Source of the DNA: an uncultured Rubrobacteraceae bacterium
GTDB taxonomy: Bacteria > Actinomycetota > Rubrobacteria > Rubrobacterales > Rubrobacteraceae
Assembly: GCA_902806085.1 (NCBI GenBank)
Contig: CADCVH010000094.1
Coordinates: 62,001-126,000 of the forward strand
Reading direction: 5' to 3'
Length of the DNA: 64,000 nucleotides
Under the pieces are notes generated by a model. It was not told where the DNA came from and ran no database searches. It saw only the letters and a program-made list of their open reading frames with translations. Below, one piece after another: positions 1-64,000 of this stretch (position 1 is its first letter; the number at the start of each line of letters is the position of its first letter). Both the position numbers and the translations under genes were made by a program.

Positions 1-428
1 AGCGCCTCGGAGACGGCCAGGGCCTGGTAGGGCCCGCCCGTCGGGGTGATGTCGCCGAAGCCCAGGGTGGAGATGGCGGTCCCGCTGAAGTAGAAGGCCT
101 CCCCCAGGGACGGTTCCAGGCGTCCCACGGCCAGCGGGAAGTCCCCGTTCCTCATGCCGAAGAGGTGGATCAGGGCGTAGCCTAGCGAGACGAGGAAGAT
201 CCAGACCGTTATCGTGACCGGCATCATGAGCGGGGCGGCCATCGAGAGCCCGAGGGCGCGGTGCCCGCGCGGCAGCGGGCGGGTGACGATGCGCGAGACG
301 TCGAAGAGCCTGCGGTACAGACGGATGCTGAGGAACCCGAAGTCGTCGTAGTGGAGCACCGTGAAGAACGCGTCCAGGACCCCCGCGAAGATCAAGAACA
401 CGCCGGCCAGCCCGAGGAGCCAGTCCAT
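1..428 (-). CDS. Two-TM potassium channel family protein (C-terminus cut off by window edge)
   Basis: Partial gene: the ATG is at 428 and the frame runs off the left edge after about 142 codons. The first 20 residues form a hydrophobic helix, a second membrane segment lies near residues 65-90, and a pore loop follows with the selectivity-filter motif TLGFGDITPTG. This is the arrangement of the ion channel 2 (two-transmembrane K+ channel) family, in which the filter backbone coordinates K+ in the cytoplasmic membrane. The second pore helix and any regulatory domain lie outside the window. It is transcribed away from the ATP-grasp gene with 66 bp between them. The family call is firm; ion selectivity is inferred from the filter. 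Confidence 0.8.
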   Translation of the reverse strand, partial: MDWLLGLAGVFLIFAGVLDAFFTVLHYDDFGFLSIRLYRRLFDVSRIVTRPLPRGHRALGLSMAAPLMMPVTITVWIFLVSLGYALIHLFGMRNGDFPLAVGRLEPSLGEAFYFSGTAISTLGFGDITPTGGPYQALAVSEA

Positions 429-494
429 ACCCGGTTGAGGATAGCGGAACGAGGACGGCCGGACGCACGGCCCCGGTTACGCCTTCGGGCCCGG

Positions 495-1901
495 CTAGCC
501 CAGCACCCAGGTGTCCTTCGTCATGCCTCCGCTCGAGACGTTGACGAGCCTGCTACCGGGGGCGGCGACCCTGGTCATGGCGCCGGGTACGACCCAGACG
601 GTCTCTTCGTCCGGCGCCAGGGCGTGGATGCGGTAATCCGCGTAGGAGTCTCGCAGGGTGAACCCGTCGTCTTCCGTTTCGCAGAGGACGTGGGTCGAGA
701 AGTCTATCGGGTCCTGGGCGACGAACTCCACGGGGTTCTCTTCGACCCCGGCGCGGAACTCGCGGATGGCCTCCTCGGTCTCCTCGGGGGCGATGAGGAC
801 GCCCTTGCCGCCCCAGCCGCTGCGGCTCTTTACGACCAGCTCGTCGAAGTGGGCCAAGACGTAATCTCTGTCTTCCTCTATAGCGAGGGAGTAGGTGCGG
901 AGGTTCTGGAGGATGGGTTCTTCGCCGAGGTAGGTCCGGATCATCTCAGGGACGAACGGGTAGACGCCCTTGTCGTCGGCGATGCCCAAGTTCGGGGCGA
1001 AGATCGCCTCGACCTTGCCGGCGGCCTGGCTCTCTATCAGGCCTGGCAGGTCGTCGTAGATCCTGCCGTCCTCGATGCGCTCGTAGATCACGTCGATCCT
1101 GCGCCCGCTCTCTTTGTGGACGAGGAAGCCGCCCCGATCCAGCCCGACCTCGTGGCGTCCGGAGAGGATGGCCCCGTGCTCCCGGGCGAAAAGGTTGTGG
1201 TCGAGAAAGTACTGGTCCTCGTAACCGGTCGAGAGGACGGCGATGGTCGGATCTTCCTTCGGTGAGGCGGCCCGCAGCACCTCGCCGAAGCGCGCAATCA
1301 GGTCGTCGAGCGGCCTGACGCCGAGCGCGGCGTAAGATCCCGGCAGCACCTCGGACGTCCTCGCCCGCAGCAGGTGCATCGGCTCGATGCCGACGGGCAT
1401 CTTGGCGTTGTCCTCGATGATGCGGTACTCCCAGCCGCCGGCCGCCCCGGACTCGACGGCCACCACGTCGAAGCCCATCTGCCGGTTCGGCACGCCCCCG
1501 AACCGCGTCGGGATGGACCCGTCGTAGAGGGCGCTGCTCGAAAGGATCTCCCCAGGCACGACCTCGTCCTTGCCCCTCTCCAACCGCCGCAGCCACTCGT
1601 TGATGGCGAGCATCCGCTGCGTGAGCCCCCGCTCCAGCACCCCCCACCCCGCGGCGGGCACCAGGCGCGGCACGTAGTCCACAGGATAGGTCTTGTCCTC
1701 CCGGTCTGGGATGCCGAGCCCCCGCTGCACGCCGAGCATCCGCTCGTGGGCGAGGCCCACCCTGCGCCCCCACTCCCCGGCTCCGATCCGGCCCATCTCT
1801 TCGAGCACGGGCCCGTAGTGGGAGAAAGGCGCCCCGTCATCCCCGAATACCTCGTTGGGACCGGACAGTTGCCGCTGGAACCGGATAGGCGTTTTGGGCA
1901 T
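495..1901 (-). CDS. Circularly permuted ATP-grasp family protein
   Basis: A 468-residue protein. It has the features of the circularly permuted ATP-grasp (DUF404/407) family: a conserved N-terminal half with YPVDYVPR and an EDNAKMPVG motif, and a C-terminal nucleotide-binding part with VVKSRSGWGGKGV. Such proteins are thought to make amide or peptide bonds using ATP, and are often next to transglutaminase or alpha-E proteins; neither is present here, so the substrate is unknown. I start at the ATG at 1901, because the 38 upstream in-frame residues are translated from a TTTAGG-type repeat and have no protein-like character. Confidence 0.8.
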   Translation of the reverse strand: MPKTPIRFQRQLSGPNEVFGDDGAPFSHYGPVLEEMGRIGAGEWGRRVGLAHERMLGVQRGLGIPDREDKTYPVDYVPRLVPAAGWGVLERGLTQRMLAINEWLRRLERGKDEVVPGEILSSSALYDGSIPTRFGGVPNRQMGFDVVAVESGAAGGWEYRIIEDNAKMPVGIEPMHLLRARTSEVLPGSYAALGVRPLDDLIARFGEVLRAASPKEDPTIAVLSTGYEDQYFLDHNLFAREHGAILSGRHEVGLDRGGFLVHKESGRRIDVIYERIEDGRIYDDLPGLIESQAAGKVEAIFAPNLGIADDKGVYPFVPEMIRTYLGEEPILQNLRTYSLAIEEDRDYVLAHFDELVVKSRSGWGGKGVLIAPEETEEAIREFRAGVEENPVEFVAQDPIDFSTHVLCETEDDGFTLRDSYADYRIHALAPDEETVWVVPGAMTRVAAPGSRLVNVSSGGMTKDTWVLG

Positions 1902-1907
1902 TGGCAG

Positions 1908-2094
1908 ATTATAGACTTTAGGCTTTAGGTTTTGAGGTTCTAGGTTTTGAGGTAGCCTGACCGCTTTCTTCCGAACACGAACTCTCCCGCAAGATGGAAG
2001 CAAGTGTGAAGGCAACGTAGCCTCTACCGAATCCCGGATTCGTACCCATCAGAATACCTAGAGCCTTATACCTAAAGCCTCAAAGCCTCTACCC
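1908..2094. repeat. AT-rich degenerate TTTAGG-type inverted repeat element, copy 1
   Basis: This intergenic stretch has two arms of low-complexity sequence that stand out from the 67% GC background. The left arm (about 1908-1955) is a run of degenerate CTTTAGG, TTTTGAGG and TTCTAGG units. The right arm (about 2053-2094) carries the complementary form (CCTAGAG, CCTAAAGCC, CCTCAAAGCC). The arms face each other across about 100 bp of ordinary sequence. The right arm overlaps the last codons of the neighbouring membrane protein gene. A similar pair of arms surrounds the rex terminator at 21536-21712. Confidence 0.5.
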
Positions 2095-2490
2095 GAACAC
2101 GCCCACGAGGGCGCAGGGCAGGCCGAGCATGAAAGAGAGCGAGAAAGTTATGGCGAAAAACACGTTGTGCTCGGAGACGTAGGAGTAGAGGCGCCTGTAG
2201 TGGAGCATAAGGAGGGCCGAGGGGGCGGCGATGCCGGCCATGAGGACCGCCATCACGCGTACGGTGTTGAGCGTTCCTATACGCTCGCTCACCCTGGGGT
2301 TGAGCAGTAGGAGCCCGAACCAGTCCGCCGTGAGCATCAAGGAGATGCAGAAGACGGCCAGCAGCCCGAAGAACACCGGGCGCGGAAAGAGGGGACCCCG
2401 TACCGGCGCGTCAATCCCGCCGTCGTCCTCCTCGAAAAGCTTCCTGGGCGGCCCGCCGAAAGGCTTCGGCCCCTTCTGTGTGCGCTTCAT
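2089..2490 (-). CDS. Hypothetical three-helix membrane protein
   Basis: 133 residues. A charged, proline-rich cytoplasmic-type N-terminus (about 35 residues) is followed by three hydrophobic segments near residues 40-60, 78-97 and 112-130. I do not recognise the family. The start at 2490 is the first ATG in frame and begins with basic residues (MKRTQK). The upstream neighbour on the same strand is the SDR gene, 64 bp away, so co-transcription is possible. No catalytic motif is visible. Confidence 0.55.
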   Translation of the reverse strand: MKRTQKGPKPFGGPPRKLFEEDDGGIDAPVRGPLFPRPVFFGLLAVFCISLMLTADWFGLLLLNPRVSERIGTLNTVRVMAVLMAGIAAPSALLMLHYRRLYSYVSEHNVFFAITFSLSFMLGLPCALVGVFG

Positions 2491-2554
2491 GGTCCGGGTA
2501 ATGGTAACGCATGTTTATCGGGGGCGCCCCGCCGAATGCGGACGGGCTTCGTCC

Positions 2555-3397
2555 TCATCCTCGAACGAAGCCGCCCTCGGAGTGGAGGGTCTGGCCCGTG
2601 ATCCAGGCCGCCTCCTCGCCGGCCAAAAACGCCACGAGCCTCGCCGCGTCTTCGGGCTGCCCGATCCTGCCGGACGGGAACTTCGGCAGCAACTTCCTCT
2701 TCAGATCCTCGGCCATCCAGCCGGTGTCCGTGGGCCCGGGGTTTACGGCGTTGACCGTGATCCCCTTGTGACCCACGCCGGCCGCGAGCGACCTCGTAAA
2801 CGCCTCGATCGCCCCCTTGGTCATGCCGTAGGCCAGCTCCTCTTCCATCGGCCCGAGGGACTGCCCGGAGCTGAAGTTGACGATCCTGCCGCCCGCGCCC
2901 CCGGGATACCGTCGCGCGAAAAGTACCGATAGCAGCGCCATCGCCCGCACGTTGACGGCGTAGTGGGCGTCGAGGGTCCCGGCGTCGAGCCCTCGGTAGC
3001 CGTCGTGCGTCGAGTGGGCGGCGGCGTTCACCAGGATGGAGGGCGTTCCGAGCCTCTCCGTCGCCGCGTCCAGGAGCCCCTCCGCGGATTCCGGGAGGGA
3101 GAGATCCAGCTCGACGGCCTCGGCCCGGACCCCCGCGCCCTTTAGCTCCTCGACGAGCCTGCGGGGCTCGTCTTCGTCGGGGTCCCACGGCATCTCCCGG
3201 TCGTAGGCCTTCCAGTAGGAGAGCGCGACGTCCGCGCCGCGGGCGGCGAGCGCCCGGCAGACGGCCGATCCTATGCCACGCCGCCTCCCGACGCCGGTAA
3301 CGACGGCCACGCGCCCGCGCAGCTCCTCCGAACGGGTGAACGCTTCTGAAGCGGTCTGCGTGGGACGTGCTCGAGAGAGGTTTCGGGCTTGCGGCAC
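2555..3397 (-). CDS. SDR family oxidoreductase (3-oxoacyl-ACP reductase-like)
   Basis: 280 residues with a Rossmann fold of the short-chain dehydrogenase/reductase family. The cofactor-binding motif is a slightly divergent TGVGRRRGIGSAV near residue 33, the NAA motif reads VNAAAHS, and the active site has Ser and the Y-x3-K pair in AYGMTKGA. The C-terminal part (GPTDTGWM, ITGQTLHSEGGF) matches FabG-like members. I place the start at the GTG at 3397, preceded by AGGAG at good spacing; longer in-frame extensions are arginine- and proline-rich and look non-coding. The substrate cannot be read from the sequence. Confidence 0.85.
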   Translation of the reverse strand: MPQARNLSRARPTQTASEAFTRSEELRGRVAVVTGVGRRRGIGSAVCRALAARGADVALSYWKAYDREMPWDPDEDEPRRLVEELKGAGVRAEAVELDLSLPESAEGLLDAATERLGTPSILVNAAAHSTHDGYRGLDAGTLDAHYAVNVRAMALLSVLFARRYPGGAGGRIVNFSSGQSLGPMEEELAYGMTKGAIEAFTRSLAAGVGHKGITVNAVNPGPTDTGWMAEDLKRKLLPKFPSGRIGQPEDAARLVAFLAGEEAAWITGQTLHSEGGFVRG

Positions 3398-3530
3398 GGT
3401 CTGCTCCTCGTGGTTGCGCCCGCGTGGCGGGCAGGGATGCGGCCCGCGGGCGCGGACCCTCCAGCTATCTGAGAACCTATGCCAGCGTCTCGCCCATGCC
3501 CGAAAAATATCACGGTCGGGGGCGGTTCGC

Positions 3531-3562
3531 GACCCGCCCCTACGTTCGGTACCGGGCGGGTC
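3531..3562 (-). terminator. Hairpin downstream of PhzF gene
   Basis: A perfect 9-bp stem (GACCCGCCC at 3531-3539 against GGGCGGGTC at 3554-3562) with a 14-nt loop lies 56 bp past the phzF-like stop codon. No strong T-run follows immediately, so it is a candidate terminator or processing hairpin only. Confidence 0.4.
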
Positions 3563-3617
3563 GGCCGGATGCTCCTCGGCGCACCCTGCGGTCCTGCCTG
3601 CGGCCCCGCGCAGGGCT

Positions 3618-4484
3618 TCACACAAGCTCGCCGCGCGCCACCATCTGGACCTTGCCGCCGACGGAGACGCCGATCCCGTCTTCACCTCTTTCGGCTTGCA
3701 GGTGCAGGAGGGAGGGGCGTTGGATCTCGTACCCCTGTTCGACCCTCACCTCCACGGAGTCCGTTCCGAGGTAGCGGTGCTCTACGAGGTATCCGGCGAG
3801 GCATCCGGCGGCGCTGCCGGTGGCGGGGTCCTCGGGGACGCCGTCGCCCTCGGCGAACATGCGGGCGGCCAGGTCGTTCCCTTTTTCGTGCGGCTCGGGA
3901 CAGAAGGCGTAGACGTTCTCGCCCTCCGTGTGCCGGACCAGATCAAAGTACCGTTCGCGGTCCACCCGGCAACGCTTCAGGGCGTCGAGGCTCTTGAGCG
4001 GGACCACTATGGCGGGAAGGCCCGTCGAGACCTCCTGGACCGGGTAACGGTCGTCGAGGTCGTCCCTTTCGAGGCCGAGGACCCGGGCCAGGCGGGCGGG
4101 GTCGAGCCTCCGGCCGAAAGTCGGGGGGAGTTGGCGCATCCGGAGGACGTCGCCGAAGGTCACGGGGATCTTCCCGGCCCCGAGGTTGAGAACGATGCGC
4201 CCGGCGGGTTCGGCGAGGATCTCGTTCCGGATGACGTACGCGGTCCCGAGGGTCGGGTGGCCGGCGAATGGTATCTCCCTCCCGGGCGTAAAGATCCGGA
4301 CGTCGTAGCCGCCGTCGCGCTCCTCTTCCGAAAGGATGAAGGTGGTCTCCGAGTAGTTCATCTCCCGCGTTATCTTCTGGAGGATTTCGTCAGACAGTCC
4401 GGCGCCGCCGCGGACGACGGCGAGGGGGTTCCCGGCGTACTTCTCCTCGGCAAAAACATCGACGATGGTGAAGGTGGGGTTCAT
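3618..4484 (-). CDS. PhzF family isomerase/epimerase
   Basis: 288 residues matching the PhzF phenazine-biosynthesis-like family in length and motifs. The N-terminus has YAGNPLAVV, then NYSETTFI with the catalytic-type glutamate, then FTPGREIPFAGHPTLGTAY; the second half contains the glycine-rich DPATGSAAGCLAGYL loop. Family members have two related diaminopimelate-epimerase-like domains and isomerise small metabolites. No phenazine genes are nearby, so this is probably a general metabolic member. The gene starts 9 bp after the M55 peptidase stop, so the two are probably one transcript. Confidence 0.88.
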   Translation of the reverse strand: MNPTFTIVDVFAEEKYAGNPLAVVRGGAGLSDEILQKITREMNYSETTFILSEEERDGGYDVRIFTPGREIPFAGHPTLGTAYVIRNEILAEPAGRIVLNLGAGKIPVTFGDVLRMRQLPPTFGRRLDPARLARVLGLERDDLDDRYPVQEVSTGLPAIVVPLKSLDALKRCRVDRERYFDLVRHTEGENVYAFCPEPHEKGNDLAARMFAEGDGVPEDPATGSAAGCLAGYLVEHRYLGTDSVEVRVEQGYEIQRPSLLHLQAERGEDGIGVSVGGKVQMVARGELV

Positions 4485-4493
4485 GCGCCGCTC

Positions 4494-5333
4494 CTATCCG
4501 TAGTCCGGGTCGCTCGTCGCCATGCGCATGACCCCGATGAACATCTTGAAGGCCGTCCCATAGTCCTCGTGGGCCCACGAGACGCGCCTATCGTCCACCC
4601 GCTCCAGTTGAGGGAAGAACACGACGCCCGCGGCCGTGCTCGCGGTGGCGAACTCGACGGCGAAGGTGTAAGGCGGCCCCGGCGCGTAGGGGACGAGGTT
4701 CCCGGAGCCGCGTGCGGCATCCTCCGCCGCCCCACGGATTCGTCCCAGCGCGGCCCTCTGCGGCAGGCACCGGGCCGTGTAGCGGTCGACGGCGGTCTTT
4801 ACCTGCGCGGTCCGTACGCCGGCGTAGAGGGACCGCGCCTCCTCGCACGTCGGATCGTCGCCGGTGACGAGGCCGACAGGAATCCCGGAGAGGCCCGCTA
4901 GTGTCGCGTTCATGCGGGCCTCGCTGCAAGGCTCGCCGTTCAGTTGGACGTCCGTGACGACGGAGGGGCTGTTGAAGGTGTGGCTCAGGACGCCCTCGGC
5001 GCCGGCCCGGGCGTGGTAGCCGACAAAGCAGGCGACGTCCGAGCCTTCGAAGCCTTGCATCATCGAGAGGGGTTTCCTGGAGCCGACGATGAGCTCCGCG
5101 CGGTCGTCCAGGTCTTCGAGGAGGATGTTTCGCATACCGTCGTGGGCCTCGTTCAGGAGGAACTCCGTCGCGCCGCCTCGCGACGCGCCCTCGATGGCGG
5201 CGTTGACGTCGGCGGTCAGGAAGCGGCGGAATCTTTCGTACTGGGATCGGCCCGGGATCACGTCCTGCGGGTGCGTCACGCCGGTAACGCCCTCCATGTC
5301 CGCCGAGATAAAGACCCTCAACGTGCCCCCCAT
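4494..5333 (-). CDS. M55 family metallopeptidase (D-aminopeptidase DppA-like)
   Basis: 279 residues. The N-terminus has the family signature ISADMEGVTGV, whose Asp and Glu bind zinc in DppA. Further conserved pieces are NEAHDGMRN, the central GYHARAG, SHTF and the LVTGDD segment. DppA-type enzymes form ring-shaped decamers and remove N-terminal D-amino acids such as D-Ala. It is the first gene of a probable two-gene unit with the PhzF gene. It diverges from the small cysteine-rich gene at 5377, with 43 bp between the starts. Confidence 0.85.
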   Translation of the reverse strand: MGGTLRVFISADMEGVTGVTHPQDVIPGRSQYERFRRFLTADVNAAIEGASRGGATEFLLNEAHDGMRNILLEDLDDRAELIVGSRKPLSMMQGFEGSDVACFVGYHARAGAEGVLSHTFNSPSVVTDVQLNGEPCSEARMNATLAGLSGIPVGLVTGDDPTCEEARSLYAGVRTAQVKTAVDRYTARCLPQRAALGRIRGAAEDAARGSGNLVPYAPGPPYTFAVEFATASTAAGVVFFPQLERVDDRRVSWAHEDYGTAFKMFIGVMRMATSDPDYG

Positions 5334-5340
5334 CCGCGTA

Positions 5341-5370
5341 TGTGATCCAGGTCAAAAACCAGTGTACAAT
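5341..5370 (+). promoter_or_regulatory. Promoter with CRP/FNR-like site for the 82-aa gene
   Basis: TACAAT at 5365-5370 ends 6 bp before the ATG at 5377, so the predicted transcript begins at or next to the start codon (leaderless). The -35 zone has no TTGACA; instead TGTGA-N6-TCAAA occupies 5341-5356, nearly the CRP-family half-site pattern TGTGA-N6-TCACA. Regulator identity is not shown by the sequence. Confidence 0.45.
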
Positions 5371-5376
5371 CTATGC

Positions 5377-5625
5377 ATGACCGTGTTTCGCTACGGGCGG
5401 GAGCACTTCGAAGAGGGCGAGTACGTGCGCCGCACGGACGCCGCCCCCGGCGACAACCTCGACCCCGTGGTACGCATCGTCGAAGACCTGGGAACCGTCG
5501 AAATCCCCTGCGGCAAAGCTGACTGCCGCAGCAACTGCCTCGAATACACCGTCCGCTCCTCCCGCGCAACCGACGCCTACGCCCTCGCGGACTGCAAACT
5601 CTCGCCCCTGGTAAGCATCATTTAG
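5377..5625 (+). CDS. Small cysteine-containing hypothetical protein
   Basis: 82 residues, starting with MTVFRYGREHFEEG. The middle carries three cysteines in the spacing C-x4-C-x3-C (IPCGKADCRSNC), and a fourth cysteine comes later in LADC. This could bind a metal or form disulfides, but I recognise no family. There is no Shine-Dalgarno sequence; a TACAAT box placed 6 bp before the ATG suggests a leaderless mRNA. An ATG 4 bp upstream is in another frame. Confidence 0.6.
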   Translation: MTVFRYGREHFEEGEYVRRTDAAPGDNLDPVVRIVEDLGTVEIPCGKADCRSNCLEYTVRSSRATDAYALADCKLSPLVSII

Positions 5626-5655
5626 TCGCCCAACAGTCTGCCTTCGGCGGTTTGT

Positions 5656-5688
5656 CAGCACGCGCCGGCTTCGCCTACGCTCTCAGCC
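5656..5688 (+). repeat. Post-stop dispersed repeat, copy A
   Basis: Contains AGCAC..CCGGCTTCGCCT.CGCT.TC, closely matching the segment just after the GntR stop at 37021-37056. It lies 30 bp downstream of the 82-aa gene on the same strand. See copies at 5790, 17862 and 37021. Confidence 0.45.
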
Positions 5689-5789
5689 TTCCGCCGTGCA
5701 AGGCCCCGCCGGGCAGCGCAAAGCGCGGGTCGGCTCGGGTGCCGGGGGGGCTTACGTGTGCGGACTACTGGCTGAAAGTTCCCGAAAGG

Positions 5790-5823
5790 GACGCGTGCCG
5801 AAAGCCACGAAGCAGCGTGCTAC
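5790..5823 (-). repeat. Post-stop dispersed repeat, copy B
   Basis: Read on the minus strand it begins right at the stop codon of the 183-aa membrane protein and contains TAGCACGC..GCTTCG..GCTTTCGGCACG. It shares the GCTTCG-then-CTTTCGGCACG core with the copy at 17862-17899. Confidence 0.45.
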
Positions 5824-6375
5824 CTAGTAATCGTACTGGTCGTAGGTTCTCTGCTGAGGCTGACGTCCTGCCTCGTAGATGCGCTGGAGGGTGCCGCCTA
5901 TCAGGGGCGAGAGGAAGAGGCCGGCGAGGCCGGCGGGCAGGAGGTCGCGGGCGATGGTCCAGGCTATGAGGAGGCCGACGCCGGGGGCGGAGTGGACGGA
6001 GTTGCGTATGAGCTTCAGCGGGTCCAGGACGCCGCCGGGGGGGAGGATGCCGTAGGCGTAGACGAGCAGGGTGAGAATGCCTGAGATGGTGCCGGTAAGG
6101 AGCGCGAGGGCGAGGCTCAGGACGAGGCGGGAGGCGGATCGTCCGTCCCCGCCGGCGCCGCGGCGAAGCAGCAGGGCGCCGCCGAAGATGGGGGCTGCTA
6201 TGAGGCCGGAGATGAGGCCGACGCCCATGTACACGAGGGCGAGGGTGGTCAGGTCGCCCTCGCTGCTCTGGCCGCCCTGCATGATCAGGAGCACGAAGGG
6301 CTCAGGGAAGAGCGACTTCACGAACATGAAGCCGAACCCGTAGGCGAGCCCTATACCCAGCAGACGCAGGAGCAT
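5824..6375 (-). CDS. Hypothetical multi-pass membrane protein
   Basis: 183 residues with four to five hydrophobic segments (about residues 5-32, 44-72, 83-110, 130-150 and 150-165) and a polar C-terminal tail rich in Gln and Tyr (QPQQRTYDQYDY). I do not recognise the family and see no catalytic motif. It stands alone between the 82-aa gene and the aldehyde dehydrogenase. Its stop codon overlaps the start of a dispersed repeat. Confidence 0.6.
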   Translation of the reverse strand: MLLRLLGIGLAYGFGFMFVKSLFPEPFVLLIMQGGQSSEGDLTTLALVYMGVGLISGLIAAPIFGGALLLRRGAGGDGRSASRLVLSLALALLTGTISGILTLLVYAYGILPPGGVLDPLKLIRNSVHSAPGVGLLIAWTIARDLLPAGLAGLFLSPLIGGTLQRIYEAGRQPQQRTYDQYDY

Positions 6376-6482
6376 TATGGCCGCCTCGGGGCGCTTCGCG
6401 GGCTGTTATGGATCGTTTTCATCTCGCAGAGAATCTACCGCCGTTTGTCAGAAATTCAGCAAGAGGTTTCACCGGGCCTCGC

Positions 6483-7883
6483 CTACTCGGCCGCCGCCGT
6501 GCCCGCGCCCACCTCGCTCCCGTCCACCCAGACCGTCTTCGGGTTCATGAACTCGTGGATGCCGAAGTGGGAGAGCTCGCGGCCGTAGCCCGAGTTCTTG
6601 GCGCCGCCGAAGGGGATCTCAGGAGTCGACTCGGTCATGCGGTTTATGTAGGTCATGCCGGCCTCTATCTCGTCGACGAAGCGATCCTGCTCGGCGGGAT
6701 CGTTCGTCCAGGCGGAGGAGCTCAGGCCAAAGTCCGAGTCGTTGGCGAGGGTTATGGCCTCGTCGATGTCCCGCACCCGGAAGAGCGAGGCGACGGGGCC
6801 GAAGATCTCCTCGTGGTAAGCCGGCGAGTCTTTCGGGATGTCCGTAAGTACGGTCGGCGGGTAGAAGTTGCCGGGCCCATCCGGAAGCTCCCCGCCGGTA
6901 AGTACCTTCGCGCCGGCCTCGACGCTCTTTTTCACCTGGCCCGAGACGTCTTCGAGGATCTGGGGCGTTGCGAGGGGGCCCATGTCCGTGCCCTCGTCCA
7001 TCGGGTCGCCGACGTTGAGCGCGGCCATGCCCTCGACGTAGCGGCGCTCGAACTCGTCGGCTATCTCCTCGTGGACGATGATCCTCTTGGCGTTGATGCA
7101 CGACTGGCCGTTGTTGAGGGTGCGCGACGTCACGGCGGTGCTTATGGCCTTCTCCAGGTCCGCGCTCGGCATAACGATGAACGGGTCGCTGCCGCCGAGC
7201 TCGAGCACGGTCTTCTTTATATTCCCCCCGGCCTCGCTCGCCACCTGCCTTCCCGCCGGCTCGCTGCCGGTGAGCGTCGCCGCCCGCACGCGCGGGTCGT
7301 CGATAACGGCCTGGACCTGGGAAGAGGAGATCAAGAGCGTCTGGAAAGCCCCCTCCGGGAAACCGGCCCTGTGGATGATGTCCTCTATCGCGAGCGCGCA
7401 CTGCGGCACGTTGGAGGCGTGCTTGAGCAGCCCCACGTTCCCGGCCATGAGCGCGGGCGCGGCGAACCGGAACACCTGCCAGAACGGGAAGTTCCACGGC
7501 ATCACGGCCAGCACCGGCCCTATGGGCTGGTAACGGACGAACGTACGCGCGCCCTCCATCTCTATCCTCTCGTCGGCGAGCATCGCTTCGGCGTTCTCCG
7601 CGTAGTAGCGGCAACCGCGGGCGCACTTGTTGGCCTCGCCGATGGCGGAGGCGAGGGTCTTGCCCATCTCAAGCGTCATGATGCGGCCGAGCTCCTCGGC
7701 CTCTTCCTCCAGGATCTCGGCCGCCCGGGTGAGCCACCGGGACCTCTCCTCGAAAGAGGTCTTCCTGTACTCGCGGAAGGTCTCGGCCGCGAGTTGGATC
7801 TTCTGGTCGATCTCCCCCTCGCCCAGGGCGTCGAAGGTCTTGATCTCCTCCCCCGTCGCCGGGTTTACCGTAGATATAGCCAC
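6483..7883 (-). CDS. NAD(P)-dependent succinate-semialdehyde dehydrogenase
   Basis: 466 residues of the aldehyde dehydrogenase superfamily, closest in pattern to the shorter GabD1-type succinate-semialdehyde dehydrogenases (no long N-terminal extension). Visible landmarks are the MPWNFPFWQ cofactor segment, LTGSEPAGR, the general-base region LELGGSDPF, the catalytic cysteine in NNGQSCINAKR, and EEIFGPVA. It would oxidise succinate semialdehyde to succinate as the last step of GABA breakdown. I start at the GTG at 7883 with GGGAGA upstream; the longer frame extends into the queG promoter region. No GABA transaminase lies next to it. Confidence 0.85.
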   Translation of the reverse strand: MAISTVNPATGEEIKTFDALGEGEIDQKIQLAAETFREYRKTSFEERSRWLTRAAEILEEEAEELGRIMTLEMGKTLASAIGEANKCARGCRYYAENAEAMLADERIEMEGARTFVRYQPIGPVLAVMPWNFPFWQVFRFAAPALMAGNVGLLKHASNVPQCALAIEDIIHRAGFPEGAFQTLLISSSQVQAVIDDPRVRAATLTGSEPAGRQVASEAGGNIKKTVLELGGSDPFIVMPSADLEKAISTAVTSRTLNNGQSCINAKRIIVHEEIADEFERRYVEGMAALNVGDPMDEGTDMGPLATPQILEDVSGQVKKSVEAGAKVLTGGELPDGPGNFYPPTVLTDIPKDSPAYHEEIFGPVASLFRVRDIDEAITLANDSDFGLSSSAWTNDPAEQDRFVDEIEAGMTYINRMTESTPEIPFGGAKNSGYGRELSHFGIHEFMNPKTVWVDGSEVGAGTAAAE

Positions 7884-7983
7884 AATCGTCTCCCAGTCAC
7901 GTCGCCGATACCCTTTAGGAAGTATATATACCCACTCGAACCGCGCTCCCCACAACGCCGCCCCCGGTTCACGGGCCTACGGT

Positions 7984-7989
7984 TACAAT
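7984..7989 (+). promoter_or_regulatory. Putative -10 box for queG
   Basis: TACAAT ends 11 bp before the queG ATG. The predicted transcript would have about 5 untranslated bases. No clear -35 element is visible, so confidence is modest. Confidence 0.35.
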
Positions 7990-8000
7990 TCGAAGGCATC

Positions 8001-9209
8001 ATGGGACGGGACAAGGACAGCATCGGACCGGCCGAAGCCCGGCGCCTTCTCGAAGAGCGGGCCCGGGAGGCGGGCTTCGACCTGGTCGGGGTGACGCGGG
8101 CGGAGCCGCTCGGGGAGGGTGGCGAACGGTTGCGGGCCTGGCAGGAGGCCGGGATGGCGGCGGACATGGGGTTTATGCACAGGCCCGTCGAGTTGCTGGC
8201 GAACCCGAAGAAGCTGCAGAAGAGCGCCCGGAGCGTGGTGTCGCTCGGGGTCTCTTACTACCCCGGGGAGCATCCGGAGAACCTGGGCGGCGGCGGGCGG
8301 GTCGCGCGGTACGCGTGGGGGCGGGATTACCACGAGGTGATCAAGGCGCGGCTGTTCCGGCTGCGGGAGGAGCTCGAAGAAGACCTTGGGACGAGGATCA
8401 AGGCGCGCGGGTTCACGGACGCGGTGCCGCTGCTGGAACGCTCGGCGGCCCAGCGCGCGGGGCTCGGGTTTTTCGGGCGGAACTCTTGCCTCATAGACGG
8501 GGATATCGGGTCGTACTTCTTTATCGCCGACCTGGTAGTAGATCTGGCACTCGAACCGGACGAGCCCGGCACGGGGACCTGCGGGCGCTGCACCCGGTGC
8601 ATGGACCGGTGCCCGACCGGCGCCATCAAGGCCCCCGGCGTGGTGGACGCCAGGCTGTGCATCTCGTACCTGACCATCGAGAATAGCGGTGAGATCCCGC
8701 GCGAACTACGGCCGAAGGTGGGCGACTGGGCCTTCGGTTGCGACGTCTGCCAGGAGGTCTGCCCCTACAACAAGGCGAAGGCGACGGAGAGCCGCTGGCC
8801 GGAGTTCTCGGGGGAGAGCGGGGCGGGGCCGTACCTGGAGATGGAAGAGGTGCTCGGGATCCGAACCGACGAGGAGTTCGGGGAGCGTTTCGCCGGTACG
8901 CCGCTCACGAGGCCGGGGCGGGCTGGCCTGTTGCGGAACTGCTGCGTGGCGGCGGGTAACTTGAGGTCGAAAGAGGCGGTTCCGGCGTTGGAGGGGTGTT
9001 TGAGGGAGGATACGTCGGCCCTGGTGCGGGGGCACGCGGCCTGGGCCCTGGGCGAGATCGGGGGCTCGGAGGAGGCGCTTCGGGGGGCGGCGGAGCGGGA
9101 AGCGGACGGGTGGTGCCTGGGGGAGATCCGGCAGGCGCTCGCTGACGCGTCTGCGGGCGCGGCTCCGGGCGCGGCTCCGGGCGCGGCTCCGGACGCAAGC
9201 TTGGGTTAG
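8001..9209 (+). CDS. queG: Epoxyqueuosine reductase
   Basis: 402 residues. QueG reduces epoxyqueuosine to queuosine in the wobble position of tRNA, using cobalamin and two [4Fe-4S] clusters. The protein shows the DUF1730 region, then two ferredoxin-type clusters: CGRCTRCMDRCPTGAI and CDVCQEVCPYNK. The C-terminal part resembles HEAT-like repeats, as in the family. The last residues form three GAAP units encoded by a 12-bp repeat (about 9150-9195), probably a recent local expansion with no role. I start at the ATG at 8001; the longer open frame is antisense to the dehydrogenase gene. Confidence 0.9.
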   Translation: MGRDKDSIGPAEARRLLEERAREAGFDLVGVTRAEPLGEGGERLRAWQEAGMAADMGFMHRPVELLANPKKLQKSARSVVSLGVSYYPGEHPENLGGGGRVARYAWGRDYHEVIKARLFRLREELEEDLGTRIKARGFTDAVPLLERSAAQRAGLGFFGRNSCLIDGDIGSYFFIADLVVDLALEPDEPGTGTCGRCTRCMDRCPTGAIKAPGVVDARLCISYLTIENSGEIPRELRPKVGDWAFGCDVCQEVCPYNKAKATESRWPEFSGESGAGPYLEMEEVLGIRTDEEFGERFAGTPLTRPGRAGLLRNCCVAAGNLRSKEAVPALEGCLREDTSALVRGHAAWALGEIGGSEEALRGAAEREADGWCLGEIRQALADASAGAAPGAAPGAAPDASLG

Positions 9210-9221
9210 AATAGGGAAACG

Positions 9222-10040
9222 ATGGCGAAGACTACCAACTATTATGAGGTTCTCGGCGTCCGGCGCGAGGCCTCGCAGGCGGAGATCCGGAACGCCTACC
9301 GCAACCTCGCGAAGGAGCGTCATCCGGACCATCCCGGCGGGAACGCCAGGGAGTTCTCCCGCCTGCAGGAGGCGAACGCCGTCCTCTCCGACCCGGACCG
9401 CCGCCGCGAGCACGACGAGGCCCTCGACCTGGCCCACGCCGCCGACCAGCTCGCCGGCCTCAACTTCGACTTCGACCAGCCCGAGGACGAGCTCTCCTCC
9501 CGCCGCCGCGCCCGCGAGTCGGGCGGCCCGTCCCTGGGCGAGCGCCTGAAGGACCGCTTCGGCAGGAAGGAAGACCCCCCCGACGGCGGCGGTTTCGGCG
9601 GGAATTCCGGCAGGGACTCGGGCAGGAGGACCCGCGGGCGCTATGACGTGAGCGAGGCGCGGTGGTACGAGCCGCACCGCCTCGACCCAGAGCCCGTAAC
9701 CCTGAGGTCCGGCGCCTTGAGCTTCGTGGGCGCCTTTCTCGCGTTCATCGCGGTCGGCCAGATCGGGCTCTGGGCGAACGGCGCGAGCCCCGGTATCTTC
9801 CAGTTCCTCACGGTCCTGGGCCCCTTTATGTTCGTCCTCTACACCCTGGCCGGGCTCGTCGCTGGCTACCTCGCCTTCAGGGCCGCCGGGTGGGCCGGTC
9901 TCGCCCTGGTCTTCGTGGCGGCGCTGGTCGTTGGTGGCCAGGAGGAGCCCGCCAGCCTGTTGCGGTTCTTGACCGTGGGTATCGTGACGCTGCTCGTCGT
10001 GATCTGGCTCGGCAACCGCCGCGAAGCCGCCCGCCGCTGA
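9222..10040 (+). CDS. J-domain (DnaJ-like) membrane protein
   Basis: 272 residues. A complete J domain occupies residues 5-70 (YYEVLGV, the HPD motif in ERHPDHPGG, then the helix IV region DPDRRREHDE). A glycine- and arginine-rich linker follows to about residue 145, and the last 110 residues form about four hydrophobic segments. J domains stimulate the ATPase of DnaK; the membrane tail would place this one at the cytoplasmic membrane. It lacks the DnaJ zinc finger and substrate domains, so it is a specialised co-chaperone. It starts 12 bp after queG. Confidence 0.8.
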   Translation: MAKTTNYYEVLGVRREASQAEIRNAYRNLAKERHPDHPGGNAREFSRLQEANAVLSDPDRRREHDEALDLAHAADQLAGLNFDFDQPEDELSSRRRARESGGPSLGERLKDRFGRKEDPPDGGGFGGNSGRDSGRRTRGRYDVSEARWYEPHRLDPEPVTLRSGALSFVGAFLAFIAVGQIGLWANGASPGIFQFLTVLGPFMFVLYTLAGLVAGYLAFRAAGWAGLALVFVAALVVGGQEEPASLLRFLTVGIVTLLVVIWLGNRREAARR

Positions 10041-10087
10041 CCCCCGACACCGAGATACGATCTTTTATCTCCCGCTTCGAGGGGCGC

Positions 10088-11644
10088 GTGGCCCCCGTCG
10101 AGAAGCGGGTTGCCGAGGCCTGGTGGGGCCTGGCGATTACGGGCTCCGAGGAGGCGCAGGGGGAGCTCGTCCGTGCCGGAACGGAGTACAACCGGCTCTT
10201 CGCGGACGAGGGGGAGCAGGAGACGGTCGCCGGCTGGTTCCGGGAGAGGCACTCCCTGGGAGACGACCTCTTGCGCCGGCAGGTGGAGGTCCTCTACAGG
10301 ACGTACGCGGCCCGGCGGGGAGAGGCCGAGGTGCTGGACGGGATCGAGGAGCTGGAGGCCGAGGCGAACGTGGTCTACGGCAACCACAGGGGCGTCGTCG
10401 GCGGCAAGACGGTCGGGGAGAACGAGGTGCGGGACATCCTGCGCACCTCCCGCGAAGAACCGGTGCGCCGCGAGGCGTGGGAGGCCTCAAAGACCGTCGG
10501 ACGCGAGGTGGAGGGGACCGTCCGCGAGCTCGCCCGGCTCAGGAACAGCCTCGCCCGGGAGGCCGGCTACAGGGACCACTACCACCGCTCCCTCGACCTG
10601 CAGGAGATGGACGTCGAGGAGCTCGAAGGCCTCATGGCGGAGTTGGAAGCCGCGACCGACGCCCCCTTCAGAGAGCTCAAGAGCCGGATCGACGGCCGGA
10701 TCCGGCAAGACTTCGGGGTCGAGACCGTGATGCCCTGGCACCTGTCGGACCCGTTCTTTCAGGAGCCCCCTGAGGACGGGAGCCTGGACACGGATCGCTT
10801 CTTCGGGGGCAAGGACCTCGAGGCCCTGACCCGCGAGACCTACGACTCCCTGGGGCTCGACGTGCGCGGTGTGGTGGCGAAGAGCGACCTGTACGCCCGG
10901 GCCGGCAAGAACCAGCACGCCTTCTGCCTCCCCGTGGGGCGTGACTATCCTTACGACGTGCGGGTGCTGGCGAACCTGCGGGCCGGGAAGCCGGACGCGT
11001 ACTGGATGAACACGATGCTCCACGAGTTCGGCCACGCCGTCTACGACAGGCACATAAACCCCAAGCTCCCGTACCTCCTGCGCGGCGTCTCCCACATCGC
11101 CACGACCGAAGCCATCGCCCTCATGATGGGCGCCTTGGCCGAGGAACCGGGCTGGCTGCGGTCGGTGGCCGGCGTGCCGGAGGAGGAGCTGGCAGGCGGG
11201 CGGGAGCGGCTCGCCGGGCGGCGACGCGAAGACCTGCTCGTCTTTACGCGGTGGGCGCTCGTGGTGTTCCGGTTCGAGAAGGAGCTCTACGCGGACCCCG
11301 ACCGGGAAGACCTCAACGGGGCCTGGTGGGATCTCGTCGAAAAGCTGCAGCTCGTCCGGCGTCCGCCGGGGCGGGACGAGCCGGACTGGGCGGCCAAGAT
11401 CCACGTGGCGACGGCCCCCGTCTACTACCAGAACTATGTCCTCGGCAACCTCATCGCCGCGCAGCTAAGAGACTACCTGGAAGCCCACATAACCCGCGGC
11501 CCCTTCTACGGGAACGAGGTCGCCGGCCGCTACCTGCTCGAATCGTTCTTCGGCCCCGGCGCCCGCGAGAATTGGCGCGACACCGTCCTGCGCGCCACCG
11601 GGGAGCCGCTCGACCCGCGGCACTTCGTTCGCGGTATCAGCTAG
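10088..11644 (+). CDS. M2/M3-type zinc oligopeptidase (HEFGH metallopeptidase)
   Basis: At least 518 residues. The zinc-binding motif HEFGH is in MLHEFGHAVYD, with a downstream glutamate in TTEAIA acting as third ligand, as in angiotensin-converting-enzyme-like (M2) and related oligopeptidases. The N-terminal half is helical, as in these closed-channel peptidases that cut short peptides. The start is unsure. Homology-like sequence (SFISRFEGRVAPVEKR) begins upstream of this GTG, and a CTG at 10037 overlapping the J-domain gene stop (CTGA) would include it. No ATG, GTG or TTG lies between 9950 and 10088 in frame. Confidence 0.78.
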   Translation: MAPVEKRVAEAWWGLAITGSEEAQGELVRAGTEYNRLFADEGEQETVAGWFRERHSLGDDLLRRQVEVLYRTYAARRGEAEVLDGIEELEAEANVVYGNHRGVVGGKTVGENEVRDILRTSREEPVRREAWEASKTVGREVEGTVRELARLRNSLAREAGYRDHYHRSLDLQEMDVEELEGLMAELEAATDAPFRELKSRIDGRIRQDFGVETVMPWHLSDPFFQEPPEDGSLDTDRFFGGKDLEALTRETYDSLGLDVRGVVAKSDLYARAGKNQHAFCLPVGRDYPYDVRVLANLRAGKPDAYWMNTMLHEFGHAVYDRHINPKLPYLLRGVSHIATTEAIALMMGALAEEPGWLRSVAGVPEEELAGGRERLAGRRREDLLVFTRWALVVFRFEKELYADPDREDLNGAWWDLVEKLQLVRRPPGRDEPDWAAKIHVATAPVYYQNYVLGNLIAAQLRDYLEAHITRGPFYGNEVAGRYLLESFFGPGARENWRDTVLRATGEPLDPRHFVRGIS

Positions 11645-11880
11645 CCGGCGAGCGCTCCGGCCCGCGGGGGCGTGTTGCCTTCCGGCCATGCAAGATGGCG
11701 TTCACGACCCATCCGGCCAGGGCAAGGGAGCGACCGACGCCTGGTGTCGGCATCCCCTGTCGCCGTACCCCTCCGTTCGGGCCCGAAGCTAACCCGCCGT
11801 CCTAGAAATTTCCAGGCGCAATGGACGGCGGGGGCGGGCGTCTTCCGGCTTCCCCCCGCGCACAGACGGGGGTATTCCTC

Positions 11881-12564
11881 GTGCAAGATTATCTTTCTCG
11901 CTTCTTCGGGCGGCCGAAACCCGACGGGTTGTGGCGGCACCCCGGGTTTTTGAGGCTGTGGGCGGCGCAGACCGTCTCTGGCGTGGGAAGCCAGGTCACC
12001 ATCGTGGCGTTGCCCCTGTTGGCGGCGATAGAACTCGACGCCTCGCCCGGCGAGATGGGTTTGTTGGCCGCGACGGGGACCGTGCCTTCTCTCTTGATCG
12101 GGCTGTTCACAGGCGTCTGGGTGGACCGGCTCAGGCGCGGCCCGCTCCTCGTCTTTGCCGACCTCGCGCGCGTCGCGTTGCTATTCCTGGTCCCCGTGGC
12201 CTGGGCGGCGGGGTGGCTCGGCATGGGGCTCCTGTACGCCGTCTCGTTCGGGGTGGGGTCTCTGACCGTGGTCTTCGAGGTCGCGGCGCTCTCGCTGCTG
12301 CCGGCGCTGGTGGGGCGCGGGCGGCCCGTCGAGGCAAACGAGAAGCTGGAGGCGAGCCGCTCGCTCGCCCAGATCGGCGGCCCCGGGATCGCCGGGGGGC
12401 TGGTGGGCGCGGTCGGGGCGCCGCTCGCCGTCCTCCTGGATGCCGTCTCCTACCTCGTCTCGGCGGCGTTTCTCGTGCGCCTGGGCGCCACTGAAGAGGC
12501 GTCCTCCGGGTACGCAAACGGGCCGCGGCACGTCCGGCGGGAGATGCCCCGGCCGGGGGCGTAG
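11881..12564 (+). pseudogene. MFS transporter, N-terminal half only
   Basis: 227 residues from a GTG at 11881. The sequence covers roughly the first six membrane helices of a drug-efflux-like MFS protein: a start LWRHPGFLRLWAAQTVSGVGSQ and the loop 2-3 motif GVWVDRLRRGPLL are typical. It ends in the central cytoplasmic loop with an unrelated tail and stop at 12564. Family members have about 400 residues and 12 helices. The next gene's 3' end lies 21 bp further, so the C-terminal half has been deleted rather than frameshifted. Probably non-functional. Confidence 0.7.
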
Positions 12565-12585
12565 GCCGGAGGATAGATCCGCTGA

Positions 12586-13536
12586 CTACCTTCCTCTCAC
12601 GGGGATCTCGACCCCCCTGAAGGAACCGTCGCGGGCGTTTGCGGTCCCGACCCGAAGCACGCCCATGCCGGAGAACGGCGGCAGGTCCAGGGTCGCCTCG
12701 AAGTAGCCCCAGGTGGTGCTCCAGTCGTTGGCGGTCACGGTCTCCCGGACGAGCTCCCTCCCCCTGGCGTCTTCGAGGACTATGGTGTTGGCGGCCTCGA
12801 AGACGCGGGAGTAGCCGCTGACGGTGAGGGGGTCAGAGACCCCGGCCCCGGAACGCGGCTCGACGAGGACGGTATCGCCGCCGGCCGCCGGCAGCGGCTC
12901 TTCGAGGGACTCGCCCGCGGGCCGGAAGTCCACCACGAGCCGCGCCGGGTCGGCGAGCTCCAGCGCCCGGTAGCGGAAGGCCCTTCGGGCGGTGACGTCC
13001 ACGAACAGGCCGCCCTCCGGGGCGCGCACGATGTGGAAGCCTTCTACGAGATCGCCGCCGAACTCCCCGTCGGAGACGCCGGTGGCGCTCGTGGAGTGTA
13101 GTTGGATCCTCGTCAGGCCGTCGCCCTCCCGGCTTTCCAGCGACCACCGGGGCACGACCCTGGCCGGCTCCTCTCCGGCGCCCAGGTCGATCACCACCCG
13201 CTCGTAGCCTTCGTGCTCGCCGTACCGGACGGCGAGCACGGTGTCCGCGTCGAAGCCCGAGCCCCCGTCGGCCCGCGAGTCGGCCACGAACGGCGGCGGC
13301 GAGGGCGGCGGGACGTCCGCGGCGACGAAGGAGGCCGCCCCGACGGTCGTCTCCGGCGTGGCCCGGGCACCCGGTGTGGCCACCGCGACCGCCTCGGCGT
13401 TGGACTTCGCATCCGCGTCCAGGGCCCCCTCCAGCGGGGCGGAGCCGGAGCACCCGACCACGAGCGAGGCCGTCAGGATCAGCGCCAAAACGCCCGTCCC
13501 TCGGAGCATTGCCCATATATCTAGAGGTGAGCCCAT
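12586..13536 (-). CDS. Lipoprotein with AMIN-like and Gmad2-like domains
   Basis: 316 residues. The N-terminus is a lipoprotein signal (hydrophobic stretch ending LVVGC, Cys at about residue 29). A low-complexity Ala/Pro linker follows. Residues about 100-210 resemble the AMIN-like domain found in cell-wall-associated actinobacterial proteins (YERVVIDLG, then LVVDFRPAG). The last 90 residues resemble a Gmad2 immunoglobulin-like domain (SDPLTVSGYSRVFEA, then WGYFEATL). It should be anchored on the outer face of the membrane and may bind cell-wall polymer. A TATAAT box lies 11 bp before the ATG at 13536; an ATG at 13509 would also leave an intact signal. Confidence 0.75.
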   Translation of the reverse strand: MGSPLDIWAMLRGTGVLALILTASLVVGCSGSAPLEGALDADAKSNAEAVAVATPGARATPETTVGAASFVAADVPPPSPPPFVADSRADGGSGFDADTVLAVRYGEHEGYERVVIDLGAGEEPARVVPRWSLESREGDGLTRIQLHSTSATGVSDGEFGGDLVEGFHIVRAPEGGLFVDVTARRAFRYRALELADPARLVVDFRPAGESLEEPLPAAGGDTVLVEPRSGAGVSDPLTVSGYSRVFEAANTIVLEDARGRELVRETVTANDWSTTWGYFEATLDLPPFSGMGVLRVGTANARDGSFRGVEIPVRGR

Positions 13537-13547
13537 AAGCCCCGAGC

Positions 13548-13553
13548 ATTATA
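13548..13553 (-). promoter_or_regulatory. -10 box for the AMIN/Gmad2 lipoprotein
   Basis: TATAAT on the minus strand, 11 bp upstream of the ATG at 13536. This implies a 5' leader of only about 5 bases. No matching -35 is evident. A second TATAAT, on the plus strand at 13627-13632, lies 47 bp before the dehydratase gene and may serve it. Confidence 0.45.
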
Positions 13554-13679
13554 GGGAGGTTAGGGAGGTGTTTGCGGGATTCTTGAGGCGGTGTTCCCCT
13601 CTCGTTACGGGTCTCGGGCCCCGGCCTATAATGGTCTTCTGATTTTGATCTTCCGGTTCCAGAAGAGGGAGGGGCGGCC

Positions 13680-14669
13680 ATGATCCAGGCCAAAGACGTC
13701 GCGGCGGCGCAGCGGAGGTTGCGAGGCGTGGCGTTCCGCACCCCCCTGGTACCCTGTCCCGGCGCCGGCGGGGAGCGCCGGCTCTTCTTCAAGCCCGAGA
13801 ACCTGCAGCCGACCGGGGCCTTCAAGCTGCGGGGGGCGTACAACAAGATCTCCTCCCTGGGTCCCGAGGAACGCGCCAGGGGCGTCGTCGCCCACTCCAG
13901 CGGGAACCACGCCAGGGCCGTCGCCTACGCCGCCCGGGCCCTGGGCGTGAAGGCCGTGATCGTGATGCCCCACAACGCCCCGAAGGGTAAGCTCGACGCC
14001 ACGGCGGCCTTAGACCCGGAGATAGTCCTCGTGGGGCCGGACAGCGGGGAGCGGGCCCGCAAGGCGGAGGAGCTCGCAACCGAGCACGGCTACGTGCCCG
14101 TCCCGCCCTACGACGACGAGACCCTCATAGCGGGCCAGGGGACCGTGGGGGCGGAGATCCTGGAAGATCTGCCGGGCGTCGAGACGGTGCTCGTCCCCGT
14201 GAGCGGCGGCGGGCTCATAAGCGGCGTCGCCGCGGCGATCAAGCTCGCCAGGCCGGACGTTAAGGTTATCGGGGTGGAGCCGGAGCTCGCAGCCGATGCC
14301 AGGGAGAGCCTGCGCACCGGACGCCTGGCCGAGTTCCCGGCGGAGGGGGTAAGCCGGACGGTCGCGGACGGCCTGCGCGTCAGGAAGCTGGGCGACGCGC
14401 CCTTCGAACACGTCCTGGCCTTCGTGGACGACATCGTGGCCGTCACGGAGGAAGAGATTCTGGACGCCATGCGCCGCCTGGCGCTCCGGGTCAGATTGGT
14501 GGCCGAGCCGAGCGGCGCCGTCACGTTCGCCGCCCACCTCTTCCACCGGCACGAGCTCCCCGACACGCGCCAGAACGTCGCCGTCATAAGCGGCGGCAAC
14601 GTCGAGCCGGACCTCCTCGCTGAGGTCCTCGCGGGCAACGGCCGGAAAACGCCGGGCCGGCGGCCTTAA
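13680..14669 (+). CDS. Threonine/serine dehydratase (PLP-dependent, fold type II)
   Basis: 329 residues. The PLP lysine is in TGAFKLRGAYNK, the substrate/phosphate loop is HSSGNHARAVA, the PLP phosphate-binding glycine loop is VSGGGLISG, and the C-terminus has SGGN. These place it with catabolic-type threonine ammonia-lyases or serine racemase-like enzymes that deaminate L-threonine/L-serine. There is no C-terminal ACT domain, so the allosteric control of biosynthetic IlvA is absent. It converges with the MOSC gene; the two stop codons share a TTAA, overlapping by 4 bp. Confidence 0.85.
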   Translation: MIQAKDVAAAQRRLRGVAFRTPLVPCPGAGGERRLFFKPENLQPTGAFKLRGAYNKISSLGPEERARGVVAHSSGNHARAVAYAARALGVKAVIVMPHNAPKGKLDATAALDPEIVLVGPDSGERARKAEELATEHGYVPVPPYDDETLIAGQGTVGAEILEDLPGVETVLVPVSGGGLISGVAAAIKLARPDVKVIGVEPELAADARESLRTGRLAEFPAEGVSRTVADGLRVRKLGDAPFEHVLAFVDDIVAVTEEEILDAMRRLALRVRLVAEPSGAVTFAAHLFHRHELPDTRQNVAVISGGNVEPDLLAEVLAGNGRKTPGRRP

Positions 14670-15481
14670 CGCGGCGTGGCCTCCACGGGGTCGCCGATGC
14701 GGACGGCGCCGAGGGAGGTGTGGATCAGGTTCCGCCCGAACAGGACTTCACTGCCGGATCGGCGGTACGTCGCCAGCGTGCGCAGAGGCTCCTTGCCCCG
14801 CTCGCCGGTCCTCTGGTCCACGGTCGTTATGGCGCACCGCGGGCACGGCTCCGCCACCCGAAAAGTTGCGTCTCCCACCCGCATCTCGGCCCAACCGTCT
14901 TCCGCGTATGGCTCGCAACCCCGCACGACGAGGTTGGGGCGGAAGCGGTTCATGGGGACGGGGCTCTCCAACCGGTCGTTCAGGTCTTCTAGGGAGGCCT
15001 CGGAGATGACGAGCAGCGAGAAACCGTCGGCGAAGCTTGTCTGATCCCCCTCGCCTGCGTAGAGGGAGTCCACGATCCGGACGTCGTCGTCGGGCTTGCG
15101 GACGAGCCGGCAGGGGAAATCCAGGAACTCGCTGAACCAGCGGTCGGCCTCCTCGCCCGCGGGCGTGCCGCGTTGCGCGTCGCCCCAGACGTCCACGGCC
15201 ACGGTACCCGCGGTCTCAACGTGCGTGGTGACCTCCAGGTCCGGCATTCCCGGGGCGCGGACGAGCAGGCGGTCGGGGGTGAGGCTGGGTGTGATCAGGG
15301 CCATCCTACGATGCCCGCGCTGCGACATGAACCCGCCCGCCTCGTCCACGAGCATCCAGCGCCTGTCGTCGCGCAACCCGGTCGCGACAAGCTCGGCGCC
15401 CTCCAGGGCGATGCCGCCGCAGGACTTTATGGGGTAGACGTGGATCCCGCTCAAGACGGGGTTTCCGTTGTACGATGCCAT
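14666..15481 (-). CDS. MOSC domain-containing protein
   Basis: 271 residues with the MOSC N-terminal beta-barrel domain (IHVYPIKSCGGI) followed by a MOSC domain containing RFRPNLVV and the cysteine motif EPCPRCAITTVD. The family includes human mARC and E. coli YcbX, molybdenum-cofactor enzymes that reduce N-hydroxylated compounds; the conserved Cys in the PCPRC motif can ligand Mo. The ATG overlaps the upstream HIT gene stop by one base (TGATG), so translation is probably coupled. Confidence 0.85.
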   Translation of the reverse strand: MASYNGNPVLSGIHVYPIKSCGGIALEGAELVATGLRDDRRWMLVDEAGGFMSQRGHRRMALITPSLTPDRLLVRAPGMPDLEVTTHVETAGTVAVDVWGDAQRGTPAGEEADRWFSEFLDFPCRLVRKPDDDVRIVDSLYAGEGDQTSFADGFSLLVISEASLEDLNDRLESPVPMNRFRPNLVVRGCEPYAEDGWAEMRVGDATFRVAEPCPRCAITTVDQRTGERGKEPLRTLATYRRSGSEVLFGRNLIHTSLGAVRIGDPVEATPR

Positions 15482-15987
15482 CAGCCCCGCCCCACCCTGC
15501 CCCTGATGCGCGCCGCGAGGGCGGCCCTCTCCTCTTCCGGTACGTCGAGCGCCCCCGCGGTTTGGAGCATGACGGCGGCGAGCTGCTGCTCCTCGTAAGG
15601 GACGCCGGGCGGCAGGGGGACGACGTGCCAGTGGACGTGGGCGTTGCCGGCGCTGGACCCGAGCGAGAGCACGTAGACCCGCTCCGCCCCGACCTCCAGG
15701 CGCACCGCCTCGGCGACCCGGTAGACGACCCGCTGGAGTTCCAGGTACTCCTCGACGGCGAAGCCCCCGGTCACCTGCTCCCTGTGCTCCTTCGGGGCGA
15801 CGAGCGTGTAGCCGTACTGCGTCGGCCACCTGTTGAAGAAGGCGATGGCGCCGTCGCCCTCGTAGACGACGTGGTGGCCGGGGAAGCCCGGATCACGCGC
15901 CACGATCCCGCACACGAAACGCGGCCCGGTCCGCGCCCTCCCGTGGTAGGCGTCCAGGTCCGGCGCGTATCGCTCGAAGGATCTCAC
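15481..15987 (-). CDS. HIT family hydrolase
   Basis: 168 residues from a GTG at 15987. The histidine triad motif appears as NAHVHWHVVPLP. The sequence RFVCGIVARDP near the start and AFFNRWPTQYGYTLVAPKEH match actinobacterial HIT proteins related to Ap4A phosphorylase/hydrolase. Such enzymes cleave nucleotide phosphoesters or phosphoramidates in the cytoplasm. It is co-transcribed with the MOSC gene. The longer open frame to 16074 overlaps the end of proS and is less likely. Confidence 0.85.
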   Translation of the reverse strand: MRSFERYAPDLDAYHGRARTGPRFVCGIVARDPGFPGHHVVYEGDGAIAFFNRWPTQYGYTLVAPKEHREQVTGGFAVEEYLELQRVVYRVAEAVRLEVGAERVYVLSLGSSAGNAHVHWHVVPLPPGVPYEEQQLAAVMLQTAGALDVPEEERAALAARIRGRVGRG

Positions 15988-16086
15988 GCCCCCATCATCC
16001 CCACAAACGCCGGCCCATTCAAGCCCACGCGCGGCGTCCGCGGGACGAAACCCGTAGAGACGACCGGCCGACACGGAACCCCGACT

Positions 16087-17814
16087 TCACCGGGCCGGGC
16101 CTGTCTCCGCCAACTCGGCTTCGAGTTCGGAGATCTTCTGTCGTACGGCCGCGACGGCCTCTCCGGTGGGCACTATCCGGCTGTCGGTATCGCGGCGGAG
16201 TTTGATCTCTACGCCGCCGTTTCTCAGGGAGCGGGGCGTCAAGGTCAAGCGGATTGGGGCCCCGATCAGGTCCGCGTCCTTGAACTTCGTCCCCAGACGC
16301 TCCGGCCTGTCGTCGTAGAGGACCTCCACACCGGCGGATCGCAACTCTTTGTAGAGTTCCGGGGCGGCCCCGTCGTCCGATGCGACCAGGTGGACGTGGT
16401 AAGGGGCGACGGATATCGGCCAGGCTAGCCCGTCCTCGTCGCGGTGCTCCTCGGCGATGCACGCGAGCAGCCGCCCCACCCCGATCCCGTAAGACCCCAT
16501 CACGACGGGTCGGCGCTCCCCGTCCCGGTCCAGGAAGTACGCGCCGAAGGCCTCGGCGTAACGGGTGCCCAGCTTGAAGATGTTGCCGACCTCGACGCCG
16601 CGCTCGGCCCGCATGGGGGCGCCGCACTGCGGGCAGGCCGAGCCCCGCTCCGCGGCGGCCACGTCCGCGACGACGTCGGCCACAAAGTCCCTGCCGTGGT
16701 TCACGTTGAGGAGGTGGTATCCCTCCTCGTTGGCCCCGGCGACGAGGTTGGGGGAGAACGCTACGGCGTCGTCGGCGACCACGAGCACGCCTTCGAGGCC
16801 GACCGGGGAGCCGTACCCGGGCTCCGCGCCCGCGGCCCGGATCTCCTCCTCGCGCGCCGGCCGCAAGGCGCCCGCCCCCACCGCGTTCGCCAGCTTCGTC
16901 TCGTTCAGGTCCGTGTCCCCCCGCACCACGGCGAAGACGAACCTCTCCTCCTCGCCCAAGGTCGCGACCAGGAAGACCGCCTTTGCCGTCCTGGACCTCG
17001 GTATCCTCAGCAGCCGGGTCAGGTCCTCTATCGTGTCGGTCCCGGGGGTGGCGACCTTCTCGGTGGGCCTCTGCTCCTCCGGGTCCGCGGCCGGCTTGCG
17101 GAACCTGGCCACCTGGCGGTTGGCGGTGTAGCCGCACCCGTCGCAGACGAGGATCGTGTCCTCGCCGACGGGCGAGAGGTACATGAACTCGTGGGCCAGG
17201 CTCCCGCCCATGATGCCGACGTCCGCGCCCACCGCGACGGTGGGCAGCCCGCAGCGGCCGAAGATCCTGTAGTACGCCCGGTGGAGCGTCCGGTACTGTA
17301 GGTCCAGCCCTTTCTCGTCCTTATCGAGGCTGTAGGCGTCCTTCATCGTGAACTCCCTGGCCCGGATCAAGCCGGCCCTCGGCCGCGCGTCGTCGCGGAA
17401 CTTCGTCTGCAACTGGTACACGAGCCGCGGCAATTGCTGGTAGGAGTCGACCTCACCCGCGACCAGCCCCGCGACGACCTCCTCGTGCGTCATCGCCAGC
17501 ACCATCGCCCGACCCCGACGGTCCCGCAGCCGCACCAGCTCCGAACCTACCGCCCCGTACCGCCCGGACCTCTCCCACGCCTCGGCCGGATGGACGACGG
17601 GCATCGACACCTCCTGCCCCCCGCACGCCCCCATCTCCTCCCGCAAGATGTTCGAGACCTTGTCCAGGGACCGCCTCGCCAGGGGCAGGTAGCTGAAGAT
17701 CCCCGCCGCCAACGGCCGCACGAACCCCGCCCGCAACAACAGCCCGTGCCCCGCTACCTCCGTCCCCGAAGGAACCTCCCGCAAAGTCCGCCCGAACAGT
17801 TCGCCCATACGCAT
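16087..17814 (-). CDS. proS: Prolyl-tRNA synthetase
   Basis: 575 residues. A class II synthetase of the bacterial (long) ProRS type: motif 2 region (TKFRDDARPRAGLIRAREFTMKDAYS), an editing (INS) insertion between motifs 2 and 3 with the YTANRQVA start and the GTDTIEDL segment, motif 3 (GSYGIGVGRLLA), and a C-terminal anticodon-binding domain. It charges tRNA-Pro. I start at the ATG at 17814, with GGGGAG 6 bp upstream. The GNAT gene lies 83 bp upstream on the same strand, with a repeat between them; a proline-rich short ORF precedes that unit. Confidence 0.93.
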   Translation of the reverse strand: MRMGELFGRTLREVPSGTEVAGHGLLLRAGFVRPLAAGIFSYLPLARRSLDKVSNILREEMGACGGQEVSMPVVHPAEAWERSGRYGAVGSELVRLRDRRGRAMVLAMTHEEVVAGLVAGEVDSYQQLPRLVYQLQTKFRDDARPRAGLIRAREFTMKDAYSLDKDEKGLDLQYRTLHRAYYRIFGRCGLPTVAVGADVGIMGGSLAHEFMYLSPVGEDTILVCDGCGYTANRQVARFRKPAADPEEQRPTEKVATPGTDTIEDLTRLLRIPRSRTAKAVFLVATLGEEERFVFAVVRGDTDLNETKLANAVGAGALRPAREEEIRAAGAEPGYGSPVGLEGVLVVADDAVAFSPNLVAGANEEGYHLLNVNHGRDFVADVVADVAAAERGSACPQCGAPMRAERGVEVGNIFKLGTRYAEAFGAYFLDRDGERRPVVMGSYGIGVGRLLACIAEEHRDEDGLAWPISVAPYHVHLVASDDGAAPELYKELRSAGVEVLYDDRPERLGTKFKDADLIGAPIRLTLTPRSLRNGGVEIKLRRDTDSRIVPTGEAVAAVRQKISELEAELAETGPAR

Positions 17815-17861
17815 AAAGTCTCCCCTCATCCCTGCCTACCCGCTAGAAGCGGCCGGAAGGC

Positions 17862-17899
17862 CACGTGCCGAAAGGCGCGAAGCGCCGCGCCGAACGCTA
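17862..17899 (-). repeat. Post-stop dispersed repeat, copy C
   Basis: Begins at the GNAT stop codon and reads GGCGCTTCGCGCC followed by TTTCGGCACG on the minus strand. GGCGC-TTC-GCGCC is a perfect small hairpin. Shares a core of about 20 bases with copy B at 5790-5823. Confidence 0.45.
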
Positions 17900-18856
17900 G
17901 GTCGCCAGGTACGGCGTCGTGCCGTAATGGACGAGCCCGGCAGGCGGATCGTTCGGCCCGCCCAACTCCATAAGGAGGCGGTCCTTGCGGCCCCTGAAGC
18001 CAAACTCCCGCAACACGGCGTGGGCGGGACAATCTTCGGGGCCGGGGACGATCACGCGGACGGGCGAGGGCCCGGTCTCCCCGAGGGCCCGGGCGAGAAG
18101 GAGTCGGGCGACGTACGGGGTCGCGGCGACGAAGGGGCCGAGGCGGATCGCATCGCCGCCGGCGCTCCGGATGAGGTAGCCCTTGATCCTGCCGGACGAG
18201 TCCCGCGCCACGAGACCGTTGCCGGGGTGCAGCCGCAGGGTCGCGAACACGAGGTGCGACCGGTCGGCGCCGTAGCCCCAACGGTCCACGCCGTAGAGCT
18301 CGGGCAGCCCTGCGAAGGTCAGCGTACCGACCTCGTACCCGTCGGCCCGCCGGGGTGGACCCGGCGGGCGCGACGCCTCTTCCAGCCGGTACACCGTTCG
18401 CGCCGCGGACGCCCTGAAACCGAGGGACCGGTAGAGCCCTTCGGCTTGCCGCGTGGCGTAGAGACGGACGGTCTTCGCCCCTCGGCTCTTCAGGTAGGCG
18501 ACCGCCCAGGACGAGAGCGCCGCGCCGAGGCCCAAGCCCCGGTACCCGTCGCGAACAGCGAGGTGGCAGAGGACGCCGATGCTCCCCAGCGGCACCGCGC
18601 CGACCATGCCCGCCAGGACGGCGCCGGGGGCTTCGGCCACCGCCCAGCGGGCGTCGCGCACGCCGCGCAGCAGGTCGAACGCCCTGGGGTCGGCCGACCA
18701 GCGCACCACGCTCCTCAGCTCCAGAATACGCCCGAGGTCCGCGTCGTCCATCTGCCGGATGCGGACGCCGGACTCAGGCCAGGCCACGTCCCGCAGCCCG
18801 CTTCGGGCCCCCGTTTCGTCTACTTCCAGGTCTTTTTTCCTGGCAAAGAGCGGCAT
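17897..18856 (-). CDS. GNAT family N-acetyltransferase (two-domain)
   Basis: 319 residues. The N-terminal half is a recognisable GNAT domain with the acetyl-CoA-binding loop VRDGYRGLGLGAAL and the following AVAYLKSRGAKTVRLYAT. The C-terminal half (from about residue 175) resembles the second domain of YitH/acetyltransf-18-like proteins. The acceptor is unknown. Its start ATG at 18856 has GAGGGA upstream. It is the gene before proS in the same direction. A leader of about 170 nt with strong hairpins and a proline-rich short ORF precedes it. Confidence 0.8.
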   Translation of the reverse strand: MPLFARKKDLEVDETGARSGLRDVAWPESGVRIRQMDDADLGRILELRSVVRWSADPRAFDLLRGVRDARWAVAEAPGAVLAGMVGAVPLGSIGVLCHLAVRDGYRGLGLGAALSSWAVAYLKSRGAKTVRLYATRQAEGLYRSLGFRASAARTVYRLEEASRPPGPPRRADGYEVGTLTFAGLPELYGVDRWGYGADRSHLVFATLRLHPGNGLVARDSSGRIKGYLIRSAGGDAIRLGPFVAATPYVARLLLARALGETGPSPVRVIVPGPEDCPAHAVLREFGFRGRKDRLLMELGGPNDPPAGLVHYGTTPYLAT

Positions 18857-18900
18857 TTTTCCCTCGATCTCTGGTGTGTGGGTGGAGACCGTTCCGCGCG

Positions 18901-18990
18901 GAGGACCCGGAAGAACCGGGCGGACGCGGACGCCCCGAGCGCGACCCCTAGAGGGTCGGTCGGGGCAGGGACGGTCGAGGGAACCGTCCC
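18901..18990 (-). promoter_or_regulatory. Structured 5' leader of the GNAT-proS unit
   Basis: Three hairpins lie in tandem. GGGACGGT/ACCGTCCC (18968-18975 with 18983-18990) falls inside the short leader ORF. CGACCC/GGGTCG (18942-18958) can be extended by an outer CCCCGA/TCGGGG pairing. CCCGG/CCGGG with an AAGAA-type loop sits near 18906-18920. No U-tract follows, so any control would be translational or by competing structures. Confidence 0.4.
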
Positions 18991-19034
18991 GAGGGGCGGC
19001 CGATGCCCGGAGATCCTGTGTAGTTCCGTTCCAC
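18948..19034 (-). CDS. Possible proline-rich leader peptide before GNAT-proS
   Basis: 28 codons from a GTG at 19034. Six of the residues are proline, and three of them fall in the last ten (PRPSLPRPTL). The GTG lies 7 bp after a TAGCAT box, so it would be the first codon of a leaderless transcript. The stop codon falls within the hairpin region. In GC-rich sequence, proline codons are common by chance, so this is a candidate only. Confidence 0.35.
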   Translation of the reverse strand: MERNYTGSPGIGRPSGRFPRPSLPRPTL

Positions 19035-19041
19035 GCCCACC

Positions 19042-19070
19042 ATGCTACAGCACCGCCGGCCCCCGGTGAA
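19042..19070 (-). promoter_or_regulatory. Promoter of the GNAT-proS leader
   Basis: TTCACC (19065-19070), a 17-bp spacer and TAGCAT (19042-19047) on the minus strand. It lies in the gap just past the aldo/keto reductase stop codon. Confidence 0.4.
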
Positions 19071-19087
19071 GGGCGCCCCGTTCGGGC

Positions 19088-20053
19088 CTAGCCGCGACGG
19101 ACCACGCCCTCCAAGACGTCGTCTATCTTCTGCAGAGCGTCCGGCGGAAGTTCCGCGCCGGAGGCCGCCGCGTTGTCCTCGACCTGCTCGGGCCTCGACG
19201 CCCCGATGATGGCGCTGCTTACGTTGGGCTGCCGCAGCACCCACGCGAGCGCGAGCTGGGGCATGGTGAGGCCGGCCTCCAGGGCGACGTCGCGCAGCCC
19301 CTCCACCGCCGAGAGGACCTCCTCGTTCATGAGCTCCCGCATGAAACGGTTGGACTCCGGATCTGCGGCGCGGGTGCCCTGCTCGGGTGCCTCGCCGGGG
19401 CGGTACTTGCCGGTCAGAACGCCCTGGGCGAGCGGGGAGAAGACGACTTGGCCGACGCCCTCGCGCTCCGAGAGGGGGACGACCTCGTCCTCTATCTGGC
19501 GTTGGATCATGTTGTAGCGCGGCTGGTTGGAGACGAGCCTGTCCAGGTTCATCTCCTTCGCCAGGCGCAAGGCGTCGCCTATCTGCCCGGCCGTCCACTC
19601 CGAGACGCCGACGTACAGGACCTTCCCCTGCCGCACGAGGTCGTCCAACGTCCGCAGGGTCTCCTCGAGCGGCGTCCCCTCGTCGTAGCGGTGGCACTGG
19701 TAGAGGTCCACGTAATCCGTCCCCAGCCGCCTGAGCGAGGCGTGGCACTGCTCCGTGATGTGCTTGCGCGAGAGCCCCCTGTCGTTCGGCCCCTCGCCCA
19801 TCGGAAAGTAGACCTTCGTCGCCAGGAAGTACGAGTCGCGCTCGAAGCCTTTGAGGGCGTTGCCGACGATCTCCTCCGCCGCGCCGCGCATGTACACGTT
19901 GGCCGTGTCGAAGAAGTTGATGCCGAGATCGTAGGCCCTGTGGACGCAGGCCGTCGCCTGCTCCGCGGCGACGCTGCCGCCGTAAGTCAGCCAGCTTCCC
20001 AGCGAGATCTCGCTGACCTTCACCCCGCTTCCGCCCAACCGCCGGTACTCCAC
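19088..20053 (-). CDS. Aldo/keto reductase family oxidoreductase (voltage-gated K-channel beta-subunit-like)
   Basis: 321 residues from a GTG at 20053 with GGAAGGGG upstream. It has the AKR TIM-barrel motifs: MEYRRLGGSGVKVSEISLG, INFFDTANVY (catalytic Asp and Tyr), the catalytic Lys in LATKV, and the catalytic His in YQCHRYD. The NADP-binding end reads SSAIIGASRPEQVEDN. The pattern fits the KCAB/YghZ-like group that reduces aldehydes with NADPH. The stop codon of the degraded DUF4239 gene directly abuts the GTG. Confidence 0.88.
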   Translation of the reverse strand: MEYRRLGGSGVKVSEISLGSWLTYGGSVAAEQATACVHRAYDLGINFFDTANVYMRGAAEEIVGNALKGFERDSYFLATKVYFPMGEGPNDRGLSRKHITEQCHASLRRLGTDYVDLYQCHRYDEGTPLEETLRTLDDLVRQGKVLYVGVSEWTAGQIGDALRLAKEMNLDRLVSNQPRYNMIQRQIEDEVVPLSEREGVGQVVFSPLAQGVLTGKYRPGEAPEQGTRAADPESNRFMRELMNEEVLSAVEGLRDVALEAGLTMPQLALAWVLRQPNVSSAIIGASRPEQVEDNAAASGAELPPDALQKIDDVLEGVVRRG

Positions 20054-20694
20054 CTAATCCCCTTCCGTTCGGAACAAGACCCATATGGTACACGTCCCCC
20101 ACCGCCCGGTGCGCGGCTCCGTCCTGGAGAGGGCCGCCTCGAAGGTTTCGGGGCCCACCTGGACGAGGCCGTCGAATGGGTAGTCGCGGGCGCGGATGGT
20201 GAAGAGTATCAGGGCCAGCACGAGCGTGTAGGCGACGATCATGGGATCAGCACGACCCAGTGGATGGACGGGATGCCCTCGCGGACCTCCAGCGACCGCT
20301 GCTCCCGGTACTCGTCGAGGCTCCCCACGAGGGCGAGGGCCCGCGAATAAAGGGCATCCTCCCTCCCCGTGCGGGGCTCGAAAGCCACCACGCTCCGCCG
20401 CAACTCGTCGGCCTTCGTTCCAGCCCGCCCGCTGATACGGCCCTCCTCCCGCATCATGGGCCAACCCTCTTCGACCACGATACGGGCGTAGGACCCGGCC
20501 AGATCCTGCACCTCTCGCCGCTCTGCCTCGGGGAAACCTTCGGCCACGCGGTGGATCCCCTCCACGCCCCCGGCCTCGCCCTGCGCCTCGCGCAAATCGA
20601 AGGAGACCAGCCGCCTCGCCACCGCGAAGCCCCCCAGCGCGAACGCCACCGCAAGGGCCACGCTCAGGACACCCCACAAGGCCGTCTCCACCAT
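20054..20694 (-). pseudogene. DUF4239 (bestrophin-like) membrane protein, disrupted
   Basis: The first frame (20239-20694, 151 aa) has an N-terminal helix ending ARRLV, then the central region with YARIVVEEGWPMMREE and FEPRTGRED, and stops just after SIHWVVLIP. The final part (helix, then DYPFDGLVQVGPETFEAAL) continues in another frame at 20054-20242, where ATGA overlaps the stop. Compared with intact DUF4239 proteins as I know them, the second N-terminal helix pair and about 30 residues before the last helix are missing. Two deletions plus a frame change suggest a decaying gene. An ATGA-coupled two-piece protein is a less likely alternative. Confidence 0.65.
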
Positions 20695-20825
20695 GCTCCT
20701 CCCGACACCCCCCGACGGGTAAAAAGATCACGCCGCAAGGACGCCGGGCAAACGCGAAACCGTCGTCCCCGGTCCCGTGTAACCAGCCTTGCTTACTGAT
20801 TAGTTGTCGGCTAAGAGCACCTTTA

Positions 20826-20853
20826 TTGCAAGAACGTCCCATTTTGTTACAAT
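20826..20853 (+). promoter_or_regulatory. rex promoter
   Basis: TTGCAA (20826-20831), 16-bp spacer, TACAAT (20848-20853), giving about 40 bases of 5' leader before the GTG at 20900. No clear Rex-type palindrome (TGTGAA-N-TTCACA) is visible at the promoter, so autoregulation is not supported. Confidence 0.55.
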
Positions 20854-20899
20854 GGCGATCACCGTCGTCTGAACCACGGAGAAGAAGGAGCGGGAAGAG

Positions 20900-21541
20900 G
20901 TGCGAACCACGCTACAGCCCGGCCTGACGAACAGGCTAACGAAATATCTCAGGACCACCCAGCAGCTCATAGAAGAGGGCCGCGACGCGGTCTCTAGCAA
21001 GGAGTTGGGCGACTTTACCGGCATCAACCCGGTGCAGGTTCGGAGGGATCTTAACGCCATAGGATTCTCCGGTACGCGGGGCGTGGGCTACCAGGCCTAC
21101 GACCTGGTCGAGGCCGTGAGGGACATCCTGGGCCTCAGGCAGACCTACAACATAGCCCTCGTGGGGGCCGGCAATTTGGGGAGCGCCATCGCGGCGAGCA
21201 CCATCCTGCCCAAGAGGGGTTTCGTCATCCACGACGTCTTCGACGACGATCCCGAGAAGATCGGCCGCACCGTGGGCAACGTCGTCGTCAAGCACATAGA
21301 GGAGCTCGAAAAGAGCGTGGCCGAGGCGGAGGAGATCATCGGCATCATAGCCACCCCCGCATCCGCCGCCCAACACGTCGCCAACCTGATGACCGAGGCC
21401 AACATCCGCGTCATCCTCAACTACACCGACGTCCTCCTCCACGTCCCCTCCCACGTGGACGTCCACCGCATAGACCCGACCGCCCAACTCATGCACACGC
21501 TGTACTACTTGACCCAGGCCGAAGGGCAGGAGGCGAGTTAG
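20900..21541 (+). CDS. rex: Redox-sensing transcriptional repressor Rex
   Basis: 213 residues. The N-terminal winged helix has TNRLTKYLRTTQQL and the recognition region NPVQVRRDLNAIG. The C-terminal Rossmann domain carries the NAD(H)-binding GAGNLGSAI and the conserved NYTDVLLHVP and C-terminal swapped helix. Rex senses the NADH/NAD+ ratio and represses respiratory and fermentative genes when NADH is low. The GTG start has a GAAGGAGCGGGAAGAG ribosome-binding region. It is followed by a strong terminator, so it is monocistronic; in many actinobacteria hemA follows, but not here. Confidence 0.93.
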   Translation: MRTTLQPGLTNRLTKYLRTTQQLIEEGRDAVSSKELGDFTGINPVQVRRDLNAIGFSGTRGVGYQAYDLVEAVRDILGLRQTYNIALVGAGNLGSAIAASTILPKRGFVIHDVFDDDPEKIGRTVGNVVVKHIEELEKSVAEAEEIIGIIATPASAAQHVANLMTEANIRVILNYTDVLLHVPSHVDVHRIDPTAQLMHTLYYLTQAEGQEAS

Positions 21542-21712
21542 GTTTTAAGGCTCTAGGGATTGGGTTTGAAGAAGCGGCTCCCGGTGTACGGGAGCCGCTT
21601 TTCTTTGGCGGACACCATCGGATAACAGATGGGATTCGATGTCTGCGCGATCTTCGCACAGACCACAGACCCTACTGGACCCTCAAAACCTGGTGCCCCA
21701 GAACCTGGAAAA
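21536..21712. repeat. AT-rich TTTAGG-type inverted repeat element, copy 2
   Basis: The left arm (21536-21568) starts at the rex stop codon with TTAGGTTTTAAGGCTCTAGG. The right arm (about 21670-21712) has CCCTCAAAACCTGG and CAGAACCTGG in the complementary sense. It resembles the element at 1908-2094; CCTCAAAACCT occurs in both. The rex terminator lies between the arms. Confidence 0.4.
21572..21606 (+). terminator. Rho-independent terminator of rex
   Basis: A perfect 12-bp stem (21572-21583 with 21589-21600; core GCGGCTCCCG/CGGGAGCCGC), 5-nt loop GTGTA, followed by TTTTCTTT. It is the clearest intrinsic terminator in the window. Confidence 0.9.
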
Positions 21713-21715
21713 GAG

Positions 21716-21787
21716 AAGAACCCGGAGCGCCTAGGGGTGATAGGTGGGGAAAGGGAAAGGAGGAGTGGCGCCCCGGGTTCTTTAATT
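21716..21787. other. Long hairpin with purine-rich loop (candidate small RNA or terminator)
   Basis: AAGAACCCGG (21716-21725) pairs with CCGGGTTCTT (21773-21782), and after one mismatch GCGCC pairs with GGCGC, giving a 15-bp stem. The 35-nt loop (21732-21766) is almost all purine, with several G runs and a Shine-Dalgarno-like AAAGGAGGAG. T residues follow on the plus strand. It lies after the rex terminator with no gene of its own. It could be an independent RNA, a second terminator or an inert repeat. Confidence 0.35.
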
Positions 21788-22072
21788 GTGCCGGTTTAGT
21801 ATCGCACCAACCGACTGACAGGATATTAACCGGCTCGCCACACTTTGTAAAGGGCTTGGAACAGAGAATTTAGAAACTTTTTGCAAATACCTGCCGAACG
21901 CACATAGCCGTTTAGCAGGCGCTTCTTTTACGTGTGTGTTTTTCCTGTAAGCCGTGTCGGGGTTGACGGTGTGGTTTTTGTACGGGCGGCGCAAAAACCG
22001 GGGGTCGATCGCGCGGCTGTTTGTACACGGGGCCAAGACGCGGGGGGCGCTGGAGCAAGCTAGGCCGGCAAT
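21788..22072. other. AT-richer stretch without a supported gene
   Basis: Composition drops well below the surroundings between about 21790 and 21960 (runs such as ACTTTTTGCAAATACC). Short open frames on both strands have no recognisable protein pattern. I see no tRNA cloverleaf. It may be a relic of acquired DNA or an uncharacterised regulatory region. Confidence 0.35.
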
Positions 22073-22108
22073 AACGCAACGTATGGCTGCAGCGGGGCCT
22101 GGCAGAAA
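22073..22108 (-). repeat. Inverted repeat, copy A
   Basis: Read on the minus strand, this matches copy B at 22898-22933, with three mismatches in the first 34 bases. Shared blocks are TTTCTGCCAGGC and GCAGCCATACGTTGCG. The two copies flank the RibD-C gene and the HxlR remnant, about 790 bp apart. Confidence 0.65.
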
Positions 22109-22147
22109 GGACGTAAGGTCCCGAGCTTCCTGCGGGCAGGGCCGGGC

Positions 22148-22708
22148 TCAAGTCCTGGTGCGGTAGTGGAGGTAGACCATGCCGTTGCCGAAACGGCGTT
22201 CGTCCAGCAGTTCGAGCTCCACGCGCGCATCGTCGGGGAGGGACCGTTTGCCGCCTCCGACCGCGATGGGCGCGACGAACAGGTGGCACTCGTCGACCAG
22301 CCCGGCCCGGAACGCCTCGGCGGCGAGGTCAGGACCTCCCACGACCATGTCCCGTTCCGCCGACGCCTTCATCCTCCGGACCGCTTCGGGGTCGAAGTCC
22401 CGCTCGATCCGCGTCCTTTTAGTGGGCACCTTCTCCAGCGTCCTGGAGTGCACGATCTTGTCGGCCGCCTGCCAAATCTCGGCGAAGTCGCGCATGAGGG
22501 GCGACTGCCCGGCGAGGGTGGGGTCGGTCTCCCAGCCGACCATCATCTCGTACATCCGTCGCCCGTAGAGGTAGGTGCCGAGGGGCCGCTCGAGGTCGTT
22601 GATGAAGGCGTGCACCTCCTCGTCGGGCACGGCCCAGTCGAAGTTGCCGTCCTCGTCCGCTATGTAGCCGTCGAGCGACGCTATCGCCGAGTAGATCAGC
22701 CTGGACAC
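22148..22708 (-). CDS. Dihydrofolate reductase family protein (RibD C-terminal domain)
   Basis: 186 residues. It has the RibD-C/DHFR-like fold pattern: SAIASLDGYIADEDGNFDW at the start, LYGRRMYEMM, HSRTLEKV in the middle, and VVGGPDLAAEAFRAGLVDE near the end. Members are NADPH-binding reductases; actinobacterial paralogues of this type are mostly uncharacterised and are not true folate enzymes. It diverges from an HxlR-regulator remnant; DHFR-like genes next to HxlR-type regulators are a common pairing. Both lie between inverted repeats. Confidence 0.82.
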   Translation of the reverse strand: MSRLIYSAIASLDGYIADEDGNFDWAVPDEEVHAFINDLERPLGTYLYGRRMYEMMVGWETDPTLAGQSPLMRDFAEIWQAADKIVHSRTLEKVPTKRTRIERDFDPEAVRRMKASAERDMVVGGPDLAAEAFRAGLVDECHLFVAPIAVGGGKRSLPDDARVELELLDERRFGNGMVYLHYRTRT

Positions 22709-22806
22709 GGTGGACCTCCCTATGCGCGCACCCTATCGCGTTTCGCGACCAACCCGCGAAGAATAGGGTACTACCCCCGTGATCCAACCGGTTATCCGGA
22801 GGGTTC

Positions 22807-22900
22807 GATGACCGGGGCCCACCGTTCGGGGTGTCCCATCGGCATGCCGCTCGATGTTTTCGGAGAGAAGTGGAGCGTGCCCATCCCCCACGGCGCGTTT
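22807..22900 (+). pseudogene. HxlR family regulator, N-terminal remnant
   Basis: The first 27 or so codons from the ATG at 22807 read RSGCPIGMPLDVFGEKWSV, the unmistakable start of HxlR-type winged-helix regulators (conserved Cys, then LDV-G-KWS). The homology stops where inverted-repeat copy B begins (22898), and the remaining open frame has no HxlR pattern. Intact members have about 110-130 residues, so only the first quarter remains. The stretch to 23048 holds no other gene. Confidence 0.6.
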
Positions 22901-22933
22901 CTGCCAGGCTCGGCCGCAGCCATACGTTGCGCT
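22898..22933 (+). repeat. Inverted repeat, copy B
   Basis: Plus-strand partner of the repeat at 22073-22108. Its left edge coincides with the point where the HxlR homology ends. No target-site duplication or transposase is visible. Confidence 0.65.
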
Positions 22934-23048
22934 TTTGTTGGCTTGATCTGGTTGGAGGGCCCGGGGTCTATCTCCGTAAGGCGGGATCGGATTCCCGGGC
23001 CGTCGTTTGCGCGATCGGTCGAGGCGAAACCGGGGCTAGGGTGTTTGC

Positions 23049-23426
23049 CTACGACTCCTCTTCGAGGAGCTTCTCGTATTCTGCGGCGGAGAGGAGGTCG
23101 GCCCGGTCGGAGGTTTGAAGCTTGAGGATCCAACCCTCGCCGTAGGGGTCTTCGTTGATCTTCTCCGGGTTGTTTTCGAGCGCGCCGTTGACCTCGACGA
23201 CCTCGCCGCCGACGGGCGCGTACAGGTCGGAGACGGCCTTGACGCTCTCGACGGCGCCGAAGGAGTCGCCGGCTTCGAGGGTCGCGCCCTGCTCCGGTAG
23301 CTCGACGAAGACCACGTCGCCGAGCTCGTCCTGGGCGTGTTCGGTGATGCCGACGGTCGCCACGTCGCCCTCGACGCGGACCCACTCGTGGCTCTTGGTG
23401 TACTGGAGATCTCCCGGTACGGACAT
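23049..23426 (-). CDS. gcvH: Glycine cleavage system H protein
   Basis: 125 residues. GcvH carries the methylamine intermediate on a lipoyl arm between the P, T and L proteins. The lipoylated lysine is in VESVKAVSD, preceded by [10 protein letters not shown] and followed by [13 protein letters not shown], all as expected. The N-terminal [13 protein letters not shown] is canonical. Last gene of the gcv operon, 13 bp after gcvT. Confidence 0.95.
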
Positions 23427-23439
23427 TCGGCCCCCTCCC

Positions 23440-24531
23440 CTACTCTTTCTCGCGCTTGTAGAACGGCAACGGCACGGCCCGCGCGGGCACGAGCCGGTCG
23501 CGTATGACGACGTCGAAGGAATCTTCTACCCCGGGCGCCACGAGCGCAAGCCCTATGGCCTCGCCGAGCGTCGGGGACTGCGTGCCGCTCGTGACGGTCC
23601 CGACCGTCTCCCCGCCCACCGCGACCGGATGCTCGTGGCGCGCGATGCCGCGCCCCTCCACCTTGAAGCCGACGAGCTTCTTGCGGGGCCCCTCCCCTTT
23701 CTGCCGGCGCAGCGCCCCCTGCCCGACAAATTCCTCTTCCTTATCCAGGTGGACGGCGAACCCGATGCCCGCTTCGAGCGGCGTCGTCTCCTCGTCGAGC
23801 TCGTTGCCGTAGAGGCACATGCCGGCCTCGAGGCGTAGAGTGTCGCGGGCCCCGAGGCCGGCAGGCGCGGCGCCAGCCTCGACGAGGCGGCACCAGAGGG
23901 GGGCCGCGGCGGCGGGGCGGACGTAGAGCTCGAAGCCGTCCTCGCCCGTGTAGCCGGTGCGTGAGATCACGGCGTAGAAGCCGTCCACTTCACCCACCAC
24001 GTACCGGTAGTACTTCAGCCCCGTGAGGTCCGCGTCGGTGAGGTTTCCGAGGATGCCGGCGGCCTCGGGGCCCTGCAGCGCGAGCAACGCCCAGTCGTCG
24101 GACTCGTCCGAGATCTCGACCTCCAGGTCCCCCGTGTGCTCCCGGAAGTGGGCGACGTCTTTGTCGCGGTTCGCCGCGTTGACCACGACGAGGAAGTCGT
24201 CCGGGTTCTTGTAGACGAGCACGTCGTCCACGGTGCCGCCGTCTTCGTAGCAGACGGCCGCGTAGCCGACCTGCCCGGTTTCGAGGCGCGAAACGTCCCT
24301 GGTGACGAGCCTCTGGACGGCCCTCTCGGCGTCGGGTCCCCGGAAGACGACCTCGCCCATGTGCGAGACGTCGAAGAGACCGGCCCTGGTACGGACGGCC
24401 TCGTGCTCGGCCTTTACGCCCTCGTACTGGACGGGCATCTCCCAGCCCGCAAAGGGGACCAAACGGGCGCCGGCCTCTTTGTGTTCGTCGTAGAGCGGGG
24501 TTCGTTTGAGGGCCTCTTCGGCCACCCTCAC
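23440..24531 (-). CDS. gcvT: Aminomethyltransferase (glycine cleavage T protein)
   Basis: 363 residues. GcvT transfers the aminomethyl carbon to tetrahydrofolate, releasing ammonia. The family pattern is clear: [37 protein letters not shown], and the folate-binding middle with [12 protein letters not shown] choose the GTG at 24531, which overlaps the gcvPB stop as GTGA; a GTG three bases upstream and another at 24525 are possible. Expressed with gcvPA, gcvPB and gcvH. Confidence 0.94.
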
Positions 24532-25943
24532 CACCTGGCCTTGAGCTGTCGGGCGGCGCGGGCCTCGTCGAGGCGGCGGGTCGGGGCGTGGGCCGGGGCC
24601 TCTTCGAGCTCCTCCGCGTTGCTCTCGGCGAGCTCAAGAAGGGCGCCGACGAAGTCGTCCAGGGTCTCTTTAGATTCGGTCTCGGTTGGCTCTATGAGCA
24701 TGGCCTCTTTGACGACGAGGGGGAAGTAGATCGTGGGCGGGTGGTAGCCGTGGTCTATTAGCCCCTTGGCTATGTCCAGCGCCTTCATCCCCTTGGGCGG
24801 CTGCACCACCACCTCGTGCTTGCAGAGCTCGTCGTAGGGGACCCCGTACGTCCCCCCGAGCCGCGCCCGGACGTAGTTCGCGTTCAGGACGGCCATGTCC
24901 GTGACGTCGCGCAGGTCCGGGCCGTGCATCTTGATGTAGTTCCACGCCCGGAGCATCTGCCCGAAGTTGCCGTGGAACCCGGCCACCCGCCCGATGCTGC
25001 CCGCGGGCCGGACGAAGGAGTAGATATCCCCGTCCCTCTCGACGGCCGGGTCCGGGCGGAAGGGGGCGAGGGTCTCGGAGCAGGCGATGGCGCCGCAACC
25101 GGGGCCGCCGCCGCCGTGGGGGGTGGAGAAGGTCTTGTGGAGGTTGAAGTGCATCACGTCCACGCCGGCCTCGGCGGGACGCATCCGACCGAGGTTCGCG
25201 TTCATGTTCGCGCCGTCCATGTAGAGGAAGGCGCCCGCCTCGTGGAGGACGTCGGAGATCTCCTTTATGTTCCGCTCGAAGACGCCGCACGTATTGGGGT
25301 TCGTGATCATGAGCGCCGCGGTGGTCCCGTCCACCATCTCTCTAAGCTCGTCCACGTCCACGCATCCGTGCTCGTCGAGCCCGATCTCCTTGGCCGCAAA
25401 GCCCGCCATCGAGGCCGTCGCCGGGTTGGTCCCGTGCGCCGTAGAAGGGACGAGTACGGTCGTCCTCCCATCGTCCCCGTTGTCCTCGAAAAACTTCTTG
25501 ACCATCAGGATGCTCGTCAGCTCGCCCTGCGCCCCCGCCAGCGGCTGCAACGAGACCGCCGGCAAGCCCGATACCTCCGAGAGGAAACCCTGCAGCTCGT
25601 GCATGACCTTCAGCGCACCCTGCGCCTGAGCCTCCGGCTGGAGCGGGTGCAGGCCGGCGAAGGCCGGCGTGTTCGCGGCGACCTCGTTGGCGCGGGGGTT
25701 GTGCTTCATCGTGCAGGAGCCCAAAGGGTAGAAGTTCGTGTCTATGCCCCAGTTCCGGCGCGATAGGTTGGTGTAGTGGCGGACCACCGTCGGCTCGTCC
25801 ACCTCGGCCAGTCGCGGCCCCTCTTTGCGGAGCGCCTCTTTCGGGAGGACCTTCCGGAGATCGGTCTCCCCTACGTCGTTCTTCGGCAGGGTGTAACCCC
25901 GGCGGCCCTCGCGGCCCTTGGTCCGGATCAGGTTATCCAGCAT
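24528..25943 (-). CDS. gcvPB: Glycine dehydrogenase (decarboxylating) subunit 2
   Basis: 471 residues from the ATG at 25943. The PLP-binding lysine is in NLHKTFSTPHGGGGPG. Other marks are the N-terminal YPLGSCTMKHNPR and the SLQPLAGAQGE segment. With subunit 1 it forms the split P protein, which decarboxylates glycine and passes the aminomethyl group to GcvH. It overlaps gcvPA by 11 bp. The split (PA+PB) form instead of a single 950-residue GcvP is usual in thermophiles, Firmicutes and some deep actinobacteria. Confidence 0.95.
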   Translation of the reverse strand: MLDNLIRTKGREGRRGYTLPKNDVGETDLRKVLPKEALRKEGPRLAEVDEPTVVRHYTNLSRRNWGIDTNFYPLGSCTMKHNPRANEVAANTPAFAGLHPLQPEAQAQGALKVMHELQGFLSEVSGLPAVSLQPLAGAQGELTSILMVKKFFEDNGDDGRTTVLVPSTAHGTNPATASMAGFAAKEIGLDEHGCVDVDELREMVDGTTAALMITNPNTCGVFERNIKEISDVLHEAGAFLYMDGANMNANLGRMRPAEAGVDVMHFNLHKTFSTPHGGGGPGCGAIACSETLAPFRPDPAVERDGDIYSFVRPAGSIGRVAGFHGNFGQMLRAWNYIKMHGPDLRDVTDMAVLNANYVRARLGGTYGVPYDELCKHEVVVQPPKGMKALDIAKGLIDHGYHPPTIYFPLVVKEAMLIEPTETESKETLDDFVGALLELAESNAEELEEAPAHAPTRRLDEARAARQLKARW

Positions 25944-27222
25944 CGGCAACCACCCCCACGAAGGCGTCGAGTTCCTCTTTCGTCCTCTTCTCCGTAACCG
26001 CGACCAACATTCCCCCATCTCCGAGATCCAACCCGCCGACCATGCCCGCGTCGAGCAAGGCCTCGTTGGCCCGCTTCACGTCGGGCAGCTCCACCACGAA
26101 CTCCCAAAGGAAAGGGGCGTCCGGGTACCGCAACTCGAGGCCCGAAGCCCGAAGCCTATCCGCCAGGTAATGCGCCTTGGAGACGGACAGCTCGGCCACC
26201 TCGCGCAGCCCCTCCGGACCCATGAGGGCCGTGTAGACGGTGGCGGCGAGGGCCGTCAGCGCCTGGTTGGTGCAGATATTGGAGTTCGCCTTTGCGCGGC
26301 GGATGTCCTGCTCTCGCCCGCGCAGGGTTAGGACGTAGGCGAGCTTGCCGTCTTTATCCACTGTCTCGCCGCAGATGCGTCCGGGGAGCTGGCGGACGGA
26401 CTTCCCGTCCGTCGCCATGTAGCCGGCGTAGGGGCCGCCGAAGAGGAGCGGCATCCCGAGCGGCTGGGCCTCGCCGACCGCCACGTCCGCCCCGAGGTTG
26501 CCCGGGGCTTCGAGGACGGCGAGCGAGATCGGGTCGCAGACGGCGACACAAAGCGCGCCGACGCCGTGGGCCGCCTCCGAAGCCGCGCCTATATCCTCCA
26601 CGACGCCGAAGAAGTTCGGGCTCTGCACGAAGACGCCCGATGCGTCGTCCGGCACCTCGGAGAAATTCGTGGTCCCGTCCTCGAACGGAAGCTCGACGAC
26701 CTCGACGCGGTAGGTCTCTATGACCTCGCGGTAGCGGGGGTTCAGACCTCTGGAGACGGCGACCTTCGGGTCCCGCTTCGTCAGGCGGGCGGTCATCAGG
26801 GCGGCTTCGGCGACGGCGTTGGCCCCGTCGTAGACGGAGGCGTTCGAGACGTCGAGGCCGGTGAGTTCGGAGATGATGGACTGGAACTCGAAGATCGACT
26901 GGAGGGTGCCCTGGCTGATCTCGGGCTGGTACGGCGTGTACGAGGTCAGGAACTCGCCGCGAGATATTACGGCGCCGACCGTGGAGGGCACGATCCTGTC
27001 GTAGGCCCCGGCCCCGAGGAAAATGGGCAGCCCCGAGACGTTCTCCTTAGCCAGCCGGTCCACGTCCCTGAGCGCCTCGTACTCGGAGAGCGCGGGCGGG
27101 AGACCCAGTTCTCCTTCGAACTTCGGCGAGACGTCGGCGAAAAGATCGTCCAGGGTCTCCACCCCGATAACGTCCAGCATCTCGCGCACGTCTTCCTCGG
27201 TGTGCGGTGTAAACCTCGCCAC
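25933..27222 (-). CDS. gcvPA: Glycine dehydrogenase (decarboxylating) subunit 1
   Basis: 429 residues from a GTG at 27222, preceded by CAGGGGG at 8-bp spacing. Family features include the start ARFTPHTEEDVREML, FLGAGAYDRIVP, SYTPYQPEISQGTLQSIFEFQ, NASVYDGA and RAKANSNICTNQAL. It is the non-PLP-lysine half of the split P protein. First gene of the operon and directly controlled by the glycine riboswitch upstream; the longer open frame to 27276 runs back towards the aptamer. Confidence 0.95.
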   Translation of the reverse strand: MARFTPHTEEDVREMLDVIGVETLDDLFADVSPKFEGELGLPPALSEYEALRDVDRLAKENVSGLPIFLGAGAYDRIVPSTVGAVISRGEFLTSYTPYQPEISQGTLQSIFEFQSIISELTGLDVSNASVYDGANAVAEAALMTARLTKRDPKVAVSRGLNPRYREVIETYRVEVVELPFEDGTTNFSEVPDDASGVFVQSPNFFGVVEDIGAASEAAHGVGALCVAVCDPISLAVLEAPGNLGADVAVGEAQPLGMPLLFGGPYAGYMATDGKSVRQLPGRICGETVDKDGKLAYVLTLRGREQDIRRAKANSNICTNQALTALAATVYTALMGPEGLREVAELSVSKAHYLADRLRASGLELRYPDAPFLWEFVVELPDVKRANEALLDAGMVGGLDLGDGGMLVAVTEKRTKEELDAFVGVVADAG

Positions 27223-27257
27223 GCGGCAGTACCCCCTGTTTTGGGTGAGCGTCCTAT

Positions 27258-27452
27258 AGACTCCGCCCTGTCCCAAACCTGAGAGTATTACCCCGTCGGC
27301 GCCGGCCTAGGCGTTAGCCGGCCGGACTCTCCAGGACGCCCTCGGGTCCGCGGTCCTTCTGCCTGAGAGATTCGGGGTGCCTTCGCAGCCCTTTCACCTT
27401 CGGCGGTCGCTGCGGGGACTCCCCCATCCCCCGCGACTCTCTCCCACGGCCC
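27258..27452 (-). promoter_or_regulatory. Tandem glycine riboswitch
   Basis: Two aptamers on the minus strand. The first (about 27351-27448) shows GGGAGAGAG, then CCGCCGAAGG, then CTCTCAGGCAGAAGGACCG. The second (about 27258-27345) shows GGAGAG, CGCCGACGGGG and CTCTCAGG followed by GGACAGGGCGGA. These are the conserved glycine-aptamer blocks. The gcvPA start lies about 36 bases further. In this class, glycine binding turns on gcv expression. I see no strong intrinsic terminator in the short gap, so control is more likely at translation initiation. Confidence 0.95.
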
Positions 27453-27588
27453 TCATCGGGCTAGGTAAAGTTAGCACAAGTATCGGGGCGTGGCTTGCGA
27501 AGCCGCGTACACGATTCGAGTTTCGGGGAGCTCTCGTACCGCGTCGTCCCCGCCGGCAATCTCGGCGTAAGGCACGGGTTATCCGAAC

Positions 27589-28623
27589 CTACGTCGCGAA
27601 CAGGGAGGCGTAGCCGTTCAGGGCGGGTTGGCCGCCCAGGTGGGCGTAGAGGACGTTCGATCCGTGGCCGATCTCGCCGCTCGAGACGAGGTCGATCATG
27701 CCGGCCATCGACTTGCCCTCGTAGACGGGGTCGGTGATCATCCCCTCCAGGCGCCCGGCGAGGCGGATCGCCTCCAGCGTCCGCCCGTCGGGGATGCCGT
27801 AGGTTCCGGCGTGGTAGCGGTCGTCGAGGACGATCTCGTCCTCGCGCAGGTCCCGCCCCAGCCCGATCAACCCCGCGGTGCTACGGGCGATCCGGGCGAC
27901 CTGCTCGCGGGTCTCGGCCGGCCTGGCGGACCCGTCGATGCCGATGACCCGCCGTTCGCGATCCTGCCCGGCGAACCCGGCGATCATGCCGGCCTGCGTG
28001 CTGCCGGTGACCGAGCACACGACGACGGTGTCGAAGAAGACGCCGAGCTCCCGCTCCTGCGCCTCGACCTCGAAGGCCCAGTTGGCGAAGCCCAGGCCCC
28101 CGAGCCTGTGGTCCGACGCGCCGGCCGGGATCGCGTACGGCTTCCCACCCGCCTCCTCAACGTCCGCAAGCGCCCGCTCCCAGCTCTCCTTGAAGCCGAT
28201 GCCGAACCCCGCTTTGACCAGCCGCACGTCGGCGCCCATGATCCTGCTGAGTTGGATGTTGCCGACGCGGTCGTAGGTCACGTCGGGCCAGTCCACCCAG
28301 CTCTCCTGAACGAGGACGCACCCCAGGCCGGTCCGGGCGGCAACGGCGGCGACCTGGCGGGTGTGGTTGGACTGCACCCCGCCGATGGAGACCAGCGTGT
28401 CGCACCCCTCGGCCAAAGCGTCGGCGACGAGGTACTCCAGCTTGCGCGTCTTATTGCCCCCGTAGGCGAGGCCGGAGTTGCAGTCGTCGCGCTTGGCCCA
28501 CAGTGCCGCCCCGCCCAGGTGCGAGGTCAAGCGGTCGAGGCTATGCACCGGCGAGGGGCCGAAGAGCAGTGGGTAGCGCTCGAAGGCGTCGAGGTTCGTT
28601 GCGGTGTCGGCGGGCGCGGTCAT
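27589..28623 (-). CDS. acdS: 1-aminocyclopropane-1-carboxylate (ACC) deaminase
   Basis: 344 residues, the usual AcdS length. The sequence follows AcdS closely: [40 protein letters not shown] (PLP Lys at about residue 58), [18 protein letters not shown], and [12 protein letters not shown]. The two residues that separate true ACC deaminases from D-cysteine desulfhydrases are conserved: Glu in TDPVYEGKS and Leu in YAHLGG. It opens the cyclopropane ring of ACC to 2-oxobutanoate and ammonia. This suggests contact with plants or other ACC sources. Lone gene. Confidence 0.9.
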
Positions 28624-28686
28624 CTCTCCTCCTTGTCTAGAGGCGTCATTCTACAAGCGCCGCAAGAGAGCGCCGATGCTCCCGGG

Positions 28687-29268
28687 TCATGGCCATAGGG
28701 TCCAGACGACGCTGGCGACAAAGATGAGCAACGGCACGAGCATGGCGAGAGAGGCACGCTTCGTCGTCGTCTCGTGCAACGCCCTTATGCCCAGCATCGT
28801 GACGTACAGGCCGTAGAGGGAAGCCAGGTAACCCACTATGGGAACCCAGCTCAGCAGCGCGACGGCGCTGGCGTAAGCGCTTACGCGCAGGGTGGCATCG
28901 AAACCTTTTCTCGGCCGGACGAAGACCCTCACGCAGAGGTGCTGGACCGCCGCTATGAGGTACAGGCCGATCCACGCGAACAGCGGCGACAACGCCAGAA
29001 AGATCCAGTCGAACCTGTCCGCTGCCGGGTTTGTCTCGCCCCGTATCCACGAATCCACCGGCGCGGCGGCGTAGAGTAGCAGGATGTTGATCACCGCGCA
29101 GATGACACCGAATAGGACCGCGCTCCCCGAGGACCTTTGCCGGTCGAGATCGCCAAAGAACGCCGTCGGCGCCACTATCACCGCCCGCACCGTCCCGAGG
29201 AAGCTCCGAAAAAAGTCGGAAGGCTCGAAACCCGTGCGCGACTGATCGTTGCCATCCGTGGAGCGCAT
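28687..29268 (-). CDS. Yip1-like multi-pass membrane protein
   Basis: 193 residues from the ATG at 29268 with GGGAGG upstream; a longer frame adds a Cys/Arg-rich stretch with no membrane character. Five hydrophobic segments follow an N-terminal soluble part. The pattern FRSFLGTVRAVIVAPTAFF...F and the spacing of helices resemble the Yip1 domain of bacterial membrane proteins. Function is unknown; a membrane scaffold role is only suggested by the family. It sits alone between acdS and the gamma-glutamyl operon. Confidence 0.65.
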   Translation of the reverse strand: MRSTDGNDQSRTGFEPSDFFRSFLGTVRAVIVAPTAFFGDLDRQRSSGSAVLFGVICAVINILLLYAAAPVDSWIRGETNPAADRFDWIFLALSPLFAWIGLYLIAAVQHLCVRVFVRPRKGFDATLRVSAYASAVALLSWVPIVGYLASLYGLYVTMLGIRALHETTTKRASLAMLVPLLIFVASVVWTLWP

Positions 29269-29433
29269 CCATCCTCCCATCCCGGTTCGGGAAGCCCGCC
29301 GATCGGCGCTCGTTGGCGTCGGACCGCATGATGGCATGATGGCATCATGCCCCGCCCGGCACGTCATCCGGGGGGATGATCCCGCCTACCTAAAGTACGA
29401 AACGCCGCCGGGGCTAGAACCAGACCGGGCGGA

Positions 29434-30375
29434 TCAGGTGTAGTTCTCCGCGGTGAGCTGCACTTCGTCCCTGCCCGCGAAGTGGTCCTGAATGTACTTC
29501 TCGCCCTCGTCGCAGAAGAGCGTGACGACGTTCTCTATCTCCGGATAGGATTTGAGGACCTTCCTGGCGGCTATGAGGTTGGCGCCGCTCGAAGGGCCGA
29601 CGAAGAGGCCGTGGCGCTTGGCGAGGCGGCGCATCTCCTCGACGGCCTCCGCGGAGTCCACGGCTAAAGTGTCGTTGACGAGCTTCTGGTGGCGCTCGAA
29701 GATGCCGGGTACGAAGCCGTCGGCTATGCCCTCTATGAGGTGCTCGCCGACCTCGCCGCACAGGATGGTCGAGGACTCCGACGGCTCCATCGCGAAGAGC
29801 CTCACGTCGGGGTTGACCTCCCGGAATGCCTGGCCGACGCCAACGAGGGTGCCGCCGGTGCCCACGCCCATGACCAAAGCGTCCGGGACGACGCCTTCGG
29901 GGAGCCCTTCCAGTATCTCGGGGCCGAGCCAGGTTCGGTTCTCCTCGACGTTCCATTCGCTCTCGAACTGGGAGGGACAGAAATAGCCGGGCTCCGCGCC
30001 GAGCTCCTTGGCCTTGGCGAGCGCCTCGTCGACGTGGAAGTGGCCGACCTGGAGGACCTCGGCCCCGAAGGCGCGGCTTATGGCGACCCGCTCGCCGCTC
30101 ATCCCCTCGGGCATGACGACGAGCATCCTGTAGCCCTTGACCGCCGCGACCATCGAGAGGGCGTTGCCGGTGTTGCCGCTGGTAGCCTCTACTATGGTGT
30201 CGCCGTGCCTGAGGAGGCCCTCGTCTTCGGCCTTCTCGACCATGTACTTCGCTATCCGAGCCTTTACGGAGCCCGAAGGGTTCAGGTACTCGAGCTTGCA
30301 GTAGACGCCGTCGAGCTCCAGCATCGGCGTGCCGCCGATGGCGTCGAGGATGCTGTTGGACAATCCGCTCTTCAT
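29434..30375 (-). CDS. Cysteine synthase family PLP enzyme
   Basis: 313 residues from an ATG at 30375 with GAGGAGG upstream. The PLP lysine is in NPSGSVKARIA (usual CysK: NPGGSVKDR), and the substrate loop reads EATSGNTGNALSM. The phosphate loop is GVGTGGTLVGVG, and GPSSGANL ends the core. Members replace the side-chain leaving group of O-acetylserine or relatives. It is the last gene of a six-gene operon for amine breakdown, 13 bp after the SDR stop. Its job there is unclear; it may be a beta-replacing or eliminating enzyme not devoted to cysteine synthesis. Confidence 0.8.
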   Translation of the reverse strand: MKSGLSNSILDAIGGTPMLELDGVYCKLEYLNPSGSVKARIAKYMVEKAEDEGLLRHGDTIVEATSGNTGNALSMVAAVKGYRMLVVMPEGMSGERVAISRAFGAEVLQVGHFHVDEALAKAKELGAEPGYFCPSQFESEWNVEENRTWLGPEILEGLPEGVVPDALVMGVGTGGTLVGVGQAFREVNPDVRLFAMEPSESSTILCGEVGEHLIEGIADGFVPGIFERHQKLVNDTLAVDSAEAVEEMRRLAKRHGLFVGPSSGANLIAARKVLKSYPEIENVVTLFCDEGEKYIQDHFAGRDEVQLTAENYT

Positions 30376-30388
30376 TTCGACCTCCTCA

Positions 30389-31153
30389 CTACTCGGGCGT
30401 AACGTATGCCCCGGAGAGGCCGCCGTCAACCAGGAAGGTAGAGGCGGTCATGTACGAGGACTCGTCGGAGGCCAGGAAGAGGGCGGCGTTGGCGATCTCG
30501 ACGGCCTCCGCGAACCGGCCCATCGGCAGGTGAACGAGCCGCCTGGCCGCCCTCTCGGGGTCTTTCGCGAACAGTTCTTGTAGGAGAGGCGTGTTCACGG
30601 GTCCGGGGCAGAGCGCGTTGACGCGGACGCCCTGGCGGGCGAACTGGACGCCGAGCTCGCGGCTCATGGCGAGCACGCCGCCCTTGGAGGCGGTGTAGGA
30701 GATCTGGCTTGTCGCGGCCCCCATCACCGCCACGAACGAGGCCGTGTTCACGACAGATCCGCCGCCCCGCTCTAACAGGTACGGTATCCCGTGCTTGCAG
30801 CACAGGTAGACGGACTTCAGGTTGACGTTCTGGACGCGCTCCCAGGCGTCCATCTCGGTCTCAAGGATGGAGTCGTCGTCGGGCGGGGAGATGCCGGCGT
30901 TGTTGAAGAGCACGTCGATGCCACCGAAACGCTCCGATGCTTCCCGGTACATCCCCTGCACGCCGTCGGGGTCCGTGACGTTCGCCCGGACGTAGAGGCC
31001 GTCGAGTTCGTCGGCGACCGCCTGACCGCCGTCGGCGAGGTCCGCGATCACGACCTTCGCGCCCTCCTCGGCGAAGCGGCGGGCGGTCTCGCGGCCGATG
31101 CCGCTCGCGCCGCCGGTGATGACCGCGACCTTGCCGCTCAGGCGGCCGGGCAT
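30389..31153 (-). CDS. SDR family oxidoreductase in the gamma-glutamyl operon
   Basis: 254 residues. A classical SDR: TGGASGIGRETA cofactor loop, the Asp that favours NAD (VVIADLAD), NNAGIS, the catalytic Ser and the pair in SYTASKGGV, and the VDGGLSG C-terminus. It starts one base after the aldehyde dehydrogenase stop. In a glutamylated amino-alcohol pathway this enzyme would oxidise the alcohol (gamma-glutamyl-ethanolamide) to the aldehyde that its neighbour converts to an acid. That role is inferred from context. Confidence 0.85.
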   Translation of the reverse strand: MPGRLSGKVAVITGGASGIGRETARRFAEEGAKVVIADLADGGQAVADELDGLYVRANVTDPDGVQGMYREASERFGGIDVLFNNAGISPPDDDSILETEMDAWERVQNVNLKSVYLCCKHGIPYLLERGGGSVVNTASFVAVMGAATSQISYTASKGGVLAMSRELGVQFARQGVRVNALCPGPVNTPLLQELFAKDPERAARRLVHLPMGRFAEAVEIANAALFLASDESSYMTASTFLVDGGLSGAYVTPE

Positions 31154-31154
31154 G

Positions 31155-32516
31155 CTAGTTCCCCTCCGTCGAGATGTAGACGTTCTTTACCTCGGTGTAG
31201 TGGTCGAGGGCGTGGGGGCCGAGCTCCCGGCCGACGCCGGACTGCTTGAAGCCCCCGAACGGGGTGGCGACCCGGACGGAGGTGTTGGAGTTTATGGAGA
31301 GGACGCCCGTCTCTACGCGGCGGGCGACGCGCAGGGCCTTGGCGCCGTTCTCCGTCCAGACGGAGCCGGAGAGGCCGTAGGGCGTGTCGTTCGCCTGGCG
31401 GACGGCGTCGTCCTCGTCCTCGAACGGGATCACGGCTACCACGGGGCCGAAGATCTCCTCCCGGGCCGCCTTGTCGTCGTTGGAGACCGGCGCCAGCACG
31501 GTCGGCGGGAACCAGAAGCCGGCGCCTTCGGGGGAGCGGCCCCGGATCGCCACGGGGGCCTCCTCCGGCACGTACGAACCGACCCGCTCGCGGTGGTCGG
31601 CGCTTATGAGCGGCCCCATCTCCGTGGCCTCGTCGAGCGGGTCGCCTACGCGCAGCCCCTCCACGGCCGGCCTCATCAGATCCAGGAACTCGTCGAAGAC
31701 GTCTTTTTGCACGAGGATGCGGGAGCGGGCGCAGCAGTCCTGACCCGCGTTGCCGAATACGGCCATCGGGGCGGATGCCGCGGCCCTTTCGAGGTCGGCG
31801 TCGGCGAAGACGACGTTGGCTGATTTGCCGCCGAGCTCCAGGGTGACGCGCTTGATGGTGCCGGAGGCGCCGGCCATGATCCCGCGCCCCACCGCCGTCG
31901 AGCCCGTGAACGCGACCTTCGCCACGTCTTCGTGCTCGACGAGCCTCTGCCCCACCACGCTGCCGGGGCCGACCAGGACGTTCACCACGCCCTCGGGTAT
32001 GCCGGCTTCCTTCGCGATCCTCTCGAACTCGAGCGCCGTTAGCGGCGTAAGCTCTGCGGGCTTGAGCACCACCGTGTTGCCGGCGGCGAGGGCCGGGGCC
32101 ATCTTCCAGCTCGCGATGGTGAGCGGGAAGTTCCACGGCACGATCAGGCCGACCACGCCGAGCGGTTCCCGGAACGTCATGTCCACGCCCCCCGAGACCG
32201 GGATGGTGTCGCCGAGCAGCCTCTCGGGCATCCCGGCGTAGTAGTGGAAGGTGTCGGCCACCATCCCCATCTCGCCGCGGGCGTCGTTTATGGGTTTGCC
32301 TGTATCTTTGGATTCGAGTTGGGCCAGGTTCTCCCTCTCGGCCTCCAAAGCGTCGGCGAGGCGGCGCAGGAGGCGGGAGCGGTCGGCGGGCTCGACGTCG
32401 CGCCACTTCGGGAACGCCTTCTTCGCGCGGGCGACCGCGTCGTCGGCGTCTTCTGCGGTGGCGGGGTCGATTTTCTCGACGACCTCTTCGGTGGCGGGGT
32501 TCAGGATCTCCAGCAA
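31155..32516 (-). CDS. Aldehyde dehydrogenase (gamma-glutamyl-aminoaldehyde type)
   Basis: 453 residues from a TTG directly after the upstream stop. Landmarks are VPWNFPLTIASWK, FTGSTAVGR, the general base in LELGGKSANVV, the catalytic Cys in NAGQDCCARSR, and EEIFGPVV. It is close in pattern to PuuC/betaine-aldehyde-type dehydrogenases that oxidise aminoaldehydes with NAD+. In the operon it would oxidise the gamma-glutamylated aldehyde to the acid before hydrolysis. Confidence 0.88.
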   Translation of the reverse strand: MLEILNPATEEVVEKIDPATAEDADDAVARAKKAFPKWRDVEPADRSRLLRRLADALEAERENLAQLESKDTGKPINDARGEMGMVADTFHYYAGMPERLLGDTIPVSGGVDMTFREPLGVVGLIVPWNFPLTIASWKMAPALAAGNTVVLKPAELTPLTALEFERIAKEAGIPEGVVNVLVGPGSVVGQRLVEHEDVAKVAFTGSTAVGRGIMAGASGTIKRVTLELGGKSANVVFADADLERAAASAPMAVFGNAGQDCCARSRILVQKDVFDEFLDLMRPAVEGLRVGDPLDEATEMGPLISADHRERVGSYVPEEAPVAIRGRSPEGAGFWFPPTVLAPVSNDDKAAREEIFGPVVAVIPFEDEDDAVRQANDTPYGLSGSVWTENGAKALRVARRVETGVLSINSNTSVRVATPFGGFKQSGVGRELGPHALDHYTEVKNVYISTEGN

Positions 32517-33239
32517 CTACGTTACCTCCGAAACTAGGGCATGGATGAGTTGGCTTTTTTCGTCCTCTTCGGGGTGCCAGAGCACGCCGAGCACGAACGG
32601 GCATGACGGGTCTTCTATGGCCTCCACGGCTTCGTCTTCGGACCGGCCGGTGACGACGAGCCCGCCCCCGACCTCCCTTACCCCCTGGTGGTGGTGCGAC
32701 TTCACGGGCGTCCTCTCGGACCCCACGGCGCGGGCGGCGAGGGAATCGGGGGCGAGCCGGACCTCGTGGTCGGCGAAGGTGCCGGGGGTGTGGCGGTGCT
32801 CCTCGTGGCCGACGACGTCGGGGAGGTGCTGCTCCAGGCCGCCGCCGTAGGCGACGTTCAGGACGTGCATCCCGCGGCATATGCCCAAAGTAGGCATCCG
32901 CCGGCCTATCGCGGCGCGGACAAGCGCCAGCTCGTAGGCGTCGCGCTCGGGCTGCACCGGGCCGGTCTCCGGGTGCGGCTCCTGGCCGTAGAGGTCGGGG
33001 TCGAGGTCGCCGGCCCCGCCGGTCAGGATCAGGGCGTCCAGCAAGCCCAGGAGGCCGTCGGGCTCCCTCGCGTCCTCCTCGTCGGGCGGGAGCAGGACGG
33101 GCCTGCCGCCGGCCCGCTGCACGGCGCGCACGTAGTTGGCCGGGCTGAGGAAGGCCGGCATCTCCCTCCACGCGCCGTAGCTGACGCTCTCCGTCGCCGC
33201 GGTGATGCCCACGGTCGGGCGTCCCCTCCTCCCGCTCAC
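32517..33239 (-). CDS. Gamma-glutamyl amide hydrolase (PuuD-like class I glutamine amidotransferase)
   Basis: 240 residues. The family start PTVGIT, LTGGAGDLDPDLYG, the nucleophile elbow GICRGMH with catalytic Cys, and the LGVLWHPEED segment with catalytic His and Glu all match PuuD. The enzyme removes glutamate from a gamma-glutamylated acid. I take the GTG at 33239, which overlaps the ligase stop (GTGA); a GTG at 33212 is also possible because GGGAGGAGGGG lies between them. Confidence 0.88.
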   Translation of the reverse strand: MSGRRGRPTVGITAATESVSYGAWREMPAFLSPANYVRAVQRAGGRPVLLPPDEEDAREPDGLLGLLDALILTGGAGDLDPDLYGQEPHPETGPVQPERDAYELALVRAAIGRRMPTLGICRGMHVLNVAYGGGLEQHLPDVVGHEEHRHTPGTFADHEVRLAPDSLAARAVGSERTPVKSHHHQGVREVGGGLVVTGRSEDEAVEAIEDPSCPFVLGVLWHPEEDEKSQLIHALVSEVT

Positions 33240-34681
33240 AGGCGCTCGAAGGTCCGGTAGCGTTCCCAGTCGGTAACGGCTGCTTCGTACGCCTCGATCT
33301 CGACCTTCGCCGCGTTCAGGTAGTGCTCGACCACCTCGTCCCCGAAAGCCCCCCTCGCAACGTCGCTCGCCGCGAAGAGCTCCCTGGCCTCTTTGAGGCT
33401 CGTCGGGACGTGCGGCTTGTCCGTCTCGTAGGCGTTCCCGGCGAACTCGTCCTCCAGGGGGATCTCGTTGTCTATCCCGTGCAAGCCGGCGGCGATCATC
33501 GCGGAGATGGCCAGGTAGGGGTTCACGTCCCCGCCCGGGATACGGTTCTCGACCCGCAAGGAAGGCCCGTGCCCCACGACGCGCAGGGAGCAGGTGCGGT
33601 TGTCCCGGCCCCAGGCGACCGCCGTCGGGGCGAAGGAGCCCTTGGCGTAGCGCTTGTACGAGTTGATGTTCGGGGCGAAGAGGGGCATGAGCTCGCGCAG
33701 GCACGAGACCTGGCCCGCCAGGAAGTGCTCGAAGGTCTCCGAGAACCCGTGGCTATCGCCGTGGCCATCGCCGTGGCCATCGCCGTGGCCATCGCCGTGG
33801 CCATCGCCGTGGCCATCGCCGTGGCCGTCGGCGGAGCCATCGGCGAAGAGGGGGGTTCCGTCCTCGCTCCTGAGGCTCAGGTGGACGTGGCAGGAGTTGC
33901 CCTCGCGTTCGTCGAACTTGGGCATGAAGGTGATCGAGCAGCCCTCTTGCGCTGCGATCTCCTTCGCGCCGTTCTTGTAGATGGCGTGGCCGTCGGCGGT
34001 GGCGAGAGCGCGGTCGAACCTGAAGTTGATCTCGTGCTGCCCGAAGTTGCACTCGCCCTTGGCGTCCTCGACAGCGAGCCCGGCCGCCGCCATCGTGTTC
34101 CTGATGCGGCGCAAGAGCGGCTCCACCCGCGCCGTCCCGAGCAGCGAGTAGTCCACGTTGTACAGGTTCACGGGATCCAGGTCCGTGTAACCCTTTCTCC
34201 ACGCGTCCTCGTAGGAGTCCTTGAAGACTATGAACTCGAGCTCCGTGCCGACGAAGGCTTCGAGGCCGCGTTCGGCGAGGCGCATCAACTGGCGCTTGAG
34301 GATCTGCCGCGGCGAGGCCACTACGGGCGAGCCATCGTCCCAGACGAGGTCGCAGGTGACCATCGCCGTCCCCTCCTGCCAGGGCACGAGCCGCAACGTC
34401 TCCATGTCGGGCTTGAAGACGAAGTCCCCGTAGCCCCTCTCCCACGAGCTCATCGCGTAGCCCTCGACAGTGTTCATCTCGACGTCCACGGCGAGCAGGT
34501 AGTTGCACCCTTCCGCGTCGTGCTCGACCACCTCGTCGAGGAAGTGGGCCGCGGTCAGGCGCTTGCCCTGCAGGCGGCCCTGCATGTCCGTCATCGCGAT
34601 CAGGACGGTGTCTATCCGCCCGGCGTCCACCTCGGACCTCAGCGTTTCGAGGTCGAGGCGTCCTTTCGGTTTCGTCTCCAT
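33236..34681 (-). CDS. Glutamine-synthetase-family gamma-glutamylamine ligase (PuuA/GlnA4-like)
   Basis: 481 residues, with the PuuA-like group's features: TDMQGRLQGKRL near the start, LEFIVFKDSYEDAW (metal-ligand Glu), NFGQHEINFRF, HVHLSLR, and SFAPTAVAWGRDNRTCSLRVVGHG. Such enzymes use ATP to join glutamate to an amine (putrescine, ethanolamine or similar) rather than to ammonia. There is no adenylylation-loop tyrosine context. An unusual His/Asp/Gly insertion of DGHG units lies before the SETFEHFLAGQ helix. Second gene of the operon, 9 bp after the permease. Confidence 0.88.
   Translation of the reverse strand: METKPKGRLDLETLRSEVDAGRIDTVLIAMTDMQGRLQGKRLTAAHFLDEVVEHDAEGCNYLLAVDVEMNTVEGYAMSSWERGYGDFVFKPDMETLRLVPWQEGTAMVTCDLVWDDGSPVVASPRQILKRQLMRLAERGLEAFVGTELEFIVFKDSYEDAWRKGYTDLDPVNLYNVDYSLLGTARVEPLLRRIRNTMAAAGLAVEDAKGECNFGQHEINFRFDRALATADGHAIYKNGAKEIAAQEGCSITFMPKFDEREGNSCHVHLSLRSEDGTPLFADGSADGHGDGHGDGHGDGHGDGHGDGHGDSHGFSETFEHFLAGQVSCLRELMPLFAPNINSYKRYAKGSFAPTAVAWGRDNRTCSLRVVGHGPSLRVENRIPGGDVNPYLAISAMIAAGLHGIDNEIPLEDEFAGNAYETDKPHVPTSLKEARELFAASDVARGAFGDEVVEHYLNAAKVEIEAYEAAVTDWERYRTFERL
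33750..33833 (-). repeat. 12-bp tandem repeat encoding DGHG units in the ligase
   Basis: About six copies of GGCGATGGCCAC, flanked by one degenerate copy on each side. They are in frame and encode DGHG units ending in DSHG. The repeats are nearly identical at nucleotide level, so the array is recent and likely variable in copy number between strains. Confidence 0.9.
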
Positions 34682-34690
34682 AATTCCCTT

Positions 34691-36136
34691 CTAGCTTCCG
34701 GCCAGCTCGGCTTCGGCCTTCTCGATGGTGGCGAACTCCTCCTCGGGGGCCTGGGCGACCAGGTGGTGGCGGCTGTAGAAGAGGAAGTACGCGAGGAAGA
34801 GTGCGTAGACGCCGAGCGTGATGAACGCCGCCCTCGGGTCCACTATGAAGGTCGCGATCACGGCGAGCACCGCGAGGACGAGGGCGACGCCCGAGGTGGC
34901 GACGCCGCCCGGCGTGCGGTAGGGCCGCTCCAGGTCCGGCTCGTTGCGGCGCAGGACTATGTGCGAGAGCATCATCAGGACGTAGCTTATCGTGGCGCCG
35001 AAGACGGCGATGTTTATGAGGATCGCGCCGTTCCCGGTGAGCGCCATCAAAAATCCGATGACGCCGGGAACGATCAGCGCCACCCACGGTGTCCTGCGGC
35101 TGCCCGTGAGCGAGAGCACCTTCGGCAGGTAGCCGGCCCTGGAAAGGGCGAAAGTCTGGCGCGAGTAGGCGAAGATGATGGAGAAGAACGAGGCTATAAG
35201 GCCCGCGAGGCCGGCGATGTTGATAAAACCGCTGAGGAGGTTCGACCCGCCGTACGCCGCCTGCACCGCCTCGACGAGCGGGTTGCCCGACTCCTGGATC
35301 ACGGCGGAGCCCGACGCGCCCGGGCCGAATACGAGGATAAGCGCCGCGAACACCAGCAGGGCCGCCATGCCGGCGATAAGACCCCTCGGCGTGTCGCGCG
35401 TGGGGTCACGGGTCTCCTCGGCGGCGAGCGGGACGCCCTCGATGGCGAGGAAGAACCAGATCCCGTACGGCAACGCCGCCCAGATGCCGACCAGCCCGAA
35501 CGGCAGGAACGCGCTCGCGCCCGCCGCGTCCGTCGGCCTTATGTCGAAGAGGTTCGCCGGGTCGAAGAGCGGGATCATGCCCACCACAAACGCCACGAGC
35601 GCCACGACGGCTATGATCGTGATGCCGAACATAAGCTTGAGCGCCTCCCCGACGCCGTAGAGGTGTATCCCGATGAAGACGAGGTAGAAGACGAGGTAGA
35701 CGACCGGCCCCCCGAACCCGATCAAAGACTCCACGTAGGCCCCGATGAACGTCGCAATGGCCGCCGGCGCGATAGCGTACTCGATCAAGATAGCAGTCCC
35801 CGTCGCGAACCCGCCCAACGGCCCCAGCGCCCGCCTGGCAAACCCGTACCCCCCGCCGGCGGTCGGTATCGTCGAAGAGAGCTCGGCGAGCCCGAAGACC
35901 ATCGCGGTGTACATGGTCGCCATGAGCAGCGTCGCGATGAGCATCCCACCCCACCCGCCCTCGGCGAGCCCGAAATTCCACCCCGCGAAATCCCCCGAGA
36001 TGACGTACGCCACCCCGAGCCCGGCCAGAAGAACCCACCCGGCGGCCCCCTGCTGCAACTGCCGCTGCTCCATGTAGTCGGCCCCGACGTTCTCGTACTC
36101 GACCCCCTGCCGACCCCGCTTCTCCGACTCGCTCAC
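34691..36136 (-). CDS. APC-family amino acid/ethanolamine permease
   Basis: 481 residues with about 12 membrane helices, starting at a GTG at 36136 after AGGAG. It follows the ethanolamine permease (EAT/TIGR00908-like) pattern: GDFAGWNFGLAEGGWGGML, LAELSSTIPTAGGGYGFARR, GVGEALKLMFGITI, and WFFLAIEGVPLAAEE. The transporter imports a small amine with protons. It is the first gene of the operon and diverges from the GntR gene across a 77-bp region holding a good promoter. Substrate assignment to ethanolamine rather than putrescine is an inference from this resemblance. Confidence 0.82.
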   Translation of the reverse strand: MSESEKRGRQGVEYENVGADYMEQRQLQQGAAGWVLLAGLGVAYVISGDFAGWNFGLAEGGWGGMLIATLLMATMYTAMVFGLAELSSTIPTAGGGYGFARRALGPLGGFATGTAILIEYAIAPAAIATFIGAYVESLIGFGGPVVYLVFYLVFIGIHLYGVGEALKLMFGITIIAVVALVAFVVGMIPLFDPANLFDIRPTDAAGASAFLPFGLVGIWAALPYGIWFFLAIEGVPLAAEETRDPTRDTPRGLIAGMAALLVFAALILVFGPGASGSAVIQESGNPLVEAVQAAYGGSNLLSGFINIAGLAGLIASFFSIIFAYSRQTFALSRAGYLPKVLSLTGSRRTPWVALIVPGVIGFLMALTGNGAILINIAVFGATISYVLMMLSHIVLRRNEPDLERPYRTPGGVATSGVALVLAVLAVIATFIVDPRAAFITLGVYALFLAYFLFYSRHHLVAQAPEEEFATIEKAEAELAGS

Positions 36137-36195
36137 CCCGCACTCCTCTCCGCCAGGCACGACCCCCGAAATCCTGGCACGATGGACACAAACGC

Positions 36196-36224
36196 ATCAT
36201 AATTAATACCAATTTGTCATACAA
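36196..36224 (-). promoter_or_regulatory. Operon promoter with overlapping operator-like palindrome
   Basis: On the minus strand: TTGTAT (36219-36224), a 17-bp spacer and TATGAT (36196-36201). The palindrome TTGT-CAT-ACAA (36214-36224) covers the -35 box. A GntR-type repressor bound there would block the permease operon. Confidence 0.6.
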
Positions 36225-37020
36225 GGGGTCTGGGGGTTTTGGTATCGGCTATCGGGCGGGCGGGCGGCGGGACGTTCCCCTGTACCTCCAGGTCGAGCGG
36301 CGGATAGAGGATTTGTTGCTGAGGGGCCGGTACAAGGCCGGGGACCGCATACCGCCCGAGGCGGAGCTGGTGGGCTCTTTGGGCGTCTCGCGGGTCACGG
36401 TGCGGGCCGGCCTGGCGCGCCTGGCCGAGCGCGGCGTGCTGGACCGCCGGCAGGGGAGCGGGACTTTCCTCATCCGTCCCCCGGATGGAGCGCGTCTCAG
36501 GTCGGGGCTGGAGAAGCTGGAGACCTACACCGTCCACGCCGAGCGGCTCGGGGTCGAGCTCTCCAGCGAGGGTCTAAGGATAGAGGTGGTCGGGGCGGGC
36601 CCCGACGAGGTCGAGGCCCTGGAGGTGGCGCAGGGCGGCCCGCTCGTCCGGGTCTCGCGCGTCCTGCTCATGGGGGGCACTCCGGCCGCCTGGATGGTGG
36701 ACTTCGTGCCGGAGAACGTCATCGGGGAGGACAGGGTGCGCGAGCATTTCCGCCCCGACGCCATGCTGCTCGACCTCCTCGTCTCCGAGGGCGTCCCCGT
36801 CGGCTCCTCCCAGATGTCCATAGAGGCCGTCATGATCCACCCGGAAGACCCCATCGGAACGAAGCTCGAATTGGAGGACCCCTCGGCCGCCCTCTCCCTC
36901 GTCCAGATCATGTACCTGGCCGACGGACGCCCCGTCCAACGCTCCCACGACACGTTCCTGCCCGGGAAACTCAACCTCCACGTGGTGCGCGAGTTGTTCG
37001 AGGTGAGAAAGCTGGGCTAG
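36214..37020 (+). CDS. GntR family transcriptional regulator (HutC/UTRA type)
   Basis: 268 residues. The N-terminal winged helix reads PLYLQVERRIEDLLLRG, then IPPEAELVGSLGVSRVTVRAGLARLAERG, then RRQGSGTFL. A UTRA effector domain follows (SRVLLMGGTPAAWMVDFVPE, then PVQRSHDTFLPGKL). It probably represses the divergent permease operon until an amine or its glutamyl derivative binds. The start is uncertain: only TTG at 36214 precedes the HTH in frame. It has no Shine-Dalgarno sequence and lies in the palindrome. Confidence 0.85.
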   Translation: MSYKGSGGFGIGYRAGGRRDVPLYLQVERRIEDLLLRGRYKAGDRIPPEAELVGSLGVSRVTVRAGLARLAERGVLDRRQGSGTFLIRPPDGARLRSGLEKLETYTVHAERLGVELSSEGLRIEVVGAGPDEVEALEVAQGGPLVRVSRVLLMGGTPAAWMVDFVPENVIGEDRVREHFRPDAMLLDLLVSEGVPVGSSQMSIEAVMIHPEDPIGTKLELEDPSAALSLVQIMYLADGRPVQRSHDTFLPGKLNLHVVRELFEVRKLG

Positions 37021-37251
37021 TAGCACTCCCCGGCTTCGCCTGCGCTTTCGGTACGGCTCTCCGCGCCTCTCAGCATCTCTCAGCGCGCAGCCTCACGGGC
37101 CGCTTTCGGTAAGTCGTCCGTGCGTGACGCCACGCGGCACCCAAACCGTCACGCAAGGCGCGGCCCGGTCTGACCCGGGACTACAGAGAGCTGAAATGCT
37201 CAAAGCGGAGGCATCAGCCGGAGCGCGCTGACGGGCTCCGGAGGGAGCGGG
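37021..37251 (+). repeat. Intergenic region with post-stop repeat, copy D
   Basis: The first 36 bases after the GntR stop (37021-37056) contain TAGCACTCCCCGGCTTCGCC and GCTTTCGGTACGG, matching copy A (5656) and copy B (5790). GCTTTCGG recurs at 37101. The rest has small palindromes (CCCGG/CCGGG near 37168) but no supported gene. Confidence 0.45.
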
Positions 37252-37671
37252 CTACTGGTACATCTCCCCCACCTTCATCGTGCCGCGCTGGACGAGCTCT
37301 ATCTTGTAGCCGTCGGGGTCCTCGACAAAGGCGATGCGGTAGTCGTTGCCGTCGGCGGTCAGGGTCTTGGGCTCCAAGGTGACGGTTACGCCCTGACCTT
37401 TAAGATCCCCAACGGTGGCTTCGAGGTCGTCCACGGTGAAGGCTACGTGGGCGTAGCCGTTGCCCTTGTCGTAGGGCTCGGCCTGGTCGTGGTTGTGGGT
37501 GAGTTCGAGCATCGGGGAGGCCGGGTCCTCTTCGAGGGCGAAGAAGTGGTTGGTGGCGGAGCCGAGGTCCATCTCGCCGACCTTTTTCATGCCGAGCTTG
37601 TTCACGTAGAAGTCCTCGCTCCTGGCGGGGTCCAGGACGCGGTAGCAGGTGTGGATAAAGGTCGCGGCCAT
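37252..37671 (-). CDS. Lactoylglutathione lyase-like glyoxalase I (VOC superfamily)
   Basis: 139 residues from an ATG at 37671 with GGGAGGAG upstream. Glyoxalase I landmarks: HTCYRVLDPARSEDFYVNKLGM, the zinc-ligand Glu in MLELTHN, GYAHVAFTVDD with metal His, and FVEDPDGYKIELVQ with the last Glu. It isomerises the methylglyoxal-thiol adduct. Actinobacteria often use mycothiol instead of glutathione, so the thiol partner is uncertain. Confidence 0.85.
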   Translation of the reverse strand: MAATFIHTCYRVLDPARSEDFYVNKLGMKKVGEMDLGSATNHFFALEEDPASPMLELTHNHDQAEPYDKGNGYAHVAFTVDDLEATVGDLKGQGVTVTLEPKTLTADGNDYRIAFVEDPDGYKIELVQRGTMKVGEMYQ

Positions 37672-37806
37672 CGGGGCTCCTCCCTCTCTGTGGTCCGTTC
37701 CAATCGTGAAGGGTAGCATCCTCTTCGTCAGATGGGCGACCGGGCGGGAAGGCCGCTGTAGACTGTGCCGGAAGGGAGGACGGCGAGAGGGCGGGAGGGG
37801 CGCGAC

Positions 37807-38145
37807 TTGGGTGAGATCGGCTGGGAGGACTTCGAGAAGGTGGAGGTGAGGGCGGGGCGGGTCGTCGCCGCCGAGCCGTTCCCTGAGGCGAGAAAGCCCG
37901 CGATCAAGCTCACCGTGGACTTTGGGCCGGAGATCGGGGAGAAGAGGACCAGCGCCCAGCTTACCGCCCGCTACGATCCGGGGGCCCTGATCGGCAAGCA
38001 GGTCGTCGCCGTCGTCAACTTCCCGCCGAAGAGGATCGCGGGCTTCAAGAGCGAGGTACTCGTCCTCGGCGTCCCCGACGAGAACGGCGAGGTGGTCCTC
38101 CTCTCCCCGGACGTGGAAGTCCCGGAGGGCGGGAGGATGTTCTGA
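37807..38145 (+). CDS. csaA: CsaA-like tRNA-binding domain protein
   Basis: 112 residues from a TTG at 37807, with GGGAGGGG 6 bp before it; a GTG at 37765 is possible but leaves no room for a leader after a TAGACT box at 37758. The OB-fold tRNA-binding domain is complete: WEDFEKVEVRAGRVV, ARKPAIKLTVDFG, LTARYDPGALIGKQVV and SEVLVLGVPDENGEVVLL. CsaA is a dimeric chaperone-like protein with export-related activity in Bacillus. Confidence 0.85.
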   Translation: MGEIGWEDFEKVEVRAGRVVAAEPFPEARKPAIKLTVDFGPEIGEKRTSAQLTARYDPGALIGKQVVAVVNFPPKRIAGFKSEVLVLGVPDENGEVVLLSPDVEVPEGGRMF

Positions 38146-38378
38146 GCCGGGCCTCCGGTGGGGCGGGCCCGCCACCGGAGGAGCTCCTGTCCCGGTTCCC
38201 CCACGCCCGGCACGCCGACGGCGACGCCATCACGGCCGTCATCGCCGCGATAGCCGGCTTCTTCGTCAGGGAGGGGCTGCAACCCGCGCCGCCGGGGCTC
38301 CCCACCCTGCGGGCGTTCCAGGCGGCGCAGGGCGGGGCGGCACGAACCTGGCTGGCCCGGAGGACCGGGTGGAGGTGA
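38142..38378 (+). CDS. Possible small CTG-start protein overlapping csaA
   Basis: 78 codons from a CTG that overlaps the csaA stop (CTGA), with GGGAGG 5-6 bp upstream. It has no ATG, GTG or TTG start in frame. The translation is protein-like: EELLSRFPHARHADGDAI, a hydrophobic helix ITAVIAAIAGFFV, then a basic C-terminus (TWLARRTGWR). Third-position GC is high, as in real genes here. I do not recognise a family. CTG starts are rare, so it may instead be a remnant. Confidence 0.4.
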   Translation: MSRASGGAGPPPEELLSRFPHARHADGDAITAVIAAIAGFFVREGLQPAPPGLPTLRAFQAAQGGAARTWLARRTGWR

Positions 38379-38454
38379 AGAGGGGGCGGCGAAACCCGGA
38401 CACCCCACGGCACGTAGTGTCCTTTGTGACGAAACCGGGAAGGGAGGAGCGTCG

Positions 38455-39159
38455 ATGAGCGAGACGAACCTGGAGCAATTCAGGGAGGTGACGCCGGCCG
38501 GGAGGCTAACGCTGCAGAACTCGGCGATGCTCAAGGTCAGTTTGCAGGGGGACCAGATCCAGGCGAAGCTCGGCTCGATGGTCGCCTACCAGGGCGATGT
38601 CCGATTCGAGCACAAGGGCGGCGGTATCGGCCGGTTCTTCAAGAAGGCCATGACCGGCGAGGGCACGACGCTCATGACCGTCACGGGTACCGGGGAGGTC
38701 TTTCTCGCCCACGATAAACGGAAGGTCATGGTCCTCGAGCTCGACAACGACCGCATGACCGTAAACGGCGACAACATCCTCGCCTTCGAGCCCGGGATAG
38801 ACTGGGACATCAGGCGCGTCGAGGGGGCCGGGCGCCTCGCCGGCGGCCTCTTCAACGTCGTTCTCGAGGGCACCGGCAAGGTCGCCGTGACCTCCGACGG
38901 GGAGCCGGTCCTGCTGGACACCTCCACCCCAACCTTTGCGGACCCCGACTCGGCGATAGCCTGGAGCGGCGGGGTGAGGACGAGCGTCAAGAGCGACGTC
39001 TCGTTCAAGACCTTTATCGGAAAGGGGAGCGGGGAGACGTTCCAGATCGGCTTCGAGGGGGCCGGGTGGGTCCTGATCCAACCCTCAGAAGGCCCAACCG
39101 TCCCAGAACACTCCCACGGCGGCCAGGGCGGCGGCATGGGGTCGTTCTTCGAGGACTGA
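38455..39159 (+). CDS. AIM24 family protein
   Basis: 234 residues of the AIM24/TIGR00266-like beta-fold family. Typical pieces are the start LTLQNSAMLKVSLQGDQIQAKLGSMVAYQG (in parts), GTGEVFLAH, and FNVVLEGTGKVAVTSDG. The C-terminal tail is His/Gly-rich (HSHGGQGGGMG) and may bind metal. Bacterial function is unknown; the yeast namesake is a mitochondrial membrane-organising protein. RBS GGAGG precedes the ATG at 38455. Confidence 0.85.
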   Translation: MSETNLEQFREVTPAGRLTLQNSAMLKVSLQGDQIQAKLGSMVAYQGDVRFEHKGGGIGRFFKKAMTGEGTTLMTVTGTGEVFLAHDKRKVMVLELDNDRMTVNGDNILAFEPGIDWDIRRVEGAGRLAGGLFNVVLEGTGKVAVTSDGEPVLLDTSTPTFADPDSAIAWSGGVRTSVKSDVSFKTFIGKGSGETFQIGFEGAGWVLIQPSEGPTVPEHSHGGQGGGMGSFFED

Positions 39160-39201
39160 ACGCCCGACCCGGAAGCCTCCCCGTTCGGCTTACCCGTTCG
39201 G

Positions 39202-39948
39202 CTACGTGAACTGTATGAGGCCGGTGGCGCCGGCGATGCCGACCGCCACGAAGACGAGGCCGAAGACCGCGAGCCCCGCGGCCACGAGGCCGAGCAGGCG
39301 GGCGTCTTTGCCGATCTGCTCCCCGAGCGCCTCCTCTGATCGATGGCTGACGATGAAGCGTCTCTCCCCGTCGCCGGCGGCGCCGATGGTCCCGTCCTCC
39401 TGCATCGCGCCCAGGACGTAGACGGGGGCGTCGACGGGCAGGACGCCCTCTACGTGACGGAAACCGACCGTGCGCTCGCCCCTGCCCAGGCTTATGGTGG
39501 CGCCCGCGACGGTGATCCCGGCCCCCGCCGTCTCGCGCTCGAAGCGGTCCACGACTTCTTTCGCGTCCACCTCGTCCCCTTCGGCGTTCACTGCGACGCC
39601 GCCCGTTGCGTCCTCGACGGAGAACGGCGCGAACCGCTCGCTGTGGGAGATCGTCTCCGAGCGCCGGTCGGATCCCACGTCGTCGTCATCGTGGTCGTCT
39701 CTCACGTACTCCCGGATCACGCGCGATGAGTAGTAGGCGCACGTCTCTCCTGCCATCTCGCTTCGGAGCGGCGCCTCGCACCGGAGCGTCCCCTTCACCT
39801 CGACGAGGCCCCCCGGCGCGAGCGAAGCCGCCTCGACGGCCCCCATGGCCGCGACCTTACCCCTGGTCCTGCCCCGGAAGTAGAGGACCACGCCGGCGGC
39901 CACCCAGAGCGCCACGCCGACCAGAACAAAGATAATCGTCGCCACCAT
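39202..39948 (-). CDS. GIDE domain membrane protein
   Basis: 248 residues with a membrane helix at each end (residues 3-25 and about 218-245) and a soluble middle. The middle resembles the GIDE domain of mitochondrial E3 ligases without the RING finger: VEVKGTLRCEAPLRSEMAGETCAYYSSRV, then FSVEDATGGVAVN. A stretch of seven acidic residues (DDHDDDD) interrupts it. Function in bacteria is not established. It converges with AIM24, 42 bp away. Confidence 0.8.
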   Translation of the reverse strand: MVATIIFVLVGVALWVAAGVVLYFRGRTRGKVAAMGAVEAASLAPGGLVEVKGTLRCEAPLRSEMAGETCAYYSSRVIREYVRDDHDDDDVGSDRRSETISHSERFAPFSVEDATGGVAVNAEGDEVDAKEVVDRFERETAGAGITVAGATISLGRGERTVGFRHVEGVLPVDAPVYVLGAMQEDGTIGAAGDGERRFIVSHRSEEALGEQIGKDARLLGLVAAGLAVFGLVFVAVGIAGATGLIQFT

Positions 39949-39975
39949 CCGAAGAACCCCCTTCGCCCGTCAGGA

Positions 39976-40010
39976 GCCGTCCGGTAGGCTGCTCTACCGG
40001 ACGGCACTTT
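39976..40010. terminator. Strong hairpin between leuS and the GIDE gene
   Basis: Perfect 12-bp stem GCCGTCCGGTAG/CTACCGGACGGC (39976-39987 with 39994-40005), 6-nt loop, then ACTTTT on the plus strand. leuS reads from the other direction, where no T-run follows. It may still end leuS transcripts. On the plus strand no gene lies directly upstream except distant AIM24. Confidence 0.55.
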
Positions 40011-40089
40011 TCGCTAGGAGACTCTGGCGGGACGGCGCGGCGCATCGTCCTTTTGCGTGATTTCGAACCGGTAGGGGCTAGCCCACCGG

Positions 40090-42522
40090 CTAGCCCACCA
40101 CGAGGTTGACCAGCCGCCCCGGCACGTAGACGGCCTTGCGGATCTCCTTGCCTTCGACGTGAGGACGAACCTTCTCGCTGGCGAGCGCCTGCCCTTTGGC
40201 GTCCTCTTCCGAGATGCCGGCAGGCACCGTTACCCGGTCGCGCAGTTTGCCGTTGACCTGCACCACGAGCGTGATCTCCTCCTCGGCGATGAGCGCCTCG
40301 TCGTAGCCGGGCCAGGCCTGCTCGTGGACGGAGCCCCCCTCCCCTATATCGGCCCACATCTCCTCGGCGTGGTGCGGCGCGAAGGGCGCGAGGACCGTAA
40401 CGAAGGCCCGCAAAGCCTCCCGCCACTCCTCTTCGGCGACCGCCCCCCTGACGCCGAGCAGGTAGTTTGTGTGCTCCATGAGGGCGGCAATGGAGGTGTT
40501 GAAGCGGAAGGTTTCGAGGTCGCCTGTGACCTTCTTGACGAGCCTGTTGGTCCGCCGCGGAAGCTCCGCCGGGTCGGCCTCGGCCCCCGAGGCCTCGCCG
40601 CCGGCGACGAGCGAGAGGGCGCGGCGCAGAAAGCGGGAGACGCCCCCGATGCCCTGGCTGTCCCACGGCCCGCCCTCGTTCCAGGGGCCGACGAACATGA
40701 GGAAGAGGCGCAGGGCGTCCGAGCCGTAGCGGTCCACGAAGTCCTGCGGGTTGACGACGTTGCCGCGGCTCTTGCTCATGCGGTTGCCGTCGGGGCCGAG
40801 GATGATGCCCTGGTTGAAGAGCCGGCGCATCGGCTCGTCGAACTCCACGAGCCCGAGGTCGCGCATGACCTTCGTGAAAAAGCGGGTGTAGAGCAGGTGC
40901 AACACCGCGTGCTCGATCCCCCCGGTGTACTGGTCGACCGGGAGCCACTTCGCCCCGCGCTCCGGGTCGAAAGGCCCCTCTTCGTAGTGCGGGGAGAGGT
41001 AGCGGTACTGGTACCACGAGGAGTCCATGAACGTGTCCATCGTGTCCGTCTCGCGCGTGGCCGGCCCGCCGCAGACCGGGCACTGCGTGTTGTAGAAGTC
41101 TGGGTCGAGCTTCAGGGGCGACTCGCCGGTGGGCATGAACTCCGCGTCCTCGGGGAGCCGGACGGGGAGGTCTTTCTCAGGAACCGGGACCGCGCCGTGC
41201 TTCGGGCAGTAGATAATGGGGATCGGGGTCCCCCAGTAGCGCTGGCGCGAGATCAACCAGTCGTGGAGGCGGTACGTGACGGCGCGGCGGCCCGTGCCCT
41301 CCCTTTCGAGGTGCTCGATCATGCGCTCTTTGGCCTCTTCCACCCCGAGGCCGTCGAGGAAGCCGCTGTTGATGGCCGGCCCGTCGCCGGTGTAGGCCTT
41401 GCCGTCGAAGTCTTCCGGCGGCCGGACGGTGCGGATTATGGGCAGGTCGTACTTCTCGGCAAACTCCCAGTCGCGCTCGTCCTGGCCCGGCACCGCCATT
41501 ATGGCGCCCGTGCCGTAGCCCACGAGCACGTAGTCGGCGGCGTAGACCGGGATCTTCTTCCCGTTGGCCGGGTTGACCGCGTACGCCCCGGTGAAGACGC
41601 CCGTCTTCTCGCGCGTGACGTCGGTGCGGTCGATCTCGCTCATCCGGGCGGCCTTCTCGACGTAGGCCCGCACCTCGTCCTCCCGCTCGGGCGTCGTTAT
41701 CTTCTCGACGGCCGGGTGCTCCGGGCTCGTCACGAAGAACGTCGCCCCGAAGAGGGTGTCGGGACGGGTCGTGAAGACTTCTATGGGGCCGTAGCCTCCT
41801 ATCTCGAACCTTATCTCGGCGCCCTCGGAGCGGCCGATCCAGTTGCGCTGAAGCGTCTCGACCCGCTCGGGCCACTCTATCTTGGAGAAGTCGAGGAGCT
41901 CGTCGGCGTAGTCCGTGATCTTGAAGAGCCACTGGGGAAGGTTCTTCTTGATAACCTGCGTCCCGCACCGCTCGCACCGGCGGTCGGGGCCTACGACCTG
42001 CTCCCGCGCCAGCGTGGTCTGGTCTTTGGGGCACCAGTCCACCGGCGCCTCTTTGCGATACGCCAGCCCCTTCTCGAAGAACTTGAGGAAGAACCACTGG
42101 TTCCAGCGGTAGTACTCCGGCTTGCACGTGACGACCTCCGAAGAGGTGTCGAACATCGCGCCCATCTGCCGGAGTTGTCCGCGCATGTTCTCTATGTTGG
42201 ACATCGTCCATTTGTACGGATGGATGCCGCGGTTTATGGCGGCGTTTTCCGCCGGCAGCCCGAAGGCGTCGAACCCTATGGGGAAGAAGACCCGGTAGCC
42301 GTTCATCCGCATGAAGCGCGCCCGCGTGTCCGACGGCGTCATCGCGTACCAGTGCCCGACGTGCAGGTCCCCGCTCGGGTACGGAAGCATGGTGAGCGCG
42401 TAGTGCTTGGGCTTGCCCGTGTCCTCGTCCGTTTCGTAGAGGCCGGTCTCGACCCATCGCTCCTGCCAGCGATGCTCCAGGGCGGTCGGGTCGTAGGTTT
42501 TCCTCGGCTTGATCTCGCTCAC
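40090..42522 (-). CDS. leuS: Leucyl-tRNA synthetase
   Basis: 810 residues from a GTG at 42522 with GGAG upstream. A class I synthetase: the HIGH-type motif is PYPSGDLHVGHW, KMSKS is in NRMSKSRGN, and the CP1 editing domain contains the threonine-rich FTTRPDTLFG region. A zinc-type knuckle (CERCG) is in the insertion. It charges tRNA-Leu. A short ORF with a terminal leucine codon lies 58 bp upstream. Confidence 0.96.
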   Translation of the reverse strand: MSEIKPRKTYDPTALEHRWQERWVETGLYETDEDTGKPKHYALTMLPYPSGDLHVGHWYAMTPSDTRARFMRMNGYRVFFPIGFDAFGLPAENAAINRGIHPYKWTMSNIENMRGQLRQMGAMFDTSSEVVTCKPEYYRWNQWFFLKFFEKGLAYRKEAPVDWCPKDQTTLAREQVVGPDRRCERCGTQVIKKNLPQWLFKITDYADELLDFSKIEWPERVETLQRNWIGRSEGAEIRFEIGGYGPIEVFTTRPDTLFGATFFVTSPEHPAVEKITTPEREDEVRAYVEKAARMSEIDRTDVTREKTGVFTGAYAVNPANGKKIPVYAADYVLVGYGTGAIMAVPGQDERDWEFAEKYDLPIIRTVRPPEDFDGKAYTGDGPAINSGFLDGLGVEEAKERMIEHLEREGTGRRAVTYRLHDWLISRQRYWGTPIPIIYCPKHGAVPVPEKDLPVRLPEDAEFMPTGESPLKLDPDFYNTQCPVCGGPATRETDTMDTFMDSSWYQYRYLSPHYEEGPFDPERGAKWLPVDQYTGGIEHAVLHLLYTRFFTKVMRDLGLVEFDEPMRRLFNQGIILGPDGNRMSKSRGNVVNPQDFVDRYGSDALRLFLMFVGPWNEGGPWDSQGIGGVSRFLRRALSLVAGGEASGAEADPAELPRRTNRLVKKVTGDLETFRFNTSIAALMEHTNYLLGVRGAVAEEEWREALRAFVTVLAPFAPHHAEEMWADIGEGGSVHEQAWPGYDEALIAEEEITLVVQVNGKLRDRVTVPAGISEEDAKGQALASEKVRPHVEGKEIRKAVYVPGRLVNLVVG

Positions 42523-42580
42523 GAGCGACTCCTTCTGCGATGGGATTGGTCGGTGCGGGAATAAGAGAAGGCGCGGGCGC

Positions 42581-42628
42581 CTATAGTCGAGGACCGGCGT
42601 TCCAGACCTTGTCGCCCTTCTTGCGCAT
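42581..42628 (-). CDS. Candidate leuS leader peptide (15 aa)
   Basis: An ATG at 42628 opens a 15-codon ORF reading MRKKGDKVWNAGPRL, ending with the rare Leu codon CTA and TAG. It begins 6 bp after a TATATT box, so the mRNA would be leaderless. A GC-rich palindrome (GGCGC-CC-GCGCC) followed by TTCTCTTATT lies just after the stop, and the leuS GTG is 58 bp further. This is the layout of a ribosome-dependent attenuator, but with only one cognate codon. Confidence 0.45.
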   Translation of the reverse strand: MRKKGDKVWNAGPRL

Positions 42629-42634
42629 GCACTT

Positions 42635-42662
42635 AATATAGCACCGGCCGGCTACGCGACAA
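42635..42662 (-). promoter_or_regulatory. leuS promoter
   Basis: TTGTCG (42657-42662), 16-bp spacer, TATATT (42635-42640) on the minus strand. The -35 box lies within the last codons of the DUF92 gene. Confidence 0.6.
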
Positions 42663-43359
42663 AGAAGGCGGGGACCAGGGCAAGCGCCGCCGCGACGAGC
42701 GTACAAAGCACGTTGGTGGCCTCGTTGCCGAGGCGCGGGAGGCGGGCCCCGACGAGGCTATCCGCCACGGTGCCCGAGAACGCGGCGAGGGCGACGAGCA
42801 GGCCCATCCCCCACCCCCCGACGAGCCCGAGGGCCAGCCCGAGCCCGGCGGTAAGCCCGGCCGCCGCCACGCCGGCGAGGGTGCCGGGCAGGGAGACGGC
42901 CCCGTCGGTGCCGGGCTGGACCTTCCGCCCGGTCGTTACGAGCCGCGGGGGCCGGCGCGACAATTGGCCCACCTCGGACTCGGCGGTGTCGGCGAAGGCC
43001 GCGCCGATGGCGGCGACGTAGGCGGCGGAGAAGGCCTCCGAGAAGCCCAGCGCGTATAGCACGGCGCAGAGAACGGCGACGCCGGCGTTGGCGAGGGCGT
43101 TGCGGGCCCCGCGCCGTCCGCCGTGTTCCTGGGCACCGCCGGCCCTGCGCTTGCGGTCGTAGCCGAGCCTGGTAAGAGCCGACCCGCCGACCACGAACAG
43201 CACGAGAACGGCGAAACCCTGCGGGCCGAGGCCCGCGTAGACGGGCACCCCGACGAGGATGCCGCCCAAGACCCCCCGCGGGCTCGCCATGCCGAGCCGG
43301 TACGCCAGGGCCGCGAAGGCCGCCGTGACGGGCAGCGCTAGCAATACCTGATAGGACAA
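42652..43359 (-). CDS. DUF92 family integral membrane protein
   Basis: 235 residues with about six membrane helices. The family signatures are visible: GGSALTRLGYDRKR, the IGAAFADTAESEVGQLS segment with acidic residues in a helix, TTGRKVQPGTDGAVSLPGT, and AAFSGTVADSLVGARL. Plant homologues (VTE6) are phytyl-phosphate kinases using CTP; bacterial members are presumed prenyl- or lipid-phosphate kinases. Seven bases separate it from the 146-aa gene upstream. Confidence 0.85.
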   Translation of the reverse strand: MSYQVLLALPVTAAFAALAYRLGMASPRGVLGGILVGVPVYAGLGPQGFAVLVLFVVGGSALTRLGYDRKRRAGGAQEHGGRRGARNALANAGVAVLCAVLYALGFSEAFSAAYVAAIGAAFADTAESEVGQLSRRPPRLVTTGRKVQPGTDGAVSLPGTLAGVAAAGLTAGLGLALGLVGGWGMGLLVALAAFSGTVADSLVGARLPRLGNEATNVLCTLVAAALALVPAFFVA

Positions 43360-43366
43360 GCCCGCC

Positions 43367-43807
43367 CTAGATGCCCTGCAGACGCTGGAGCAGCCGGCGG
43401 GCGTAGCGCTCGCACTCCGAGGGGGCGGCGTGCAGGAGGGCCGGCTCGACCATGCCCGCCTTCACGCCGGCGTCCGTCAGGCGCCCGACGCCCTGGTAGA
43501 GAAGGGAGCCCGCGAGGGGGCTGGGCCGGTCCGGGACGGCCACGATCAGGCCGTACAGCACCCCGTCCGGACCCCCCACGGCGCCGACGGCGTCGACCGC
43601 GTCCGGTCGATCCTGGCCCACGGCGAAGAGGTGTAGGGGAGGCCCTTCGGGGCCCCCGGGCCTCCCCTCCCGCAGGCTCTCCCAGACCGCGGTGGTCTTC
43701 GTGAACCCGGCCTCCAGGGCGGCCCTGTAGAGGCCGGACCACACGTCGCCCGCCACGTGCCGGGCCAGCGGGCTCTCGTAATCTACAAAAATGCCCACCG
43801 ACGCCAC
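43367..43807 (-). CDS. Hypothetical protein in the DUF92 operon
   Basis: 146 residues from a GTG. The sequence starts ASVGIFVDYESPLARHVAGD and has a compact alpha/beta look, with HLFAVGQDRPDAVD and YGLIVAVPDRPSP in the middle and a basic C-terminal helix. No membrane helix or known motif. I do not recognise the family. It lies between the TPR gene (26 bp upstream) and DUF92 (7 bp downstream), so these three are probably co-transcribed. Confidence 0.6.
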   Translation of the reverse strand: MASVGIFVDYESPLARHVAGDVWSGLYRAALEAGFTKTTAVWESLREGRPGGPEGPPLHLFAVGQDRPDAVDAVGAVGGPDGVLYGLIVAVPDRPSPLAGSLLYQGVGRLTDAGVKAGMVEPALLHAAPSECERYARRLLQRLQGI

Positions 43808-43833
43808 CGGCCTGCCCCGGATGTCGGGGGCGC

Positions 43834-44172
43834 CTACGGCCCCTCCCCCGCTTCGCGCTTCTCCAGGCGTCTCTTGAAGACGTCGATCTCCTTGACCGTC
43901 TGCAGGTCTCCGTTCGCCTCGGCCACCCGGCGCCCCTCCTCGAACACCCGTCCGGCCTCGGCACCTTCGCCGAGTTCGAAGTGGGCCCGTCCCAGGGCCC
44001 TGTAGGCGACCGAGTAGTCCGGCTTGTGCTCGACCGCGCGTCTTAGTTGGTCCCGCGCCTCCGCGTACTTTCCTTCCTTGAAGAGCTCGCTGCCCAGCGA
44101 GTAGAGCACCATGGGGTTCCTCTCGTCCCTCTGCAACAGCTTGCGGAACATTTCAGAGCGCGGGGTCTCCAT
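43834..44172 (-). CDS. TPR repeat protein
   Basis: 112 residues, with about three tetratricopeptide repeats: NPMVLYSLGSELFKEGKYAEA, PDYSVAYRALGRAHFELGEG and a degenerate third. TPRs are protein-interaction scaffolds. The N-terminus METPRSEMFRKLL may form a capping helix. No signal peptide, so cytoplasmic. First gene of the three-gene unit running into DUF92. Confidence 0.75.
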   Translation of the reverse strand: METPRSEMFRKLLQRDERNPMVLYSLGSELFKEGKYAEARDQLRRAVEHKPDYSVAYRALGRAHFELGEGAEAGRVFEEGRRVAEANGDLQTVKEIDVFKRRLEKREAGEGP

Positions 44173-44208
44173 CTCTCACTCCAGTATGGCCGTCACGCGA
44201 CGCACCCT

Positions 44209-44239
44209 TTTTAGCACCGCGCAGCCCCGCCTGCTAAAA
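44209..44239. repeat. AT-tipped inverted repeat upstream of TPR gene
   Basis: TTTTAGCA (44209-44216) and TGCTAAAA (44232-44239) form a perfect 8-bp inverted repeat around a GC-rich 15-bp centre. It lies 37 bp before the TPR start and could be an operator or part of a terminator of the preceding gene. Confidence 0.35.
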
Positions 44240-44362
44240 CGGTCCGACCCCGTAGGGCCGATCTCCTGCCACGCGGTTAGCCCGGACCGAAGAAGGTACA
44301 GAGGCCCGAAACACGCAAACCGCCCCATCGACCGTCGGCCGAACGGGAGGGAGTTGCCCGCC

Positions 44363-45649
44363 CTAGAGGTAAGGTTGGACCCGGTCGTCCTTCGCCAGCC
44401 GCCTGTAGCCCTCGGCCACGGCGAAGACCTTCTTCACGTACCAGTCGGCGTGGTTGTAGGAGTAGAGGGCCGCGTACCAGTCGCGCGGCGCCCCTCCCTC
44501 CTTGAGGTACCCGGCGGCGGCGGGTATGGCGTCCCTGGGGTCCATGACGTTGGCCTTCCCGTCGCCGTTTCCGTCCACGCCGGACGTCTCCCACGTCGAA
44601 GGCAGGAACTGCATCGGGCCCATCGCCCCCGCGCTGGACGGCCCCATGTTCTGCCCGTGGTCGGACTCGACCTTCCCTACCGCGGCGAGCACGTACCAGT
44701 CGGACCCGAACCCGTACTTCCGGGCGGACTCCTTGTAGAGTTTTATGTACTCCTTCTTGGGCAGAGGCCCGACCGGACGGGCGACTATGTCGTCCCGGGC
44801 CACCCCGATCTGGTAGCCCTTGCCGGAGGTGGCGCCGCCGCTGGCGGCCCGGCCCTTCAGGATACGGGTCCTCTCCTCCGCCTCCAGCTTCTGCAGCCGC
44901 GCCGTTGACCTGTTCCTCTCGGCCCTGAGCCCGGCTATGGACTCGTCCAGCGCCGCCTCCTGGCGCCGCAACTCCTCGGCCCTGGCCTCTTCCTCCTCGA
45001 CGGCGCCCTCGTAGTCCCTCTCTTTCTGCGAGATCTGACGCAGCAGCTCCCTCAGCGTTTCCCTGGACTCTTCGTAGGCCCAAAGGTCTTGCCTACCGTC
45101 CGCCAACACCTGGGCCACCCCGGTGTCGAGGCCGTCCGCGACCCCCCACCCTGACCCGAACCAGCCGTCCATCAGGGCCCCAAGCCCCTCCAGGTTTCTT
45201 CCCTGGTACGCGGCGCGGGCCTGCTCTTCGTATTCGGCCTTCGACTCGCGAAACGACGCCCGCTGCGCGGCTATCTTCCGCTCCAACTCCCGCGCCTGGC
45301 TCCCGAGCTCCCCAACCCTGGTCTTCGCCCCGTCAACGCGCGACTGCGCCTCCTGCAGGTCCCGCCCGACGTAGGAGATGTCCTCGATCCTACCCCGCAA
45401 CGCCGCGTCCTGCCCGTCGATGCGCCTCTGGAGATCCGGGATCTCACCCTCCGGCACCCCGGCCTCGGAGTTCGCATACTGGTCCGCGGTGACGCCCTGG
45501 GCCCCCGCCAAACCCGAGCAGACGACTACCAAGCCCCCCATAAAAAACAGCCAGACCGCCAGCCGTCGCCCCAAAACCCTCCCAAGTTCCACACGAAAAC
45601 CGAGACCGCCGACAGTGTATATCACCGCCCCTCGACGCGATATACGCAA
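44363..45649 (-). CDS. Secreted lytic transglycosylase with coiled-coil domain
   Basis: 428 residues. A hydrophobic segment near residues 28-48 ends with AGAQG, a likely signal peptide. Residues about 70-270 are long coiled coils (many Glu, Arg, Gln and Ala). The last 130 residues form an SLT-type domain: the catalytic Glu is in VGKVESDHG, then SSAGAMGPMQFLPSTW, and GVDGNGDGKANVMDPRDAI with an EF-hand-like calcium loop. It would cleave peptidoglycan outside the membrane. The coiled-coil-plus-hydrolase design resembles division-linked NlpC/PcsB proteins. Confidence 0.82.
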   Translation of the reverse strand: MRISRRGAVIYTVGGLGFRVELGRVLGRRLAVWLFFMGGLVVVCSGLAGAQGVTADQYANSEAGVPEGEIPDLQRRIDGQDAALRGRIEDISYVGRDLQEAQSRVDGAKTRVGELGSQARELERKIAAQRASFRESKAEYEEQARAAYQGRNLEGLGALMDGWFGSGWGVADGLDTGVAQVLADGRQDLWAYEESRETLRELLRQISQKERDYEGAVEEEEARAEELRRQEAALDESIAGLRAERNRSTARLQKLEAEERTRILKGRAASGGATSGKGYQIGVARDDIVARPVGPLPKKEYIKLYKESARKYGFGSDWYVLAAVGKVESDHGQNMGPSSAGAMGPMQFLPSTWETSGVDGNGDGKANVMDPRDAIPAAAGYLKEGGAPRDWYAALYSYNHADWYVKKVFAVAEGYRRLAKDDRVQPYL

Positions 45650-45722
45650 AACGGCGGAGCATAGTTATGTTTACTACTTGAACATTTATAGTTTTATCTC
45701 TGGTAAAGAGGTGGAGTTGGGG

Positions 45723-46589
45723 TCAGTCGGTCTGGGCGGAGGTGAGCAGGGCAACAAGTGCTTCGAGCTGTTCGTGGTCGGTGAAGCGGATCTCGACTTT
45801 GCCGCCGCGGCGGAACGGCTTTACCCTGACGGGCAATTCTATTGCCTCGCGTATGACGCGGGAGGCCTCGTCGAAGGCCTCCGGCGTCTGCGGGGCGGGG
45901 CGCGAGACGGCGGTCGCTTCCTCCTGAGGCTCGGCGGCCTGCCCCCGTACGAGCTCTTCTGTCTGCCTGACGGAGAGCTTCTCGGCGTGGACGCGCCGGG
46001 CCAGCTGGATCATCTGATCTTCGGTGGCGAGGCCCAGAAGGGCCCGGGCGTGCCCCTCGGAGAGTTGGCCCTGCCCGAGCATGTCGCGTATCGGCTCCGG
46101 CAGCTGTGCAAGGCGGAGGGTGTTGGTGACGGCCGCCCGGCTTTTCCCTAGCCGGCGGGCGAGCTGGTCCTTGGTTAGCCCGAACCCCTCCATGAGCGCC
46201 TGGTACGCAGCCGCCGTCTCGAGCGGGCTCAGGTTTTCCCGTTGCAGGTTCTCTACGAGCGCGAGTTCCATGGACTCGTTGTCGCCTGCCTGCCTTATGA
46301 GGACCGGGACGCGATCGAGCCCGGCCTCCTTGGCCGCCCGGAGCCTCCTCTCCCCCGCTATGAGCTCGAAGCCCCCCGTCGTCGAGCGGACCACGAGCGG
46401 CTGCAGCAACCCCACCTCCCGGATGGAAGCTGCGAGCTCTTCGATCCCGTCCCTCGGGAACGTCTGCCTGGGCTGTCGGGCGTTGGGTCGTATCGCCGAG
46501 ACGGGTAGCTCCTCGAACTTCAGCCCGCCGACGCCTTCTCCCGTCGCGATCAGCGCGGATAACCCGCGACCGAGCCCGCGCTTACCCAC
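45723..46589 (-). CDS. parB: Chromosome partitioning protein ParB
   Basis: 288 residues. Start GKRGLGRGLSALI is typical. The CTPase/ParB domain has GGFELIAGERRLRAAKEAG and ALVENLQRENLSPLETAAAY. The HTH region (LTKDQLARRLGKSRAAVTNTLRL) recognises parS, and a C-terminal dimerisation domain follows. ParB loads on parS as a CTP-dependent clamp. It overlaps parA by 8 bp. Two perfect parS sites lie at 48113 and 48201. Confidence 0.95.
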   Translation of the reverse strand: MGKRGLGRGLSALIATGEGVGGLKFEELPVSAIRPNARQPRQTFPRDGIEELAASIREVGLLQPLVVRSTTGGFELIAGERRLRAAKEAGLDRVPVLIRQAGDNESMELALVENLQRENLSPLETAAAYQALMEGFGLTKDQLARRLGKSRAAVTNTLRLAQLPEPIRDMLGQGQLSEGHARALLGLATEDQMIQLARRVHAEKLSVRQTEELVRGQAAEPQEEATAVSRPAPQTPEAFDEASRVIREAIELPVRVKPFRRGGKVEIRFTDHEQLEALVALLTSAQTD

Positions 46590-47343
46590 GGCCCATGACC
46601 TCCTCGGCGACGGACTCGTAAGCTTCCGCCCCTGTGCTCTTGGGGGCGTAGAGCGCGATCGGCAACCCGAAGCTGGGAGCCTCGCTGAGCCGCACGTTTC
46701 TTGGCACGATGGTGTGGAAGACCCGGTCGCCGAAGAAGGAGCGCACCTCCTCGGCCACCTGCTTGGAGAGGTTCGTGCGTTGGTCGTACATCGTCAGCAA
46801 CACACCCCCGACCCTTAGGGCCGGATTGAGTTCCTCCCGGACCATACGGATGCTCTGCATGAGTTGCGTGACGCCTTCCAGCGCGTAGTACTCGCACTGC
46901 ATCGGGATGAGCACCTCGTTGGCGGCGGTAAGGGCGTTGAGCGTGAGGAGATCCAGGGACGGCGGGCAATCCAGCAGCACCCGGTCGTAGGCCTCTTCGG
47001 GAAGTTTCTCCAAAGCCCGCTTTAGCTTGAACTCTCTCGCCAGGGAGGAAACCAGCTCGACCTCGGCGCCGACGAGGTTGATCGTGGCCGGCGCGACGTG
47101 CAGTCCGGGGACCCCCGTCTCGAGCGCAACGTCCTGAAGGGGTTTTCCCTCCAGGAGCACGTCGTACATGCACCCGTTGGAATCCGGCGAGACACCCAGC
47201 CCGCTTGTGGCGTTGCCCTGCGGGTCCATGTCTACGACGAGGATCTTCTCGCCTTTGTCCGCGAGGTAGGCCGCCAGGTTTATGGCGGTCGTGCTCTTTC
47301 CTACCCCACCTTTCTGATTCACGATGGCGACCACGGTCTTCAT
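46582..47343 (-). CDS. parA: Chromosome partitioning ATPase ParA
   Basis: 253 residues from the ATG at 47343 (another at 47352 would add three residues). The deviant Walker A motif is KGGVGKSTTAINLAA, Walker A' VVDMDPQGNATSGLG, and Walker B LLDCPPSLDLLTLNAL. It is the Soj/ParA type without an N-terminal HTH. ParA binds DNA non-specifically with ATP and moves ParB-parS complexes. Confidence 0.95.
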   Translation of the reverse strand: MKTVVAIVNQKGGVGKSTTAINLAAYLADKGEKILVVDMDPQGNATSGLGVSPDSNGCMYDVLLEGKPLQDVALETGVPGLHVAPATINLVGAEVELVSSLAREFKLKRALEKLPEEAYDRVLLDCPPSLDLLTLNALTAANEVLIPMQCEYYALEGVTQLMQSIRMVREELNPALRVGGVLLTMYDQRTNLSKQVAEEVRSFFGDRVFHTIVPRNVRLSEAPSFGLPIALYAPKSTGAEAYESVAEEVMGRG

Positions 47344-47378
47344 CGTTGGCATCTTAGCACGGCTTTTCGGCCCCCACC

Positions 47379-48107
47379 CTATCCTCGACCCAGGGGACTC
47401 TTTGCAGGCAACCCTACCCTGCGAGGGTATAGATCGGAGGTCGTAGAGGTCTTCTCTAGCACCACGAGCCTTCGAGACTTCTGCTCCATACTCGACAATA
47501 GCGGTACTTCGACGGTCTGCAGCATACGCCCACCCAGCGCGGACGCGGCCCGCACGCCCTCCGCGCACTCGTCGTCCGACACCTCACCTTTCATCGCCAC
47601 CACGTGCCCGCCGACCGTCAGTAAGGGCAGGCAGTATTCCGCGAGCACTGAGAGCCGCGCCACCGCACGGACCGTACAGACGTCGTGCGAGGCTCGCAGC
47701 TCTGGATCTCGCCCCGCATCCTCAACACGTGCATTGACGACCCTGACCCCGGCGAGACCCAACCTCTCCACCGCATACTGCAAGAAGTCGGCCTTCTTGC
47801 CCGTTGCCTCGAAAAGCTTGAACGGTGCGCCGGGAAGCACGATGGCAAGGGGTATGCCAGGAAGCCCGCCACCGGAGCCCACGTCCGCGAGGTCTGAGGC
47901 CTGAACCGTTCTAGAAAAGAGCAAACAACTCAGCGAGTCGAGAACATGGTCCAGCATCACGCGGTCGAAGTCTCTCGTCCCTATGACGTTGGCCCTCTCG
48001 TATGAAGAGAGCAGCCGTGCATACTCGCACAGACGCTCTTCAGCACAGGCGGGTAAGGAAACGTCCCAGGCGGCCAGCTGCGCGCGAAAAACCTCTAACG
48101 TCTTCAT
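47379..48107 (-). CDS. rsmG: 16S rRNA (guanine527-N7)-methyltransferase
   Basis: 242 residues. The SAM-binding motif reads LADVGSGGGLPGIPLAIVLP, with LFEATGKKADFL and VVNARVEDA following, as in RsmG/GidB. It methylates G527 in 16S rRNA; loss gives low-level streptomycin resistance in other bacteria. The start at 48107 is 5 bp from parS1. Its usual position before parA is kept. Confidence 0.92.
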   Translation of the reverse strand: MKTLEVFRAQLAAWDVSLPACAEERLCEYARLLSSYERANVIGTRDFDRVMLDHVLDSLSCLLFSRTVQASDLADVGSGGGLPGIPLAIVLPGAPFKLFEATGKKADFLQYAVERLGLAGVRVVNARVEDAGRDPELRASHDVCTVRAVARLSVLAEYCLPLLTVGGHVVAMKGEVSDDECAEGVRAASALGGRMLQTVEVPLLSSMEQKSRRLVVLEKTSTTSDLYPRRVGLPAKSPLGRG

Positions 48108-48112
48108 ACCTC

Positions 48113-48128
48113 TGTTTCACGTGAAACA
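48113..48128. promoter_or_regulatory. parS site 1
   Basis: Perfect 16-bp palindrome TGTTTCACGTGAAACA, the consensus ParB-binding centromere, between rsmG and jag. Confidence 0.97.
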
Positions 48129-48200
48129 GCGTAAGGCGACAAAAGTTTGCAAGTACCAACTATTGTCGTAAGGGCAATTGTACGTGCCGCACGGATGTGT

Positions 48201-48216
48201 TGTTTCACGTGAAACA
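48201..48216. promoter_or_regulatory. parS site 2
   Basis: Second perfect TGTTTCACGTGAAACA, 88 bp from the first, 18 bp from the jag stop codon. Confidence 0.97.
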
Positions 48217-48234
48217 CTGAAGCGAGGACGGTGT

Positions 48235-49035
48235 TCAGGTGGGGGAGACGCGGACTCTCCGGCTATCGCCGGTGCCGTCGCTCTCGGTGCTCACGCCGGG
48301 GTTGTCACGCAGGAACAGGTGTACGACCCTTCTCTCCGCGGGGTTCATAGGCGGAAGCTCCACAGTCCTACCCTCCCGTATCACCTTACGGGCCGTCCTG
48401 TGGGCCATACCTTGCAGCGCTTCAACCCGGCGTTGCCTGTAGCCTTCGGCGTCCAGCACGATCCTGGCGCGATGTGTCCTGTTCTTGTTAATACCGGCGT
48501 TGACGAGGTACTGGAGCGCGTCGATGGTCTCGCCCTTCTGGCCGATAAACAGCGCCGTGTTATCGGGTGCCACATCGGCAGCGACGAAACCGCCGGCGTC
48601 GTACACGTCCACGCGGGCCACGAAACCCATGGCTTGCAACAACGAGCTGACGCGTTCCTCCGTCTCGTCGATCAACTCTTGCGGCACGCTCTCTTGCGGC
48701 GACTCTCCCTCCTCGCCAAAGACCTCAGAGAGGCCGGCCGCCTGTTCCTCCGGCGTTTCGGCGGGATTACTACTCACCTCCGCCAGTTCGGGTTCCGGAT
48801 GCGTTTCGGCAATGTCGGGCGTCTCTGCGGACACGATTTCGGTTTCGTCGTTGTTCGAAGCGGGTGTTGGCTCGACTTCGATACGTGCGTCCCTGGCGCC
48901 TATGCCCAGGAAGCCCGAGTTGCCGGGATCTATGACCCGGTACGAGAGGTCCTCTGCGTTGACGCCGAGATCCTGCGCCGCTCTTGCGACGGCTTCATCC
49001 ACGTTGGCGGCGTAGAACTCCCTGTTTTCGGTCAT
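48235..49035 (-). CDS. jag: Jag/KhpB RNA-binding protein
   Basis: 266 residues with three parts: an N-terminal Jag_N domain (AANVDEAVARAAQDLGV, GFLGIGARDARIEV), an acidic linker, then a KH domain (ALFIGQKGETIDALQYLVN) and a C-terminal R3H domain (RTVELPPMNPAERRVVHLFL). KhpB partners KhpA as a small-RNA-binding dimer affecting cell division in Gram-positives. Its ATG overlaps the yidC stop by 4 bp, as usual. Confidence 0.92.
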   Translation of the reverse strand: MTENREFYAANVDEAVARAAQDLGVNAEDLSYRVIDPGNSGFLGIGARDARIEVEPTPASNNDETEIVSAETPDIAETHPEPELAEVSSNPAETPEEQAAGLSEVFGEEGESPQESVPQELIDETEERVSSLLQAMGFVARVDVYDAGGFVAADVAPDNTALFIGQKGETIDALQYLVNAGINKNRTHRARIVLDAEGYRQRRVEALQGMAHRTARKVIREGRTVELPPMNPAERRVVHLFLRDNPGVSTESDGTGDSRRVRVSPT

Positions 49036-49892
49036 TTCTTCTTCTTTCTCCGCTTCCGTTTCGCGACCTTGGCAGCGCGCGCCGTAGCGTCATCGCTACT
49101 CCCGTTCTGAACTTGTCCGTTTTGATCCCCGCCGGGCTTGGAGTAAGCCGTCGCAGAGCTCGTGGGTGCGGTGGGTTTGCTGGAAGACTTGTCGCTCGTA
49201 GCGGGGCGCCGTCCCGGTCCGTGGTTGTAGATGACGTAGTTCTGGACCAGGGTGACGAGGTTGGAGGTGATCCAGTAGACGAAAAGGCCGGCGGGGAACG
49301 AGAGAAGAAAGACCGTAAAGCCGACCGGTAGGAGGCGCATCAGCCAGCGCTGCTGCGGGTCTACGTTCTTTAGCGTGATCTCGGTGGCGGCCAACATCGT
49401 GATGGCGGAGAGGATGGGGAGGAGGTAGGTTGGGTCGCGTTGGGAGAGATCCTGGAACCAAAGTATCCCGCCATCCACGAAGCTCTCGTACCTGGGCTCC
49501 GTCCGGCCCGGGGTTCCGCCGAAGAGACGTATAACGTAGAAGATGCCGATAAAGATCGGCATCTGAACGAGGATAGGGAGGCAGCCGCCGAGAGGATTGA
49601 CCCCCCGATCCTGATAGAGTTTGGCCATCTCTTCCCGCTGCTTCTGCGGGTTGTTCTGGTACTGGGCGCGCACCCTGTCCATGTCGGGCTTCAAGTCCTG
49701 TACGGCCCTCATGCTCTTTACCTGCTTGACCGTGAGGGGGAACAGGAGCGTTCTAACAACCACCGTGAGCAGCGCGATGCTCAACCACCACGGCGCCCCG
49801 AGGTTCTGGTGAAAAAAGAGCAGTACGTATCCGAGGAGGTTGACGACGGGGCTGAACAGGTTCTGGAAGAAATCCGCTATGGCGTTGATCAT
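49032..49892 (-). CDS. yidC: Membrane protein insertase YidC/Oxa1
   Basis: 286 residues. Features: the first membrane helices (WWLSIALLTVVVRTLLFPL with the conserved Arg in the groove), the cytoplasmic hairpin rich in Gln/Lys, GGCLPILVQMPIFIGIFYVI, WFQDLSQRDPTYLLPIL, and FPAGLFVYWITSNLVTLVQ. The basic tail (KVAKRKRRKKKK) may touch the ribosome. The Gram-positive form lacks a big periplasmic domain. I use the ATG at 49892; a TTG three codons upstream is possible. Confidence 0.92.
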   Translation of the reverse strand: MINAIADFFQNLFSPVVNLLGYVLLFFHQNLGAPWWLSIALLTVVVRTLLFPLTVKQVKSMRAVQDLKPDMDRVRAQYQNNPQKQREEMAKLYQDRGVNPLGGCLPILVQMPIFIGIFYVIRLFGGTPGRTEPRYESFVDGGILWFQDLSQRDPTYLLPILSAITMLAATEITLKNVDPQQRWLMRLLPVGFTVFLLSFPAGLFVYWITSNLVTLVQNYVIYNHGPGRRPATSDKSSSKPTAPTSSATAYSKPGGDQNGQVQNGSSDDATARAAKVAKRKRRKKKK

Positions 49893-50015
49893 GGCCTGCA
49901 AATCACCTTACCGGACCCGGTAGGCGCGGGCCCGCTGTTAAACGACACAACAGAGAACGGACGAGACCCACCGCGCCGAATCACCCCTATGCGGGCCGCC
50001 CACGGCACGCCGAGC

Positions 50016-50372
50016 TTACCTCTCGCCAGTCTGTTCGCGTACGCCGAGCTTGGCGAGAGCCTCGAAGAACTCCGCACGGAGCTCCTCGAAGCCGGCCTCC
50101 CTTGCCCGGGGGCGGGCGGAGACTACCAGGTCCAGGTCGCTGCCGGGTTCCGGGGCGAGGCTCGCGAAGATCTCACGCAGCCGTCGGCGGAGGGTATTGC
50201 GAACCACCGCGTTGCCGACCTTCTTGGAGACGGAGAGCCCGAGACGCAACGTCCCTAGCTCGTTAGGAAAGGCGTGCACGGAAAACAATTTCCCCCTGTA
50301 GGCCGTGCCCCGCCTGTAAACCCTCTCAAACTCCGCAGAGTCCGTCAGGCGCATACGCTTGCTCCGGGGCAC
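50016..50372 (-). CDS. rnpA: Ribonuclease P protein component
   Basis: 118 residues. The RNR motif region reads LGLSVSKKVGNAVVRNTLRRRLREIF (seen in parts) and the start has RLTDSAEFERVYRRGTAYRG. It binds the RNase P RNA and helps mature the 5' ends of tRNAs. Directly downstream of rpmH, 9 bp apart. No yidD gene lies between rnpA and yidC in the 123-bp gap. Confidence 0.93.
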   Translation of the reverse strand: MPRSKRMRLTDSAEFERVYRRGTAYRGKLFSVHAFPNELGTLRLGLSVSKKVGNAVVRNTLRRRLREIFASLAPEPGSDLDLVVSARPRAREAGFEELRAEFFEALAKLGVREQTGER

Positions 50373-50381
50373 CCGTCAGAC

Positions 50382-50516
50382 TCAGACTGCCAGGCGCTTC
50401 CGCCCGCGCCGACGGCGGGCTGCGATGACCCTTCTACCCCCGACCGAGCTCATGCGATTGCGAAAACCATGGGTCTTCGCCCTTTTACGGCGGTTTGGCT
50501 GGTACGTGCGCTTCAT
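50382..50516 (-). CDS. rpmH: 50S ribosomal protein bL34
   Basis: 44 residues, translated from the sequence: it starts [19 protein letters not shown] and continues with the [12 protein letters not shown] and arginine/lysine-rich end, all typical of L34. GAGGAG lies 7 bp before the ATG at 50516. It is the first gene of the rpmH-rnpA-yidC-jag block. Confidence 0.97.
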
Positions 50517-50770
50517 CAGGCTCCTCTACGAGTGGTTTTAGTATGTACGAGGGATCCGAAGCAGTATATCCGAAGCCCCCACGACCATCCAGCTACCAAC
50601 AGCCCCTCGAAGGCTCGCCTCTCGACGCCGCCCGACGCCAGTATCCTTGGGAAAGTCTTGCAAATCGACGTTTATCGCGACACTGATCTACAGAACACCG
50701 GCATCGCGCGCCCGGCAAAACAGCGGCGTTCCGATCTTCTCTCGGGCCTGGGTGCCCCTTTTTCACAAGT

Positions 50771-50815
50771 TTATCCACAGCCTGTGGATAAACTTGTGGA
50801 TAAACTTGTGAATAG
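50771..50815. promoter_or_regulatory. Upstream DnaA-box cluster
   Basis: Three perfect boxes: TTATCCACA at 50771, and TGTGGATAA at 50783 and 50795, with a degenerate fourth (TGTGAATAG) at 50807. The last three are spaced exactly 12 bp apart. The 370-bp gap between rpmH and the next gene holds nothing else certain. It may serve as a second origin part or as DnaA-controlled promoter DNA. Confidence 0.85.
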
Positions 50816-50887
50816 CCTGCAAAAGCCGATTTCTCGTACGTATGCTATAGCGTTGGATGGAGGGGTAGGTTACATTCCGTTGCGGGG

Positions 50888-51679
50888 ATGATGCACGCAC
50901 AGCGGACACGGACGGAACCGGATCGGGCGGAGATAAGCGCCCGTATCGTCGCGTACCCGTCGGGCGCGGAGCCCGAGATCACCGAGATAGCGGCGGCGGA
51001 TCCCCGCTCAGCGACGATCAAGTTCACGAAGGCCGTTATAGGCCAAGTGCGGGAGTTCGGCGGCGAGGTCCCCGAGGAGGCGGTACGGGAAGTGGTGGAG
51101 AACCTGATACACGCCGAATACCGTGGCGTGGTCGTCTCCATTCTCGACGGCGGAAACGTAGTGAGGGTCTCGGATCGCGGGGCGGGCATCCAGAACAAGG
51201 AGCGGGCGATCGAGTTCGGCTTCACCGGGGCCTCACCCGCGGCGCTGGAGGAGATCAGGGGTGTCGGGGCTGGCCTGGGTATGGCGCGGACCGCGGCAGA
51301 GAAGGCAGGCGGAACCCTGACCGTGGAGGACAACATCGGCGGCGGCACGGTGGCGACGATCTCGGTCGGCGACGCGCCGCACGCGGGACCGGAAGAGGCG
51401 CCGGCCGCACCGCCGCCGACGCGCAAGTACCCGGACGGCGTGCCGCGGATGAACATCTCGGAGAGGCAGCAGAAGGTGCTCATCACGGTTCTGGAATGCG
51501 GCGAGGTCGGGCCATCGACGGTCGCGGACCGGTTGGAGATCAGCGTCAGCACGGCGTACAGGGACCTCTCGGTGCTGGAGGAGCACGGGCTGGTCCAGGC
51601 GCACGAGTCCGGCAAGAGGATCATCTCGCCCCTCGGCAAGGACGTGGTAGAGGCGATAGTAAGCGCCTGGGTAAAGTAG
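50888..51679 (+). CDS. GHKL-ATPase/winged-helix fusion protein adjacent to dnaA
   Basis: 263 residues. Residues 45-160 form a complete GHKL ATP-binding domain: N box EEAVREVVENLIHA (Asn at 72), G1 box VSDRGAGI (96-101), G2 box GVGAGLGMARTAA (125-137), and GGGTVATI. There is no histidine-phosphorylation domain. A Pro/Ala linker (165-180) leads to a C-terminal winged helix (190-260; VLECGEVGPSTVADRLEISV, YRDLSVLEEHGLV). The dnaA ATG is 3 bp after its stop, so they should be co-transcribed, and DnaA boxes lie 75 bp upstream. It looks like a nucleotide-controlled DNA-binding regulator of unknown target. Confidence 0.8.
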   Translation: MMHAQRTRTEPDRAEISARIVAYPSGAEPEITEIAAADPRSATIKFTKAVIGQVREFGGEVPEEAVREVVENLIHAEYRGVVVSILDGGNVVRVSDRGAGIQNKERAIEFGFTGASPAALEEIRGVGAGLGMARTAAEKAGGTLTVEDNIGGGTVATISVGDAPHAGPEEAPAAPPPTRKYPDGVPRMNISERQQKVLITVLECGEVGPSTVADRLEISVSTAYRDLSVLEEHGLVQAHESGKRIISPLGKDVVEAIVSAWVK

Positions 51680-51682
51680 GCC

Positions 51683-53023
51683 ATGGCGGGCCGCGTAGAC
51701 CAGGTGTGGGCCGAGGTATTGGACCGGGCGTCCGAGCAGATAGACGTCTCGTCGCTGAGGGTCTGGTTCGAGGGGATACGCCCGGTCGACATACGGGACG
51801 ACCGGTTGGAGATCTCCGTCCCGAACACGTTCGCCAAGGAGTACATCGAGAGTCGCTTCCGTTCGCTCCTGGAAGAGGTACTGGACTCGGTTATGGGCCA
51901 GGAGAGTTCCCTGGTGGTCACCGTCGGGAGCCAGGACGGGCCCGGCAACGGCGCGGCGACCAGGGGATCCGAACCCGTCCTCAACGCCCGCGCGCCGCGG
52001 TCGTTTAAGGCCAAGTACACCTTCGACACGTTCGTGATCGGGGCCGGCAACAGGTTCGCCCACGCCGCGACCCTGGCCGTGGCCGAGACGCCCGGCGTCG
52101 TCTACAACCCGCTCTTCATCTACGGAGGCGTGGGGCTCGGCAAGACGCACCTCCTGAGGGCTGTCGGGCACTACGTCGAAGACCAGGACCCGAGCATGAG
52201 CATCCGGTACGTCACCTGCGAGCAGTTCACCAACGACTTCATAAACTCGATGAGGGACAACTCTCCCCTGGAGTTTCAGAAGCGCTACCGCGAACAAGAC
52301 GTGCTTCTCGTGGACGACATACAATTCCTGGAGAACAAGGTGGAGACCCAGGAGGCGTTCTTCCACACCTTCAACTCGCTCTACGAGGAGAACAAACAGA
52401 TCGTCATAGCCTCCGACCGGCACCCCAAGTACATACAGACCCTCGAGAACCGGCTCGTCAGCCGCTTCGAGTGGGGCCTGGTCACGGATATCCAGCCACC
52501 GGACCTCGAGACGAGGATCGCGATCCTGCGCAAAAAGGCGATCATGGACCGCCTGGAGGTGGACGACGAAGTCTTGACCTTTATAGCGTCCAAGGTCTCG
52601 ACGAATATCAGGGAGCTGGAGGGAGCCCTGATCCGCATCCTGGCCTACGCCTCCCTCTACGAGCGGCGGGTCAGCGTGGCCCTGGCGGAAGAAGTCCTCA
52701 AGGATATCCTGCCGGACCAGGCGTACCGCGAGATCCCAATAGAGCTTATCCAACACGAGGTCTGCCGGTACTTCGGCATAGCGAAGGCGGACCTCGTCGG
52801 CCAGAGCCGCTCGAAAGGCTTCGCCTACCCGCGCCAGGTCGCCATGTACCTCTCGCGCGAGCTCACCGACGAATCGCTGCCCAAAATCGGCAAGGCCTTC
52901 GGGGGCCGCGACCACTCCACGGTCATGCACGCGACCGCCAAAATCTCCCGGCTTATAAACAGCGACAGGGACGCCTTCAACCAGATCCACGAGCTCACGT
53001 CCCACGTAAAGAGCAAGCGCTGA
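51683..53023 (+). CDS. dnaA: Chromosomal replication initiator DnaA
   Basis: 446 residues. Domain I is at 1-80 and a short linker reaches about 105. The AAA+ domain has Walker A GGVGLGKT (148-155) and Walker [11 protein letters not shown], and domain IV carries the DnaA-box-binding helix [10 protein letters not shown] near residue 415. DnaA-ATP melts oriC and can repress its own gene. Linker domain II is short compared with Streptomyces. It is preceded by the GHKL gene and followed by oriC. Confidence 0.97.
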
Positions 53024-53520
53024 ACCCCTCCCCCCAGGGTAGCAACTTTGTAACAAATACCCGGGCTCCCGACGCCGATCTATCCACACCCTGTCCACAG
53101 CTTCAGGGTTTGCCTGTGGATAACCCCCCCGATACTATCCACAGATCTCGCGACTTATCCACAGAATCTGTGGATAAGTACCGTATTTTGTGGATAAGTC
53201 GTGCGCTTCGGGCGGCTCACAAGAATACCAGTCGTATTTGCTTGTGGATAAACCTGTGGATAAGAGGGGTAAAACCTGTGGATAAGTCTGTGGATAAAAA
53301 TGTGGATAACCTTAGCCTGTGGATAACTCGGCACTTATCCACAATTTATCCACAGGAAAACGCGAGTTATCCACAATTTCTTCCACAGGCGCTACCGGGA
53401 GTAAAGGGCTTAGGTAAAGTGGATTTTGGCGGTTATCCACATATCCACAGGCCTTATTATTATTATTAATCTAATAAAGATATGTTCCAGTAGTAATAAT
53501 AAGGGGAGAAGGGAGGCAAA
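53024..53520. other. oriC: replication origin with 14 perfect DnaA boxes
   Basis: Between dnaA and dnaN. TTATCCACA or TGTGGATAA occurs perfectly at 53115, 53155, 53169, 53189, 53243, 53255, 53277, 53289, 53301, 53318, 53335, 53346, 53367 and 53433. One-mismatch forms lie at 53080, 53135 and 53441, and weaker ones at 53091 and 53379. Several are 12 bp apart (53243/53255 and 53277/53289/53301), placing them near the same face of the helix. Boxes switch from mostly TGTGGATAA to TTATCCACA near 53330. Confidence 0.97.
53454..53502. promoter_or_regulatory. DNA unwinding element with DnaA-trio-like runs
   Basis: Five TTA triplets (53454-53468) begin 4 bp after the last DnaA box with a short GC spacer. 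TAG-TAA-TAA-TAA (53491-53502) faces them from the other side. The 50-bp stretch is nearly all A and T. The layout box, GC spacer, TA-rich trios matches the unwinding module described in Bacillus. Confidence 0.7.
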
Positions 53521-54672
53521 ATGAGGGCCGTTTGTAGCACTGATGTCTTTGGGAAAAAGCTTGCTCTGGTCTCGCGTGGTGTATCGGCGAGATCCACGAT
53601 CCAGTTGCTCGGTGGGATCTTGCTGGAGGTCGAGGACGGGGCGCTGAAGTTGAGCGCGACGGACATGGAGATCTCGATCCAGACCATGTCGCCGGCGGAG
53701 ATCGAGGGCGAGGGGCGGGTGGTCATCCCGGCCCGCATCTTCAACGACATCGTGCGGTCGCTTCCGGCGGGGAACTTCACGCTGCAATACGACGTCTCAG
53801 AGGGGACGGTCCGGCTCGCCGCTGGGGAGAACGAGTACACCATCAGGGCCTACGCCGCAGACGACTACCCGAGGCTGCCGGAGTTCGAGAACGAGGGCGC
53901 GTTCCGGATGCCGGGCGAGTCGCTCGTGGACACCGTCGAGAAGGTGTCCCGCTCTTACTCCAGGGACGAGACCCGCCCGGTGCTCACGGGGATCCTGATC
54001 TCCTTCGAGGACGCCAGGGTTCGTATGGTCACAACCGACTCCTACCGTCTCAGCATCAAGGAGACCGAGCTGGCGACGACGCCGTTCGAGGATTCCAGGG
54101 AGGCGATCATCCCAGCCAGGGCCATGACGGAGGTCTCCAGGATCTTCTCAGGCTCGGACGAAAACGACGTCGAGGTCTCGCTTTCGGAGAATCAGGCGCT
54201 GTTCCGGGTCGGGGATGTGGTCTTTGGCACGCGGCTCATCGACGGGAACTTCCCGGAGTACCGGAGGTTGTTGCCGACGGGCTTCGAGCGGGAGATCTCC
54301 GTCTCCAGGGAGGACCTGATGGGAACCCTGCGCCGCGTCAACCTCTTCGCCCAGAGGCAGACGCCGCCCGTGCCGGTGAGCCTCTCGTTCACGGAGGGCT
54401 CCGTCGAGGTGATCGTCAAGAACGGTGACGTCGGCGAGGCCCACGAGAAGCTACCGGCCAACAGCGAGGACGACTTCCTCATCTCCTTCAACCCGGGGTA
54501 CCTGCTCGACGGCGTCTCGGCGATAGACACCGACAAGGTCAAATTCAAGCTCAACGAGGCGCTCAAGCCGGGCCTGATCGTGCCCGGCGAGAACGGCGAG
54601 GAGAACGGGGACGGCGGCGAGCCGGATTTCCTGTACCTGATCATGCCGATGCGCGACCCGTCCAGGAGCTAG
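53521..54672 (+). CDS. dnaN: DNA polymerase III beta subunit (sliding clamp)
   Basis: 383 residues in three clamp domains. Recognisable pieces are ALKLSATDMEISI, SYSRDETRPVLTGILI, VTTDSYRLSIKE, and the C-terminal YLIMPMRD, the usual ending of the hydrophobic groove. The start ATG has GGGAGG upstream. The dimeric ring tethers polymerase III to DNA. Two short acidic insertions near the C-terminus (NGEENGDGGEP) are lineage-specific. Confidence 0.95.
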   Translation: MRAVCSTDVFGKKLALVSRGVSARSTIQLLGGILLEVEDGALKLSATDMEISIQTMSPAEIEGEGRVVIPARIFNDIVRSLPAGNFTLQYDVSEGTVRLAAGENEYTIRAYAADDYPRLPEFENEGAFRMPGESLVDTVEKVSRSYSRDETRPVLTGILISFEDARVRMVTTDSYRLSIKETELATTPFEDSREAIIPARAMTEVSRIFSGSDENDVEVSLSENQALFRVGDVVFGTRLIDGNFPEYRRLLPTGFEREISVSREDLMGTLRRVNLFAQRQTPPVPVSLSFTEGSVEVIVKNGDVGEAHEKLPANSEDDFLISFNPGYLLDGVSAIDTDKVKFKLNEALKPGLIVPGENGEENGDGGEPDFLYLIMPMRDPSRS

Positions 54673-54867
54673 TTGGAACCAGACCCTGGAATAACGCTCG
54701 GGCAGGCGCTGAAGGCTTCGGACCTCGTGGGGAGCGGGGGGGAGGCGAAGGTCCTGATCCAGGCCGGCGAGGTCCTCGTCAACGGCGAGGTTGAGACCCG
54801 CCGCGGCCGGAAGCTCGTCCCGGGCGACGTGGTCGAGGTGGGTGACGAACGCCTGGAGGTCGGTTGA
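54673..54867 (+). CDS. S4-domain RNA-binding protein (YaaA-like)
   Basis: 64 residues from a TTG placed directly after the dnaN stop. The S4 fold is visible: ITLGQALKASDLVGSGGEAK, LIQAGEVLVNGEVETRRGRKL, VPGDVVEVG. Small S4 proteins between dnaN and recF (YaaA/RlbA in Bacillus) bind RNA, probably rRNA. Its stop overlaps the recF start. Confidence 0.85.
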   Translation: MEPDPGITLGQALKASDLVGSGGEAKVLIQAGEVLVNGEVETRRGRKLVPGDVVEVGDERLEVG

Positions 54868-56015
54868 CCTCCTACCTGCGCGCCCTGCGCCTCATAAACT
54901 TCCGCAACTACGCCGACGACACGGTCCTTCTCGGCCCCGGCCTGAACGTCGTAGTAGGCGACAACGCCCAGGGCAAGACCAACCTGCTAGAAGCGATCTC
55001 CTTCTCCGTCGCCGGCTCCTCGACCCGCACGGCCAACGACGCCGAGGTCGTCCGCTGGGAGCAGGACTTCGCCCGCGTCGAGGCCCGCGTCTCCTTCGAC
55101 GACTCCGCCGAGGAGCGCAAGGTCGCCATCGGCTACGCCCCCGGGCAGAAGAAGCGCCTGACCGTTGACGGGGCGCCGGCCACCTCCCTGGCGGGCTACG
55201 CCGCAGGCGGGGCCGGGGTGCGGGCCGTCACGTTCTTCCCCGACGACATCAGTATCGTCAAGGGCTCCCCGTCGGACCGCCGGGAGTTCCTGGATGGCCT
55301 GCTCTCCACGCTGCGGCCCTCCTACGCCCGGGCGGTGTCGGAATACGCGAAGACCGTGCAGCAGCGCAACCAGTTGCTGCGTCGGATACGTGACGGCTTC
55401 TCGTCGGAGAGGACGCTGTGGACGTGGGACCGGAAGGTGATCGAGCTCGGGGAGGAGGTGCTCCGGGGCCGCCAGGCCGCAATAGGCCCCCTCGAACACT
55501 ACTTCGAAAGCTCTCTAAGGGCCCTGTACGGCTCTGAGAAGGCCGCGATCCGCTACTCCTATAGCGCGCCCCTAGACGGCTACGCGGAGACGCTCAGGGG
55601 GGCGCACGGCTCGGACATCGAGCGCGGCACCACCTCCGTCGGGCCGCACCGGGACGACTTCGAGGTGCTTCTCGGCGGGGTAAACCTGACGACGTTCGGT
55701 TCGCAGGGGCAGCAGCGGCTCGCGACGCTCGCGCTCAAGTTCGCGGCCAGGGACCACATCAGGGCGGAGACCGGGGAGGACCCCATCCTGCTCTTCGACG
55801 ACGTCATGAGCGAGCTCGACGAGCGCCGGCGGGACTTTCTCTCCGGGTACTTCCTGGAGAGCACGCAGGCCGTCATAACCACCACGAACCTCGAGTACTT
55901 CGACGCCGAAGTACTCGGCCGGGCCCGCGTGGTACGCATATCTGGTGGCGCCATCGCGGATACTACAAGCGGTGGTGTACGGGGACGAGAGTTGGCCTCC
56001 CGGAAAAAGGCTTAG
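54864..56015 (+). CDS. recF: DNA replication and repair protein RecF
   Basis: 383 residues from a TTG overlapping the S4 gene stop (TTGA). It is an SMC-like ATPase: LRLINFRNYADD, Walker A GDNAQGKTNLLEAI, the signature FGSQGQQRLATLALK, and Walker B PILLFDDVMSELDERR. RecF helps load RecA on gapped DNA. Last gene before the gyrB promoter. Confidence 0.94.
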   Translation: MTSYLRALRLINFRNYADDTVLLGPGLNVVVGDNAQGKTNLLEAISFSVAGSSTRTANDAEVVRWEQDFARVEARVSFDDSAEERKVAIGYAPGQKKRLTVDGAPATSLAGYAAGGAGVRAVTFFPDDISIVKGSPSDRREFLDGLLSTLRPSYARAVSEYAKTVQQRNQLLRRIRDGFSSERTLWTWDRKVIELGEEVLRGRQAAIGPLEHYFESSLRALYGSEKAAIRYSYSAPLDGYAETLRGAHGSDIERGTTSVGPHRDDFEVLLGGVNLTTFGSQGQQRLATLALKFAARDHIRAETGEDPILLFDDVMSELDERRRDFLSGYFLESTQAVITTTNLEYFDAEVLGRARVVRISGGAIADTTSGGVRGRELASRKKA

Positions 56016-56043
56016 ATAAGCCGCAAACCCGCAAAAACTGGCG

Positions 56044-56071
56044 TTGAGATACGCGGGAGTTGTGTTACAAT
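56044..56071 (+). promoter_or_regulatory. gyrB promoter
   Basis: TTGAGA (56044-56049), 16-bp spacer, TACAAT (56066-56071). This gives a leader of about 67 bases before the gyrB TTG. Confidence 0.65.
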
Positions 56072-56132
56072 CTTCGGGTGCAAACCTCTGCCGAAAAGAA
56101 CGGTCTTGTTACTTTCGCGGAACATGAGATGA

Positions 56133-58082
<1,950 letters not shown>

Positions 58083-58150
58083 CGCGGCGAACGGGGAGAC
58101 GATGGGGGAGGAGCACCTGACCATCCGAGACTACATAACGAGGAACAGCG

Positions 58151-60715
58151 ATGCTTGATACTTTCTCGGGGAACATCCGCCCCCACAACATAGAAGACGA
58201 GATAAAGGACTCGTTCCTTTCTTACGCGATGAGCGTGATAGTCTCGCGCGCCCTTCCGGACGTGCGGGACGGCCTGAAGCCGGTACACCGGCGGGTCCTG
58301 TACGCCATGCACGACGTCGGCCTCCAGCCGAACCGCCCGTACCGCAAGAGCGCTACGGTCGTCGGCGAGGTCATCGGTAAGTACCACCCGCACGGCGACT
58401 CGGCCGTCTACGACACGCTGACCAGGCTCGCCCAGGATTTCTCGATGCGCTACCCGCTCGTCGACGGCCAGGGCAACTTCGGCAGCGTCGACGGCGACCC
58501 GCCGGCCGCGATGAGGTACACCGAGGCGCGCCTCACGCGGATGGCGACGGAGATGCTCAGGGACATAAGCTCGGATACGGTGAACTTCGTCCCGAACTTC
58601 GACGAGAGCCAGCGCCAGCCCGAGGTGCTGCCGGCGCGGTACCCGAACCTGCTCGTCAACGGTTCCGACGGCATCGCCGTGGGGATGGCGACCAAGATCC
58701 CGCCGCACAACCTCGGCGAGGTCATCGACGCCGCCGTCGCGCTCATCGACGATCCGGAGCTAGACGACGAGGAAGTCGCCGGGCACATCAAGGGGCCTGA
58801 CTTCCCGACGGGCGGTGTAATCGTCGGCCTGCGCGGCATCAAGGACGCGGTGACGACCGGGCGCGGGTCCGTGAAGGTGCAGGCGCGGGCCCACACCGAG
58901 CAGATCAAGGGCAACAGGACCCAGATCGTGGTCACCGAGATCCCCTACCAGGTCAACAAGAGTTACCTGCTGCAGAAGATCGCCGAGCTCGTCAAGGAGC
59001 GCAAGCTCACGGACATAAGCGACCTGCGCGACGAGTCCGACCGGAACGGGATGCGCATAGTCATCGAGCTCAAGCGCGAGGCTGTGCCGAAGGTCGTCCT
59101 GAACAACCTCTACAAGCACACCCAGATGCAGCAGAGCTTCGGCGTGAACCTGGTCGCCCTCGTGCACGGCGTGCCGAAGACGCTCTCGTACAGGGAGGTC
59201 CTCAAGCACTACGTCGCCCACCAGTTCGACGTCGTTACCCGCCGGACGCGCTACGAGCTCGAGCGGGCCAAGGCCAGGGCGCACATCCTCGAAGGGTTGC
59301 TCATCGCCCTCACGAACCTCGACGAGGTCGTGGCGACCATCCGCAGGAGCCGTTCGGTCGAGACGGCGCGCAACAACCTGATGAGGACCTTCAAGCTCTC
59401 CGAGCGTCAGGCGCAGGCGATCCTGGACCTCAGGTTGCAGCGGCTCACCGCGCTCGAGCGGCAGAAGGTCGAGCAGGAGCACAGGGACCTGCGGGAGAAG
59501 ATCGAGTACCTCGAGGGCGTGCTCGCCGACGAGGGCAAGGTGTACAGCATCATCAAGGAGGAGCTCGCCGAGGTGCGGGCCGCCTACGCCGACGAGCGCC
59601 GCACGGCGATCACCGCCGAGGAGGGTGTCGACTTCGAGATAGAGGACCTCATAGCCGAGGAGGAGATGGTCATCTCCATCTCCAACGGCGGCTACCTCAA
59701 GAGCGTGCCGGTCAACACCTTCCGCAAGCAGGGGCGCGGCGGGATCGGCGTCGCCGGGATGGAGCTGAAAGAGGGCGATTACATCGACCACCTCTTCATC
59801 ACGACGACGCACCACTACATGCTCTTCTTCACCAACAGGGGCAAGGTGTACAGGCTCAAGGTGCACCAGCTCCCGAGGATGGGGAGGACGGCCAAGGGGC
59901 GGCACATCGCCAACCTGTTGCCTTTCGCGCAGGGGGAGAGGATCCAGACCGTCATCGCCACCAAGGAGTTCGACGAGGCCGCGTACCTGCTCTTCGCGAC
60001 CAAGAACGGCGTCGTCAAGAAGACGAACTTCCTCGAGTACAACACCCCGCTCAAGGCCGACGGGATCATCGCGATCAACCTGGCCGAAGACGACGAGCTG
60101 ATCGCCGTCCGCGAGGTCTCGGACGGCGCCGACGTGGTGATGGTGAGCCGCAACGGCAAGGGCATCCGTTTCCCCCAGAGCGACGCCAGGCCGATGGGCC
60201 GGGCCACCGCCGGGGTCAAGGGCTTGACCCTCGGCAAGGACGACGTCGTCCTCAGCATGGACGTGGTCTCGGACGACGCGGCGGACCTGTTCATGATCAC
60301 GGAGAAGGGCTTCGGCAAGCGCACCGCGCTCTCGCAGTTCCGCCCGCAGGGCCGCGGCGGCCAGGGCGTCATCGCGCTCAAGACCGACGGCGAGCGCGGC
60401 AAGCTCAAGGGCGTGCGGGTGGTACGATCGGGGCTGCACGAGCTGGTCATAGTCTCCAACTTCGGGACCACGATCCGCATGGACGCCGACTCGGTCTCCC
60501 AGCAGGGCCGCGCGGCCCAGGGCGTGCGGGTGATGAACCTGCGAAGCGGCGACTCCGTGAGCGCGCTCGCGAAGGTGGCTGCGTCCAGGTCTTCGGACGC
60601 GGACGGGGCGGTCGACGAGCTCTCGCTTGAGGAGCTCACGGGCGAGGAGGCCATCAACGAATCCGCGGCCGGCCTGCCGGAGGCGAACGGCGACGGAGGG
60701 GGAGAGGTTGCATAA
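58151..60715 (+). CDS. gyrA: DNA gyrase subunit A
   Basis: 854 residues. Active-site Tyr is at about 123 (AMRYTE). The quinolone-resistance region is wild-type-like: [14 protein letters not shown], with Ser at 84 and Asp at 88. A GyrA-box-like QGRGG occurs in KQGRGGIGV at the start of the C-terminal beta-pinwheel. An acidic tail ([12 protein letters not shown] and onwards) may modulate wrapping. Its stop overlaps the next gene's TTG. Confidence 0.97.
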
Positions 60716-61121
60716 CGATTGCGACGGCGTGGTCGAGTGCACGGCGCTCGTCCTCGCCGAGGGTTGCTCGGAGCTCGAAGGCCGGCTGACGCTCTTCGGG
60801 ATCCTGGACGAGATCCGGCCCGCCGAGAGCGGCGAGACCTCCTTCGTCATCTACACCAAGTTCGAGGGCTGCGAGCACGCCACGGACGACGAGAGGCGGG
60901 CCCGCCTCATCATCACCGACGAGGACGGGGAGATGCTCGTCGAATCCGACGAGTACCCCGTCCTGTTCGCCGACGCCGAAGACCCCGCCACCATCGTCGC
61001 GGCCTTCGACCTGCCAGAGGGGTTCGCGGACGGGGCGACCGTCCTGTGGGTAGAGGCCGTCCTCGACGACGAGACATTGTCCCAAACCGCGGTCCGGGTC
61101 CACGACCGCTACAGCGTGTAA
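60708..61121 (+). CDS. Conserved hypothetical protein after gyrA (DUF6941-like)
   Basis: 137 residues from a TTG with GGGGGAGAGG upstream, overlapping the gyrA stop by 8 bp, so translation is coupled. The sequence is acidic and beta-rich: [48 protein letters not shown]. The early '[10 protein letters not shown]' resembles the DUF6941 family of actinobacterial proteins, whose function is unknown. No membrane helix or enzyme motif. Confidence 0.65.
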
Positions 61122-61132
61122 AGAAACCGACC

Positions 61133-61168
61133 AGAGGCCCGAGGAAACCCTGGGCCTCTCCCGTTTGT
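61133..61168 (+). terminator. Terminator-like hairpin after the gyrA unit
   Basis: AGAGGCCC (61133-61140) and GGGCCTCT (61152-61159) form a perfect 8-bp stem with an 11-nt loop, followed by CCCGTTTGT. It lies 11 bp after the DUF6941-like stop. Confidence 0.6.
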
Positions 61169-61182
61169 GAGGAAATAAACCT

Positions 61183-62385
61183 ATGCCAGAAGATCTTGCA
61201 ATATTCATCGACTGGGAGAACATCTACATCTCCACGGTCACCGAGTACAAATCCAAGCCGAACGTTTCGGCCATCCTTGAAAAGTCCCGCGAGTACGGCC
61301 GCATAGTCTCGGCCACGGCCTACGCGGACTGGACGGAGGGCGACTTCCGCCAGGCGCCGCCGACGCTCTACTCCAACGGCATCTCGCCCCGCTACATCTC
61401 AGCCCGCTACTTCCCCGGCGGCAAGGCCTCCAAGAGGCGCACGAACTCCATCGACGTGATGCTCGCGGTCGAATGCTCGGACTTCCTGCACAAGCACCCG
61501 CAGGTGGACACCTACGTGCTGGTCACGGGCGACGGGGACTTTATCCCGCTCGTGAGCCTGCTCAGGAGCCAGGGTAAGACGGTCGTCGTGATCGGGGTCT
61601 CAGAGGCGACGTCGTACCACCTGATCGAGTCCGCCGACCACTTCATCTCCTACGCCTCCCTGCTCGAAGAAGACCGCGTCGCGCGCACCCCGGACAAGGA
61701 GACCAAGAAGAAGGAATCCGACCCTTACCAGGAGCTCGTCCGGGCCGTGGAGACGCTGAAGAGGGGCGGAAGGCCCCGCGTCCTCGGCCAGGTCAAGCAG
61801 CAGATGATCGTGCAGCTCGGCTCCTTCGACGAGCGCAACGCCGGCTTCAAGAAGTTCAAGGACTTCGTGGTCGAGGCCGAGCGCCGCAACCTCGTGAACA
61901 CCGTGGACCAGGACCTGGAGCTCCAGGTCTACCTCCCCGACGAGCCCGTGCCCGACCTCCAGGACTCCGACCTCGCCTCCGAGGAGCCGAAAGAGGATAC
62001 CCCGGCGAGGCAGCCGGCCCCCGCCGCCCGCAACAACGGCAAGACAGACCGGGGGGACCAGAACGGAAGGCAGGCCGAAAAGCCGGACTTCGACCTTCTC
62101 GAAGACCTGACCTCCTACGAGCTCAAGACGGTCTGCAACACCGTTGCGGGGCTCAAGCAGCCGGCGTCGTTCGTGGAGATCTTCTCCAGCATCAGGGAGC
62201 TCGACGAGCGCGGCGAGCTTGAGCTCTCCCGGGACGAGATCGGCGAGGTCATCAACGCGATGCTCGAGGCCGACTTTCTCGACAAGGTCCGCCAGAAGCC
62301 CTACGAGGCCGCCAAGGCGGACATGAACCTCTACGCCCTCAACGCCGACAAACCGGAGGTCAAGACCGCCCTGAGCGCCGGCTGA
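61183..62385 (+). CDS. NYN-domain protein with OST-HTH (LOTUS) region
   Basis: 400 residues. Residues 1-155 form a NYN (PIN-like) nuclease domain: LAIFIDWENIYIS with the first acidic residue, NSIDVMLAVE, and YVLVTGDGDFIPLVSLLRSQGK with conserved Asp. Residues about 175-250 resemble an OST-HTH/LOTUS RNA-binding fold (GRPRVLGQVKQQMIVQLG, FKKFKDFVVEAERRNLV). An acidic, disordered linker follows, and the last 100 residues form another helical domain. Together this suggests an RNA-processing or RNA-binding protein, similar to LabA/MARF1-type architecture. Confidence 0.82.
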   Translation: MPEDLAIFIDWENIYISTVTEYKSKPNVSAILEKSREYGRIVSATAYADWTEGDFRQAPPTLYSNGISPRYISARYFPGGKASKRRTNSIDVMLAVECSDFLHKHPQVDTYVLVTGDGDFIPLVSLLRSQGKTVVVIGVSEATSYHLIESADHFISYASLLEEDRVARTPDKETKKKESDPYQELVRAVETLKRGGRPRVLGQVKQQMIVQLGSFDERNAGFKKFKDFVVEAERRNLVNTVDQDLELQVYLPDEPVPDLQDSDLASEEPKEDTPARQPAPAARNNGKTDRGDQNGRQAEKPDFDLLEDLTSYELKTVCNTVAGLKQPASFVEIFSSIRELDERGELELSRDEIGEVINAMLEADFLDKVRQKPYEAAKADMNLYALNADKPEVKTALSAG

Positions 62386-62397
62386 CGTCCGCCGGAC

Positions 62398-63169
62398 GTG
62401 CCGCCGGGCCGCCCGTCTGACCCCACGCTCTTCGTCGCCAGTGAGGTGGCGGACGAGCTGGCGAATGACGGGGCCGATGCCGTGGGCCGATGCCGTCGTC
62501 CTCGTCGGCAGCCACGCCCGCGGGGAGGCCGGGCCGGAGTCCGACGTGGACCTCCTCGCCGTCGGCCCCCGGAAGTTCTCCTACAGGCTCCAGCGGCGCG
62601 GCGGGATGCTCGTCTCCACGAGCTCCCGTCCCCTCGGCCCGTACCGCGAAGCGCTCGGGGAGCCGGGCTCCGTCTGCGCCGCCGTCCCCGGCTGGCGGGA
62701 GGCCGTGCCCCTCCACGATCCTGAGGGGATAGCCGCCTCGCTGATCGAGGAGGCTAGGGGATGGAGCTGGGGGCCGCTGGAGCGGCGCTGCGACGCCTGG
62801 GTGGCTGAGGGGATCACGTCCCTGGCCGAGGAGGCCCACAAGCTGGTCGCCGCGCTCGGTCGCGAAGACCGTCAGACCGCGGCCATCCAGCGCTCGATCC
62901 TGGCCGTCCGTCTCGCGCCCATCCTCGCCTTGCATCACCGCATCCTCTACGGCTCCGAGAACGCCCTCTGGGACGTAGTCGGAGCGGCGATGGGCGAGGA
63001 ATGGTCCCAGGCACAGTCTGCCGCGCTCGGGCTCGGCGACGAACTGTTCGAAGAGACCTGCCGGGGTGCGCTAAGGCTGTACGGCCTCGCGGCGGAGGAG
63101 GTGCACCACCTCTCCGACGGGCGCCAGGAGCGGGTCGTGCGTCACGCCCGCCGCCTTGCCGGGGACTGA
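62398..63169 (+). pseudogene. Nucleotidyltransferase-domain protein, frameshifted by a 13-bp duplication
   Basis: The C-terminal frame contains VVLVGSHARGEAGPESDVDLLAV, the GS-x10-DxD pattern of pol-beta-type nucleotidyltransferases, and a helical C-terminal region. The natural N-terminus lies in another frame: a GTG at 62398 opens SDPTLFVASEVADELANDGADAV. The two meet at a perfect 13-bp tandem duplication (62471-62496). Removing one copy gives ADAVVLVGSHARG in one frame. Translation could restart at the ATG at 62465, giving a protein lacking about 25 residues. Confidence 0.7.
62471..62496 (+). repeat. 13-bp perfect tandem duplication in nucleotidyltransferase gene
   Basis: GGGCCGATGCCGT occurs twice in direct succession (62471-62483, 62484-62496). 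The odd length shifts the reading frame and could revert by slippage or recombination. Confidence 0.92.
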
Positions 63170-63175
63170 AACGCC

Positions 63176-63466
63176 CTAGTCGGCGAGCCTGTAGACGGTA
63201 AGCCGCGCGAGGACGAGGGCGACGGCGATCTGGATTACCGAGAGGCCGAGCGTCGCGGCGACCTGCGGGGCGGAGGAGCTCGTAAAGACGACGTAGAGGA
63301 AGACCACGAGGCCGAACCCGGCTACGAACCAGAGGCCCGCCTGGACCTTGTAGCCCGGTCCGCGCTCCCTCCAGATGACCGTGCCCGCCAGCGCCGGAAC
63401 GTAGAAGGCCAGGATCATCGGCACCAGGCTCAGCACCGCGACCCCGATATCCAGGAGGACTTCCAC
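63176..63466 (-). CDS. Hypothetical three-helix membrane protein
   Basis: 96 residues with hydrophobic segments at about 5-30, 43-62 and 68-92; the short polar loop GTVIWRERGPGYKVQ separates the first two. No family recognised. It converges with the nucleotidyltransferase gene (6 bp) and diverges from the HTH-like gene. Confidence 0.55.
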   Translation of the reverse strand: MEVLLDIGVAVLSLVPMILAFYVPALAGTVIWRERGPGYKVQAGLWFVAGFGLVVFLYVVFTSSSAPQVAATLGLSVIQIAVALVLARLTVYRLAD

Positions 63467-63519
63467 GAAAACAGTCTACATCACGGATGCCGAAACACTG
63501 GAAACTTGCCCGCGAGGTA

Positions 63520-63540
63520 TGTACGCTAGTACACTTGTAC
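63520..63540. promoter_or_regulatory. Overlapping GTAC palindromes upstream of the 126-aa gene
   Basis: TGTAC-GCTA-GTACA (63520-63533) is a perfect 5+5 inverted repeat with a 4-bp centre. GTACACTTGTAC (63529-63540) overlaps it. They lie 23-43 bp before the ATG and look like an operator. Confidence 0.45.
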
Positions 63541-63562
63541 CATTCAATAGAGGCGGTGGATC

Positions 63563-63943
63563 ATGGGAATAAACCAGCGGATTTCGCTCAGAAAGTTCGT
63601 CGACGACATACGGCGCTGGGTGGACGAGGGGAGGAGCGACGAGTGGATCGCGAGCGCCCTCGGGACGAGCCCTTCTTCGGTGCAGTCTTTCCGCTCGCGC
63701 AACGCGATCTACCGCCGCGGGAACGTCTCCACCCTCAACGACCCCCAGGACTACGCCGCCTACGAGGGCGTGCTCGAGACGACCGGCCCGGGCGTCTGGT
63801 TCGACCCCGGCATCGAGGACGACCCGCGCTGGAAGAAGCGCTGGAACGACGCCCAAAGGGTCGAGCTGCGCCTGACCCCGACCAGGATAGTCCTCGTCCG
63901 CCGCAGCGGCGGCGTCAAGTTCCGCACCAATCCGCAGGTTTAG
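63563..63943 (+). CDS. Small helix-turn-helix-like protein
   Basis: 126 residues. The N-terminal third (LRKFVDDIRRWVDEGRSDE, WIASALGTSPSSVQSFRSR) reads like a resolvase/sigma-type helix-turn-helix. The remainder is mixed and ends in a basic beta-like stretch (RIVLVRRSGGVKFRTN). I do not recognise a named family. GTAC palindromes directly upstream suggest autoregulation. Start ATG at 63563 is preceded by GAGGCGG. Confidence 0.6.
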   Translation: MGINQRISLRKFVDDIRRWVDEGRSDEWIASALGTSPSSVQSFRSRNAIYRRGNVSTLNDPQDYAAYEGVLETTGPGVWFDPGIEDDPRWKKRWNDAQRVELRLTPTRIVLVRRSGGVKFRTNPQV

Positions 63944-63952
63944 CGCCTGCGT

Positions 63953-63958
63953 TATAAT
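63953..63958 (+). promoter_or_regulatory. -10 box near right edge
   Basis: TATAAT, 10 bp past the 126-aa gene stop, probably serving a gene beyond the window. Confidence 0.35.
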
Positions 63959-64000
63959 CGCCCCGGGTTCGGGCCGTCCGACCCGTCGCTGCCGCCCGAG

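Follow-up and report, generated by a model that had tools for sequence, protein, structure and literature searches.

The window analysed here, a 64,000-nucleotide stretch of DNA from an uncultured Rubrobacteraceae bacterium, carries a minus-strand leader flanked on one side by an aldo-keto reductase gene (19088-20053) and on the other by the gene of a GNAT acetyltransferase. Its named relatives, MAGs of Rubrobacteraceae and Rubrobacter as well as Rubrobacter taiwanensis, place the genome in this family. The earlier note had described at this position a 28-codon ORF with six Pro codons, its start 7 nt after a TAGCAT box, hairpins overlapping its end and proS as the second gene downstream. All of these are present as described: the ORF encodes the peptide VERNYTGSPGIGRPSGRFPRPSLPRPTL, hairpin 2 (18966-18932) contains its stop codon, a third hairpin lies just downstream of it, and GNAT is followed by proS (Table 1). 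Judging from the promoter spacing, the transcript may start at or beside the GTG, and the upstream ORF (uORF) would thus be leaderless. Among the 23 in-frame leaders of the set described below, 17 show a CTT equally far from the box, extended to CTTCC in 10 of 23, according to a by-eye count over the upstream stretches.

Table 1 Features of the leader and of the genes that follow it in the window.
Feature	Position	Strand	Basis or remark
-35-like element TTCACC	19065..19070	-	17 nt ahead of TAGCAT
-10-like element TAGCAT, TG just before	19042..19047	-	7 nt, then GTG at 19034
Putatively leaderless uORF, GTG start, 28 codons, TAG stop (18950-18948), conserved ...PRPSLPRPxL	18948..19034	-	
Hairpin 1, GGGACGG / CCGTCCC, within the uORF	18968..18990	-	Folding and leader alignment
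Hairpin-1 loop UUCCCUCGA, 9 nt, anti-Shine-Dalgarno, codons F-P-R	18975..18983	-	Complementarity and covariation with the GNAT Shine-Dalgarno
In-frame bicodon CGA-CCG	18972..18977	-	Without variation among the 28 aligned leaders; identical in 26/26 uORFs that could be read
Hairpin 2, GCCCCGA / UCGGGGC, uORF stop codon in its upper part	18932..18966	-	Folding and leader alignment
GNAT Shine-Dalgarno region UCGAGGGAA	18859..18867	-	9 bp complementary to the hairpin-1 loop
Two-domain GNAT acetyltransferase (PF00583 + PF18014), the leader's own gene	17897..18856	-	
proS, bacterial-type proline--tRNA ligase (TIGR00409)	16087..17829	-	Start more likely 17814 (MRMGELF)

The folding energy of the window's leader corresponds to z = -2.5 against shuffled sequences, 4 of 200 shuffles being as good. 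Transcription attenuation via an intrinsic terminator was rejected, because the leader contains no terminator-like site (18857-19087) and because relatives display no consistent T run after hairpin 2; the six bases at this point are GTCCGC in the window, and TTTT occurs in L013, L014 and L036. Likewise, a T-box or any other Rfam leader was dismissed, as no Rfam model matches it, whether the gathering threshold is applied or E values up to 10 are allowed.

Two further features were observed elsewhere in the window. A short ORF, MRKKGDKVWNAGPRL followed by a stop codon, is located at 42581-42628 on the minus strand, 6 nt after TATATT, and precedes leuS (open frame 40093-42651; leuS identified by eye). 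With one Leu codon it is not obviously Leu-rich, and CCT-CGA stands ahead of its last codon as another Pro-Arg ending. A glycine riboswitch aptamer (RF00504, 58.1 bits) lies at 27341-27456, also on the minus strand.

First-order Markov resampling of the leader (n=5000) yields an ORF of 25-45 codons in 23% of cases; the share falls to 0.2% when the start must also lie 5-8 nt downstream of TANNNT, and to 0.06% when at least six Pro codons are required in addition; these thresholds were chosen after the case had been seen, and conservation is the stronger test. A separate promoter for proS, which the earlier note had named as one objection to its reading, was not found by a simple promoter scan of the 67-nt gap between GNAT and proS, though this result says little, since the identical scan misses the promoter-like box of the leader itself.

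GNAT is present in 30 of 39 Rubrobacteraceae genomes. We read 28 leaders, 27 from those 30 genomes plus L036 from the named collection. L019, L076 and L078 provided no leader (GNAT truncated or upstream leader unreadable), and the set excludes L035, a duplicate of L071, as well as L032-L034 and L037, whose contigs were already represented. Tests on 26 leaders omit L069 (contig end) and L073 (likely homopolymer errors), and the 24-row core alignment with its covariance model additionally omits L017 and L018; in L018 the start codon initially assigned is out of frame, and its Shine-Dalgarno (SD) region was retained. The covariance model identified one copy each in 26 of the 39 family genomes, in 26 of 26 cases just ahead of GNAT, and no copy in any of the nine family genomes that lack a GNAT match, some of them (several) being incomplete assemblies. 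As 23 of the 26 matches are training leaders, the informative results are the three new matches (G012, G043 and G047), the failure to find G011, which carries the diverged leader L017, and the fact that neither a second scored copy in family genomes nor any match in GNAT-less genomes turned up. A sample of the phylum, analysed with stricter filters, gave matches in 19 of 296 genomes, all 19 of them Rubrobacteraceae. The model scored 128 first-look candidates per genome in the family and 16 per genome in the phylum, a fraction of the total, and weak extra copies could be missed. Phylogenetic inertia may account for some of the conservation.

The presence of proS does not follow that of the leader. 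It is found directly after GNAT (within about 1.5 kb) for 7 of the 28 leaders (L001-L005, L012 and L069), a count in which L077 has no downstream sequence. In L069 (G043), proS aligns in two overlapping pieces with 57% identity and may be frameshifted or decaying. Bacterial-type proS was detected in 8 of 25 family genomes searched, the copies of G011 and G018 residing on a contig other than that of GNAT, and a strong match is absent from the remaining 17. The window's genome harbors a second ProRS of the class-I-type TIGR00408 (G000 contig C117, L133:470-1924). Since the leader is kept without proS and is linked to GNAT in all 26 model matches, its partner is the GNAT gene, which is also the first gene downstream, in place of a gene cognate to the uORF codons. 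Hence, of the earlier proposal, a regulatory short ORF ahead of the operon is well supported, whereas attenuation at proline codons cognate to proS does not hold.

To read the uORF across relatives, all leaders were anchored on the GACCG motif, and none had to be discarded for lacking it. A frame-free scan, the sole test of frame because the uORF reading of 26 leaders demanded an in-frame start, located a GTG or ATG 6-7 nt after a TA...T/G box in 23 of 24 usable leaders, the window's included, each time sharing the frame of the Pro-Arg motif. Seven different spacings occur (43, 46, 55, 58, 67, 70 and 76 nt). The scan mis-anchored L009, L013 and L014, which were taken from the uORF reading. L073 is the one exception, with its uORF out of frame, and L074 has an additional candidate start that is out of frame. 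Three homopolymers in or near the core of L073 (G047) are one base shorter than those of close relatives, probably due to long-read sequencing errors. The uORFs comprise 24-37 codons and end near "PRPSLPRP". A conserved short ORF, the first element expected of a translational attenuator, is thus predicted in 23 of the 24 leaders scanned.

Conservation is most pronounced at the nucleotide level. Synonymous differences are scarce in the PRPSLPRP stretch (pS 0.16 vs 0.59 in the middle of the uORF), and across leaders CGACCG, GCCCCG for the most part and GGGG show little or no variation. Outside the structured part, the uORF frame does not have a clearly lower pN/pS than two control frames, being slightly lower in N-terminal codons within the window's own genus only; we therefore do not claim a functional peptide. 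These features could be read as those of a structured RNA recognized by a protein or small molecule, in which the ORF is incidental or serves for RNA protection only. We regard this as improbable: nucleotide constraint does exceed peptide constraint, but the frame is maintained across all seven spacings and the region finds no counterpart in Rfam.

Both hairpins recur in the alignment. Hairpin 1 is paired in 84.5% of cells, with changes on both sides in 2 of 7 pairs, and hairpin 2 in 97.6%, with 4 of 7 pairs invariable. Taken together, the 14 pairs form standard pairs in 91% of cells across 24 leaders, a value that 6 of 500 shuffles reach, and pairing drops to 54-58% when the partner is slid by one column. 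Covariation within the hairpins is modest, as both-side changes occur in 3 of 14 pairs and are equalled by 56 of 500 shuffles. RNAalifold applied to the whole leader alignment recovers only 5 pairs, all in hairpin 2.

The new element at this locus is the loop of hairpin 1, which lies within the uORF and is complementary to the SD of GNAT. With G-U pairs allowed and the best register chosen, an uninterrupted loop-SD duplex of at least 6 bp exists in 24 of 28 leaders, 22 of which reach 7 bp or more, and in 18 of 27 leaders the loop is the best SD partner among about 120-190 windows. Loops fit their own SD better than swapped ones: the native combination was equalled by 15 of 20,000 permutations when duplex energy was compared (26 leaders) and by 4 of 20,000 when the pairing score was used (28 leaders), and one leader per genus (12 groups, L036 separate) gave a median p of 0.008 with a 5-95% range of 0.002-0.068. 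One variable pair can be followed directly. Among the 22 leaders fitting the search pattern it is U-A in 10, U-G in 5, C-G in 7 and C-A in 0, and a quick GNAT tree requires at least four loop and at least two SD changes; L009, L010, L017 and L018 fall outside the pattern. L018 achieves loop-SD pairing via a different sequence, CUUCCGC with GCGGGAG. Fewer than 6 bp were found in the fixed window for 4 of 28 leaders, L010, L016, L017 and L069, the last of which ends at the contig end; L010 (loop C, SD CCGAAGG) is devoid of meaningful pairing and could count as a C-A exception. The second element expected of a translational attenuator, a predicted SD-complementary segment of the leader that overlaps the uORF, is thus present as well.

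With moderate confidence, we interpret the leader as a conserved cis-regulatory translational attenuator of the GNAT gene, and it probably acts as a translation switch for GNAT rather than as a proline switch for proS. In this model, the x-Pro-Arg codons in the loop of hairpin 1 would pair with the GNAT SD, a pairing that the covariation supports, whether as a pseudoknot of the H type or as a simple long-range helix, and translation of GNAT would be blocked. A ribosome slowed or stalled on Pro-Arg-Pro, notably at CGA-CCG, would cover the loop and free the SD, permitting translation of GNAT and, where proS follows, of proS as well. Once a ribosome had moved on to the stop codon, which lies high in hairpin 2, the loop would be released and could cover the SD anew. 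Candidate signals are low levels of charged Pro- or Arg-tRNA, a ribosome-targeting drug or changed leaderless initiation. Folding energies neither support nor decide such a switch. In nested folding, which is unable to hold a pseudoknot, covering the Pro-Arg codons with a ribosome footprint increased the accessibility of the SD by more than 0.2 for only 3 of 26 leaders, and the mean went from 0.16 to 0.24. By a crude energy sum the pseudoknot beats the nested fold in 20 of 26 leaders, a count that falls to 0 of 26 once a standard penalty for pseudoknots is applied.

The codons at the centre of this model overlap the SD complement, with which CCY, the first conserved Pro codon, and the adjacent CGA coincide at the least, and because the loop is complementary to and covaries with the SD, the Pro-Arg codons are partly a by-product of this pairing. 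In the CCY CGA CCG stretch, the third positions of CGA and CCG are fixed although neutral for the peptide, so that constraint on the RNA explains much of its "proline-rich" appearance; CGA and CCG are also retained in L017 and L018, outside the SD pairing detected there. Across 40 ORFs of the window, selected by GC3, 60 of the 1293 Arg codons are CGA, and the CGA-CCG pair occurs 0 times vs 1.6 expected, the latter figures being too small for a conclusion. The draft genome seems to read CGA through tRNA-Arg(ACG) only: ARAGORN revealed no tRNA-Arg(TCG) in 33 loci around 33 of 45 tRNA matches; among the other 12 matches, neighbouring loci covered 3, and the remaining 9 are of class-II size (81-91 nt). 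The same in-frame bicodon is described as inhibitory or stalling in yeast (PMC7829197). We put forward only tentatively, as a rather unlikely proposal, that CGA-CCG is a programmed slow bicodon, served by an inosine tRNA-Arg only, that parks the ribosome over the anti-SD loop; slow pair, hairpin loop and SD mask would then lie in one stretch, and the operon would sense elongation speed rather than one amino acid.

Among the alternatives, the one that survives best assigns no role to particular codons. Translation of the uORF might act as a plain unwinder that keeps hairpin 1 and its loop open, coupling GNAT to leaderless (70S) initiation without codon-specific stalling. The well-conserved position and frame of the uORF start agree with this idea, as does the residue between the two PRP motifs, which is free to vary (L, P, R, S or M at one position), but it leaves the invariant CGA-CCG unexplained, kept even in the two leaders outside detected SD pairing, and we consider it possible though doubtful. 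The structured-RNA reading discussed above ranks behind it. A classical proline-responsive attenuator of proS was rejected as the general function on the grounds of its limited occurrence after the leader and of the second ProRS. The six Pro codons of the window's uORF and a co-oriented proS, plausibly in one operon, would suit such a device, yet relatives without proS retain the leader, the TIGR00408 enzyme is encoded in the same genome, and the first conserved Pro codon falls within the anti-SD, so we think it very unlikely. Hardly more credible is nascent-peptide arrest, in which a Pro/Arg-rich C-terminus would stall the ribosome at termination in the manner of a proline-rich antimicrobial peptide: the uORFs of L012 and L071 end in PRPPRPRPRL and PRPSRPRPRL before the stop, which we take to resemble apidaecin, but final residues vary (SL, SRL, RL, RF, AL, PL, IL, GV, RR) and L018 retains a single PRP.

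If the attenuator reading is true, the leader represents a leaderless uORF that uses its own coding loop as an anti-Shine-Dalgarno, conserved family-wide and without an Rfam family. It would offer a defined test of how leaderless ORFs control a downstream gene, would illustrate that "cognate codons" in leaders can arise merely through complementarity to an SD, and draws attention to a regulated, uncharacterised GNAT enzyme. Tandem GNATs with a variety of functions resemble the predicted model of this protein (mean pLDDT 82); its best solved-structure match is 3ddd, a putative acetyltransferase, with MshD and Eis lower in the list, and all NCBIfam equivalogs that match it do so far below cut-off. 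No literature on the Rubrobacteraceae GNAT leader was found among titles and the beginnings of abstracts, most subscription journals being outside the scope of this search.

Parallels can be drawn with three known systems, as far as the relevant passages of the cited sources describe them. Mycobacterial polycysteine short ORFs are leaderless, are located at the 5' end of operons and are proposed to control expression via elongation speed at particular codons (Canestrari et al. 2020, via PMC9031893; candidates in PMC4633059). They share with the Rubrobacteraceae leader the actinobacterial host and a leaderless uORF heading an operon; as described, they contain runs of Cys codons and partly precede Cys genes, whereas the leader described here has Pro/Arg codons that themselves form the anti-SD, ahead of a gene unrelated to Pro or Arg. 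Relief of SD occlusion by ribosomes stalled in a uORF is documented for toiL of E. coli topAI, where a leader structure occludes the SD (PMC12121999). The proposed leader switch would operate in a comparable way, in another phylum; for toiL, inducing drugs are known according to that account. In its arrangement, the leader can be likened by description to the LEU element before leuA in Actinobacteria, in which Leu codons of a uORF pair with an SD box and a pseudoknot has been proposed (Seliverstov et al. 2005, PMC1262725). The same source cites evidence that Leu codon mutation has no effect and suggests a protein reader. Both elements are actinobacterial, have uORF codons that would pair with an SD and may form a pseudoknot; they differ in that the LEU element, as portrayed there, uses a run of Leu codons and targets leuA.

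Follow-up and report, generated by a model that had tools for sequence, protein, structure and literature searches.

GwH, a GHKL–winged-helix protein encoded directly ahead of dnaA in many Actinomycetota, is a candidate regulator of DnaA

Most knowledge of DnaA control comes from a handful of model bacteria, and the gene found directly in front of dnaA in the 64,000-nucleotide stretch of Rubrobacteraceae DNA analyzed here (the window) raises the question of what a protein that joins a GHKL ATP-binding domain to a winged helix–turn–helix (wHTH) does at this position. We refer to this GHKL–wHTH protein as GwH, a name used here. The gene pair, its divergent neighbors, and the domains of GwH lie as follows.

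50888–51679, forward strand: GwH gene, an ORF with an ATG start, 263 aa
51683–53023, forward strand: dnaA, second gene of the pair (Pfam Bac_DnaA, E 4.5e-71; Bac_DnaA_C; DnaA_N)
50382–50516, reverse strand: rpmH, recognized from its translation, the divergent neighbor that bounds the regulatory region
50016–50372, reverse strand: rnpA, after rpmH
51074–51367, forward strand: GHKL ATP-binding domain, GwH residues 63–160 (Pfam PF02518 HATPase_c, E 3e-11, passes the cut-off)
GHKL boxes within GwH: N-box E68-N72-H75; G1 D96-G98-G100; G2 G125-G129; G3 G142/G153
51449–51631, forward strand: wHTH, GwH residues 188–248 (Pfam PF01978 TrmB, E 3e-8, passes the cut-off)

The GHKL domain of GwH carries the pattern E68xxxN72, D96xG98xG100, G125xG127xG129L, G142, and G153, and the winged helix is of the TrmB/IclR type, with a recognition helix that reads S-V-S-T-A-Y-R-D-L (res. 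219–227). An AlphaFold2 model of GwH generated from 79 homologues (mean pLDDT 87) places a β-hairpin and a helix before the GHKL domain and the wHTH after it, with a low-confidence linker (res. ~167–176) between the two; according to both Pfam and the model, this linker and the wHTH are all that follows the GHKL domain. Pfam found no HisKA, HPt, or any further domain in GwH. The sequence-only reading of this locus had described a protein with all GHKL boxes and no kinase dimerization or His-phosphotransfer domain that ends in a DNA-binding fold, a description that holds on every count; across 141 homologues, the boxes vary little or not at all.

Specifically, residues E68, N72, H75, D96, G98, G100, G125, G129, G142, and G153 are invariant across 141 GwH sequences from 24 families, and PF02518 is matched in 79/79 members searched with Pfam. 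These invariant N-, G1-, G2-, and G3-box residues, together with the AlphaFold2 fold and the Foldseek matches, place GwH in the GHKL superfamily. The N-box is MutL-like, of the ATPase-type ExxxN form, with E68 present in 141/141 sequences. The recognition helix follows the consensus S[LV]STAYR[DE]L in most GwH families, with deviations in f12, f20, f37, f14, and f15. Members of f12, f20, and f37 (e.g., L049, L073, L079, and L080) mostly combine long GHKL–wHTH linkers with a diverged recognition helix, and these long-linker lineages are the ones with a strongly diverged DnaA. Its domains and their conservation give GwH the architecture of a one-component regulator, in which a sensor domain is fused to an HTH. 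Judged from the sequences, the nucleotide site of GwH is intact and its recognition helix conserved, and the protein is predicted to bind DNA and to possess ATPase activity.

The association with dnaA is tight. With the last base of the GwH stop codon at 51679 and the first base of dnaA at 51683, the 3-nt gap that had been claimed at the outset is confirmed; the gap measures 2–14 nt in all checkable Rubrobacteraceae, and in every member of the family with both genes on the stretch compared, GwH is the gene directly before dnaA. To follow this arrangement beyond the family, GwH was sought by profile search in 396 Actinomycetota genomes, one per species, and found in 153 of them, including the type strains of Eggerthella lenta, Cryptobacterium curtum, and Atopobium parvulum. 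There are 127 carriers outside Rubrobacteraceae, and DnaA was detected in 116; GwH is directly upstream of dnaA on the same contig and strand in 110 (three across circular contig ends), five have the two genes split between contigs, and one has them divergent but adjacent. The proposed check for adjacency beside dnaA in actinobacterial relatives is thus positive beyond Rubrobacter, in 110/127 carriers outside Rubrobacteraceae, and the outcome named as refuting, a lack of conservation next to dnaA, was not observed. The ORF next after GwH is DnaA-like in 110/118 cases; the gap has a median of 14.5 nt, and some pairs overlap by 4 nt. The short gap is conserved and leaves no room for a promoter between the genes, from which we infer that GwH and dnaA are co-transcribed.

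GwH neighbors rpmH/rnpA/yidC on one side and dnaA/dnaN on the other, and in lineages without GwH, dnaA directly follows the rpmH/rnpA intergenic region. Six genomes seemingly devoid of GwH (four Rubrobacteraceae, two others) also lack dnaA in their assembly, and these absences are therefore read as assembly gaps. In family f15, genome G049 carries dnaA with no detectable GwH beside it and is likely a case of GwH loss. In a member of the Eggerthella family (G399), GwH is inverted and divergent from dnaA while still adjoining it (L076: 2563–3747, reverse strand; 4350–6317, forward strand), a natural case of GwH–dnaA linkage without an operon. Conservation of the adjacency across 24 families rules out an accident or a local oddity and marks GwH as a protein of the dnaA operon. 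A mobile or defense gene was considered and rejected: GwH has no plasmid or phage relatives and is normally single copy. Families are monophyletic in both the GwH and DnaA trees, bar two in the GwH tree. Many deep-branching Actinomycetota, among them common gut genera and bacteria with genomes of just ~1.0–1.5 Mb, have kept GwH in front of dnaA.

DciA (PF05258) is undetectable in 11/11 Rubrobacteraceae tested, and it is likewise not found between recF and gyrB in the window (56016–56144); it is, by contrast, present in nearly all of the Actinomycetota tested outside this family. Replacement of this helicase operator by GwH is ruled out as a general explanation, as most GwH-bearing families have DciA.

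The intergenic regions on either side of the gene pair contain the following elements.

50652–50673, forward strand: operator-like copy 1, AAAGTCTTGCAAATCGACGTTT, a conserved block in the rpmH–GwH intergenic alignment of 23 Rubrobacteraceae
50771–50779 (forward), 50783–50791 (reverse), and 50795–50803 (reverse): three perfect DnaA boxes
50811–50832, forward strand: operator-like copy 2, AATAGCCTGCAAAAGCCGATTT, 159 bp from copy 1 and at −77 relative to the ATG
53024–53520, no strand assigned: oriC, the dnaA–dnaN intergenic region, with 14 perfect DnaA boxes, TTATTATTATTA, and TAGTAATAATAAG

A DnaA-box cluster directly before GwH had also been claimed, and the three perfect boxes at 50771–50803 confirm it. 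They lie 85–117 nt upstream of the GwH start and are fixed at about −117/−105/−93 in nearly all Rubrobacteraceae; the 64-kb window as a whole contains 18 perfect boxes versus 0.17 expected in shuffles. One isolated perfect box is found at 37650–37658, far from the origin cluster.

An element of the form AAnnnnCTGCAAAn6TTT occurs in two copies around the DnaA boxes at the GwH promoter of all 23 Rubrobacteraceae examined, standing as conserved blocks in rpmH–GwH intergenic sequence that is otherwise unalignable. Under the strict pattern, at least two copies are present in 21/23 Rubrobacteraceae versus 0.24 expected. The position of copy 2 is fixed in 23/23, and this copy is the sole exact match to its pattern in the 4.4-Mb genome; the full element pattern occurs in this genome at the GwH locus only and in relatives mostly there. 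The two copies are separated by 127–128, 138–139, 148–149, or 158–160 bp, with a periodicity maximum at 10.5 bp. On the tree, the spacing class must have changed independently at least five times, and every change fits a 10.5-bp lattice (rough p 0.002 from a post hoc test). Such steps would fit a contact, on a single side of the helix, between the proteins at the two copies or between these proteins and the core promoter complex. A sigma-70 consensus promoter was looked for and not found, so the conserved GCTATAGCG is our sole guide to where copy 2 would sit relative to the promoter. Rubrobacteraceae also conserve AGTATATCC at 50563–50571 in the rpmH–GwH interval; it is probably the −10 region of the rpmH promoter on the reverse strand.

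Outside Rubrobacteraceae, CTGCAAA recurs upstream of GwH in families f27 (4/7), f33 (3/3), and f18 (4/9) but is rare elsewhere; among Actinomycetota that lack GwH, only 1/29 regions upstream of dnaA contain it. The element is barely or not detected upstream of GwH in f5 (1/16), f6 (0/5), and f45 (0/5) despite the same recognition helix, so the element may belong to another protein, or the site may have diverged. We did not find a single operator common to all families, CTGCAAA being confined to f1, f27, f33, and f18, and the DnaA box is the only motif that most families share upstream of GwH. In the dnaA–dnaN region (53024–53520), the CTGCAAA operator-like motif is absent, so the main oriC does not contain this operator. 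Because the motif is found in 50517–50887 and is missing from 53024–53520, control of the operon promoter is favored over control at the main origin. Next to dnaN, at 53435–53520, TTATTATTATTA and TAGTAATAATAAG are conserved and resemble an unwinding element with a DnaA-trio.

Our preferred reading, in which our confidence is evenly poised, is that GwH would act as a nucleotide-gated, operator-binding autoregulator of the GwH–dnaA operon. The wHTH, probably as a dimer, would bind the two AAnnnnCTGCAAAn6TTT elements flanking the promoter DnaA boxes, and the GHKL domain would bind ATP/ADP and probably hydrolyze ATP, with the nucleotide state setting a DNA-bound or bridged state of GwH. DnaA synthesis would then follow the energy state of the cell and the level of GwH itself, and co-translation of GwH and DnaA would provide negative feedback on DnaA synthesis. 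We infer GwH as the binder of the element, the nucleotide gating, and the sign of the effect from sequence. Of the two possible signs, repression is favored over activation, given that the regulator is the product of the operon's first gene and that copy 2 is placed at the probable promoter. Its place directly before dnaA and its pairing of ATP-binding and DNA-binding domains make GwH a probable dedicated controller of DnaA and the start of replication. The original proposal of a nucleotide-sensing regulator of dnaA or the origin is upheld in part: the conserved dnaA linkage, the intact GHKL site, the conserved recognition helix, and the operator-like promoter repeat speak for it, and DNA binding, nucleotide sensing, and an effect on dnaA expression or on the origin are predictions.

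A possible alternative, which we regard as somewhat doubtful, has GwH acting directly on initiation, where it would bind DnaA or origin DNA, such as the upstream box cluster, as an ATP-dependent helper or inhibitor of the DnaA–oriC complex, and would be encoded with DnaA for matched supply. Linkage of a single-copy GwH to dnaA in at least 24 families, with frequent translational coupling, is consistent with this, as are the placement of the three-box cluster between two operator-like elements, the persistence of the inverted GwH of G399 beside dnaA, and the standing of the DnaA box as the sole motif common to most families. In the fast-evolving families f12, f20, and f37 (Atopobium and Eggerthella belong to two of them), GwH and DnaA are both strongly diverged, and pairwise GwH distances correlate with those of DnaA (r 0.56, Mantel 0/500); such a correlation is, however, expected from shared ancestry alone, and the conserved non-DnaA element is missing from the main oriC, which argues for the operon promoter as the site of action.

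The catalytic Glu of the N-box invites another reading, as the same ExxxN arrangement occurs in MutL and PDK/BCKDK-type kinases and PDK/BCKDK are among the top Foldseek matches of GwH. GwH could then be a SpoIIAB/RsbW-like Ser/Thr kinase or partner-switch protein acting on DnaA or another protein, the wHTH serving merely as a targeting module, much as, in CapK/CapS, an HTH-bearing GHKL protein acts as a kinase on a wHTH protein controlling the adjacent operon (PMC13373217). We judge this improbable: the conserved neighbors of GwH include no gene for a STAS protein or another substrate, and the Pfam matches comprise PF02518 in 79/79 members, with anti-sigma-type HATPase_c_2 not among them. An orphan histidine kinase is ruled out by the missing acceptor domain and the Glu-type N-box. 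Rubrobacter is radiation resistant, and GwH might also be imagined as a sensor of DNA structure or DNA damage that halts new initiation upon damage. The MutL resemblance of the N-box fits such a role, as does the location of GwH at the origin, where ssDNA first appears, and CapK sets a precedent in sensing ssDNA (PMC13373217); GwH is, however, also retained by gut and oral genera whose lifestyle is not radiation resistant, and we identified no ssDNA-binding feature in it, which makes this reading highly improbable.

We offer a broader proposal tentatively and hold it to be rather doubtful: with GwH as its first member, there may be an ancient class of proteins that regulate replication initiation in deep-branching Actinomycetota. 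GwH would be an ATP clamp in which GHKL dimerization closes a phased loop of DNA that spans the dnaA promoter and the upstream DnaA boxes, coupling energy charge to both DnaA synthesis and origin firing. GwH offers a directly testable link from nucleotide state to replication initiation, with predicted operators and defined sites for point mutation (E68, N72, and the recognition helix).

In its proposed role, control of DnaA or the origin, GwH is comparable to SirA, YabA, Soj, DiaA, Hda, SeqA, CtrA, AdpA, and MtrA, none of which, to our knowledge, has the GHKL–wHTH design. The leading structural match is DIP2311 of Corynebacterium diphtheriae (PDB 3lmm), Foldseek rank 1 (E 1.7e-6) and, among the best PDB matches, the only one whose alignment spans a GHKL-like domain and a wHTH in the same order. 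DIP2311 differs in its 15% identity, its 556 residues, and its inter-domain geometry (rmsd 16 Å). We take it to be a regulator of the AlbA_2–HATPase_c_4–wHTH type, whereas neither AlbA_2 nor HATPase_c_4 is among the Pfam matches of 79 GwH members, and we know of no linkage of DIP2311 to dnaA.

The anti-sigma kinases SpoIIAB and RsbW have a similar element order and a catalytic Glu in the N-box; GwH differs from them in adding a wHTH and in having no anti-sigma Pfam match (HATPase_c_2, 79 members) and no STAS antagonist gene among its neighbors. The catalytic N-box Glu is also shared with the GHL ATPases MutL, GyrB, and Hsp90, and the N-box ExxxN and G1 of GwH (res. 60–105) align with MutL, but GwH is without the S5-like transducer domain or the rest of those proteins. 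Histidine kinases share the HATPase_c fold and are the best generic sequence matches; GwH departs from them in having no HisKA or HPt and in its N-box Glu, a position at which two-component kinases usually have Asn, Asp, or His.

Two systems offer functional parallels. Azotobacter NifL uses a GHKL domain to sense ADP/ATP in the control of transcription, with no phosphotransfer involved (PMC9866876); it differs from GwH in its PAS-H-GHKL layout, in its binding to the activator NifA, and in having no wHTH. In CapK/CapS, GHKL and HTH domains control an adjacent operon (PMC13373217); CapK is an HTH-STAS-GHKL protein that phosphorylates a separate STAS-wHTH repressor, whereas GwH has neither a STAS domain nor a partner gene. 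No Pfam, NCBIfam, or PDB entry describes the full-length GwH family, and searches of open-licence papers for a GHKL protein with dnaA, for genes upstream of dnaA in Coriobacteria, and for locus tags found nothing on it. Nucleotide-sensing GHKL domains, winged helices, and even GHKL–wHTH fusions are already known; what the open-licence literature searched does not describe is a GHKL–wHTH protein fixed in the dnaA operon across a large part of a phylum.
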